Under the pieces are notes generated by a model, which did no database searches, was not told the DNA's origin, and saw nothing but the letters and a program-made list of their open reading frames with translations. 36,073 bases of DNA from Ruminococcus sp. Lineage in GTDB: Bacteria > Bacillota > Clostridia > Oscillospirales > Ruminococcaceae. The stretch lies in the NCBI GenBank assembly GCA_023665505.1, contig JAMPDU010000015.1, positions 1 to 36,073 of the forward strand. The letters are read 5' to 3'. Both the position numbers and the translations under genes were made by a program. Positions 1 to 36,073 of this stretch are shown here, in pieces; the stretch's first letter is position 1; each line of letters opens with the position of its first letter.

Positions 1-19
1 GAAAGGAAAAAGAGAGCGC

Positions 20-111
20 GAGAGGAAAAACCATTGAGAGGGGGAGGGGGCGAGCTTAGCGTCCCCTATTTCCCATTGAGCCCCCTCCCCCTTTCGATGG
101 TTGTTCCTCTC
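20..111. repeat. 31-bp imperfect inverted repeat with 30-nt spacer
   Basis: Positions 20-50 and the reverse complement of 81-111 agree at 27 of 31 positions. Both arms begin GAGAGGAA and end in a GGGGGAGGGGG tract. The spacer is 51-80. No gene lies inside. It may be a hairpin-forming intergenic repeat or a remnant of a small inverted-repeat element; no target duplication can be judged so close to the window edge. Confidence 0.6.
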
Positions 112-175
112 GTACCCGTTGTATGTAAGAAATTGTGAAAAAGTCTCCAAAATTCAAAAATAAAACAACCGCAGG

Positions 176-205
176 GGTGTAGGGCGGGAGCTTGCTCCCG
201 CCTTG
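176..205. repeat. Short palindromic intergenic repeat (TGTAGGG family)
   Basis: GTGTAGGGCGGGAG, a short loop and CTCCCGCC form an 8-9 bp GC stem (183-190 with 195-202). The leading TGTAGGG followed by a GC-rich palindrome resembles the elements at 7857, 13657 and 23369, so this is probably another, shorter member of the same dispersed family. Confidence 0.45.
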
Positions 206-381
206 TGGAACGTATGCAGTAAACAGTTCCGAAAAGAACCCCAAAATAACGGCAAATTAACCGTAAAACGCGGAGCCTTGCAGGCGGAACGGCTAACCAA
301 ATAACAAACACACCGACAGTTCCCTATATACAATATGTGATAAATGTTTTGTGCAAAATATATAAAATTTTAAAAATGTTA

Positions 382-410
382 TTGACTTTTTTAAGAAAAT
401 ATGTTATAAT
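382..410 (+). promoter_or_regulatory. Sigma-A promoter of sugar-binding lipoprotein gene
   Basis: A -35 box TTGACT (382-387) and a perfect -10 box TATAAT (405-410) are separated by 17 bp. The predicted transcript starts near 417 and has an 80-nt leader containing an imperfect palindrome (417-441, CAACA...TGTTG) and a cre-like site. Confidence 0.85.
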
Positions 411-449
411 ATTTACAACATATATACTATGTGCGTGTTGCAAAATATT

Positions 450-464
450 TTGTAAACGTTTTCC
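450..464 (+). promoter_or_regulatory. cre-like catabolite repression site
   Basis: TTGTAAACGTTTTCC matches the CcpA consensus WTGNAANCGNWNNCW at every fixed position except the last. It lies about 33 bp downstream of the predicted transcription start, where CcpA acts as a roadblock repressor. This fits a gene for sugar uptake. Other LacI-family regulators bind similar sites, so CcpA itself is inferred. Confidence 0.5.
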
Positions 465-498
465 CCAATGAAAAAAATAATTTCAGGAGGTACTATTT

Positions 499-1884
499 GT
501 GAAAAAATCATTGCGTAAAATTTTAGCGGGCGTCTTAGCAGCCGCGTCGGCGGTTTCGCTGGCTGCCTGCGGTGACGACAGCTCAAGCGGTTCTGCCGAC
601 ACCGCCGAAACCACCACAACTACCGAAAAAACCGAGTGGACCGGCGATAACATTGCGGTTGATATTGAGGACGAGGGAAGTCTCGAAACTGCCGATTTGA
701 CAGGCAAAACCCTTAAATGGATGGGTATTTACGACCTTAACCCCACAAACGACGCCAACGAGCGTTCCACGGAGCTTGCCCTTTTCGAGGACAACTACCA
801 CGCCACTATCGAGTACATGCCCACAACGGATTCTCAGATGTTCGACGCGCTTGCCACCGCTATTCTCGGCGGAAGTCCTCCCGATATTTTTATCTATGAG
901 TGGCGGGCGTTCCCTTATGACATCGTAAAGGGTCAGTATCAGCCTATCGACTCCCTTATCGACTGGAGCGACCCCATGTGGGCGGACGTTAAGGGCGAGG
1001 CGGACAAATACGTCTATAACGGCGAGCACTATATCGCGCCCCTCGGTTATTCTTTCAACGATACTCAGATTTTGATGTACAACACCACCACTTTCGAGGA
1101 AGAGGGTCTTGACGACCCGTACACGCTCTACAAAGAGGGCAAGTGGAACTGGACTGCCTTTACGGACGCCATGAACACCTATGTGGGCAACGGTACAGAC
1201 CGTTACGGCATATGCGGCTGGTGGGCGAACGCTTTTGTGTACACCGCGGGCGACACCATCGTTACGTACGACGGTAAAACCTTTACAAATAATATGTACA
1301 GCGACAAAATCGAGCGCGCTCAGCAGACTATCGAGTCTATTTGGAAAAATCAGCTCGTTAAGCGGGGCTGGTTCACGGGCGACGTGTTCACAAACGGCGG
1401 AGACACGCTGTTCTACTCAATGGGTACTTGGGCGTACAACGACGTTGCGAAGGCTTATCCCGGCGACGTGGTTCAAATCGTTCCTTTCCCGAGAGACCCC
1501 GACCAGGATAAGGACTTCATGTCAAAGAAAATTCACGCGTATATGTGGGTAAAGGGCAGCGACAACGCCGAGTGCGTCAAGGCTTGGTTCGATGTGAACA
1601 GGCTTGTGAACTACGACGAGCAGTACAAGGAAATTACAAAGCAGAAGTTCCTCGCCAACAGCGACGGCTGGACAAGCGATATGTACGACATCGCCATGGA
1701 ATTCTACGATGAGGACAAGTTTGCTCTCGCGTATGATTACGGCTACGGAATTTCCCAGTATATGGGCGACGAAGTAATGCCCGCCCTTTATGAGGGTATT
1801 GTAAACGAGCAGTTTGAAAGCTGGACTCAGGGCAGAGAATTGTATATGAATATTCTCGACCAGGAGATTGCGGCTTATAACTAA
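499..1884 (+). CDS. Carbohydrate ABC transporter substrate-binding lipoprotein
   Basis: A 461-residue extracellular solute-binding protein that would capture a sugar or oligosaccharide outside the cell and deliver it to an ABC permease. The N-terminus has a lysine-rich start (MKKSLRK), a hydrophobic segment and the lipobox LAAC, so the mature protein is anchored by a lipidated Cys at residue 24. A Ser/Thr-rich linker (about 25-48) follows, then a family 1-type binding domain with segments such as GGSPPDIFIYEW and the aromatic residues typical of sugar pockets. The GTG start at 499 is set by AGGAGG at 485-490 and by the signal peptide. No permease or ATPase gene is next to it, so it must work with transporter parts encoded elsewhere. 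The exact sugar cannot be told. Confidence 0.85.
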   Translation: MKKSLRKILAGVLAAASAVSLAACGDDSSSGSADTAETTTTTEKTEWTGDNIAVDIEDEGSLETADLTGKTLKWMGIYDLNPTNDANERSTELALFEDNYHATIEYMPTTDSQMFDALATAILGGSPPDIFIYEWRAFPYDIVKGQYQPIDSLIDWSDPMWADVKGEADKYVYNGEHYIAPLGYSFNDTQILMYNTTTFEEEGLDDPYTLYKEGKWNWTAFTDAMNTYVGNGTDRYGICGWWANAFVYTAGDTIVTYDGKTFTNNMYSDKIERAQQTIESIWKNQLVKRGWFTGDVFTNGGDTLFYSMGTWAYNDVAKAYPGDVVQIVPFPRDPDQDKDFMSKKIHAYMWVKGSDNAECVKAWFDVNRLVNYDEQYKEITKQKFLANSDGWTSDMYDIAMEFYDEDKFALAYDYGYGISQYMGDEVMPALYEGIVNEQFESWTQGRELYMNILDQEIAAYN

Positions 1885-1914
1885 AATCTTTTCAAAGCCC
1901 TTTATTGCTTATAA

Positions 1915-1992
1915 TTATATCATAGTTTAGGTGATATGTCAAGAATTATTTTGTAAAAAATATTCACAATAATAACATAGTTTATGTTATTA
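1915..1992. promoter_or_regulatory. Pair of operator-like palindromes before the RHH gene
   Basis: TAATAACATA-GTT-TATGTTATTA (1970-1992) is a perfect 10-bp inverted repeat with a 3-nt centre. About 45 bp upstream ATATCA...TGATAT (1915-1936) has a related core: both contain CATAGTTTA. They lie just before a ribbon-helix-helix gene and overlap its likely -10 region, which is the usual place for autoregulatory operators of this family. Binding by the downstream protein is inferred. Confidence 0.5.
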
Positions 1993-2023
1993 GATTTATG
2001 CAAGATGCACAATTGAGGTTATT

Positions 2024-2236
2024 ATGGCTGTAAGTAAGGCGCACATAAAAGCGAGCGCGAAATATAATTTAAATAATTATAAATCATTTACTGTTAATTT
2101 GAAAATAGAGGATTACAATACTTTAAATGATTATTGCGAAAGTAATAAAGTGTCAAAAAATGCCATAATCAAAGAGGCTTTAAAAGTGTATCTGGAGCGG
2201 CAAAAAGACAGTGCGGCGGACAGCAACGACCGATAA
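2024..2236 (+). CDS. Small ribbon-helix-helix (CopG/Arc-like) protein
   Basis: A 70-residue protein with the size and pattern of a ribbon-helix-helix DNA-binding protein. The segment around residues 21-28 (KSFTVNLK) would form the beta strand, followed by two helices: residues 29-40 (EDYNTLNDYCES) and 43-58 (SKNAIIKEALKVYLER), the second with the usual conserved positions. The ATG at 2024 follows a GAGG site at the right distance. The tail is acidic and probably disordered. No toxin gene follows, so it is either a lone regulator or an orphan antitoxin. The palindromes just upstream suggest it represses itself. AT-rich codon use differs from the GC-richer neighbours and may point to recent gain. 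Confidence 0.7.
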   Translation: MAVSKAHIKASAKYNLNNYKSFTVNLKIEDYNTLNDYCESNKVSKNAIIKEALKVYLERQKDSAADSNDR

Positions 2237-2251
2237 AAACGTTATTTTAGG

Positions 2252-2287
2252 GTACGGTACCGAAATTTCGGCGCCGTACTTTTTTTG
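2252..2287 (+). terminator. Rho-independent terminator after RHH gene
   Basis: GTACGG...CCGTAC flanks an inner CCGAAATTTCGG palindrome and is followed by seven T residues. Confidence 0.85.
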
Positions 2288-2296
2288 CGGAAACTC

Positions 2297-2325
2297 TTGA
2301 TATTTCTGTAAAAATAGTGTACAAT
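2297..2325 (+). promoter_or_regulatory. Promoter of metallophosphoesterase gene
   Basis: TTGATA (2297-2302) and TACAAT (2320-2325) with a 17-bp spacer, 35 nt before the start codon. Confidence 0.65.
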
Positions 2326-2359
2326 TAATATAGTATAAAAGGGAAAGGAATTTTTTGCC

Positions 2360-3217
2360 ATGAACCGACGAGCCTCAATGCTTACCATGTCTTTTTTCCT
2401 CGGGGGGACTATTCCCAAAATTTGCCGCGAGATGTCCCGCCTTGAGGTGTCGCGGTTTGAAGTCGCCTCGCCGCTGCTGCCGAAAAGTTTTGACGGACTT
2501 AAAATCGTCCACCTTTCCGACCTGCACAACAAGGTTTTCGGCAAGCATAACGCGCCGCTGCTCAGGCTTGTCGCCGCGGAAAAGCCTGATATTGTCGCTA
2601 TGACGGGGGATATGCTGAGCCATAAAGCTCCCAACACGGAGGAATTTCTGCGGCTGACGGAACGGCTGGCAAAAATTTCCTCGGTGTACTACGTAAACGG
2701 CAACCACGAGCTTTCCGACCTGTCGGAGGAGGATTTCGAGTACGTCGCCGAAACTTTGGCTGCCTGCGGGGCGGTGTGCCTTGACAACGATTATGCGGAT
2801 ATTTCCCGGGGAAATGATACTATCCGTATATGCGGACTCTGTTATTCCGCGGAGTATTATCGGGGCGTCCGGGAGTACAAGCGGGGCTGGAAAGCCTTTA
2901 TGCTCACCGATATGATTGATTATCTCGGCTTGAAAGACCCCGAGGTTTTCACGGTGCTGCTTGCCCACAACCCTCTTGATTTCGACGTTCACGCCGAATG
3001 GGGCGCGGATTTGTCGCTGGGTGGGCACGTCCATGGGGGGCTTATACGGCTGCCTGTTGTAAACGGGATTTTCTCCCCCGAAAGGAAGATTTTTCCAAAA
3101 TACAAGGAGGGGGTGTACAATATTGGAAATTCCTACCTTATCGCAAGCCGAGGGTTGGGGCGTTTCCGCGTACACAACCCGCCGGAGATTGTGTCGGTGA
3201 CATTATTTTCCAAATAA
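2360..3217 (+). CDS. Calcineurin-like metallophosphoesterase (YkuE/YaeI-like)
   Basis: A 285-residue metallophosphoesterase. All five metal-binding motifs of the calcineurin-like fold are present in order: SDLH (Asp54, His56), GD (Asp84), GNHE (Asn115, His116), AHNP (His203) and GGHVHGG (His223, His225). The short N-terminus (about 1-25) is weakly hydrophobic and may be a membrane-associating or degenerate signal segment, as in YkuE/YaeI relatives that act on the outer face of the membrane or on phospho-lipids. The ATG at 2360 follows GGGAAAGG. It is transcribed alone between its own promoter and a strong bidirectional terminator. The substrate is not known from sequence. Confidence 0.85.
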   Translation: MNRRASMLTMSFFLGGTIPKICREMSRLEVSRFEVASPLLPKSFDGLKIVHLSDLHNKVFGKHNAPLLRLVAAEKPDIVAMTGDMLSHKAPNTEEFLRLTERLAKISSVYYVNGNHELSDLSEEDFEYVAETLAACGAVCLDNDYADISRGNDTIRICGLCYSAEYYRGVREYKRGWKAFMLTDMIDYLGLKDPEVFTVLLAHNPLDFDVHAEWGADLSLGGHVHGGLIRLPVVNGIFSPERKIFPKYKEGVYNIGNSYLIASRGLGRFRVHNPPEIVSVTLFSK

Positions 3218-3236
3218 TGGAAATATAGTACGGTAA

Positions 3237-3275
3237 AAAACGCGGGAATGGATTTTATTTCCATTCCCGCGTTTT
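3237..3275. terminator. Bidirectional terminator between convergent genes
   Basis: AAAACGCGGGAATGG and its exact complement (CCATTCCCGCGTTTT) form a 15-bp stem around a 9-nt loop, with A-tract on one side and T-tract on the other. It can end both the metallophosphoesterase transcript and the leftward ppa transcript. Confidence 0.9.
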
Positions 3276-3303
3276 GCAAGCTGTACCAAAAAATCCTGCA
3301 AAA

Positions 3304-3849
3304 TTACTCTTTCGGCTTGCCTTTGCAAAAGCTGTCTATGTACCTGTCTATACACCGCTCGATGATTGATACCGCCTCGTCTCTGCCACGCATTTCGTCG
3401 ATGACGGTTTCCTTGCCCTCAAGGGACTTGTACACCGTGAAAAAGTGGGACATTTCGTCAAAAACGTGCTTGGGCAGCTCGTTTATGTCGGTGTAGCTGT
3501 TGTAGGTCGGGTCGTTGAAGGGGATTGCGATGATTTTGTCGTCCCGCGCGCCGTTGTCAAGCATGGAGATTACGCCGATTGGGTAGCACTTCACCAGCGC
3601 CAGCGAGCATATGGACTCGGAGCAGAGCACCAGCACGTCCAGCGGGTCGCCGTCCTCCGCGTAGGTGCGGGGGATAAAGCCGTAGTTGGCGGGGTAGTGG
3701 GTGGAGGTGTACAGCACCCTGTCAAGCAGCAGAAAGCCCGTTTTTTTGTCAAGCTCGTACTTCATTTTGCTGCCCTTTTCGATTTCGATTACCGCGTAAA
3801 AATTCTCCTTTGTAATGCGGTTCGGGGAGATGTCGTGCCAGATATTCAT
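3304..3849 (-). CDS. ppa: Inorganic pyrophosphatase, family I
   Basis: A soluble family I inorganic pyrophosphatase of 181 residues that hydrolyses pyrophosphate to two phosphates with Mg2+. The signature DGDPLDVLVL is present, with the conserved segments PANYGFIPRTY, GARDDKIIA and the C-terminal HFF...YK..E. The longer reading frame would add nine residues (MHFIERKIF), but the ATG at 3849 is preceded by GAAAGGAAAA at the right distance while the ATG at 3876 has no such site, and the family normally begins near this point. It is the last gene of a leftward run and may share transcripts with the glycosyltransferase 48 nt upstream. It would pull forward the GlgC reaction, which releases pyrophosphate. 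Confidence 0.93.
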   Translation of the reverse strand: MNIWHDISPNRITKENFYAVIEIEKGSKMKYELDKKTGFLLLDRVLYTSTHYPANYGFIPRTYAEDGDPLDVLVLCSESICSLALVKCYPIGVISMLDNGARDDKIIAIPFNDPTYNSYTDINELPKHVFDEMSHFFTVYKSLEGKETVIDEMRGRDEAVSIIERCIDRYIDSFCKGKPKE

Positions 3850-3897
3850 AAAAATTTTCCTTTCTATAAAATGCAAGAAATTGTTTTGTAACTTGCA

Positions 3898-4848
3898 TTA
3901 TTTTTTCTTTTTGTAAGTTTCCTCGGTTTCGCCTACTATATAAATGGGGCGTTTTTTTACTTCCATGTAGGTTTTGGCAAGGTACTGCCCCAGAACGCCC
4001 GTGCAGAAAAGCTGTACCCCGCCGATAAGACATACAAGAGTGACAATAAGCGGAGTTCCCCACATTGCCTCGCCGCTGACAAGCGTCCAAACAGCCATAG
4101 CTATGGCGAGAACGAGGAAAATAAGTCCCATAATGACGGCAAGGTAAAGGGGCGCGGTGGAAAAGGCGACAATCCCGTCGAGGGCGTACTTCAGGAGTTT
4201 CCAAAAATTCCAAGTGGTCGTGCCCGCCGCACGCTCTACGTTTTCGTACTCGATGTAGTACGTCCGAAAGCCCACCCAGCTGAAAATTCCCTTGGAAAAG
4301 CGGTTGTACTCGGTCATTGACAGTATGGCGTCCACCATTTGGCGGGTCATAAATCGGAAGTCGGAGGTGCTTTCCTCGATACGGGTCTGGGAAATTTTGT
4401 TAATTACCCGATAAAAGTTTTTGGAAAAAAACGACAGAAGTTTCGGCTCGCCCTTGCGGGAGGTACGCTTGGTTGTGGCGCAGTCGTACGCGCCGCTTGA
4501 AACGTACCCGTACATTTTGGGGATAAAGCTCGGGGGGTGCTGCAAGTCCGCGTCGAGGATTACCACGTAGTCGCCCCGGGCGTGTTCAAGTCCCGCGAAC
4601 ATGCCCGCCTCCTTGCCGAAGTTGCGGCTGAACGAGATGTAGCGGAAACGCCCGTCCTCGGCGGCGTAGTCCCGGAGAATATCGAGGGTGGCGTCCCGAG
4701 AGCCGTCGTTTATGAACAGAAATTCAAATTCAAGGGGGTGTTCCGCCGCCATTTCCGCCGTGACACGCAGGATTTCCTCCCGAAAAAGCGGCAGAACCTC
4801 CTGCTCGTTGTAGCAGGGCACAATTATTGAGATAAGTTCTTTTTCCAT
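3898..4848 (-). CDS. Membrane glycosyltransferase family 2 (GtrB/DPM-like)
   Basis: A 316-residue inverting GT-A glycosyltransferase that moves a sugar from a nucleotide donor, probably to polyprenyl phosphate at the inner face of the membrane. The N-terminal domain begins with IIVPCYNE, followed by FINDGSRD and the metal-binding DADLQHPP (Asp99, Asp101). Two C-terminal membrane helices lie at about 233-258 and 265-292, as in GtrB, CsbB and YkoT. The ATG at 4848 is preceded by GGAAA. Relatives supply undecaprenyl-phosphate sugars for teichoic acid or O-antigen decoration. No flippase or GtrC-type transferase is adjacent, so its acceptor pathway is not visible here. Confidence 0.88.
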   Translation of the reverse strand: MEKELISIIVPCYNEQEVLPLFREEILRVTAEMAAEHPLEFEFLFINDGSRDATLDILRDYAAEDGRFRYISFSRNFGKEAGMFAGLEHARGDYVVILDADLQHPPSFIPKMYGYVSSGAYDCATTKRTSRKGEPKLLSFFSKNFYRVINKISQTRIEESTSDFRFMTRQMVDAILSMTEYNRFSKGIFSWVGFRTYYIEYENVERAAGTTTWNFWKLLKYALDGIVAFSTAPLYLAVIMGLIFLVLAIAMAVWTLVSGEAMWGTPLIVTLVCLIGGVQLFCTGVLGQYLAKTYMEVKKRPIYIVGETEETYKKKK

Positions 4849-4905
4849 TTTATGGTTTCCTTTTTGAATTTTTAGGGAATTTTTTGTAAATTTTTTTGTA
4901 CTTTC

Positions 4906-4971
4906 CCCGCCCCCTTGAGGGGGCTTTTTATAGTAACGGTATGCCGTACCTCACATTGGGGGTGACACGGG
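4906..4971 (+). repeat. Dispersed repeat with terminator-like hairpin, copy X
   Basis: GCCCCC-TTGA-GGGGGC then a T run, followed by GTAACGGTATG and TTGGGGGTGACAC. The same order of blocks occurs at 26478-26541. Here it points against both flanking minus-strand genes, so it is not their terminator, which favours a mobile or REP-like origin. Confidence 0.65.
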
Positions 4972-4978
4972 TCAAGGC

Positions 4979-5932
4979 TCAGCCTTGTTTGCCGAGGAAC
5001 GCCGCGCCGATAATTCCCGCGTCGTTGCCAAGTTTTGCCACGGTGATTTCCGTGTTTTTGTCAAGCATTCTGGTGTAAACTTCCTTTTTCACAAGTTCAA
5101 CCATTGGCTGCAGCAGAGGGTCGCCCTCGTTGCACACGCCGCCGCCGATACACAAAATATCGGGCTGGAAAATATTGATAACATTGGTAATTCCTGCCGC
5201 AAGGTACTTAATATATTTGTCAACCGTCTCCTTGCCTGCGGAATCGCCCGCCCGCATTGCCTCGAAAGCGTGCCGCGCGGAGGAATGTCCGTCACGTTCG
5301 GCGTACTCTGCCATAAGGGTTTCGGGGTGGGCGGCGATCGCCTCTTTTGTCATATTTATAAGTCCCGTTGCGGAGGAAAATACCTCGAAACAGCCCTTTC
5401 GACCGCAGGTGCATTGGGGACCGTCAACCTCGATAACCATATGACCGATTTCCGTACCCGCAAGGTTGCGCCCCGTGAAAATTTTGCCGTCGATAACGAC
5501 ACCTGCGCCAACCCCCGTGCCGAGAGTGATACAGACCGCGTCGGACGCGCCCTTTGCCGCACCTGCCAGAAATTCGCCGTAAGCCGCCGCGTTGGCGTCG
5601 TTGGCGACGTAAACGGGCTTGTCGATGTGTTCGCGGATATACTCCCGGATTGGGACGTCCTTAAAACCGAGATTGTTGGAATAGGGGATAGTGCCGTTCA
5701 CGTTGTCGGCGATGCCGGGCGTGCCGATGCCTATCCACTCGGCGGCGGAAACGTCGATGCCCGCGTCCTTGCACGCCTCAACGCTGACCTTAGCCATATC
5801 GTCCGCAATGTCCTTTGCGGGGCGGGGGCAGAGGGTTTTTGTTTTCGCCTTGCCGATAATTTCAAAATTTTCGTTCACCACGCCCGCCTTGATGTTGGTT
5901 CCGCCGAGGTCGATGCCGATGTAGTACTTCAT
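4979..5932 (-). CDS. glcK: ROK-family glucokinase
   Basis: A 317-residue ROK-family sugar kinase, most like glucokinase, making glucose 6-phosphate from glucose and ATP. The N-terminal phosphate-binding loop GIDLGGTNIKAG, the sugar-site motif NDANAAA, the GTGVGAG loop, the EIGHM segment and the zinc-binding motif CTCGRKGCFE are all present, and there is no N-terminal winged helix, so it is an enzyme rather than a NagC/XylR-type repressor. AAGGAGA precedes the ATG at 5932. It lies in the leftward run with manA and would supply hexose phosphate for glycolysis and for the glycogen operon. ROK enzymes vary in sugar choice, so glucose is the likely rather than proven substrate. Confidence 0.9.
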   Translation of the reverse strand: MKYYIGIDLGGTNIKAGVVNENFEIIGKAKTKTLCPRPAKDIADDMAKVSVEACKDAGIDVSAAEWIGIGTPGIADNVNGTIPYSNNLGFKDVPIREYIREHIDKPVYVANDANAAAYGEFLAGAAKGASDAVCITLGTGVGAGVVIDGKIFTGRNLAGTEIGHMVIEVDGPQCTCGRKGCFEVFSSATGLINMTKEAIAAHPETLMAEYAERDGHSSARHAFEAMRAGDSAGKETVDKYIKYLAAGITNVINIFQPDILCIGGGVCNEGDPLLQPMVELVKKEVYTRMLDKNTEITVAKLGNDAGIIGAAFLGKQG

Positions 5933-5973
5933 AAAAATTTCTCCTTTATTTTATATATTTTTATTGCTTTCGG

Positions 5974-6942
5974 TTATTTCATCATTTTTTCAAGAACCTT
6001 TACCGCCTTTATAAAATAGGACGGTTTCTCGAAATGTATATCATGCCCGCTTTTGACAACTGTTTTGCGCCCGTTTTCAAGCAGTTTCATCACTCTTTCG
6101 GCGGAATCGTCCGAATTCGCCGCCCATAAAACGCCGTCCTTGCCGTATTTGGTTTTGGTTTTCAGATATACAGCGGGACATTTCACGGATTTCAGTATAT
6201 CCTCTTGCTCCACGCCCTCAAACCATTTACCCGTGTAAAAACTTTCCGAAAAAAGAAGATCGAATTTATCCATATACGCCAATCCGTGAAGAGATTTCGC
6301 GGAAACATTTTTCAGTTCGGGAACAGTTCCCGGAGCTGCTTTCAGTTTTTCGGCAGCCTCTTCCGCCAGACCGCGCACCCAATCTTTACCGAAAAAATTA
6401 TCGCCGAGATAATTAAAAATATATCCGTGTTTCAGATAATAAACGAGATACTCCTCTTCCTCGGTTTTGTTCAGAAAGCCGTGATTTACAAGAAAAGCGT
6501 CCTTATACACAAAGGTGTTTTTCATCTCATCGGGCAGTACGTTGAAAAACGGCGGGTCTTCCAGCACAACTCCCTTTACAAGTTCGGGAATAATTCCTGC
6601 GGTGTACGCCGCTATTATCCCTCCCGACGAGTGACCGCTCAATAAACAGGGCTTTGCTATTACCTCGCGTATCAGTTCGGCGGCAGCGTTTCCGATAATA
6701 CCGCAGCGGTACAAAGCCTCGTTTTTCTCGCTTTCGCCGTGCCCGAAACAGTCTATCAGATACAGCGTGTATTTTTCGCTGAGCTTATCCAAAACCTTTT
6801 CGTAATCAAGTCCGCACATACATTGCCCGTGTATAAGCACAAACGGCGTTTCGGCTTTCCGCGCGCCCTCTATTATTCTGTAAAACAGCTTTGCGCCCAT
6901 TCCCGACGCGTATATTTTTTCTGTTTCGCCGTACTTTTTCAC
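5974..6942 (-). CDS. Alpha/beta hydrolase
   Basis: A 322-residue alpha/beta-hydrolase. The oxyanion region HGQCMCG follows the third strand, the nucleophile elbow is GHSSGG (Ser105 in this numbering), and GHDIHFEKP near the C-terminus supplies the catalytic His. A large cap insertion lies between. The fold includes esterases, lipases, C-C hydrolases and peptidases; the substrate cannot be told. A GTG at 6954 would extend the protein by four residues, but its upstream GGAG touches the start codon. The GTG at 6942 has GGAGG ten nucleotides before it, so it was chosen. The gene sits between the tautomerase and glucokinase genes in the leftward run. Confidence 0.8.
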   Translation of the reverse strand: MKKYGETEKIYASGMGAKLFYRIIEGARKAETPFVLIHGQCMCGLDYEKVLDKLSEKYTLYLIDCFGHGESEKNEALYRCGIIGNAAAELIREVIAKPCLLSGHSSGGIIAAYTAGIIPELVKGVVLEDPPFFNVLPDEMKNTFVYKDAFLVNHGFLNKTEEEEYLVYYLKHGYIFNYLGDNFFGKDWVRGLAEEAAEKLKAAPGTVPELKNVSAKSLHGLAYMDKFDLLFSESFYTGKWFEGVEQEDILKSVKCPAVYLKTKTKYGKDGVLWAANSDDSAERVMKLLENGRKTVVKSGHDIHFEKPSYFIKAVKVLEKMMK

Positions 6943-6975
6943 AGCAGCCGCCACCTCCGCAATTTTTTGGGAATA

Positions 6976-7006
6976 ACTGTCAACTATACACTGTACACTG
7001 TCAACT
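6976..7006. repeat. TATACACTG-type short tandem repeat
   Basis: CTGTCAACTATACAC and TGTACACTGTCAACT show a repeated 7-8 nt unit with TGTCAACT at both ends. It covers the stop codon of the tautomerase gene. A close relative is at 7927-7963. Confidence 0.55.
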
Positions 7007-7346
7007 AAAAGTTAGAGCCGTTCCACCCCCAGTTTTCGGTGCACATATAGCTGACGTAAACCCTGTCGGCGGGTATGCCCAGATCGGCGGAAACAATCTC
7101 CGTGATTTTCCCCGTAAGGGCGGACATCGCCCCCGCCGAGGGGTTTCCGTAAATCTGCACCTCAACCATAGCGGCAGGCTCGTCCGTGCCCTTGAAGTAG
7201 AGGGTATAGTCCCCCTCGATCCCCGCCATAAGCCAGCTTTCGGACTTGCCGGGGATAGCGGTAATGGCAGTCCCCAGCGCGGACTTGATGTTCTCGGCTT
7301 TCTCCTTTGTAACGCTTGCGTTTGTTTTGATGTTGATAAATGGCAT
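7005..7346 (-). CDS. MIF/phenylpyruvate tautomerase-like protein
   Basis: A 113-residue member of the macrophage migration inhibitory factor branch of the tautomerase superfamily. The initiator Met is followed by Pro (MPFINIKTN), the N-terminal proline that acts as catalytic base after Met removal. Other family features are LMAGIEG around the second strand, VEVQIYG, and the C-terminal VYVSYM...WGWNG. The length is typical for a MIF-like trimer subunit. The likely activity is keto-enol tautomerisation of phenylpyruvate or a similar compound, though the biological substrate in bacteria is usually unknown. It starts 13 nt after the GNAT gene and is probably co-transcribed with it. Confidence 0.87.
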   Translation of the reverse strand: MPFINIKTNASVTKEKAENIKSALGTAITAIPGKSESWLMAGIEGDYTLYFKGTDEPAAMVEVQIYGNPSAGAMSALTGKITEIVSADLGIPADRVYVSYMCTENWGWNGSNF

Positions 7347-7359
7347 AATTATTACTCCT

Positions 7360-7824
7360 TTATAAATTTTTTACATAATGCACAATAGTCATTCTTTCGT
7401 TTATAACCTGCGTTTGCCCCGTTTGCCGATACCCTGTTTTTTCATACAGACGGCAACTGCCCCGCTCCTGAAGAATTGTGTCCAGCTCCCAGCCGCCCCG
7501 ACCGTGGATTTTTTCGGCTGCCGCAATCGCCTGTTGGGCGTAACCCCTGTTTCTGTACTCTTTCGCAATAAAAATCGGGGAAATACGCTTAGGGCTGCCG
7601 TCTTTCATATCCACCACACGCACCGCGCCCACCGTATTATTATCCGCAATGATATAGTAGAAATATGTGTACGGCTGCAAAAGCCTTGCCTTTACCCGTT
7701 GGGCGGTTTCGTTGGCGGGACTTGTTTCATAGTCGCGGTACTTTTCAAGCAGTTCGGCAAAGGTTGCCTTTTGCATACGCCATATTGTTTCGGCGTCGTT
7801 CACGGACGCTCTTTTCAGTTCCAA
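7360..7824 (-). CDS. GNAT-family N-acetyltransferase
   Basis: A 154-residue single-domain GNAT protein. The acetyl-CoA binding motif A is visible as YRNRGYAQQAI, after the strand ISPIFIAKE, and the C-terminal CRLYEKTGYRQTG matches the usual Y-E-x-x-G-F-like motif B. It would transfer an acetyl group from acetyl-CoA to a small molecule or protein amine. The start is a rare TTG at 7824, supported by GGAGG eight nucleotides upstream; there is no suitable ATG nearby. It lies between manA and the tautomerase gene. The acceptor is unknown. Confidence 0.85.
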   Translation of the reverse strand: MELKRASVNDAETIWRMQKATFAELLEKYRDYETSPANETAQRVKARLLQPYTYFYYIIADNNTVGAVRVVDMKDGSPKRISPIFIAKEYRNRGYAQQAIAAAEKIHGRGGWELDTILQERGSCRLYEKTGYRQTGQTQVINERMTIVHYVKNL

Positions 7825-7856
7825 GGCAATATCCTCCGATATATTTTTTCTGTCAC

Positions 7857-7905
7857 GCTGTTATGTATCTGCGGGCGCATACAGGATGCGCCCCTACAAT
7901 TGCTT
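7857..7905 (-). repeat. TGTAGGGGCG palindromic repeat, copy 1
   Basis: Read on the minus strand: TGTAGGGGCGCAT, a short centre, ATGCGCCCGCAGATAC, then ATAACAGC. It matches the right half of the element at 13657-13729 and part of 23369-23406. It lies in the gap between manA and the GNAT gene. Confidence 0.6.
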
Positions 7906-7926
7906 TACCAAATTTTGCAAATAAAT

Positions 7927-7963
7927 GTCAACTATACACTATACACTATACACTGTTAACCGT
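7927..7963. repeat. TATACAC tandem heptamer repeat
   Basis: TGTCAAC followed by three near-exact CTATACA units and TGTTAAC. It lies just past the manA stop codon and is related to 6976-7006. Confidence 0.6.
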
Positions 7964-8918
7964 CTATTTTTGTAAATACAGCTTTAAAAGTACCCGTCAG
8001 CACGTACTCACCGCACCCCGCGGGAACGAAAACGCTGTCGCCTTTCTTTAGGGTGAGAGTTTCACTTCCGCACTTTAACGCGGCGCTGCCCTCCAGTATC
8101 AGTATATTGTGGAAAGACGTGCCGTCCGCGTTAAAGGTTGCTTGCTTTTCCGTTTCAACGGAGTAAACCGTGAAATACTCGCACTTCGACAGCAAACGCT
8201 TAACCGCGCCGTTTTCCTCAAAGCTTTCTGTTTTGGGGTACGGCTTTGCGGGGCAGAGGTTCGTAACCTCAACCGCCTTGTCAATGTGGAGCTGTCTCGG
8301 CTTGCCGTCCGCGCCCACGCGCCCGTAGTCGTAAATGCGGTAGGTGGTGTTGGAATTCTGCTGTATCTCCGCGATAAGGATACCCTTGCCGATAGCGTGG
8401 AGAGTTCCCGCCTCGATAAAGAAAACGTCGCCCTTTTTCACTGGTACGGATTGGGTGATTTCAAGCAGGGTGTTGTTTTCGATGCGCTGCCGAAATTCCT
8501 CTTTTGTGACCTCTTTTTTGAAACCGTACAAAAGCTCCGCGCCGGGGTCGCAGTCCACGATGTACCACATCTCGGTTTTGCCGTACTCGCCCTCGACACG
8601 TTGGGCGTACTCGTTGTTGGGGTGCACCTGTACCGAAAGGTTGTCTTTGGCGTCGATAAGTTTTATCAGTATGGGAAATTGTTCAAATCTTTGGCAATTA
8701 CTGCCAAGCACGGCTTTGCCTGCGGTTTCGATATATTCCGTAAGGGTTTTCCCCGCGTGCTCGCCGTTGGCTATGGTTGAATTGCCGTCCTTGTGGCAGG
8801 AAAGCTCCCAGCTTTCGGCGATTTTCTCGAAGTCGCAGTCCTTGCCGAAGTCGTCCCGGAGACGGGTTCCGCCCCAGAGGTAGTCCTTGAAAGCGGGTTT
8901 TAAAAGCATTGGATACAT
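7956..8918 (-). CDS. manA: Mannose-6-phosphate isomerase, class I
   Basis: A 320-residue type I phosphomannose isomerase that interconverts mannose 6-phosphate and fructose 6-phosphate. It is a zinc cupin enzyme of the short Bacillus type. Visible motifs are LWGG near residue 15, the metal-site segments SVQVHPNN and GKTEMWY, and EAGTLHAIGKG followed by AEIQQNSNTTYRIYDYGR, which contains the family signature and active-site Arg. A C-terminal cupin domain follows. It is the first gene after a perfect promoter and probably heads the leftward group that also contains the glucokinase. It feeds mannose-derived sugars to glycolysis or, in reverse, gives mannose for surface polymers. Confidence 0.93.
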   Translation of the reverse strand: MYPMLLKPAFKDYLWGGTRLRDDFGKDCDFEKIAESWELSCHKDGNSTIANGEHAGKTLTEYIETAGKAVLGSNCQRFEQFPILIKLIDAKDNLSVQVHPNNEYAQRVEGEYGKTEMWYIVDCDPGAELLYGFKKEVTKEEFRQRIENNTLLEITQSVPVKKGDVFFIEAGTLHAIGKGILIAEIQQNSNTTYRIYDYGRVGADGKPRQLHIDKAVEVTNLCPAKPYPKTESFEENGAVKRLLSKCEYFTVYSVETEKQATFNADGTSFHNILILEGSAALKCGSETLTLKKGDSVFVPAGCGEYVLTGTFKAVFTKIDG

Positions 8919-8961
8919 AGAAAATTCCTCCCGAAAAATTTTTCTGAAACAGCTATGTATA

Positions 8962-8990
8962 ATTATACCATAAATTAACGGTTATGTCAA
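8962..8990 (-). promoter_or_regulatory. Promoter of manA operon
   Basis: On the minus strand TTGACA (8985-8990) and TATAAT (8962-8967) are perfect and separated by 17 bp. Confidence 0.88.
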
Positions 8991-9016
8991 TATTTGAGAT
9001 TAAGGTACAGAAATGG

Positions 9017-9041
9017 AAATCCCCCGGTTTTCGGGGGATTT
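9017..9041 (-). terminator. Hairpin terminator overlapping small gene stop
   Basis: AAATCCCCCG and CGGGGGATTT form a 10-bp stem with a 5-nt loop. It overlaps the last base pairs of the 9040-9234 gene. The U tract is short, so termination may be partial. Confidence 0.65.
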
Positions 9042-9234
9042 ATGCTGTTTCCTCGTCAATTTCCTTTAAAATGTCCTTAAAGCTGTCATAATGCTTTCTG
9101 TTGGGGTCGTTGGCTATGATTTCGCTTTCTACCAGGGCGAGGGTGTTGTCGTCCGCGAAAAGTTTTAAAAAATCAAGCAGCTGCACATCGTCCAATGTAT
9201 TGAAAACGTTTACGGCATATTCTTTGGTACTCAT
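9040..9234 (-). CDS. Small acidic protein of unknown function
   Basis: A 64-residue acidic protein, mostly predicted helix (MSTKEYAVNVFNTLDDVQLL...). It has a perfect promoter and AGGAGGAA seven nucleotides before the ATG at 9234, so it is very likely expressed. The leading helix and acidic tail (DILKEIDEET) are like small Firmicute proteins sometimes annotated as antitoxin-type, but no toxin gene lies beside it and I do not recognise a family. It is transcribed back-to-back with the lipoprotein gene at 9350. Confidence 0.7.
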   Translation of the reverse strand: MSTKEYAVNVFNTLDDVQLLDFLKLFADDNTLALVESEIIANDPNRKHYDSFKDILKEIDEETA

Positions 9235-9264
9235 AAAAATTCCTCCTATATTCTTGTTAACTAT

Positions 9265-9293
9265 ATTATAACCAAAATAACCCGAGTTGTCAA
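9265..9293 (-). promoter_or_regulatory. Promoter of small acidic protein gene
   Basis: Minus-strand TTGACA (9288-9293) and TATAAT (9265-9270), 17-bp spacer, both perfect. Confidence 0.88.
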
Positions 9294-9312
9294 TAAAATT
9301 AATTTTATGTAC

Positions 9313-9341
9313 TTGAAAACAAAAAAAAATTGTGCTACAAT
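9313..9341 (+). promoter_or_regulatory. Promoter of lipoprotein-metA pair
   Basis: TTGAAA (9313-9318) and TACAAT (9336-9341), 17-bp spacer. The expected start of transcription is near 9348, only about two bases before the ATG at 9350, which implies a leaderless or nearly leaderless mRNA. Confidence 0.65.
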
Positions 9342-9349
9342 ATTATATT

Positions 9350-9991
9350 ATGAAAAAATTATTCTTTGTTTTTATTTTGACGGCTGTACTTTGCGGCTGC
9401 GACAACGGCGGCAAAACCCGGGAGGTTATATTTATCGAAAACCCCCCGAACCTTACCACCGTGACTACCACAACTACCTCTTTTGTGGACACGTTCAGCG
9501 ACTATATGGCTACATATTCGGGCAGCGAGACCTCCTCCGATTCCGAAAACGGCAGGGGGGCGGGCTTTTCGCGCCCTCCCGGCGGCGCGCCCGACACCGT
9601 TTTCCGAGGCGAGGCGGAGCAGGTCTCCCGTGACACCCCTGCGAATTTTACTTATCTGAGGACGGAGAAAGTTTCCGATTTTACCGATAATTCCCAAAAT
9701 CTTCAAACGGGGGCGGTGACGGAAGTCCCCGTGTCGGAAAGCAAAAGCGTAACTACCTCGGTGGCGGAAACTACCGCCGTTACGGAAATTACCGCCGAAA
9801 CGGAAAGTACCGAGACCGCAACAGTTACGACAACCGTCGGCGTGCCCCGTGACACGGCTTTTCGCGGCAGCGCCCGCTACGATACCGTATATCAAAACAG
9901 CGCGCGGGGGGACACCGCTTTTTCGCCCGCCGCCTCAGCCGACACGGCTTACTCAAATACATCAAACGGAGGAACGAACAATGCCGATTAA
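9350..9991 (+). CDS. Repeat-rich lipoprotein of unknown function
   Basis: A 213-residue exported lipoprotein. [17 protein letters not shown] is a short signal peptide with lipobox LCGC. The mature part is low complexity: a Thr-rich linker, then Ser/Thr/Glu-rich sequence, and a C-terminal region with five loose repeats around D-T-[AV]-[FY] (DTVFRG, DTAFRG, DTVYQN, DTAFSP, DTAYSN). No known domain is recognised. A GTG at 9332 would add six residues but lies inside the -10 region, so the ATG at 9350 was chosen; neither has a ribosome binding site. The 3' end overlaps the metA start by 11 nt, which suggests translational coupling. Confidence 0.75.
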
Positions 9992-10898
9992 TATACCAAA
10001 CAACCTGCCCGCCTACACGGTGCTGAACAGCGAAAATATTTTCGTGAAAACCGACGCGGACGCCCTGCACCAAGACATACGCCCCCTGCGTATCGCAATT
10101 GTCAACCTTATGCCGAAAAAAATCGAGACGGAAACCCAGTTGTTAAGACTTCTGTCAAATACTCCCATTCAGGTTGACATCGAGCTTATTCAGATGGCGA
10201 GCCATGTTACGAAAAATACCTCCGCAGAGCATTTGACAAAATTTTACAAAACTTTTGGGGACGTCAAGCAGGAAAAATTCGACGGGTTGATTATCACGGG
10301 TGCGCCCGTTGAGCAGATACCTTTTGAAGAGGTGGACTATTGGCAGGAGCTTTGCCAAATTATGGAATGGTCTAAAAGCCACGTCTATTCGGTGCTGCAC
10401 ATCTGCTGGGGGGCGCAGGCGGGGCTGTACTACCATTACGGCATACCGAAGTACGACCTGCCCCGGAAGATGTTCGGGGTTTTCCCCCACAAGGCGGAAG
10501 TGGCAAATCACCCGCTTTTACGGGGGTTTGACGAGGTTTTTAACGTCCCCCATTCGCGGCACACCGAGATACGCCGCATGGACGTGGAGAAAGTCCGGGA
10601 CTTGAAAATTCTGGCATTTTCAAGCGAGTCGGGGGTGAACGTCATCGCCGACAGGGAGGAGCGGCGGTTCTTTCTCATGGGGCATTTTGAGTACGACCGT
10701 TTTACGCTGGCGAACGAGTATTTCCGCGACAGGGACAAGGGGCTGGATATACAGGTTCCAAAGCATTATTTTCCGTACGACGACCCGTCTCAGCCGCCGC
10801 ATTTCAACTGGCGAGCGCACGCGAATTTGCTGTTTTCAAACTGGGTGAATTACTGCGTTTATCAGAAAACGCCGTTTGACCTTGAGGAACTTGTTTAA
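9981..10898 (+). CDS. metA: Homoserine O-acetyltransferase, MetA family
   Basis: A 305-residue MetA-family homoserine acyltransferase, which activates homoserine for methionine synthesis. The catalytic residues fall at the family numbering: Cys142 in HICWGAQ, His235 and Glu237 in GHFEYD. Residue 111 is Glu (TGAPVEQ). In characterised MetA proteins Glu111 selects acetyl-CoA and Gly111 selects succinyl-CoA, so this is expected to be an acetyltransferase despite the common name homoserine succinyltransferase. The ATG at 9981 has CGGAGGA upstream; a longer frame from 9849 overlaps the lipoprotein gene and is rejected. No other methionine gene is nearby. Confidence 0.93.
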
Positions 10899-10935
10899 TT
10901 AATAATTAATAATGAATAATTAATAATTTATTAAA
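10896..10935. repeat. AT-rich TTAATAATTAATAAT repeat
   Basis: Repeats of TAATTAATAAT between metA and the XRE gene. The same motif is found at 18325-18358 after spoIIE. Such tracts are frequent in intergenic DNA of this group and may form weak hairpins. Confidence 0.6.
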
Positions 10936-10961
10936 AATGTTGACCGAAAGGAGAATGTACA

Positions 10962-11249
10962 ATGACAAATTTCAGAGATTTTCTTAACGAACAGTTACAA
11001 GACCCCGAAATGAAAGCGGAGTATGATGCCCTTGAACCGGAATTTGAAATAATACGTGCTATGATTGACGCGCGCAGAAATTCCGGAATTACTCAAAAAG
11101 AATTATCAGAAAAAACCGGTATAGCTCAGGGAGATATAAGCAAGCTTGAAAACGGAAACGCAAATCCGTCCATAAACACGCTTAAACGCCTTGCAAAGGC
11201 TATGAATATGAAATTGCATATCGAATTTTTGCCGAATAATGCAGAATAA
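10962..11249 (+). CDS. XRE-family helix-turn-helix protein (HigA-like)
   Basis: A 95-residue DNA-binding protein. Residues about 46-85 form a Cro/C1-type helix-turn-helix (GITQKELSEKTGIAQGDISK, then LENGNANPSINTLKRLAK), preceded by an N-terminal helical part, which is the layout of HigA-type antitoxins. No HigB-like toxin gene lies next to it: metA is upstream and a terminator follows at once. It is therefore an orphan antitoxin or plain regulator. AAAGGAGA precedes the ATG at 10962. Confidence 0.85.
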   Translation: MTNFRDFLNEQLQDPEMKAEYDALEPEFEIIRAMIDARRNSGITQKELSEKTGIAQGDISKLENGNANPSINTLKRLAKAMNMKLHIEFLPNNAE

Positions 11250-11258
11250 CACAAAATA

Positions 11259-11284
11259 CCTCCGAAATTCTCGGAGGCGTTTTT
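11259..11284 (+). terminator. Terminator after XRE gene
   Basis: CCTCCGA and TCGGAGG form a 7-bp stem with AATTC loop, followed by CGTTTTT. Confidence 0.85.
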
Positions 11285-11343
11285 GTATGTGCCCCGCCCC
11301 TTGATAAATTCTCACTCCCCCGTTCTGAAACCCGCCGACGCCG

Positions 11344-11351
11344 CATACAAT
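11344..11351 (+). promoter_or_regulatory. Possible sigma-E type -10 element before yabP
   Basis: CATACAAT matches the -10 consensus of sporulation sigma-E promoters (CATACANT). yabP is known to be sigma-E dependent in Bacillus subtilis. No clear -35 partner is visible 14-15 bp upstream, so confidence is low. Confidence 0.35.
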
Positions 11352-11373
11352 TAATCAAAAAGGAGCGGTTATC

Positions 11374-11655
11374 ATGAATGAAGTTAACGGCAAAAACGCT
11401 ATACACAACATCATTTTGGAGGGCAGGAAAAAACTCTCGCTGTCGGGGGTGACGGACGTGGACCGTTTCGACGAGAACACCGTGCTGCTCTACACCTGCA
11501 TGGGGGAGCTGACCGTTAAGGGTACCGACCTGCATGTGAACGGGCTGTCCGTTGAGAGCGGCGAAATGAGCGTGGAGGGCGAGATAAAAAGCATTGTCTA
11601 CGGCGACCCGGACAGGCGTTCTCCGCTTTCTTTTTTTGGTAAAATATTCCGATGA
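11374..11655 (+). CDS. yabP: Sporulation protein YabP
   Basis: A 93-residue YabP-family protein, needed for spore formation in mother cells and related to coat proteins. Family features are the N-terminal HNIILEGRKKLSLSGVTDVDRFDE and the central LTVKGTDLHVNGLSVESGE. It has no signal or membrane segment. AAAGGAGCG precedes the ATG at 11374. The stop lies 9 nt before yabQ, and the gene order yabP-yabQ-divIC-yabR is the same as in Bacillus, which supports all four calls. Confidence 0.92.
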   Translation: MNEVNGKNAIHNIILEGRKKLSLSGVTDVDRFDENTVLLYTCMGELTVKGTDLHVNGLSVESGEMSVEGEIKSIVYGDPDRRSPLSFFGKIFR

Positions 11656-11664
11656 GGTGAGCTT

Positions 11665-12267
11665 TTGAGCTTAAATACTTTTTTTTCCGTTTCGCAGCAG
11701 ACGGCGGCGTTCCTGATGTCGGTGCTGCTGGGAGCGGGTCTCGGGGTGGTGTACGATTGTTTCCGCGCCGCAAGGATACTCCTCCCGGCGCTTGCAAAAC
11801 CAAAGCCCGTTTTCGTTCAGGACGTGGTTTTTTGGCTGATATACGGGTTCTGCGTGTTCTGTTTCGCGGCGGTTTCGGCTCGGGGACAGGTGCGGCTGTT
11901 TATGTTCCTCGGCTCGGTTTTGGGTTTTACGCTGTACATTCTCACCCTCGGCAACTTTATCACGGGGATTATAAGACGAGCCGCGGAGGCGGTTTACGGG
12001 ATATTACATAAAGTATATTCCGCCGTAATTGAACCAATCGTAAAAATTATGACGATTTTTTGTCAAAAAGTCTCCCGTTTTTTTGTGCGAAGTCATAAAA
12101 ATAACGGAAAATCTGAAAGAAGTGTTAAAAAACTCTTGAAAAATAAGGGTAAGTTGGTGTATAATAAAAAGGCTAAGTATATTCGTTTGCGGAATGTTTT
12201 TGGCAAAAGTGTGAATAAAAAGAGAAATATTAAAGAACAAAAAGAAAATCCCACAATTTTTGGATAA
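11665..12267 (+). CDS. yabQ: Spore cortex protein YabQ
   Basis: A 200-residue membrane protein of the YabQ family, needed for spore cortex formation and located in the outer forespore membrane in Bacillus. The N-terminal half has several membrane helices (about 12-32, 48-66, 75-95) and the typical GLGVVYDCFRA segment. The C-terminal half (about 130-200) is long, very basic and probably in the cytoplasm or intermembrane side. The start is TTG at 11665, preceded by GAGGTGAG. The end overlaps the region that carries the divIC ribosome binding site. Confidence 0.9.
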   Translation: MSLNTFFSVSQQTAAFLMSVLLGAGLGVVYDCFRAARILLPALAKPKPVFVQDVVFWLIYGFCVFCFAAVSARGQVRLFMFLGSVLGFTLYILTLGNFITGIIRRAAEAVYGILHKVYSAVIEPIVKIMTIFCQKVSRFFVRSHKNNGKSERSVKKLLKNKGKLVYNKKAKYIRLRNVFGKSVNKKRNIKEQKENPTIFG

Positions 12268-12274
12268 GGAGGCA

Positions 12275-12298
12275 GCTTTTCCCGCGTTAAGGAAAGGC
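12275..12298 (+). promoter_or_regulatory. divIC: Hairpin covering the divIC ribosome binding site
   Basis: GCTTTTCC (12275-12282) can pair with GGAAAGGC (12291-12298) in an 8-bp stem with one G-U pair. The 3' arm contains GGAAAGG, the best-spaced Shine-Dalgarno for the ATG at 12308. A second, stronger AAGGAGG (12266-12272) lies before the stem with no start codon at normal distance. Folding could therefore mask one site or bring the other nearer. Confidence 0.45.
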
Positions 12299-12307
12299 GC
12301 ACGCAAA

Positions 12308-12652
12308 ATGAATGAGGCTGAGGCTCGCAGCAAAAGACTTAAGCTGGCTAAGAAAGCCATGAAAAGAAAAAACAGCCACCCTCTTATGCGGCTTTTCGCG
12401 GCGGCGGCGGGGGTTGCGCTGGTTTTGTCCTGCATTGGCGTAATAATCCTCACCCAGGCTGAAATTGCCGAGAAAAAACAGGAACTTGCCGCTTTGGTGG
12501 AAAAAGCCGAAAGGCTGGAGGAGTCCAACGACGAGTATGAAAGCATGCTGTCCGAAGAGGACGAAAGCGCGTTTATGGAACGGTACGCCACCGAGGTGCT
12601 GGGGTACGCCTACCCCAACGAGCGGCGTTTTTACGACACAACGGGAAGATAG
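12308..12652 (+). CDS. divIC: Septum formation initiator DivIC/FtsB-type
   Basis: A 114-residue bitopic division protein. A basic cytoplasmic N-terminus (about 1-35) is followed by one membrane helix (about 38-58) and an extracellular coiled coil (IAEKKQELAALVEKAERLEE), then the short C-terminal domain with the VLGYAYPNERRFYD segment typical of the FtsB/DivIC family. It acts with FtsL and DivIB in assembling the septum machinery. A TTG at 12260 would give a longer product, but the ATG at 12308 matches the family's length and has GGAAAGG upstream. It follows yabQ as in Bacillus. Confidence 0.88.
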   Translation: MNEAEARSKRLKLAKKAMKRKNSHPLMRLFAAAAGVALVLSCIGVIILTQAEIAEKKQELAALVEKAERLEESNDEYESMLSEEDESAFMERYATEVLGYAYPNERRFYDTTGR

Positions 12653-12717
12653 GGATTGCTTAAAGGATGTACCCCAAATTTTGGGATAAAAATAAACGAG
12701 AGGATAAAAAATTTTTT

Positions 12718-13134
12718 ATGCAGTTGGATGTAGGAAAAATTTACGAGGGCAAAGTCACGGGAATTACTAAGTTCGGCGCGTTTGTGGAAATCGAGCCGGG
12801 CACAACGGGTATGGTACATATCAGCGAGGTTGCGAACGTTTACGTAAGCGAGATAAAAGACCACCTGACCGAGGGGCAGGAGGTAAAGGTTAAGGTGCTG
12901 TCGGTAAGCGAAAAAGGGAAAATTTCCCTGTCGATAAAAAAGGCTATGGAGAACCCCAAGCCCAAGAAAAACGGGAAACGGGGCGACAAACCGAAGGAAG
13001 AGAAAGTCCCCCAAACACCCGAGGCGGCGTTCGAGGATATGCTGAGCAAGTTCAAGCAAAGCTCCGACGAGCGCATGGGCGAGCTTAAAAAGGTTATCGA
13101 CAACAAGAGGAGAAGTCCGTCAAGGAGAAAGTAG
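12718..13134 (+). CDS. yabR: S1-domain RNA-binding protein, YabR-like
   Basis: A 138-residue protein with one N-terminal S1 domain (about 1-72: MQLDVGKIYEGKVTGITKFG, then GMVHISEVA and KVLSVSEKGKISLSIK). The rest is a Lys/Pro-rich linker and a short helical tail ending in basic residues. YabR-like proteins are thought to bind RNA or ribosomes. An ATG at 12667 would add 17 residues, but the ATG at 12718 starts right at the S1 domain and has GAGAGGA upstream at a slightly long spacing, so it is preferred. It is the last gene of the conserved yabP cluster and is followed by a terminator. Confidence 0.9.
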   Translation: MQLDVGKIYEGKVTGITKFGAFVEIEPGTTGMVHISEVANVYVSEIKDHLTEGQEVKVKVLSVSEKGKISLSIKKAMENPKPKKNGKRGDKPKEEKVPQTPEAAFEDMLSKFKQSSDERMGELKKVIDNKRRSPSRRK

Positions 13135-13148
13135 AGCACGTATTATCA

Positions 13149-13191
13149 GCCGCACACGGGGCAGGGAATGTCCGTTATGTGCGGCTTTTTT
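13149..13191 (+). terminator. Terminator after yabR
   Basis: GCCGCACA (13149-13156) pairs with TGTGCGGC (13178-13185), followed by TTTTTT. It lies only 14 nt before the next gene, which therefore depends on read-through or on a promoter hidden in this gap. Confidence 0.85.
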
Positions 13192-13204
13192 GGGAAGTGA
13201 TAAA

Positions 13205-13624
13205 ATGGACAAGGAATTGTACGACCCCGAGGAAATGGGTTTCCCGCCTTATGTGGAGGAAGTCAACCCGCTGCCCGATGTGGAGACGGATTTCAACTTC
13301 GAGGAGCATAAGGAGGAAATCTACCGCAGGAACATAGAGCTTGCAAAGGAAATAAACGCCCAATTCGCCGCCGAGGAAATGAGAAAAGTTGCCTTAAAAA
13401 GAGCGGAGTTTGAGAAAATGTACACCGACGCGGAACGAAAACTTGCCGCAGGGCAAACAAATCCCCCCGCGTATAAGCGGAGCGGCTTTTTCGATTTTAT
13501 CGAGGACTTTCTCGCGCTGTTCAGCCCAAACCGCGCCGTCGACCTGAATAAAATGTCTTGGCAGATTGCAGGGTGGTGCGCGGCTGTCGCGGCGGTTATT
13601 TTTGTGATAATGATGTTTTTATAA
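13205..13624 (+). CDS. Tail-anchored hypothetical membrane protein
   Basis: A 139-residue acidic protein of unknown function. Residues 1-45 are rich in Glu, Asp and Pro; about 45-85 form a charged helix that could be a coiled coil (RRNIELAKEINAQF); a short linker contains SGFFDFIEDFLALF; and a single membrane helix sits at the extreme C-terminus (IAGWCAAVAAVIFVIMMFL). This is a tail-anchor layout with the body in the cytoplasm. The ATG at 13205 was preferred over a TTG at 13190 that lies in the terminator T tract. The weak GGAAGTGA and the terminator just upstream suggest low or conditional expression. Confidence 0.7.
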   Translation: MDKELYDPEEMGFPPYVEEVNPLPDVETDFNFEEHKEEIYRRNIELAKEINAQFAAEEMRKVALKRAEFEKMYTDAERKLAAGQTNPPAYKRSGFFDFIEDFLALFSPNRAVDLNKMSWQIAGWCAAVAAVIFVIMMFL

Positions 13625-13656
13625 ACGGTTTTTATAGCAGTCCTCTAAATATATGC

Positions 13657-13729
13657 GCTTTGTAGGGGACGGGTTTCCCGTCCCGCTGTTACGTACCTGC
13701 GGGCGGGGAAACCCCGCCCCTACAAAAGT
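13657..13729. repeat. TGTAGGGG palindromic repeat, copy 2 (full length)
   Basis: TGTAGGGGACGGGTTTCCC begins the element and GGGGAAACCCCGCCCCTACA ends it; the two ends are near-perfect inverted repeats, and each half is itself a palindrome. The middle has CTGTTACGTACCTGCGGG, shared with copies at 7857 and 23369. The form is that of a small non-coding palindromic repeat. Confidence 0.7.
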
Positions 13730-13868
13730 TTTATTTATAAGGTTTGCTATAAATGTGTACAAAAGGTGCACACAGTATATGCCGTGTTTTTGTGAGAAAG
13801 GTTAATTTACAAAAAGTTTACAATTATATGGGGTACTTTTTATTGCGCGGTTGGACGTCCCCCAAAAA

Positions 13869-13923
13869 GGCAAGCTAACAAGCAACTAACAAGCAACCAA
13901 CAAGCAGCTAACAAGCAAGCAAC
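13869..13923. repeat. 11-bp tandem repeat array 1
   Basis: Five units of 11 bp, the last four matching AAGCARCYAAC closely (for example AAGCAACTAAC, AAGCAACCAAC, AAGCAGCTAAC), the first degenerate. The period is exactly 11 in all units. Confidence 0.85.
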
Positions 13924-13976
13924 ATAATATCGACAGGGTGTATTTGAAATATAGACAGGGTTTGACGGCGTACCCC

Positions 13977-14037
13977 GACAAACAAACGACAAGCAAGTGA
14001 CAAACAAACGACAAGCAAACGACAAACAAACGACAAC
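13977..14037. repeat. 11-bp tandem repeat array 2
   Basis: Five complete units of 11 bp, GACAARCAARY (GACAAACAAAC alternates with GACAAGCAAAC), plus a partial sixth. The unit is related to that of array 1, with which it shares ACAAGCAA, and the two are 53 bp apart. Confidence 0.85.
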
Positions 14038-14132
14038 ACTATAAGAATAATAAGAAAGAAAAGAAAAAAAGAAGAAAAAGAATTACCGCGTGTACGCGCG
14101 CGTACCGACCGTCCGCAAAAAAATACCGAGGC

Positions 14133-14161
14133 TTGACAAACAGGAAAAAACAGGGTATAAT
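14133..14161 (+). promoter_or_regulatory. Promoter of phosphodiesterase gene
   Basis: TTGACA (14133-14138) and TATAAT (14156-14161), both perfect, 17-bp spacer, about 95 bp downstream of the second 11-bp array. Confidence 0.88.
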
Positions 14162-14205
14162 TAAATTAAGAGCTTTGGCTGAAATCTTTTCGGGGAGATG
14201 ATACA

Positions 14206-15882
14206 ATGGGCAAAAGCATTGGCGGCGCAATGAAAGACTTTATCGGCACAAACGACGATATGTGCGTGTTTGTCTACGATTATACGGACGGTTCTTTCGA
14301 GATTTCACCTATCGGAAAAATAGGTATTCTCTTTGAAAGCGCCGATAACCCCCTCGTTCAGCTTTGCAACAACAAAAATATCCACCCCGCAGACAGCCGT
14401 GTGGTAACGGCGTTCTGCCGCGATTTGCTGGAGCTTAGGGGCAATAAAGTCCCCGACGACAGGTTTACCGTTAATTTCAGAATAAATTTTTCGGACGGCG
14501 AGCCGGATTACAAATGGGCGGCGTTTACCGTCATCATAAAGACCGAGGGGGAAACGCAAACACCCGTTTATACGGTGGGACATATCCGCCTTATGAACAG
14601 CGCGGAATTACAGAAAAAAATCGCCATAGACAGCTTTACCAACGACAAGCACCCCAACGTGTTCAACGCCTGCGCCGTAAGCACCTTGCAGAACAGCGGC
14701 GATAAAAAGGCGGCGGTGATACAGTTCGACATAAAGCAGTTTAAGCTGATTAACGCCAAGTACGGCGAGAAAATCGGCACGGAAATACTCACCTACATAA
14801 GCGAGGGTCTGGACAGCATTTGCGGCGGCGATAAGCCCCATATAAGGCTTTCGGCGGACGTTTTCGCCCTGATTACCGCCTATGAGGACAAGGACGAGCT
14901 TGAAAGGCTTATAGAGAATATAAAGTCCCGTTTGAGCCAATACGGGGATATAAAGTATAAACTCGTTTTCGGGGTTTTCGAGGTCACGGACAAGACCATA
15001 CCCGTCCGCCATATGGGGGACAGGGCGGCTATAGCTCGGCAGGGCATTAAGAATAACGCCCTCTGCGACGTGGGGTACTACACCGAAAACCAAAAGGACA
15101 CCCTGCTGAACCGCAAGTTTATCGAGGACAGAATGTACTACGCTTTGGAGCACCACGAGTTTGTGATGTATTTGCAGCCCAAGTACAGCATAGACTCCCC
15201 TCATATCGTGGGGGCGGAGGCGCTGGTGCGGTGGATACACCCGGAGAAAGGCATTATTTCCCCTGCGGACTTTATTCCCATTTTTGAGAAAGACGGCTTT
15301 ATCGTCAAGGTTGACGAGTACATGTGGGAGCAAGCCTGTTCAACAATTCGCAGCTGGATTGACGCGGGTTTGACCCCTTTGCCCATTTCGGTGAATATTT
15401 CAAGGGTACACCTGAGCGACGACCGTTTCGTTAAGATTTTGGACGGACTGGCGGCTAAGTATGAAATCCCCAAAAAGTACCTCGAGGCGGAAATCACCGA
15501 GTCGGTGGAAAACGACAACTCGGGGGAGATGATAAAGCTGCTTAAGGACAGCGGCTATACCCTGCTTATGGACGATTTCGGTTCGGGGTACTCCTCCCTC
15601 AATATGCTGAAGAGTACGCCTTTCGACGTGATAAAAATCGACAAGGACTTTTTCAGCGAGTTCATGCTGTCCGACAGGGGAAAGAAGATAATTTCCCACA
15701 CGATTTCAATGTCCAAGGACATCGGTCTTGATTTGGTTGCCGAGGGCGTGGAGACGAAAGAGCAGGCGCAGTTCCTGTACGACAGCGGCTGTCGGGTGGC
15801 GCAGGGGTTCTACTACTCCAAACCCGTAACGGTGGACGAGTTCAACAAAATCGCGTTTGGGGACGCGGTTATCAAGAAATAA
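14206..15882 (+). CDS. Cyclic-di-GMP phosphodiesterase, degenerate GGDEF plus EAL
   Basis: A 558-residue soluble protein that should break down cyclic di-GMP. The N-terminal part (about 1-130) may be a PAS-like sensory fold. A GGDEF domain (about 140-300) is degenerate: the signature position reads SADVF (216-220), so it cannot be an active cyclase but may bind GTP or regulate. The EAL domain (about 310-555) keeps its catalytic set: EAL at 338-340, NIS, EITES, DDFGSGYS (Asp456, Asp457), IKIDKDF, EGVET (Glu513) and QGFYYSKP. No membrane helix is present. GGGGAGATGATACA gives a weak ribosome site before the ATG at 14206. It stands alone between its own promoter and a hairpin, inside the sporulation gene region. 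Confidence 0.92.
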   Translation: MGKSIGGAMKDFIGTNDDMCVFVYDYTDGSFEISPIGKIGILFESADNPLVQLCNNKNIHPADSRVVTAFCRDLLELRGNKVPDDRFTVNFRINFSDGEPDYKWAAFTVIIKTEGETQTPVYTVGHIRLMNSAELQKKIAIDSFTNDKHPNVFNACAVSTLQNSGDKKAAVIQFDIKQFKLINAKYGEKIGTEILTYISEGLDSICGGDKPHIRLSADVFALITAYEDKDELERLIENIKSRLSQYGDIKYKLVFGVFEVTDKTIPVRHMGDRAAIARQGIKNNALCDVGYYTENQKDTLLNRKFIEDRMYYALEHHEFVMYLQPKYSIDSPHIVGAEALVRWIHPEKGIISPADFIPIFEKDGFIVKVDEYMWEQACSTIRSWIDAGLTPLPISVNISRVHLSDDRFVKILDGLAAKYEIPKKYLEAEITESVENDNSGEMIKLLKDSGYTLLMDDFGSGYSSLNMLKSTPFDVIKIDKDFFSEFMLSDRGKKIISHTISMSKDIGLDLVAEGVETKEQAQFLYDSGCRVAQGFYYSKPVTVDEFNKIAFGDAVIKK

Positions 15883-15891
15883 ATCAAATTG

Positions 15892-15915
15892 CGGCTTGTA
15901 CTTCGGTGCAAGCCG
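15892..15915 (+). terminator. UUCG-capped hairpin after phosphodiesterase gene
   Basis: CGGCTTGTAC and GTGCAAGCCG form a 10-bp stem capped by TTCG. The following bases are AAAAATTTTC, so the U tract is displaced and termination may be weak; it may instead protect the 3' end. Confidence 0.6.
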
Positions 15916-15937
15916 AAAAATTTTCTCCCGTGTTTTA

Positions 15938-15972
15938 TTGTGACAGAAAATACCCAAAACAATTGGTATAAT
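15938..15972 (+). promoter_or_regulatory. Possible Spo0A-type promoter of spoIIE
   Basis: A good -10 TATAAT (15967-15972) has no -35 box at 17 bp. TGTGAC (15939-15944) lies 22 bp upstream, inside TTGTGACAGAA, which is like a Spo0A box. In Bacillus subtilis the Spo0A-activated spoIIE and spoIIG promoters have the same unusual 21-22 bp spacing. Confidence 0.45.
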
Positions 15973-16024
15973 TATCCTGCTGTTTAATTTTTTGTAATAA
16001 TTTTTTTGGAAAGCAGGAATAATT

Positions 16025-18322
16025 ATGAAGTTAAAAGAAAAGGTCGTAACGCCCCACGCCGCAGAGGGCGCGGAGAAAAAATCCGCTCCCGCAGCGGCAG
16101 GGCTGTTCCTTTCGGCAGCGGCGGGGTTTCTCGCCGCGGGAACGCGCCTCGGGGGAAACGGCGCGCCCCTGACGGTCTCCCTGACGGCGGCGCTTTCCCC
16201 ACCGCGTGCGGCGGCGGTTTTCGCGGGGGCAATGGCAAGGTTTCTCCTGTACGGCGGTGTGGGACAGAACCTCACCGAGGCGGCGGCAATGCCCGCGGTA
16301 ATCCTTTCGGGGGTGTTCGTGAGAAAATTTTTCGCCGGCGGGAAAACTCTTTCTCCCGTGTTTTCGGGCTTGCAAGCCGCGGCGGCGTACCTTGTCTGCG
16401 GACTTATCGCGGCGTTCGCCTATAAGTTCACGGGGGGACTGTTTCTGGCGATTGTTTTCAGAAGTCTGCTCTGCGGCGGGGCGGCGTACTTTGGGGCAAA
16501 TTTTTTCGCGGACATCGAGCGGGGCACGGCTTTTGCCGCCGATAATTCAAGGCTTTCGGCGGCGGTTGTGTACGCCCTTGCGGTGTGTATGCTATGCGGC
16601 GTAAGCGCGGGTACGTTCAACGCGGGGCGCATGGCGGGGGCTTTTTTCTCGGCGGCTGCGGCGTACCGTTTCGGCAGCGGCGCGGGGGGCGTTCTGGCGG
16701 GGATTTCCTCGCTGGCGGCGGGAATTGCCGCGCCCTCTCTGCTGACTTCCTCGCCGGTGCTTGTCTGCTCGGCGGCGGGGGCGGGAATGTTCCGCAAAAA
16801 GGGCAGACTTGCCGTATCGGCGGCGTTTACGGCAATGGGACTGGCGGGGGCGCTTTTGCTGGGCATGCCGAAAGACGGTGCAAAGCTTTTGGGGGACATG
16901 ATTGGGGCGGCGGCGGTTTTCTGTTTTCTGCCCGACGGCGTTTTCAGAAAATCCCTGCCGAAAGTCCCGTCGGCGGTTTCGGAAACAGCCCGCTGCACGG
17001 GCAGAAAAATGAGTTTTGCGGCGGCTGCCGTGGGCGAGGTTCGGGAAAGTTTCGACAAAGCCGCAAAGGTGCTGGACAGGAGTGAAAAGGAGCATGACAT
17101 ATCTTTTGAGGTATGCGAAAAAATCTGTTCTCGGTGCAAGAGCGGGGCGTTTTGCGGCGAAAGTCCGAAACACCGTGCCGAAACCTATTTCCGCCCTGCG
17201 GAGGATTTTCTCGAGAAAAAGGGTTATATTACTGAAAAGGAGCTGCATAAGGGACTTGAATGCTGCCCGCATAAAAACCTGCTGGCTGAAACCTTTACCG
17301 ACCTGTACCGAAAAACGCTGATGGAAAAGCGGCTTGCCGAGGCGGCTTTGAGCATGCGGGAGATAACCTCGGAGCAGCTTTTGGGGACGGAAAAAATGCT
17401 CGAGTTTTTAAGCCGTCCAGCGGAAATTTACCCCGTATGCGACGAGGAGCTTTCCTGCCGCGTTCGGACTTTTCTCGCCGAGGCGGGCGCGGAAAAGCCT
17501 GCCGCAAACGTATTTTTTGACAGCGGGGGACGGATATTCGCCGAATGCTTTTACGGGGGAATGTTAAATATCGGCATGGAAGAGCTTGCGGAAAAAATTT
17601 CCGCCGCCGCCGACAGGGATATGGACGTCCCCGAGGCTGTGACGGTGGGGGAGATAACGCGGCTTTGCTTTCACGAGCCTACGGTTTTCGAGGCTGAAAT
17701 CGGCTGCGCGAAAGTAAACGGCAGGGAAGAGGCAAGCGGCGATTTCGGCACGGTTTTTCGGGACGGTTTCGGGTCTGTCAGCGTGCTGCTTTCCGACGGC
17801 ATGGGCAGCGGCGCGAGGGCGGCTGTTGAAAGCTGCATGACGGTTTCCCTCATGACAAAGCTGATTAGGGCGGGGCTTGGCTCGGAGTACGCCGTGCGGC
17901 TGATAAACCTGCTTTTGCTGACAAAATCGGCGGACGAGTGTTTTTCCACGGTTGACCTTTTCACGGTAAATCTTTTCACGGGCAAGTCCGAGATAGTCAA
18001 GCTGGGGGCGGCGCAGACGTTTTTAAAGACCAACGGCACGGTCAAGAACGTGGAGGGCTGGTCGACGCCGGTGGGGATAGTCAGCTCCGCGGAGGTAAGC
18101 CGCCGTTTCGCCCAATTGGGGGACGGGGACGAGGCGGTGCTGATGACTGACGGGATTTGCGAGGAGATTTACCCCCGGGTGCGGGAGCTTATGCTGAGCG
18201 TTGGGGTTACCGCCGCCGACTGCGCCGAGCGCATCATAGCCGCCGCCGAAAAGGACAAGGACGGGAATTTGTACAGGCAGGACGACAAAACGGTTTACGT
18301 TGTTAAAATCCACAAAATTTAG
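16025..18322 (+). CDS. spoIIE: Stage II sporulation protein E, SpoIIE phosphatase
   Basis: A 765-residue membrane phosphatase that dephosphorylates SpoIIAA to activate sigma-F in the forespore and also takes part in polar septation. The N-terminal third (about 22-300) is a set of Ala/Gly-rich membrane helices. A central cytoplasmic part (about 310-540) has a cysteine-rich stretch (CEKICSRCKSGAFC, later CC and C). The C-terminal PP2C-type domain (about 545-765) keeps the metal-binding LLSDGMGSG (Asp591) and MTDGICEEIYP (Asp709). The ATG at 16025 follows AAAGCAGGA. The gene is more GC- and Ala-rich than its neighbours. Its place downstream of yabR is conserved in Bacillus, with two extra genes intervening here. 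Confidence 0.95.
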   Translation: MKLKEKVVTPHAAEGAEKKSAPAAAGLFLSAAAGFLAAGTRLGGNGAPLTVSLTAALSPPRAAAVFAGAMARFLLYGGVGQNLTEAAAMPAVILSGVFVRKFFAGGKTLSPVFSGLQAAAAYLVCGLIAAFAYKFTGGLFLAIVFRSLLCGGAAYFGANFFADIERGTAFAADNSRLSAAVVYALAVCMLCGVSAGTFNAGRMAGAFFSAAAAYRFGSGAGGVLAGISSLAAGIAAPSLLTSSPVLVCSAAGAGMFRKKGRLAVSAAFTAMGLAGALLLGMPKDGAKLLGDMIGAAAVFCFLPDGVFRKSLPKVPSAVSETARCTGRKMSFAAAAVGEVRESFDKAAKVLDRSEKEHDISFEVCEKICSRCKSGAFCGESPKHRAETYFRPAEDFLEKKGYITEKELHKGLECCPHKNLLAETFTDLYRKTLMEKRLAEAALSMREITSEQLLGTEKMLEFLSRPAEIYPVCDEELSCRVRTFLAEAGAEKPAANVFFDSGGRIFAECFYGGMLNIGMEELAEKISAAADRDMDVPEAVTVGEITRLCFHEPTVFEAEIGCAKVNGREEASGDFGTVFRDGFGSVSVLLSDGMGSGARAAVESCMTVSLMTKLIRAGLGSEYAVRLINLLLLTKSADECFSTVDLFTVNLFTGKSEIVKLGAAQTFLKTNGTVKNVEGWSTPVGIVSSAEVSRRFAQLGDGDEAVLMTDGICEEIYPRVRELMLSVGVTAADCAERIIAAAEKDKDGNLYRQDDKTVYVVKIHKI

Positions 18323-18720
18323 ATTAATTAATAATTAAGAATTAATAATTAATAATTTTTTGTAAACCGTTACGCGTTCAAAAAAATATTGATTACATCA
18401 TTCCGCAAAATAACAATCGCCCCTGTAATTCGGGAATATTTTCGGGAGAATTTTTTATTGGTTAAAATTACAAAATTTCACCCTAAACGTTTTAGTAATT
18501 CTTGTTGCAACTGCACATATTGTGTTACAAATATTGCCAATTATTACATTTAATAACATTTTTACCTGTTTTTAGGAAAAATCTTCGTAATTTTTATGTA
18601 AAAAGTGCACAAATATACTATGTGTAATACGTCAGTATTGTAAAACTTTACTAAAAACACTTGCAATTTGATACATAGTCTGTTAAAATATAATCAAAGA
18701 TAATTTTAAGGAGTTATTGG
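18323..18720. promoter_or_regulatory. Long regulatory region before the glycogen operon
   Basis: About 400 bp without a gene. It begins with an AT-rich TTAATAATTAAT repeat (18325-18358). A perfect AAACGTTT palindrome within CTAAACGTTTTAG (18483-18495) could be a LacI-family operator. ATATACTATGTG (18613-18624) also occurs at 422-433 just after the promoter of the sugar-binding lipoprotein gene. The likely promoter is TTTGAT (18667-18672) with a perfect TATAAT (18689-18694) and a 16-bp spacer. The size and AT-richness suggest several regulators. Confidence 0.6.
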
Positions 18721-18721
18721 T

Positions 18722-20836
18722 ATGGCAAATTCAGAAAAAAATTTCCCCGAAAGCTATAAATTCCCCCTCCACGTCTTTCACGAGGGTACAAATTATACCG
18801 CGTTCGAGTTTTTCGGCGCGCATAAGGGCAAAAAAGACGGCAAGGACGGCGTGTTTTTCCGCGTTTGGGCGCCCCACGCAAAGTCCGTTTCGGTTGTGGG
18901 CGACTTCAACGACTGGGACAGGGACAAGAACCCCATGGAACAGCTTGCGGACGAAAGCGTCTGGGAGGCGTTTATTCCGGGCGTTGAACGGTTTTTTGCG
19001 TACAAATACAGCATCGAAACCGCCCACAGGAGCATCGTCATGAAAGCCGACCCCTACGGTACGCATATGGAAACCCGCCCCAATACCGCCACAAAATATT
19101 TCGACATCGACGAGTACAAGTGGGGCGACGCAAAGTGGTTCAAGGAAAGAGACGCCAAAAATATCTACAAAAGCCCCATGAATATTTACGAGGCGCACCT
19201 CGGCTCTTGGCGGACGTACGAAAACGGCAAGCCTTTCAGCTACGTTAAATTCGCCGAGGAAATGATACCCTACCTCAAGGATATGGGCTACACCCACCTC
19301 GAGCTTATGCCCCTCGCGGAGTACCCCTTTGACGGCTCTTGGGGCTATCAGATTATCGGTTATTACGCCCCCACGTCCCGTTACGGCACTCCCGAGGATA
19401 TGATGAAAATGGTGGATATGTTCCATCAGGCGGGTATCGGCGTTATATTGGACTGGGTTCCCGCCCACTTCCCCAAAGACGCGGCGGGTCTGTTCGAGTT
19501 TGACGGCGACTGCTGCTATGAGTACACCGACCCCCTCAAAAAGGAGCACGCCTCTTGGGGTACGCGGGTGTTCGACTTCGGCAGGAACGAGGTTAAATCT
19601 TTCCTCATCTCCAACGCGGTTTACTGGATTGAGAAGTTCCACATTGACGGTCTGCGGGTGGACGCGGTTGCCTCAATGCTTTATCTTGATTACGACAGAA
19701 GAGAATGGCGTCCCAATAAGGACGGCGGCAACGAAAACTATGAGGCGATAGAGTTCCTGCGGGAGCTTAACACAGCCGTTTTCGGACGTAACGGCAATAT
19801 CCTCATGATTGCGGAAGAGAGCACCGCATGGCCTCTCGTTACAAAACCCGCGGACATCGGCGGTCTCGGTTTCAACTTCAAGTGGAACATGGGCTGGATG
19901 AACGATATGATGGACTACATGAAAATGGACCCCATTTTCCGCGCAAACAACCACGGCAAGCTGACCTTCTCGTTCTTTTACAGTTTCAGCGAGAACTATA
20001 TTCTGCCCATTTCCCACGACGAGGTTGTCCACGGCAAAGCCTCGCTGTTCAACAAAATGAGCGGCAGGAGCATGGAGGAAAAATTCGCCTCGCTGAGGGC
20101 GTTCCTTGGGTACATGTTCGCCCACCCCGGCAAGAAACTCAACTTTATGGGCAGCGAATTCGGTCAGGTTATCGAGTGGAATTTCAAGCAGGGTCTTGAC
20201 TGGATGCTCCTTGACTATGACACCCACAGGAAAACCCGGGATTTCAGCAGAGACTTGAATAAATTCTACCTCGCCAACTCGCCTATGTGGGCGAACGACG
20301 AGTCCTGGGAGGGTTTCTCTTGGATTTGCCACGACGACTATATGCAGAGCATAATTTCTTTCCGCAGAATTGACAACGAGGGCAACGAAATTATCGTGGT
20401 CTGCAACTTCGTTCCCGTGGCGAGGGACAACTACAAAATCGGCGTACCCTATGAGGGAACTTACGAGCAGGTTTTCTCCACCGACGACGAGAAGTACGGC
20501 GGCACGGGGGTCGTTCAGAACGGCAAGCTTAAGTCCGAGGACTACTCGATGCACGGCTATGAGCAGTCAATTACCCTCAATATTCCCGCCATGAGCGTTA
20601 TGTACTTCAAATGTACGCCCAAGAAAAAGCGTACGCCAAAGGCTAAGCCCGACGCAGGCGCGTCTGTTGATAAAAAATCCGCACCCAAAACGGCGAAAAC
20701 CCCGGCTCTCAAAGGCAAGGCGAAAACCGCGGCAGGTAAATCAAAGGAGGCGAAACCCAAAACCACGGCAAGCAAAGCAAGTACGGCAAACACCGCTGCC
20801 AAAAAGCGCGGCGGAAAAAAATCCGCGGAAAAGTAA
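18722..20836 (+). CDS. glgB: 1,4-alpha-glucan branching enzyme with lysine-rich tail
   Basis: A 704-residue glycogen branching enzyme (GH13) that cuts alpha-1,4 chains and rejoins them as alpha-1,6 branches. An N-terminal CBM48-like domain (about 20-130, [20 protein letters not shown]) precedes the barrel. Catalytic residues are the nucleophile Asp314 ([10 protein letters not shown]), Glu365 (IAEESTAWP) and Asp433 (ISHDEVVHG). The beta-sandwich C-domain ends near residue 630. A 72-residue tail follows with 22 Lys and many Ala, Pro, Thr and Ser, like a histone H1 tail, which ordinary GlgB proteins lack. AAGGAG precedes the ATG at 18722. It is the first gene of glgB-glgC-glgD-glgA. Confidence 0.96.
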
Positions 20837-20884
20837 GTCCGCAAAATCAGCAAAACAATCCCAATATTTAGGAGGATAATCAGA

Positions 20885-22090
20885 ATGTATACAACCAAAA
20901 AAGAATGCGTTGCAATGTTGCTCGCAGGCGGTCAAGGCAGCCGTCTGTACGCTCTGACACACGATATGGCAAAGCCTGCCGTACCCTACGGCGGCAAGTA
21001 CAGAATTATTGACTTCCCTCTCTCAAACTGCGTCAATTCGGGTATTGACACGGTAGGCGTTCTTACTCAGTATCAGCCCCTGGTGCTCCACGACTATATA
21101 GGCAACGGACAGCCTTGGGACCTTGATAAACAGTACGGCGGCGCCCACTGCCTGCCCCCCTATCAGACCGCTTTGGGCGCGGAATGGTACAAGGGTACCG
21201 CAAACGCCATTTACCAGAACATAGCTTTCGTCGACCGCTACGACCCCGAGTATGTGGTAATTCTTTCCGGCGACCATATCTATAAAATGGACTACAACGA
21301 TATGCTTGACTTCCATAAAAAGACAAACGCCGACGCCACAATCGCGGTGCTGGACGTTCCCAAAGAGGAGGCGTCCCGGTTCGGCATTATGATAACCGAC
21401 GACAGCAACAACATCGTGGACTTCGAGGAAAAGCCCAAAAATCCACGCTCCACGCTGGCGTCAATGGGTATCTATATCTTCACTTGGAAAAAGCTGAAAC
21501 AGTACCTCATCGACAACGAAAACAACCCCGAGGAGGACAAGGACTTCGGCAAGGCAATTATTCCCAATATGCTTAAGGCTAAGGAGAAAATGGTTGCCTA
21601 CACCTTTGACGGCTACTGGAAAGATGTGGGAACTCTCGACTCCCTCTGGGAGGCGAATATGGACTTGCTGAACCCGAATATTCCCATAGACCTGTACGAC
21701 CCCGACTGGAAAATGTACTCCAGAAACCCCATTATGCCCCCTCAGTACATCGGCGCGGACGCTGTTATCGAAAACTCGATGGTTACCGACGGCTGCATTG
21801 TGGACGGCACGGTGGACTTCTCGATACTGTTCGAGGGCGTTACCGTCGAGGCGGGAGCTACCGTTACCGACTCGATAATTATGCCCGGCTCGGTTGTGAA
21901 ATCGGGAGCTATCGTTGAGTACGCCATAGTCGGCGAAAACTGCGTAGTCGAGGCGGGAGCGCAGATAGGCGCGCGCCCCGAAACCGTGGAGAACAGAGAC
22001 GACTGGGGAATAGCTGTTGTGGGACACAACATAAATATATCCGAAAATGCAAAGGTTCTCCCTAAGCAGATTATTTCGGAAAATATATAA
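20885..22090 (+). CDS. glgC: Glucose-1-phosphate adenylyltransferase GlgC
   Basis: A 401-residue ADP-glucose pyrophosphorylase, catalysing glucose 1-phosphate + ATP to ADP-glucose + pyrophosphate, the committed step of glycogen synthesis. The nucleotide-binding [14 protein letters not shown] and [16 protein letters not shown], the sugar-phosphate site DFEEKP and the [12 protein letters not shown] segment with its metal-binding Asp are present. A C-terminal left-handed beta-helix domain (about 290-390) shows hexapeptide repeats. AGGAGG precedes the ATG at 20885, 48 nt after glgB. GlgD next door is its non-catalytic partner in Firmicutes. Confidence 0.96.
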
Positions 22091-22105
22091 TGCAGCGAGG
22101 AAAAA

Positions 22106-22180
22106 TTTGAAAAATCTACGATTTTTCAAATTACGAGTTTTTCGTTTTTCAGACTTCGTCTGAAATTTTGCTGCGCAAAA
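22106..22180 (+). repeat. Three tandem C-NNN-G hairpins between glgC and glgD
   Basis: Three perfect hairpins follow each other, each with a 3-nt loop closed by C-G: 22106-22130 (11-bp stem, loop TAC), 22148-22164 (7-bp stem, loop TTC) and 22166-22180 (6-bp stem, loop TGC). They lie inside the operon and none has a normal terminator T tract except the AT-rich flanks. They may act in mRNA processing or stability, or form a REP-like cassette. A similar cluster is at 35929-36042. Confidence 0.75.
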
Positions 22181-22195
22181 GCACAAAAAACATCG

Positions 22196-22237
22196 AAAGG
22201 AGTGATGCTCCCTAACGGGAGCATGATAATAACTATG
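22196..22237 (+). promoter_or_regulatory. glgD: Shine-Dalgarno, hairpin, start arrangement of glgD
   Basis: AAAGGAG (22196-22202) is followed by ATGCTCCC-TAAC-GGGAGCAT (22205-22224), a perfect 8-bp hairpin, then ten nucleotides and the ATG at 22235. Folding of the stem brings the ribosome site to about 12 nt from the start codon. Without folding it is 32 nt away, or only 2 nt from the ATG at 22205. Confidence 0.6.
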
Positions 22238-23359
22238 AGCAGTAACAGAAAAGTTTTAGGTTTGATTTTTTCCAATATGCACGACGGCACTATCCCCGAC
22301 CTTACCAAAGAAAGAACGATGGGTTCAGTCCTTTTCGGCGGACGTTACCGCCTTATCGACTTCCCCCTGTCCAATATGGTGAACAGCGGCGTGGACGAGG
22401 TTGGCGTAATCACAAAGTCCAACTACCAGTCCCTCCTTGACCACCTCGGCAGCGGACGCGAGTGGGATTTGGCAAGAAAAAAAGGCGGACTTCACCTCCT
22501 GCCCCCGTTCAGCCACGTCCAGAGCGGCATGTACCGCGGCAGGCTTGAGGCTCTCTACGGCGTTTGGGACTTTATAAAGACCTCCGACGCGGAATATGTT
22601 GTAATGTCCGACTGCGACGTTATCGCCAACATCGACTTCGCCAAAATAGTTGAGGCGCACGTTGAAACAGGCGCGGACATCACCGCCGTTTACGCCAAGG
22701 ACGTTGTTTCCACCGAACAGGCTCAGCACGCCACCGTGTTCAGCATCAACGACGACAACCGCGTTGTGGACGTGCTCATCAACCCCGTTATCAGCGGCGC
22801 GTGCAACATATCGCTGAATATGTTCGTGCTGTCTAAGGAATTCCTTAAAAATATCGTGCTGGAATCCGCCTCGAGAAGTCTTTTCAGCTTTGAACAGGCT
22901 ATACTTCAGGGCAGAACCCACGAGTACAAAATTATGGCGTACCGCCACGACGGCTATTTCAGCAAGATAACCTCTATGGAGACGTTCTACAAAGCCAATA
23001 TGTCCCTGCTTAACAGCGATAACAAGGCTAAGCTCTTCAAAGAGAACAGACCCGTTTACACAAAGGTTCGGGACAATCCTCCCGCCAAATTCGGCATCGG
23101 GGCAAGCGTTAAAAACTCCCTCATCGGCGACGGCTGTATCATCGAGGGTACGGTTGAAAACTGCGTGCTGTTCCGCGGCGTGAAAATCGGCAAGGGTGCG
23201 GTTGTGAAAAACGCTATCCTTATGCAGGACACGAATATCGGCGGCAAGTGCGACATAAACTATGTCATAACCGACAAGAACGTCAAAATCAGCGATATGA
23301 GACTTCTCACAGGTTCGCAGAATTACCCGCTGTTCCTCGGCAAGGGTGCTGTTATCTAA
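22235..23359 (+). CDS. glgD: Glucose-1-phosphate adenylyltransferase subunit GlgD
   Basis: A 374-residue GlgC paralogue of the Firmicute GlgD type. It keeps the fold (VLGLIFSNMHDGTIPDLT, GSVLFGGRYRLIDFPLSNMV, a C-terminal beta-helix domain) but the N-terminal GGxGxRL loop of active pyrophosphorylases is replaced by FSNMHDG, so it is expected to be non-catalytic and to modulate GlgC in a heteromer. The frame is open from a GTG at 22202, but family members begin just before VLG(L/I)IFSN, so the ATG at 22235 was chosen. A hairpin lies between the ribosome site and this start. It is third in the operon, before glgA. Confidence 0.93.
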   Translation: MSSNRKVLGLIFSNMHDGTIPDLTKERTMGSVLFGGRYRLIDFPLSNMVNSGVDEVGVITKSNYQSLLDHLGSGREWDLARKKGGLHLLPPFSHVQSGMYRGRLEALYGVWDFIKTSDAEYVVMSDCDVIANIDFAKIVEAHVETGADITAVYAKDVVSTEQAQHATVFSINDDNRVVDVLINPVISGACNISLNMFVLSKEFLKNIVLESASRSLFSFEQAILQGRTHEYKIMAYRHDGYFSKITSMETFYKANMSLLNSDNKAKLFKENRPVYTKVRDNPPAKFGIGASVKNSLIGDGCIIEGTVENCVLFRGVKIGKGAVVKNAILMQDTNIGGKCDINYVITDKNVKISDMRLLTGSQNYPLFLGKGAVI

Positions 23360-23368
23360 AAAAATATA

Positions 23369-23406
23369 TTTGCGGGGACGGCTGACGTCCCCCGCAGGTA
23401 CTCTAT
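23369..23406 (+). repeat. TGTAGGGG-family palindrome between glgD and glgA
   Basis: TGCGGGGACG, a GCTGA loop and CGTCCCCCGCA form a long stem with one bulge, followed by GGTAC. The end CCCGCAGGTAC matches the reverse strand of the 13657-13729 element. It could also attenuate transcription into glgA. Confidence 0.55.
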
Positions 23407-23435
23407 AATTTCAGATAGAAAGAAAGTGTATTGTT

Positions 23436-24854
23436 ATGAATATTTTATATGCTGCATCAGAGGCTGTCCCCTACGCCGCCTCGGGCGGACTTGCGGACGT
23501 GGCGGGTTCTCTCCCCCGCGCTCTTAACGACGCGGGTCAGGACTGCCGCGTGGTTCTCCCGCTGTATAAAAATACCAAACCCGAGCTGCGCGCCGCCCTT
23601 GAATTTATTACCAACTTCACCGTGGACGTGGGCTGGAGAAAACAGTACTGCGGCGTGTTTAAGGGCGTTGCCAACGGCGTTACTTACTACCTCCTCGACA
23701 ACGAGTACTACTTCGGCAGAGACGGTCTGTACGGCTTTTACGACGACTGCGAGCGGTTCGTGTTCCTGTCGAGGGCGATTATGGAAATGCTCAAACACAT
23801 CGGCTGGAAACCCGACATCATCAACTGCAACGACTGGCAAACCGCCCTTGTGCCCGTGTACTACAACGTTTTCTATAAGTACCAGTACGGCTATGACAAC
23901 ATCAAAACCGTGTTCACCATACACAACATTCAGTATCAGGGCAAATACGGCATGGAGGTGCTGAACGAGGTGCTGGGCATACCCATGTACCACACCAAAC
24001 TGCTTGAGTACGATGGCTGCATAAACCTTATGAAAGGCGCGTTTGAAACCGCCGACAAGATTACCACCGTTTCCCCCAGTTACGCCTGGGAAATCCTCGA
24101 CCCTTGGTACTCCCACGGTCTGGACAGGGCGCTGGTCAACAAGCAGTATAAGCTCTGCGGCTTTTTGAACGGTATCGACGTGGACACTTTCAACCCCGAG
24201 AAAGACCCGCTGCTGACAAAGAATTTCTCCGTGAAAAACCTCAAAGGCAAGGCGGAGTGCAAAAAGGCGCTGCTTGAAGAGCTGCACCTGCAGGAGGGCG
24301 ACGAGCCTGTTATCGGTATCATCACCCGCTTTGTGTCCCACAAGGGCATCGACCTTATCAAGTACGTTTTTGAGGATATGCTGAACCTCGGCTACAAGTT
24401 CGCCATACTCGGCTCGGGGGAGAAGATTTACGAGGACTTCTTTAAGGAAATGGCTTGGCGGCACCCCGACAAGGTAAGCGCCACAATCGGTTTCATTCCC
24501 GACTTGGCGAGACGGATTTACTCTTCGGCGGATATGTTCCTTATGCCGTCACAGAGCGAGCCTTGCGGTCTGGCGCAGATGATTTCCCTGCGGTACGGCA
24601 CTATCCCCATTGTCCGTGAGACGGGCGGTCTGCGGGACAGTATCCGGGACGCGGGCGGCGAAAACGGAAACGGTTTCACGTTCAAGACCTACAACGCCCA
24701 CGATATGCTTGACGCCACACGCCGCGCGAAAGAGCTTTACGACAACAAGGACGAGTGGAAAAAACTGGTTATAGCCGCAATGAAAAACGACTACAGCTGG
24801 GCGGTTTCCGCGGAGCTTTATATGGGACTTTACCGCGAGCTTGCGGGACAGTAA
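23436..24854 (+). CDS. glgA: Glycogen synthase GlgA
   Basis: A 472-residue GT5 glycogen synthase that adds glucose from ADP-glucose to the non-reducing end of alpha-1,4-glucan. The N-terminus has MNILYAASEAVPYAASGGLA, in which the conserved K-x-G-G site appears as SGGLADV. Other family features are NCNDWQTALVP, FTIHNIQYQG, NGID and the C-terminal SEPCGLAQM...YGTIPIVRETGGL. The two-domain GT-B length is normal. The ribosome site GAAAGAAAG before the ATG at 23436 is weak. It closes the operon, before a terminator at 24873. Confidence 0.96.
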   Translation: MNILYAASEAVPYAASGGLADVAGSLPRALNDAGQDCRVVLPLYKNTKPELRAALEFITNFTVDVGWRKQYCGVFKGVANGVTYYLLDNEYYFGRDGLYGFYDDCERFVFLSRAIMEMLKHIGWKPDIINCNDWQTALVPVYYNVFYKYQYGYDNIKTVFTIHNIQYQGKYGMEVLNEVLGIPMYHTKLLEYDGCINLMKGAFETADKITTVSPSYAWEILDPWYSHGLDRALVNKQYKLCGFLNGIDVDTFNPEKDPLLTKNFSVKNLKGKAECKKALLEELHLQEGDEPVIGIITRFVSHKGIDLIKYVFEDMLNLGYKFAILGSGEKIYEDFFKEMAWRHPDKVSATIGFIPDLARRIYSSADMFLMPSQSEPCGLAQMISLRYGTIPIVRETGGLRDSIRDAGGENGNGFTFKTYNAHDMLDATRRAKELYDNKDEWKKLVIAAMKNDYSWAVSAELYMGLYRELAGQ

Positions 24855-24872
24855 ATTTAATACGCTATTCGG

Positions 24873-24906
24873 CTGCCGTACTTTTGGGTGCGGCAGTTAA
24901 TTTTTG
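24873..24906 (+). terminator. Terminator of the glycogen operon
   Basis: CTGCCGTAC and GTGCGGCAG form a 9-bp stem with one G-U pair, followed by TTAATTTTTG. Confidence 0.85.
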
Positions 24907-24916
24907 CTAAAATATG

Positions 24917-24945
24917 TTGACATTTGTAAAAAGGTGTGGTATAAT
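24917..24945 (+). promoter_or_regulatory. Promoter of ExbB/ExbD-like operon
   Basis: TTGACA (24917-24922) and TATAAT (24940-24945), both perfect, 17-bp spacer. Expected transcription start near 24952. Confidence 0.88.
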
Positions 24946-24971
24946 GTTTGTGGGAGGAGGGCGGCAAAAAC

Positions 24972-25451
24972 GTGTTTAAAATTTTGGGCGGAAATTTTTT
25001 TAAGTACGACTGGATAATTTATGTTTGGGTAATTTTAACAGCCGTCCTTTTCGCGCTGACAATAAAAGCAAGCGGCAGTTTCGGCGGCTACCTTGACAGG
25101 GACTTTGAAAGCTCCGTCTGCAAAAGCGAGGAGCTGCAAAAACGGCACAAGGAGCAGGAAATAACCTACGCGCTGTATTTGAATTTCGTTTCGGCTTTCC
25201 CTCTTTTGGGAATGATAGGCACGGTTTACTCGCTGCTTAAGTTAGACCTTTCAGGCGGCACTGAGCTTATATCGGGAAATTTCCTCGTCGCTCTCACGTC
25301 AACGCTTTTGGGAGCGTTTTTCGGGCTGATTTTTAAGGTGCTGGACAGCTTTTTAAGTCCCAAAATAGAGGAAAACAACGAGCTTTACCTCATAAGAATA
25401 AAGGACAAAAAGCAAGCCGCGGAAATGGGTGACGACGATGAGAAAGCCTAA
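24972..25451 (+). CDS. MotA/TolQ/ExbB-like proton channel subunit
   Basis: A 159-residue membrane protein with the MotA/TolQ/ExbB pattern. Three membrane helices are visible: WIIYVWVILTAVLFALTI (about 13-30), YLNFVSAFPLLGMIGTVYSL (about 88-107) and LVALTSTLLGAFFGLIFKVL (about 122-141). The last two match the ExbB core, GLLGTV and the TxxGL segment. A charged cytoplasmic loop lies between helices 1 and 2. It would form a proton-driven stator with the ExbD-like partner that overlaps its 3' end. A GTG at 24948 lies before the expected transcription start, so the GTG at 24972 with AGGAGG upstream was chosen. Such pairs are normally found in two-membrane bacteria. Confidence 0.8.
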   Translation: MFKILGGNFFKYDWIIYVWVILTAVLFALTIKASGSFGGYLDRDFESSVCKSEELQKRHKEQEITYALYLNFVSAFPLLGMIGTVYSLLKLDLSGGTELISGNFLVALTSTLLGAFFGLIFKVLDSFLSPKIEENNELYLIRIKDKKQAAEMGDDDEKA

Positions 25452-26025
25452 AATATCCCTCGATTTCACCTCGCTGCTGGATATTACAATGATAATACTG
25501 TTCGCTTTTTTGGTAAGTTTTAAGTTTTCGGCGGACGAAACCCAAGCCCGCGCAGAGGCGGAAATCGAGAAAGCAAACGCCGCCGCGGAACAGCTTGAAA
25601 CGGACAGAAAGCGGTTCGAGGAGGAAAAAGAGGAGTGGCAAAAGCAAGCCGAAAAGGAGCTTGAACAGCTCCGAAAAGCGGACAAAAACGCCGCAGACAA
25701 CGCCGAGGCGCTTTTGAATTTTCAAAACGGAGCGGTTTTTAAAATAGATTTGGAAATGCAAAGCCGAAGTAATTGGGAAATAACGGTATATAACGGCGAA
25801 ACTCCAATTGCCGAAATTCTTTCGGAAAATTCCGAAAACCTCGGCGGGGAAATCGTCACGGTTTTGGATAGCCAAGGCTTTCAAAGAGACGACGTGCTTA
25901 TCGGGATTTTCCTCTACGACCCCGAGGATATAGGCTCGGCAACGGTCAGGGAGGATTTCTCACCGAAAATAAAGGACGTAAGCGGCGCGTATGAAAATTT
26001 TTACTGCGCCGAGGTTAGAAAATAA
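25438..26025 (+). CDS. ExbD/TolR/MotB-like subunit with coiled coil
   Basis: A 195-residue protein with one N-terminal membrane helix, LDFTSLLDITMIILFAFLVS (about 8-27). The Asp in SLLD sits where ExbD/TolR and MotB carry their proton-binding Asp. A highly charged coiled coil follows (about 34-85, many Glu, Lys and Ala), then an extracellular domain (about 90-195) that I do not recognise. The gene overlaps the ExbB-like gene by 14 nt, so the two are almost surely translated together. A GTG at 25429 would add three residues. The layout recalls MotB or ZorB more than plain ExbD, but no OmpA-type peptidoglycan-binding motif is visible. Confidence 0.72.
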   Translation: MRKPKISLDFTSLLDITMIILFAFLVSFKFSADETQARAEAEIEKANAAAEQLETDRKRFEEEKEEWQKQAEKELEQLRKADKNAADNAEALLNFQNGAVFKIDLEMQSRSNWEITVYNGETPIAEILSENSENLGGEIVTVLDSQGFQRDDVLIGIFLYDPEDIGSATVREDFSPKIKDVSGAYENFYCAEVRK

Positions 26026-26047
26026 ATTAAAAATATGGAGGTAAAAA

Positions 26048-26452
26048 ATGGCAAAGGAAAAAAAGAAAAGCGGCGGAAAAATTCTGCTTGTGGTTGTGTT
26101 ATTGGTAATTATTGTATTGGTAATTATTTACTTTTTCGGCAACGGTTTCGGTTTCGGCAAAGGAGGCGGCGACGCAGTCCCCGCGGACGTAACGGTTTCC
26201 GAAACGACGGAGGAAACAACCGCCTTGCAGGAAACCCTTTTCGCGGAAGTCACCGTGGACGGGGAGGAGTACCTCTATAACAACCAATCCCGCGCGCTGG
26301 ACGAGCTTATTACAGAAATTACCAAAACAGAGGGCGAAATCGAGGTACATATCTTACTCAGCGACACCGCAACCCTTGCCGCCCGAGAGGCTTTGGAAAC
26401 CCGTCTTGACGAGGAAAACATACCCCACTCCATAGTTGAGTACGCCGAATAA
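26048..26452 (+). CDS. Single-span protein with ExbD/TolR-like outer domain
   Basis: A 134-residue protein with a basic N-terminus, one membrane helix (ILLVVVLLVIIVLVIIYFF, about 12-30), a Gly-rich then Thr/Glu-rich linker (about 31-65) and a compact C-terminal domain (about 66-134). That domain reads VTVDGEEYLYNNQSRALDEL, then EVHILLSDTATLAAREALET and a short Ile/Val strand, which follows the strand-helix pattern of the ExbD/TolR periplasmic domain. The membrane Asp of ExbD is absent. AGGAGG-like GGAGG precedes the ATG at 26048, 22 nt after the previous gene. It may be a second, non-conducting partner of the stator-like pair. Confidence 0.65.
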   Translation: MAKEKKKSGGKILLVVVLLVIIVLVIIYFFGNGFGFGKGGGDAVPADVTVSETTEETTALQETLFAEVTVDGEEYLYNNQSRALDELITEITKTEGEIEVHILLSDTATLAAREALETRLDEENIPHSIVEYAE

Positions 26453-26477
26453 TTTCCCCAAAGTTATAGTATCCTGC

Positions 26478-26541
26478 CCGCCCCCTTGAGGGGGCTTTTT
26501 TTGTAAAGGTCTGTAACACGCAGCTTGGGGGTGACACTGGC
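26478..26541 (+). repeat. Dispersed repeat with terminator hairpin, copy Y
   Basis: GCCCCC-TTGA-GGGGGC (26481-26496) and seven T residues form a good terminator for the ExbB/ExbD-like operon. The downstream blocks GTAAAGGTCTG and TTGGGGGTGACAC match the element at 4906-4971, so the terminator seems to be part of a mobile or duplicated intergenic element. Confidence 0.7.
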
Positions 26542-26620
26542 TGCGGGGACACCCCGCCCGCCTTTGTGCAAATTGCCTTGTATACGGCAAAAAATTTCCC
26601 TTTTTTCATTTTGTTGTCTA

Positions 26621-26649
26621 TTGACGAAAAATCACGGAAATGATATAAT
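26621..26649 (+). promoter_or_regulatory. Promoter of MBOAT-DHHW operon
   Basis: TTGACG (26621-26626) and TATAAT (26644-26649), 17-bp spacer. The leader of about 88 nt contains an AAAACCGGTTTT palindrome. Confidence 0.82.
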
Positions 26650-26700
26650 TAAATTCGGACTTGAAAACCGGTTTTGGAAAACATTTCCTTGTAGATAAAT

Positions 26701-26746
26701 GAAAGGAGAGCGTCCCCGCCACGGGTACGCAAAATGACAAAAAATG
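26701..26746 (+). promoter_or_regulatory. Shine-Dalgarno, hairpin, start arrangement of MBOAT gene
   Basis: GAAAGGAGA (26701-26709) is 35 nt before the ATG at 26744. Between them GCGT-C-CCC and GGG-T-ACGC (26710-26730) can fold into a hairpin with one mismatch. The arrangement parallels the glgD leader. An out-of-frame ATG at 26734 opens a 68-codon frame that overlaps the gene. Confidence 0.5.
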
Positions 26747-28342
26747 GTATTTGCCGATCTGCTTTTCATATACGTGTTCCTGCCCGCGGTGATAATTTTC
26801 TACCTCATCGCCCGGGGCTGCGACTCCATACTCGCCAGACAGCGGCGCAGAAACCGCAGGCTGGGCATTATGTTCAACGAGCACCCCGTTATGAACATCG
26901 GTTTAATGGCGGTTGCGCTGATATTTTACGTCTTGGGTAAGCCCGCCGTGTCGGCGGTTATGCTTGCCCTTATTCTGCTGTACTCCTTCGGCGCGGAGGT
27001 CAACGAGAACCCCTTCGCAAACGCCGTGCTTATCATTTTTTCCCTGATTTTTTACGCCTGGGGCGAGCCTATGTACATCGTCCTCATGCTGGTCAGCGTG
27101 ATGATAAATTACGTTATCGGGCTTATGATAGACCGCGGCAGCACGCGCTCCAAACCCGCGCTGATACTGGGCGTGGCGCTGAATATCGCCATGATATGCG
27201 TGTTTAAGTACTCGGGGTTTATCGTGACAAACCTCAACGCCCTTGGCTTTAACCTCGAAGTACCCCAAATCGACCTGCCTATCGGCATAAGTTTTTACAC
27301 GTTCCAGTCTCTGTCTTATTTGGCGGACGTTTACAACGGCAGGGTCTCGGGTCAGCGCAGTATGTCGGGACTTCTCCTGTACATTTCCATGTTTCCCCAG
27401 CTTATCGCCGGACCTATCGTCCGCTACACCACAGTTTCCGAGGAAATAAATACCCGTGGCATCTCCCTTTCCGACGTTTCCGAGGGCTCTTTCCGCTTTT
27501 TGGTGGGACTTGGCAAAAAGGTAATTCTTGCCAATCAGCTTTCCGTCCTCAGCGAACGCTTTTTGGACAGCGACTTAAACACCCTCTCCATGTCGGGGGC
27601 TTGGATAGGAATAATTGCCTTTACTTTCCAAATATATTTCGACTTTTCGGGGTACTCCGACATGGCTATCGGTTTGGGACGCTGTTTCGGCTTTGAGTTT
27701 GACGAAAATTTCCACTACCCCTACGTCAGCGCGACGATTACCGACTTTTGGCGCAGGTGGCACATCTCCATGGGGTCGTTTTTCCGCGATTACGTCTACA
27801 TTCCTCTGGGGGGAAACCGCCGTCACCAGCCGCTGAACATTATGATAGTTTGGTTTCTCACCGGTCTTTGGCACGGCGCAAGCTGGAATTTCGTGCTTTG
27901 GGGACTTTACTTCGGCGTGATACTGATAATCGAGAAGTACACCGTCGTCAAAGCAATGAAAAACGGGAAAAAATTGCCAATGCCCCTAATGCACGTCTAC
28001 AGCATGGCTTTGATAATATTCGGTTGGGTAATTTTCTATTTTGAGGACTTCGGCAGGCTGGGGGGCTTTGTCAAGGTGCTTTTCGGCGCGGGGGCTGCTC
28101 CAAAGTGGGACATCATAACCCGGGGCGAGCTTACGGGAAACCTTTACCTGCTGATAGCCGCGCTGATATGCAGTCTGCCCGTGGGCGAGCTTATCGAGGA
28201 CTTTTACAACAAGTCCATGGCAAAGGGCGGAGCAGCGCCGCTTACCGTCTGCAAATCGGTGTGCGCCGTTGCGCTGCTTGCGGTAAGTACCCTGCTGCTT
28301 ATCGGGGACACCAACAATCCGTTCCTGTACTTCCGTTTCTAA
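26744..28342 (+). CDS. MBOAT-family membrane O-acyltransferase (AlgI/DltB-like)
   Basis: A 532-residue polytopic membrane protein of the MBOAT family, close to AlgI, PatA and DltB, which pass acyl groups across the membrane for transfer to surface polymers. The start MVFADLLFIYVFLPAVI is the family's usual N-terminus. Diagnostic segments are PIGISFYTFQSLSY, MFPQLIAGPIVRY, FDFSGYSDMAIGLG, FWRRWHIS (His340) and TGLWHGASW, whose His377 is the expected catalytic residue. About ten membrane helices are present. The next gene encodes a DHHW protein, the usual partner of AlgI-type enzymes, so the pair likely O-acetylates an exported or wall polysaccharide. DltA/B/C/D genes are not present. Confidence 0.93.
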   Translation: MVFADLLFIYVFLPAVIIFYLIARGCDSILARQRRRNRRLGIMFNEHPVMNIGLMAVALIFYVLGKPAVSAVMLALILLYSFGAEVNENPFANAVLIIFSLIFYAWGEPMYIVLMLVSVMINYVIGLMIDRGSTRSKPALILGVALNIAMICVFKYSGFIVTNLNALGFNLEVPQIDLPIGISFYTFQSLSYLADVYNGRVSGQRSMSGLLLYISMFPQLIAGPIVRYTTVSEEINTRGISLSDVSEGSFRFLVGLGKKVILANQLSVLSERFLDSDLNTLSMSGAWIGIIAFTFQIYFDFSGYSDMAIGLGRCFGFEFDENFHYPYVSATITDFWRRWHISMGSFFRDYVYIPLGGNRRHQPLNIMIVWFLTGLWHGASWNFVLWGLYFGVILIIEKYTVVKAMKNGKKLPMPLMHVYSMALIIFGWVIFYFEDFGRLGGFVKVLFGAGAAPKWDIITRGELTGNLYLLIAALICSLPVGELIEDFYNKSMAKGGAAPLTVCKSVCAVALLAVSTLLLIGDTNNPFLYFRF

Positions 28343-28416
28343 ACGGGGGCGGGGTCGCCCCGCTGCCAAAAAATAACATTGCGATATAAATCCGTGAGAG
28401 GAGTGCAAAATAAATT

Positions 28417-30237
28417 ATGTCGATGAATTTAAAAATTAACCGTTACGATACAAAAAAAGAAAAACGCCGCAAGGTTTCCGACGTGATTTATGTGGTAATA
28501 ACCATGACGCTTTTCGCCGCGGTGGGGGCGGCTATGCTTATTTTCCCCCGCAGCACCGAGTCGGAGCTTGAAAAGCGGGAGCTTGCCAAATTCCCGAAAT
28601 TTTCTTTGGAAACATTTGTCAGCGGCGAGTTCACAAACTCCCTCAACACCTATTTCAGCGATACGGTGCCATATCGGGACGATTTAATGGTAGTATCTTC
28701 CATGATAAGGAACATGACGGGTTTCCGCATGAACGACATAAAGCTCCACAACGTGACGATTGCCGAGGCTACCCAAACAGAGCCGTCCGTTACCGAGGAA
28801 ATTGCAAATTTTGTCACCGACGCGCCTATGGAAGAGGTTGAGCAGTTCTCTTTCAACGCTCAGACCACCGTTACCGAAAGCGACGGCATGGTTCAAGAGC
28901 CTTTTTCCGAGATAACCACCGCCGAAAACGGGGAGGACGGAGACGGTATCGACATGGACGATACGGTAAGTATTACCAATAACGGCATAGCCGTGGTTGG
29001 AACACGTGCGCTCATGCTGTACGGCGGAAGTTATACTGTGGGTGAAAATTACGCAAAAGTTATCAGCGAGTATAAAAAACAGCTGGGGAACAGCGTAAAC
29101 GTCTATTGCATGGTAATTCCCACATCGGTGGAGTTTTACTGCCCAGACAGCATTAAGGAGTTTACCTCGGAACAGTTGGGAAATATTAACAATATTTACT
29201 CAAATCTGCAAAACGGCGTAAAGCCCGTGGACGCGTACACAACCCTAAGCCTTCATACCTCCGAGCCGATTTATTTCCGCACCGACCACCACTGGTCGTC
29301 TCTCGGTGCGTACTACGCCGCAAAGCAGTTTGCCGAAACCGCGGAAGTGCCTTTCGCCGACCTGTCCGCCTATGACGAAAAAGTGGTGGAAGGCTATGTG
29401 GGCACGATGTACGGCTACACTCAGGACATCGTTATCAAAAACAACCCCGAGGATTTCGTGTACTACGTGCCGAAAGATGTGGAGTACACCACAACCTACT
29501 ACAACTATATTCTCGGCGAAAACAACCGTATCACGGGCATGCAGGAGCCTTACGACGCCAACTTTTTTGTGGATTTCTCCAAAAATAAGTCTATGCTGTA
29601 CGGCACGTTTATGGGCGGCGACGCCAAAATTACCCACGTGAAAACGTCCACCCGAAACGGCAGAAAGCTCGCCATTTTCAAGGACAGCTACGGCAACGCC
29701 CTGCCCCAGTTCCTGTTCGGCTCTTTCGAGGAAATTTACGTGTTCGACATGCGGTTTTTCACCTACAACGCCGTCGACTACATCAAGCAGCACGGCATAA
29801 CCGACCTGCTTTTCGCGAATAACGCGTTCCACGCAACCACAAAGTCCACCGTGACTTATTACAACAGCTTTCTCACTCAGGGCAGAGCCGCGGAAACAAC
29901 GACTACAGCCACAACCACCGCTCCCGTCGTGGTTCAGGGAATTCCGCCGCGGTCGGACACCACCCCGCCTATACCCGCTGTAACAGCCGCGCCGGTGACC
30001 GTACCGCCGCAAACGACGGTTACAACGACAGTTCCCACCGCCGCGCCCGTTACCACCACATCCAAGCCGCGGACGGAGACTTCGCCGACTTCTAAAACCA
30101 CGGCAAAGTCAACCGCGAGTACCTCGCCGACTTCCAAAACAACGGCTGGGCAAACTACCGCAAAACCCGAAACCACATCGAAAAAGCCCGCCGAAACCAC
30201 AACTCCCGCAAGCGCCGAGGAGGAGATAATTTCCTAA
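28417..30237 (+). CDS. DHHW (AlgX/AlgJ-like) exported protein with Thr-rich tail
   Basis: A 606-residue protein anchored by one N-terminal membrane helix (about 23-44). The extracellular domain has the DHHW motif (residues 290-293 in FRTDHHWSSLGAYYA) and KDSYGN with Ser424, the two signature regions of AlgX/AlgJ-type SGNH-like acetyltransferases; Ser, Asp and His could form the catalytic triad. A Glu/Thr-rich insertion lies at about 110-185. The last 110 residues are almost wholly Thr, Pro, Ser, Ala and Lys, a likely wall-spanning or glycosylated stalk. AGAGGAG lies 13 nt before the ATG at 28417. With the upstream MBOAT protein it forms an acyl-transfer pair. Confidence 0.9.
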   Translation: MSMNLKINRYDTKKEKRRKVSDVIYVVITMTLFAAVGAAMLIFPRSTESELEKRELAKFPKFSLETFVSGEFTNSLNTYFSDTVPYRDDLMVVSSMIRNMTGFRMNDIKLHNVTIAEATQTEPSVTEEIANFVTDAPMEEVEQFSFNAQTTVTESDGMVQEPFSEITTAENGEDGDGIDMDDTVSITNNGIAVVGTRALMLYGGSYTVGENYAKVISEYKKQLGNSVNVYCMVIPTSVEFYCPDSIKEFTSEQLGNINNIYSNLQNGVKPVDAYTTLSLHTSEPIYFRTDHHWSSLGAYYAAKQFAETAEVPFADLSAYDEKVVEGYVGTMYGYTQDIVIKNNPEDFVYYVPKDVEYTTTYYNYILGENNRITGMQEPYDANFFVDFSKNKSMLYGTFMGGDAKITHVKTSTRNGRKLAIFKDSYGNALPQFLFGSFEEIYVFDMRFFTYNAVDYIKQHGITDLLFANNAFHATTKSTVTYYNSFLTQGRAAETTTTATTTAPVVVQGIPPRSDTTPPIPAVTAAPVTVPPQTTVTTTVPTAAPVTTTSKPRTETSPTSKTTAKSTASTSPTSKTTAGQTTAKPETTSKKPAETTTPASAEEEIIS

Positions 30238-30287
30238 TTTTGGCAGCTGAATAAATCACGCTTTAAGTAACAAAATATTTTCAGTAC

Positions 30288-30375
30288 AAAGGCTGAGCCT
30301 TTACCCATATTGGGCAACTTTGTCAATAAAAGTTAAATACTTCCATGGGTAACAAATTTCTGTACCGTTACCTGT
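30288..30375 (+). repeat. 88-nt conserved repeat A, possibly structured RNA
   Basis: It matches 31000-31088 at about three quarters of positions. It can form AAAGGC-TGA-GCCTTT, TATTGG...TCAATA and GGTAAC...GTTACC stems. It ends 25 nt before the lipoprotein start codon and so probably lies in that gene's leader. Confidence 0.65.
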
Positions 30376-30399
30376 TTAAAGGGAAAGGATTGCTAATTT

Positions 30400-30999
30400 A
30401 TGAAATTCAGGAAATTTTTTACAGCGGCAGCCGTACTGGCGGCTTGCGCTTTGATATTGACAGCCTGCGGCAAGGAAAGCACCGAGGAGACGACCTCCGC
30501 CGAAACCGAAACGGAGACTTCCGCCGAGACGGCGACAGCCGCCGAGACGACAGAGGAAACCGTTCCCGAGGAGGTTTCCGAAGATACGACCGAGGAGGAA
30601 ATTTCTGACAATCCATTGCAGCCCATTGCGGACGCGGCTCTCGCTGTCGGCGAATGGCCCATGCTTTGGGAGGTTGACGACCCCATGCTGATTTCCGACT
30701 TCTTTTTGTTGGACGCTGAAAACGATAATTACCAAAATATGTTAATTCTCCAGTGCCCCATGAGCGCCAATATGACCGAGATAATTCTCATCAAGGCGGA
30801 GGACGTTTCCGCCGCCAAAGCCGACCTGGAGGCTCGCCGGAAAAAAGCTCAAGAGCAGGACGCTTTTTACCCCGACGACGTTGAGCGTGCGGGAGCGTCA
30901 ATCGTCGGCACAGAGGGGGATTACGCCTATTTCTTAATGGGGGACAACGCCGCCTCCGCGGAGACAGAAATTGTTAATTATATCAAAAATATGGAATAA
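30400..30999 (+). CDS. DUF4358-like lipoprotein
   Basis: A 199-residue lipoprotein. The signal peptide ends in the lipobox LTAC (Cys23), followed by an extreme Glu/Thr linker (about 26-70) and a globular domain (about 72-199). The domain has the pattern of DUF4358 lipoproteins common in Clostridia: a segment ending FFLLDAENDNYQNMLILQC, a helix AEDVSAAKADLEARRKKAQE, FYPDDVERAGASIVGTEGDY and a last strand YAYFLMGD. Their function is unknown. GGGAAAGGA precedes the ATG at 30400. The gene is enclosed by two copies of an 88-nt repeat, the second starting right at its stop codon. Confidence 0.75.
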   Translation: MKFRKFFTAAAVLAACALILTACGKESTEETTSAETETETSAETATAAETTEETVPEEVSEDTTEEEISDNPLQPIADAALAVGEWPMLWEVDDPMLISDFFLLDAENDNYQNMLILQCPMSANMTEIILIKAEDVSAAKADLEARRKKAQEQDAFYPDDVERAGASIVGTEGDYAYFLMGDNAASAETEIVNYIKNME

Positions 31000-31088
31000 A
31001 AAGGCTGAGTCTTTACCCTTATTGGCATGCTTTACCAATAGGGGTAAAATGCTCTTGTGGGTAACATTACTCACGTACCGTTACCTGT
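31000..31088 (+). repeat. 89-nt conserved repeat B, possibly structured RNA
   Basis: The second copy begins at the lipoprotein stop codon. Here the middle part forms a long hairpin, TTTACCC-T-TATTGG with CCAATA-G-GGGTAAA. The AAAGGC stem is kept with one G-U pair, and GGTAAC...GTTACC is identical to copy A. It ends 50 bp before the marR promoter, so it is at the 3' end of the lipoprotein transcript, not in the marR leader. Confidence 0.65.
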
Positions 31089-31137
31089 AGAAAGCCTGCA
31101 CCGTTCAAAATTATTTGCGTAATTTTCTAAATATTAC

Positions 31138-31173
31138 TTGACAAAAGTACTATATAGTGATATACTATATAGT
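31138..31173 (+). promoter_or_regulatory. marR promoter with two perfect palindromic operators
   Basis: TTGACA (31138-31143) and TATACT (31161-31166) are separated by 17 bp. Two identical 10-bp palindromes, ACTATATAGT at 31149-31158 and 31164-31173, lie in the spacer and over the -10 box, 15 bp centre to centre. This is the expected place for MarR autorepression. Confidence 0.8.
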
Positions 31174-31181
31174 AGTAGGAG

Positions 31182-31628
31182 GTGAAAATTACGGTTAGTA
31201 CAAACGGCGGATTTCTCATAAGCAAAATAAAGCAGATACAGGGCAGAGTATTTGAAAAAATGCTTGCAGATCATGGCATAAGTGAATTCAACGGCGCGCA
31301 GGGACGTATTCTTTTCGTACTTTGGGAGCAGGACGGTATCACAATAAGCGAGCTTTCCTCAAAAACGGGTCTTGCAAAAACAACTCTCACCGGTATGCTT
31401 GACAGGCTGGAGGAAATGGGACATATACAAAGAACAAGCAGCCCCAATGACCGCAGAGCCTTGAAAATCATTCTTACTCCGCAGGCAAAAGGGCTGAAAA
31501 GCAAATACGACGCTGTATCGGCGGAAATGAACGAAATTTTTTACAGGAGGTTTCGCGATGACGAGATACTCGCTTTTGAAGCGTATCTTGGGAAAATTCT
31601 TGAAAATTTACTCGAAAAGGAGAATTAA
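31182..31628 (+). CDS. MarR-family transcriptional regulator
   Basis: A MarR-type winged-helix regulator of up to 148 residues. The DNA-binding domain is clear: ITISELSSKTGLAKTTLTGM is the helix-turn-helix and RTSSPNDRRALKIILT the wing with the conserved DxR motif. Flanking helices make the dimer interface. The start is uncertain. The GTG at 31182 overlaps its only ribosome site AGGAGG (31177-31182). The in-frame ACG at 31191 lies eight nucleotides after that site, where an ATG would be expected, so a non-standard start or a mutated ATG is possible. It is followed 1 nt later by a split-barrel protein gene, which it probably controls. Confidence 0.88.
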   Translation: MKITVSTNGGFLISKIKQIQGRVFEKMLADHGISEFNGAQGRILFVLWEQDGITISELSSKTGLAKTTLTGMLDRLEEMGHIQRTSSPNDRRALKIILTPQAKGLKSKYDAVSAEMNEIFYRRFRDDEILAFEAYLGKILENLLEKEN

Positions 31629-31629
31629 A

Positions 31630-32058
31630 ATGAAAGATGTTGTTTCGGAGATAAAAAAGCTGCGGGAAAACGCCTCGGTAGCCTACGTCGGCTCGGTGAA
31701 CGAAAACGGTTTCCCGCAGATAAAGGGTATGTTGGTATTCGAGCACGGCAGCATAAAAATCCATTATTTTTCCACAAACACAAGCTCGAAAAGGGTGGGG
31801 CAGTTCCTGAAAAACTCCAAAGCCTGCGTATATTACTGCGACGATACAAAGGATAAGTACAAGGGCGCACTTTTTACGGGTACTATCGAGGTCTGTACAG
31901 ACCTCGAAACGAAAGCTATGCTTTGGCGTGACGGCTGCGAGATATACTACCCCAAGGGCATTGACGACGAGGATTACTGCGTATACAAATTCACTGCCGA
32001 AACTGTAAATTATTACCATGGGCTGAGTAACGTAACGCTGTCGATAGACCAAATATAA
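31630..32058 (+). CDS. Pyridoxamine 5'-phosphate oxidase-like split-barrel protein
   Basis: A 142-residue protein of the FMN-binding split-barrel superfamily, of the kind often annotated as pyridoxamine 5'-phosphate oxidase family or general stress protein 26. Typical segments are the N-terminal helix, VAYVGSVNENGFPQIKGMLV, IHYFSTNTSSKRVGQFLKN and the strand FTGTIEV. It probably binds a flavin or a related cofactor and acts as a small reductase or in stress defence; true PdxH activity is unlikely. AAAAGGAGA precedes the ATG at 31630; an earlier ATG at 31558 lies inside marR. It forms an operon with marR. Confidence 0.85.
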   Translation: MKDVVSEIKKLRENASVAYVGSVNENGFPQIKGMLVFEHGSIKIHYFSTNTSSKRVGQFLKNSKACVYYCDDTKDKYKGALFTGTIEVCTDLETKAMLWRDGCEIYYPKGIDDEDYCVYKFTAETVNYYHGLSNVTLSIDQI

Positions 32059-32059
32059 C

Positions 32060-32098
32060 AAAAAGAGGAGAGACGCCGCGGCTGTCTTTCCTCTTTTT
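32060..32098. terminator. Bidirectional terminator between convergent genes
   Basis: AAAAAGAGGA...AGAC pairs with GTCT...TCCTCTTTTT around a 9-nt loop. It can serve both the marR operon and nspC. Confidence 0.9.
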
Positions 32099-32100
32099 AG

Positions 32101-33240
32101 TCAAAGTCTGGACTTAAAATCTTCATACCCAAAGCTTTTCACGGTTTTGAACGAACCGTCCTCGCCATGCCAAATTATGGCAGGCAACGGCATGCCGTTA
32201 AAAGTGTTATTTTTTACCATGGAATATATCGCCATGTCACAGAACACAAGCCTGTCCCCGATTTTCAGCTGCCGGTCGAAAGAATAGTCCCCGATAACGT
32301 CCCCCGCAAGGCAGGTGGGACCGCCCAAACGGTAGGCGTACGGCTTTTCATCGGGCAGCCCCGCGCCCGCAACGCTCGGTCGGTAGGGCATTTCCAGCAC
32401 GTCGGGCATATGGCAGGCCGCCGAAGTGTCAACAATTGCCAAATTCATGCCGTTTTTGAGCACGTCCAGCACCTCCGTCACCAAAAATCCCGCGTTGAGC
32501 GCAACCGCCTCCCCCGGCTCGAGGTAGACCTGCACGCCGTACTTTTTTTGCACCCTGCCAATAATTTCCACAAGTTTTTCTGTGTCGTACCCCTCCCGGG
32601 TGATGTGGTGTCCGCCGCCGAAGTTCAGCCATTTTATACCATGGAAATATTTGCTAAATTTTTCCTCCACTGCAGCAACGGTACGCTCCAAAACGTCCGC
32701 ACCCTGTTCGCACATTGTGTGGAAGTGCAGCCCGCTTACTCCCTCGGGAAGTTTGTCGGGGAATTCCCCCAAAACCATTCCCAGACGGGAATTCTTGAAA
32801 CAGGGGTTGTAAATGTCCGTCTCAATTTCGGAGTATTCGGGGTTCATTCTGATACCGACTTCAATGTCCCGACCGCTGTTCAAAACGTCGGGGTAGAACC
32901 TTTCAAACTGGAAAAAGCTGTTGAAAATGATATGGTCTGCAATTCCAACAATTTCCTCAAAATCACATTTTTTGTAAGCAGGCGAGTAGATGTGGACTTC
33001 CCCCTCGGGCATCTCCTCCCGCCCGAGCCGCGCCTCGTACAAGCCGCTGGCGGTTGTCCCCGACAGATATTTTCCAATTAATGGGTACGCGCTGTACATA
33101 GAAAACGCCTTTTGCGCAAGTAAAATCTTGCACCCCGTCCGATCCTGCACGGATTTGAGGATTTCCAAATTTTTCCTCAAAAGCCGCTCGTCCACAACAT
33201 AGCAGGGTGTGGGAAGTGCCGATACGTCAAAATTTAACAT
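32101..33240 (-). CDS. nspC: Carboxynorspermidine decarboxylase NspC
   Basis: A 379-residue fold-III PLP decarboxylase of the NspC type, which makes spermidine or norspermidine from its carboxylated precursor. TPCYVVDE starts the family, Lys44 in LAQKAFSMY holds PLP, and LEPGEA, LHFHTMCEQ and the C-terminal GPTCLAGD with the active-site Cys are present. AAGGAG precedes the ATG at 33240. The usual partner, carboxynorspermidine dehydrogenase, is not adjacent and must be elsewhere. It is instead the last gene of a leftward operon with a DUF896-GNAT fusion (5 nt upstream) and an RHH protein. Confidence 0.94.
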   Translation of the reverse strand: MLNFDVSALPTPCYVVDERLLRKNLEILKSVQDRTGCKILLAQKAFSMYSAYPLIGKYLSGTTASGLYEARLGREEMPEGEVHIYSPAYKKCDFEEIVGIADHIIFNSFFQFERFYPDVLNSGRDIEVGIRMNPEYSEIETDIYNPCFKNSRLGMVLGEFPDKLPEGVSGLHFHTMCEQGADVLERTVAAVEEKFSKYFHGIKWLNFGGGHHITREGYDTEKLVEIIGRVQKKYGVQVYLEPGEAVALNAGFLVTEVLDVLKNGMNLAIVDTSAACHMPDVLEMPYRPSVAGAGLPDEKPYAYRLGGPTCLAGDVIGDYSFDRQLKIGDRLVFCDMAIYSMVKNNTFNGMPLPAIIWHGEDGSFKTVKSFGYEDFKSRL

Positions 33241-33245
33241 TTTAT

Positions 33246-33881
33246 TTACTCCTTAGAAATATTTTTACTGTAAATTCTGCTGACCCCGCCGTAAATATCG
33301 TCACGGCTTTCGATGTAGGAAAAGCCGTATTTTTCGTACAGCCCCACGTGGTCGGTACACACGTAAACCCGGGGAATGCCGTTCTCCGCCGCAATTTCCT
33401 CGCAGCGGCGTATTAGCTTGCCAACGTGCCTGTGCCCGCGGTACTCGGGAAAGGTGTACACAAAGCCTATCCACGGGGTAAATTCGCAGTTATCAAAGCA
33501 GTCCCGTTCGGCGAACGTCACAAAGGAAACCAGCCTGCCGCCGTCGGTGAGGAGCAGCAGCGTGCCCTCGCCAAGGTTCTCGTGAAAGGTGTTTTCGGCG
33601 ATAAACCGCGCCAAAGTTTCCGAGGCTCGCCAGTCGCTTTTTTTGATTTCGGCAAGCCAGTAGTCGGGTTTGTCCGACTTAAAATAGTCAATAATTTCCA
33701 TATTTTTTTCTTTGTCAACTATTTCGATATTTTTCAGCTGACCCTCCAAATTGGCTTTCACGCCGTCGCGGTACTCCTGCCGCAAGGCGGTCTGCTCGGC
33801 TTTTTCCGCCTCGGTAAGACCCTCCGCGGTGCGGGACTTCCTCGCCAGCTCGTTTATTCTGTCAATTTTTTCCTTAATCAT
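33246..33881 (-). CDS. DUF896-GNAT fusion protein
   Basis: A 211-residue protein with two joined parts. Residues 1-60 match the small DUF896/YnzC family (RINELARKSRTAEGLTEAEK, EQTALRQEYRD, ending IEIVD), which normally is a separate protein of about 60-80 residues. Residues about 61-211 form a GNAT acetyltransferase with FVYTFPEYRGHRHVGKLI (acetyl-CoA motif A), VYVCTDHVGLYEKYGF (motif B) and an N-terminal part like plain GNAT proteins. The frame is continuous through an A7 run at the joint, and no ribosome site precedes the inner Met. AAGGAGT precedes the ATG at 33881. The acceptor is unknown; the nearby nspC makes polyamines a reasonable guess. Confidence 0.8.
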   Translation of the reverse strand: MIKEKIDRINELARKSRTAEGLTEAEKAEQTALRQEYRDGVKANLEGQLKNIEIVDKEKNMEIIDYFKSDKPDYWLAEIKKSDWRASETLARFIAENTFHENLGEGTLLLLTDGGRLVSFVTFAERDCFDNCEFTPWIGFVYTFPEYRGHRHVGKLIRRCEEIAAENGIPRVYVCTDHVGLYEKYGFSYIESRDDIYGGVSRIYSKNISKE

Positions 33882-33896
33882 AATTTTACTCCTTGT

Positions 33897-34229
33897 TCAC
33901 TTTATTTTATAAATCGCGTATCTTTTATAGCGTACAAATTCAATTTTAGTAGAATATTTTATAATATAATTGTAAAAACTGGTACCAAATCCTCCTCCGG
34001 ATTTTCCTATACCTTCCCAATCTTCACCATATATTTGAGGCAATGTAAATTCAACACCCGGGGCAAATTGAGCCAATGCTCTTTTTTCTGCCTCAATTGG
34101 TGTAAAAATGGACGGTGTGTTCAAAACAGCTGACCTTACAAATTCCGGAATACGCATTTTTTGTGCGTTTGCGTTTGTCTCAATTGTTTTGTAATCACTT
34201 TCACTTACAGAAAATTTAATAACAGGCAT
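33897..34229 (-). CDS. Ribbon-helix-helix protein with DUF1413-like C-terminus
   Basis: A 110-residue protein. The first half (VIKFSVSESDYKTIETNANA, MRIPEFVRSAVL) has the strand-helix-helix pattern of CopG/MetJ-Arc regulators. The second half (FTLPQIYGEDWEGIGKSGGGFGTSFYNYI) resembles DUF1413, a small domain often found in plasmid or antitoxin-type proteins. AAGGAGA lies seven nucleotides before the ATG at 34229. It heads the leftward operon with the DUF896-GNAT fusion and nspC. Inverted copies of a 21-bp sequence surround its promoter, so it probably regulates itself. AT-rich codon use suggests recent transfer. Confidence 0.7.
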   Translation of the reverse strand: MPVIKFSVSESDYKTIETNANAQKMRIPEFVRSAVLNTPSIFTPIEAEKRALAQFAPGVEFTLPQIYGEDWEGIGKSGGGFGTSFYNYIIKYSTKIEFVRYKRYAIYKIK

Positions 34230-34278
34230 AACAATTCTCCTTACAATAAATTATTTTGCAGGAATATTCCTTTCGTGA

Positions 34279-34396
34279 CAGGCATAGTACCTTTCTGCAA
34301 TATTATTGTAACATAATATGGCTAAGCCTGTCAATTGGTAAAAATAACAAATATAATTTTAAAAATTGTGCATAATGCAGAGATGTACTATGCCTG
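34279..34396 (-). promoter_or_regulatory. RHH operon promoter flanked by mirrored 21-bp sites
   Basis: On the minus strand TTGACA (34329-34334) and TACAAT (34305-34310) are separated by 18 bp. CAGGCATAGTAC...TCTGCA at 34279-34299 and its inverted copy at 34376-34396 differ at only 2-3 of 21 positions. One covers the expected transcription start and the other lies about 45 bp upstream of the -35 box. Confidence 0.65.
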
Positions 34397-34400
34397 CAAT

Positions 34401-34448
34401 TAAAAATATAAGTGAGAAAAACGTCAATGCAACGGCGTTTCTCTCACT
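34401..34448 (-). terminator. Terminator of ackA
   Basis: AGTGAGAAAAACG (34411-34423) pairs with CGTTTCTCTCACT (34436-34448) with one mismatch. On the minus strand the stem is followed by TATATTTTTAA. Confidence 0.85.
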
Positions 34449-34479
34449 ATAATACTATATATAATATTGATTAGTACAC

Positions 34480-35679
34480 TTATTTGGAAATAAGTGCCAG
34501 CGTATCCCTTGCGATAAGCAGCTCCTCGTTTGTGGGGACTACCCAAACCTCCACCTTTGAATCGGCGGTGGAAAGCTTTTTCAGCTCGCCGTGGACGGTC
34601 TTGTTAAGCTCGTTGTCGATTTTAATTCCGAAAAATTCCATATCAGCGCAAACGCCCTCGCGGACTTCCGCCGCGTTCTCGCCTATGCCGCCCGTGAACA
34701 GAACCGCGTCCAGACCGTTCATAGCCGCTGCGTAAGAGCCGATGTACTTCTTGATCTCATAGATGAGCATATCGGAAACCAGCTTTGCACGCTTGTCGCC
34801 GTGGGCAGCCGCGCCCGAAATATCCCGATTGTCGGAGGAAACCCCCGAAACGCCCAGAAAGCCCGACTTCTTGTTCATGTAGTCGCTCATTTCCTTGGTG
34901 GAGAAACCGTGCTTTTCGGCGACAAAAGTTACCGCCGAGGGGTCAACGCTGCCCGTGCGCGTGCCCATTACAACGCCGTCGAGAGGGGTAAAGCCCATGG
35001 ACGTGTCAATGGACTTGCCGCCCTGCACCGCCGTAATTGACGAGCCGTTGCCCAAATGGCAGGACACGATTTTCAAGTCCTTGATGTCCTTGCCCATAGC
35101 CTCTGCGAGGGCGGCGGACACAAAGCGGTGTGAAGTGCCGTGAAAACCGTATTTTCTCACGTGGTACTTTTCGTAATCCTCGTAGGGAAGTCCGTACATA
35201 TAAGCCTTTTCGGGCATTGTCTGGTGGAAAGCCGTGTCGAAAACAACCACTTGAGGCACGTTCGCGGGGAGCACCTTTTTGCACGCCCAAAGCGCCAAAG
35301 CGTGGGGGTGGTTATGTACCGGGGCGAGATCCTGCAAATCGTCGATTTGCTGAATAACCTCGTCGGTAACGAGGGTGGTTTTGTCAAAAATTTCCGCGCC
35401 CTGCACGATACGGTGACCTACCGCGGAAATCTCGTCCATTGACTTGATAACCGACGCGTCGCCCGTTGTGAGGACTTCCACAAGCTTTTCAAAAGCCTCG
35501 GTGTGGGTGGGGAAGTTGCAGTCCGTGTCCACGGTTCTGCCGTCGTGGGTTTTGTGGGCGATGTGACCGCCGATGCCTATTCTGTCGCAGTTTCCCTTGG
35601 CGATAACGGTTTCGCCGTCCATGTTCAGCAGCTGATATTTAAGTGAGGAGCTGCCCGCGTTTACTACAAGAATTAACAT
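34480..35679 (-). CDS. ackA: Acetate kinase
   Basis: A 399-residue acetate kinase, which converts acetyl phosphate and ADP to acetate and ATP at the end of fermentation. The family signatures VNAGSSSLKY (N-terminal phosphate site) and HGTSHRFVS (second signature) are present, with HLGNGSSITA, GTRTGSVDP and TGGIGENA. The length is normal. GAAAGG lies 11 nt before the ATG at 35679. It has its own promoter and terminator and no adjacent phosphotransacetylase gene (pta), which must be elsewhere. Confidence 0.97.
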   Translation of the reverse strand: MLILVVNAGSSSLKYQLLNMDGETVIAKGNCDRIGIGGHIAHKTHDGRTVDTDCNFPTHTEAFEKLVEVLTTGDASVIKSMDEISAVGHRIVQGAEIFDKTTLVTDEVIQQIDDLQDLAPVHNHPHALALWACKKVLPANVPQVVVFDTAFHQTMPEKAYMYGLPYEDYEKYHVRKYGFHGTSHRFVSAALAEAMGKDIKDLKIVSCHLGNGSSITAVQGGKSIDTSMGFTPLDGVVMGTRTGSVDPSAVTFVAEKHGFSTKEMSDYMNKKSGFLGVSGVSSDNRDISGAAAHGDKRAKLVSDMLIYEIKKYIGSYAAAMNGLDAVLFTGGIGENAAEVREGVCADMEFFGIKIDNELNKTVHGELKKLSTADSKVEVWVVPTNEELLIARDTLALISK

Positions 35680-35755
35680 AATTATCCAGACCTTTCAAAA
35701 TATTTTTTTCGGTATAGCATGTCCGAAAAGACAGCTATATAAAAATACCTATAAT

Positions 35756-35784
35756 ATTTTACCACTTTTCACGAAAAAAATCAA
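35756..35784 (-). promoter_or_regulatory. ackA: Promoter of ackA
   Basis: Minus-strand TTGATT (35779-35784) and TAAAAT (35756-35761) with a 17-bp spacer; leader of about 70 nt. Confidence 0.65.
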
Positions 35785-35928
35785 GGGGGAAAACGGTTTT
35801 TTTGGCAAATTTCCGAAAAATTTTATCAAATTTGGTTTTAGGGTACGTTTCAGCACATTTTTTTACGGCGGTTTAGCAACCAAATTTTTACAGTACCTAA
35901 CCAAAAGCCCTTTAGGCAAACGGCTGGT

Positions 35929-36042
35929 CCAGCGCAGCCCCGCGCTGGCGGGGTCGAGGGGCAGCGCCCTTGCGGGGAAAACGAACGCTACGCGTTCGTT
36001 TGGGGCGGAGCCCCTTACAAAACGGCGCACGTCCGCAGGACG
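35929..36042. repeat. Cluster of short GC-rich hairpins, mostly C-NNN-G loops
   Basis: In order: CCAGCGC/GCGCTGG (35929-35948, 6-nt loop), AGGGGC/GCCCTT (35957-35971, loop AGC), AAACGAACGC/GCGTTCGTTT (35979-36001, loop TAC), GGGGC/GCCCC (36002-36014, loop GGA) and CGTCC/GGACG (36030-36042, loop GCA). All 3-nt loops are closed by a C-G pair, as in the glgC-glgD gap. GAGCTCCGCGGG at the edge may begin another. Confidence 0.7.
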
Positions 36043-36073
36043 GCGGCGTGTTATCGTTCAAGAGCTCCGCGGG

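Follow-up and report, generated by a model that had tools for sequence, protein, structure and literature searches.

A three-gene operon with ExbB- and ExbD-type components in monoderm Ruminococcus: a candidate ion-driven motor with a divided ExbD

Ion-driven motors of the Exb/Tol type are used by bacteria with two membranes to work on the outer membrane. In one review ExbBD is treated as a Gram-negative property, and the AglRQS motor is described as carrying a membrane aspartate in both AglQ and AglS (PMC9389320). In the PVC group, TolQ is found with paired heterologous TolR genes and a vWA transducer, while the Ton genes of monoderm Clostridia are regarded as likely to be non-functional (PMC12204202). 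Non-flagellar homologues have been grouped as generic ion transporters of diverse kinds, the function of many being unknown (PMC12505986). Here, a three-gene set with ExbB- and ExbD-type components is described from a 36,073-nt stretch of Ruminococcus sp. DNA, the whole of which is referred to below as the window. No description of this set was found in the open-access literature searched, an absence that is not in itself proof.

Three plus-strand genes are tightly spaced between window positions 24972 and 26452. They are preceded on the same strand by a promoter-like site of perfect sigma-70 type (24917–24945; TTGACA-17 nt-TATAAT, with a TG before the −10 element and 12/12 consensus matches) and followed by an intrinsic terminator, also on the plus strand (26480–26503), in which a hairpin of six GC pairs (stem 26480–26495) leads into a run of seven T residues. 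For gene 1 (24972–25451, 159 amino acids) the best start is the GTG at 24972, which is preceded by GGAGGAGG; the list of open reading frames had chosen a TTG. Gene 1 overlaps gene 2 (25438–26025, 195 amino acids, ATG start) by 14 nt, and gene 3 (26048–26452, 134 amino acids, ATG start) has its own GGAGG. Perfect TTGACA-TATAAT promoters with a spacing of 16 to 18 nt occur five times in the 36-kb window (at 1914, 8962, 9265, 14133 and 24917), where shuffling gives an expectation of 0. Upstream of the operon lies glgA, as identified by Pfam. Downstream, past the terminator and a second promoter (26621–26649), are genes for an MBOAT acyltransferase and a DHHW/AlgX-like protein (26744–30237), likely a pair for the O-acetylation of surface polysaccharide. 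Because the terminator and second promoter intervene, and because the pair is shared with only one other genome of the genus, in which it lies directly behind the operon, it was not counted as part of the operon, and a functional link to it was rejected.

The product of gene 1 is a minimal ExbB/MotA-type protein. It matches the Pfam family MotA_ExbB (PF01618) with an E-value of 4.2e-7 (30.2 bits, where the cut-off is 22.9); in each of 20 additional carriers tested the match to this family likewise exceeded the cut-off, with E-values of approximately 1e-13 to 5e-7. Three membrane spans are predicted (residues ∼9–27, 67–85 and 99–117). The channel threonines T84 and T111, located in the last two spans, are invariant in 31/31 homologues, a sample that extends to amino-acid identities of only ∼20–30%, and the same is true of F76, P77, G80, G83, L88, A107, G114 and K122. 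Both threonines align with those of the flagellar MotA of the same genome (motifs GMIGT and TT) and of ExbB proteins from other Bacillota (LLGT and TT). In a rough tree that included a few MotA and ExbB proteins, the gene 1 proteins formed one clade apart from them (support 0.93). By its sequence, protein 1 possesses the core of an ExbB/MotA protein, including the two channel threonines.

Protein 2 is predicted to consist of an ExbD/TolR-type membrane helix, a long coiled coil and an alpha/beta domain (residues ∼101–194). The window copy matches the Pfam ExbD family (PF02472) over residues 3–56 with an E-value of 1.8e-3 and 18.8 bits, which is below the cut-off of 25.4; the profile is matched by 21 of 24 diverse homologues at a threshold of E ≤ 0.1, the best value being 6e-6. 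The helix contains the motif T-x-L-L-D-x5-L, in which T11, L14, D15 and L21 are present in 34/34 copies and L13 in 33. A profile search aligned this N-terminal region with the membrane helices of TolR and ExbD at insignificant E-values, and sequence searches of the PDB returned no significant match for either protein 2 or protein 3. AlphaFold2 (mean pLDDT 76) predicts a single helix from residue 11 to residue 96, followed by a beta-beta-beta-alpha-beta-alpha-beta domain; the helix would continue for ∼70 residues past the membrane, or ∼10 nm if straight. As judged from its primary structure, protein 2 has an ExbD/TolR membrane helix with an ion-binding aspartate. When its outer domain was compared with the PDB by Foldseek, weak uS11/RNase H-like matches and no ExbD were obtained, and hhalign detected no relation to the domain of protein 3 (0.4%). 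The idea that this outer domain is a second ExbD domain, unsupported by either comparison, was set aside. No OmpA-like domain was found in protein 2 with Pfam.

Protein 3 comprises a basic N-terminus, one very hydrophobic span, a Gly-rich GFGFG stretch, a disordered linker rich in Ser, Thr and Glu, and a domain at residues ∼64–130. In 34/34 copies the predicted span is free of Asp and Glu, and also of His, so that the SHLS/His motif of TonB and TolA is absent. Within the Gly-rich stretch, G35 is present in 32/34 and G37 in 30/34 copies. The outer domain is compact and predicted by AlphaFold2 with a pLDDT of ∼90. A Foldseek search of this domain against 350,542 PDB chains placed ExbD periplasmic domains at each of ranks 1–5, with E-values of 3e-3 to 2.4e-2, a probability of 1.00 and TMt scores of 0.60 for the top match and 0.72–0.75 for the other four. 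A weak ExbD sequence match was also seen in 6 of 23 protein 3 members (best 9e-4). Protein 3 also matched pilins and FliL, but only through its N-terminal membrane helix, and these matches were discounted. In the predicted structure, protein 3 is an ExbD-type outer domain on an anchor helix that lacks the aspartate. With the Asp helix on protein 2 and the outer domain on protein 3, the two halves of ExbD are therefore apparently split over two proteins.

Together, these data uphold the structural part of what had been proposed in the initial annotation. The tight operon with its perfect promoter and terminator is confirmed by coordinates, consensus match and hairpin; the ExbB/TolQ-like channel protein by its family match, three spans and invariant threonines; the TolR/MotB-like protein with a membrane aspartate and a coiled coil by D15, the ExbD matches and the modelled helix; and the second single-span protein with an ExbD-like outer domain is supported by a fold search made blind. 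The assignment of both ExbB and ExbD membrane signatures stands in full for gene 1, and for gene 2 it stands through the homologues, as the window copy scores below the cut-off.

Some loci carry additional genes for exported proteins. On inspection of the sequences, extra exported proteins with a C-terminal domain resembling that of protein 3 were seen at L071, L093, L081 and L084, two of them with a lipobox-like Cys. The fourth gene encodes a lipoprotein at L071, where it follows gene 3, and at L093 (532–966, minus strand), and a small exported protein at L081 (9954–10379). Protein 3 itself occurs in a two-span version at L081 and L084.

The initial annotation implied that the three genes should stay together in related genomes, and they do so. 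All three are present in 13 of the 21 genomes of the genus, none of which holds an incomplete set of one or two genes; named carriers include metagenome-assembled genomes of Ruminococcus sp. and the cultured R. flavefaciens ATCC 19208. Many further genera of the family carry the set, and the protein 2 profile matches 19 of 199 family genomes (∼10% of the family sample). At the 18 family loci outside the genus, gene 3 lies downstream in 18/18 and gene 1 directly upstream in 17/18, the genes usually overlapping by 4 nt or lying <50 nt apart; in the one exception gene 1 is kept on the same contig, ∼16 kb away. Beyond the family, the profile matches 3 of 391 genomes of the class and 5 of 399 of the phylum (own genome counted); some of these matches are ordinary ExbD proteins in ExbB-ExbD-TonB sets, and the three-gene set itself was encountered twice in other families (L085 and L093). 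The set is not due to chance, since it was found again in more than 30 genomes. Among the three proteins, pairwise distances are correlated (r 0.73–0.87; 0 of 2000 permutations), which mostly reflects shared ancestry, as is expected for co-inheritance. The patchy presence of the set suggests an accessory function.

When all neighbours within 9 kb were clustered, nothing but the three genes recurred across clades. In one subclade (L022, L023, L020 and L028) a CAP-domain secreted protein and a Listeria-Bacteroides repeat protein are encoded beside the operon, as is a FecR-domain protein in L022 and L023; a link to such surface proteins, confined as they are to this subclade, was not adopted as a general one. 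In another subclade (L069, L075, L076 and L078) a calcineurin-like phosphoesterase is encoded near the operon; two of these loci, L069 and L075, have a patatin-like phospholipase gene directly 3′ of it.

With no obvious load gene nearby, the operon might encode an ion channel or sensor and not a motor, one that gates an ion leak under envelope stress or phage attack, as ZorAB may, and that bears no mechanical load. The patchy distribution is in keeping with this, as is the weak similarity to ZorB (5.5e-4) that protein 2 shows along its membrane helix and coil. However, PADLOC identified only GlgB on the operon flanks, with neither a Zorya effector nor one of another defence system, protein 1 was not matched by ZorA, and no relatives of the operon were found on viral contigs; moreover, an ExbD-type outer domain and a long stalk suggest contact with something outside. 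A Zorya or other defence island was rejected on the first and last of these genomic grounds and on the weakness of the ZorB match, and the wider channel or sensor explanation is considered unlikely.

The initial annotation had noted an absence of flagellar genes. This holds for the window and not for the genome, in which a separate flagellar motA-motB pair was found on another contig. With flagellar genes in the host, and with MotA/PomA as the best PDB matches of the gene 1 profile (1e-3), an auxiliary or alternative flagellar stator could be envisaged. However, at least 12 carriers lack any other MotA_ExbB gene, and four genomes of the genus have MotA without the operon. As both situations exist, the operon and flagellar MotAB occur independently of each other. 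Protein 1, at only 159 residues, also has no torque-interface domain, and protein 2 has no OmpA domain. A flagellar stator was rejected on the genomic distribution, which largely refutes it, and is the least probable of the explanations considered here.

That the host is monoderm, as had been supposed, is borne out by the failure to find Omp85 in its genome (98.1% complete); in a control, the same search matched 7 of 14 genomes. Canonical ExbB-ExbD-TonB-like operons were observed in other families of Bacillota (L089, L091 and L092), and in two of them, L091 and L092, the TonB-like gene is followed by that for one and the same additional exported protein. It could be argued from these sets, from the monoderm host and from component types that are those of Ton and Tol that the operon is a functionless vestige of a Ton/Tol system, inherited from an ancestor with two membranes or acquired by transfer, and comparable to the Ton genes of monoderm Clostridia (PMC12204202). 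Against this, more than 30 diverged copies all retain the catalytic residues without change and have intact reading frames, the operon order is tight, the gene 1 clade is separate from local ExbB and MotA, and protein 3 lacks the TonB His helix. A vestige is thus very unlikely.

The reading that is favoured, and which we consider reasonably probable, is that the operon encodes a 5:2 motor driven by protons (or another cation) in a monoderm cytoplasmic membrane, with the axle and the ExbD domain on separate proteins. The ion-path residues of the 5:2 motor family are established from sequence in proteins 1 and 2. By analogy with MotAB, ExbBD and TolQR, the complex would consist of a protein 1 pentamer around a protein 2 dimer, and ion flow past Asp15 would turn or tug this dimer. 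With less confidence, the coiled coil of protein 2 may transmit this motion to the gap beneath the wall, while protein 3 may remain on its tether at the surface of the membrane and might, as a guess, be a partner, clutch or force transducer. In diderms, that role is taken by TonB or TolA acting with the ExbD domain. A component of the wall or surface is probably the load of the motor.

A broader reading is put forward tentatively, at somewhat less than even confidence, namely that monoderm Clostridia have a distinct class of ion motor of their own, represented by this operon. The axle of such a motor, made up of the Asp helix and a stalk of ∼10 nm, would be separate from the ExbD-type domain, mechanical work would be done on the wall or surface, and the domain would be held by a helix or, in some genomes, by a lipoprotein as well. 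If this were true, Exb/Tol-type motors would not be outer-membrane devices only. A conserved, intact and flagellum-independent motor operon in monoderms, the cultured Ruminococcus flavefaciens included, would make a motor beneath a thick wall open to experiment, and an ExbD divided into an axle protein and a domain protein would offer a natural dissection of the role of each half.

Overall, the operon resembles several described systems in part. With flagellar MotAB it shares the MotA_ExbB core and the Asp helix, but it has no torque-interface domain, plug or OmpA domain and is not linked to a flagellum. ZorAB likewise has a MotA/MotB-type pair, and its ZorB is the protein that protein 2 weakly matches; unlike ZorAB, the operon is without a ZorC/D/E effector, an OmpA-type domain or a long ZorA tail. 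The TolQ/TolR sets of the PVC group also contain a single TolQ-like gene and a pair of TolR-like genes that differ from each other, whereas here there is no vWA or TPR gene and the second TolR-like protein has no Asp. In the Myxococcus gliding motor AglRQS, too, one TolQ-like and two TolR-like proteins make up each set, but protein 3 lacks the membrane aspartate and outer-membrane Glt partners are not expected. ExbB-ExbD-TonB has a TonB SHLS/His helix and a TonB C-terminal domain that are missing here, and no TonB-dependent transporter was seen near the operon. In common with ExbB-ExbD-TonB, the operon specifies a three-span ExbB-type subunit with both channel threonines, an Asp helix and an ExbD-type outer domain; in contrast to that system, its host is monoderm, protein 2 has a long coiled coil, and the Asp helix and the ExbD-type domain are carried by different proteins.
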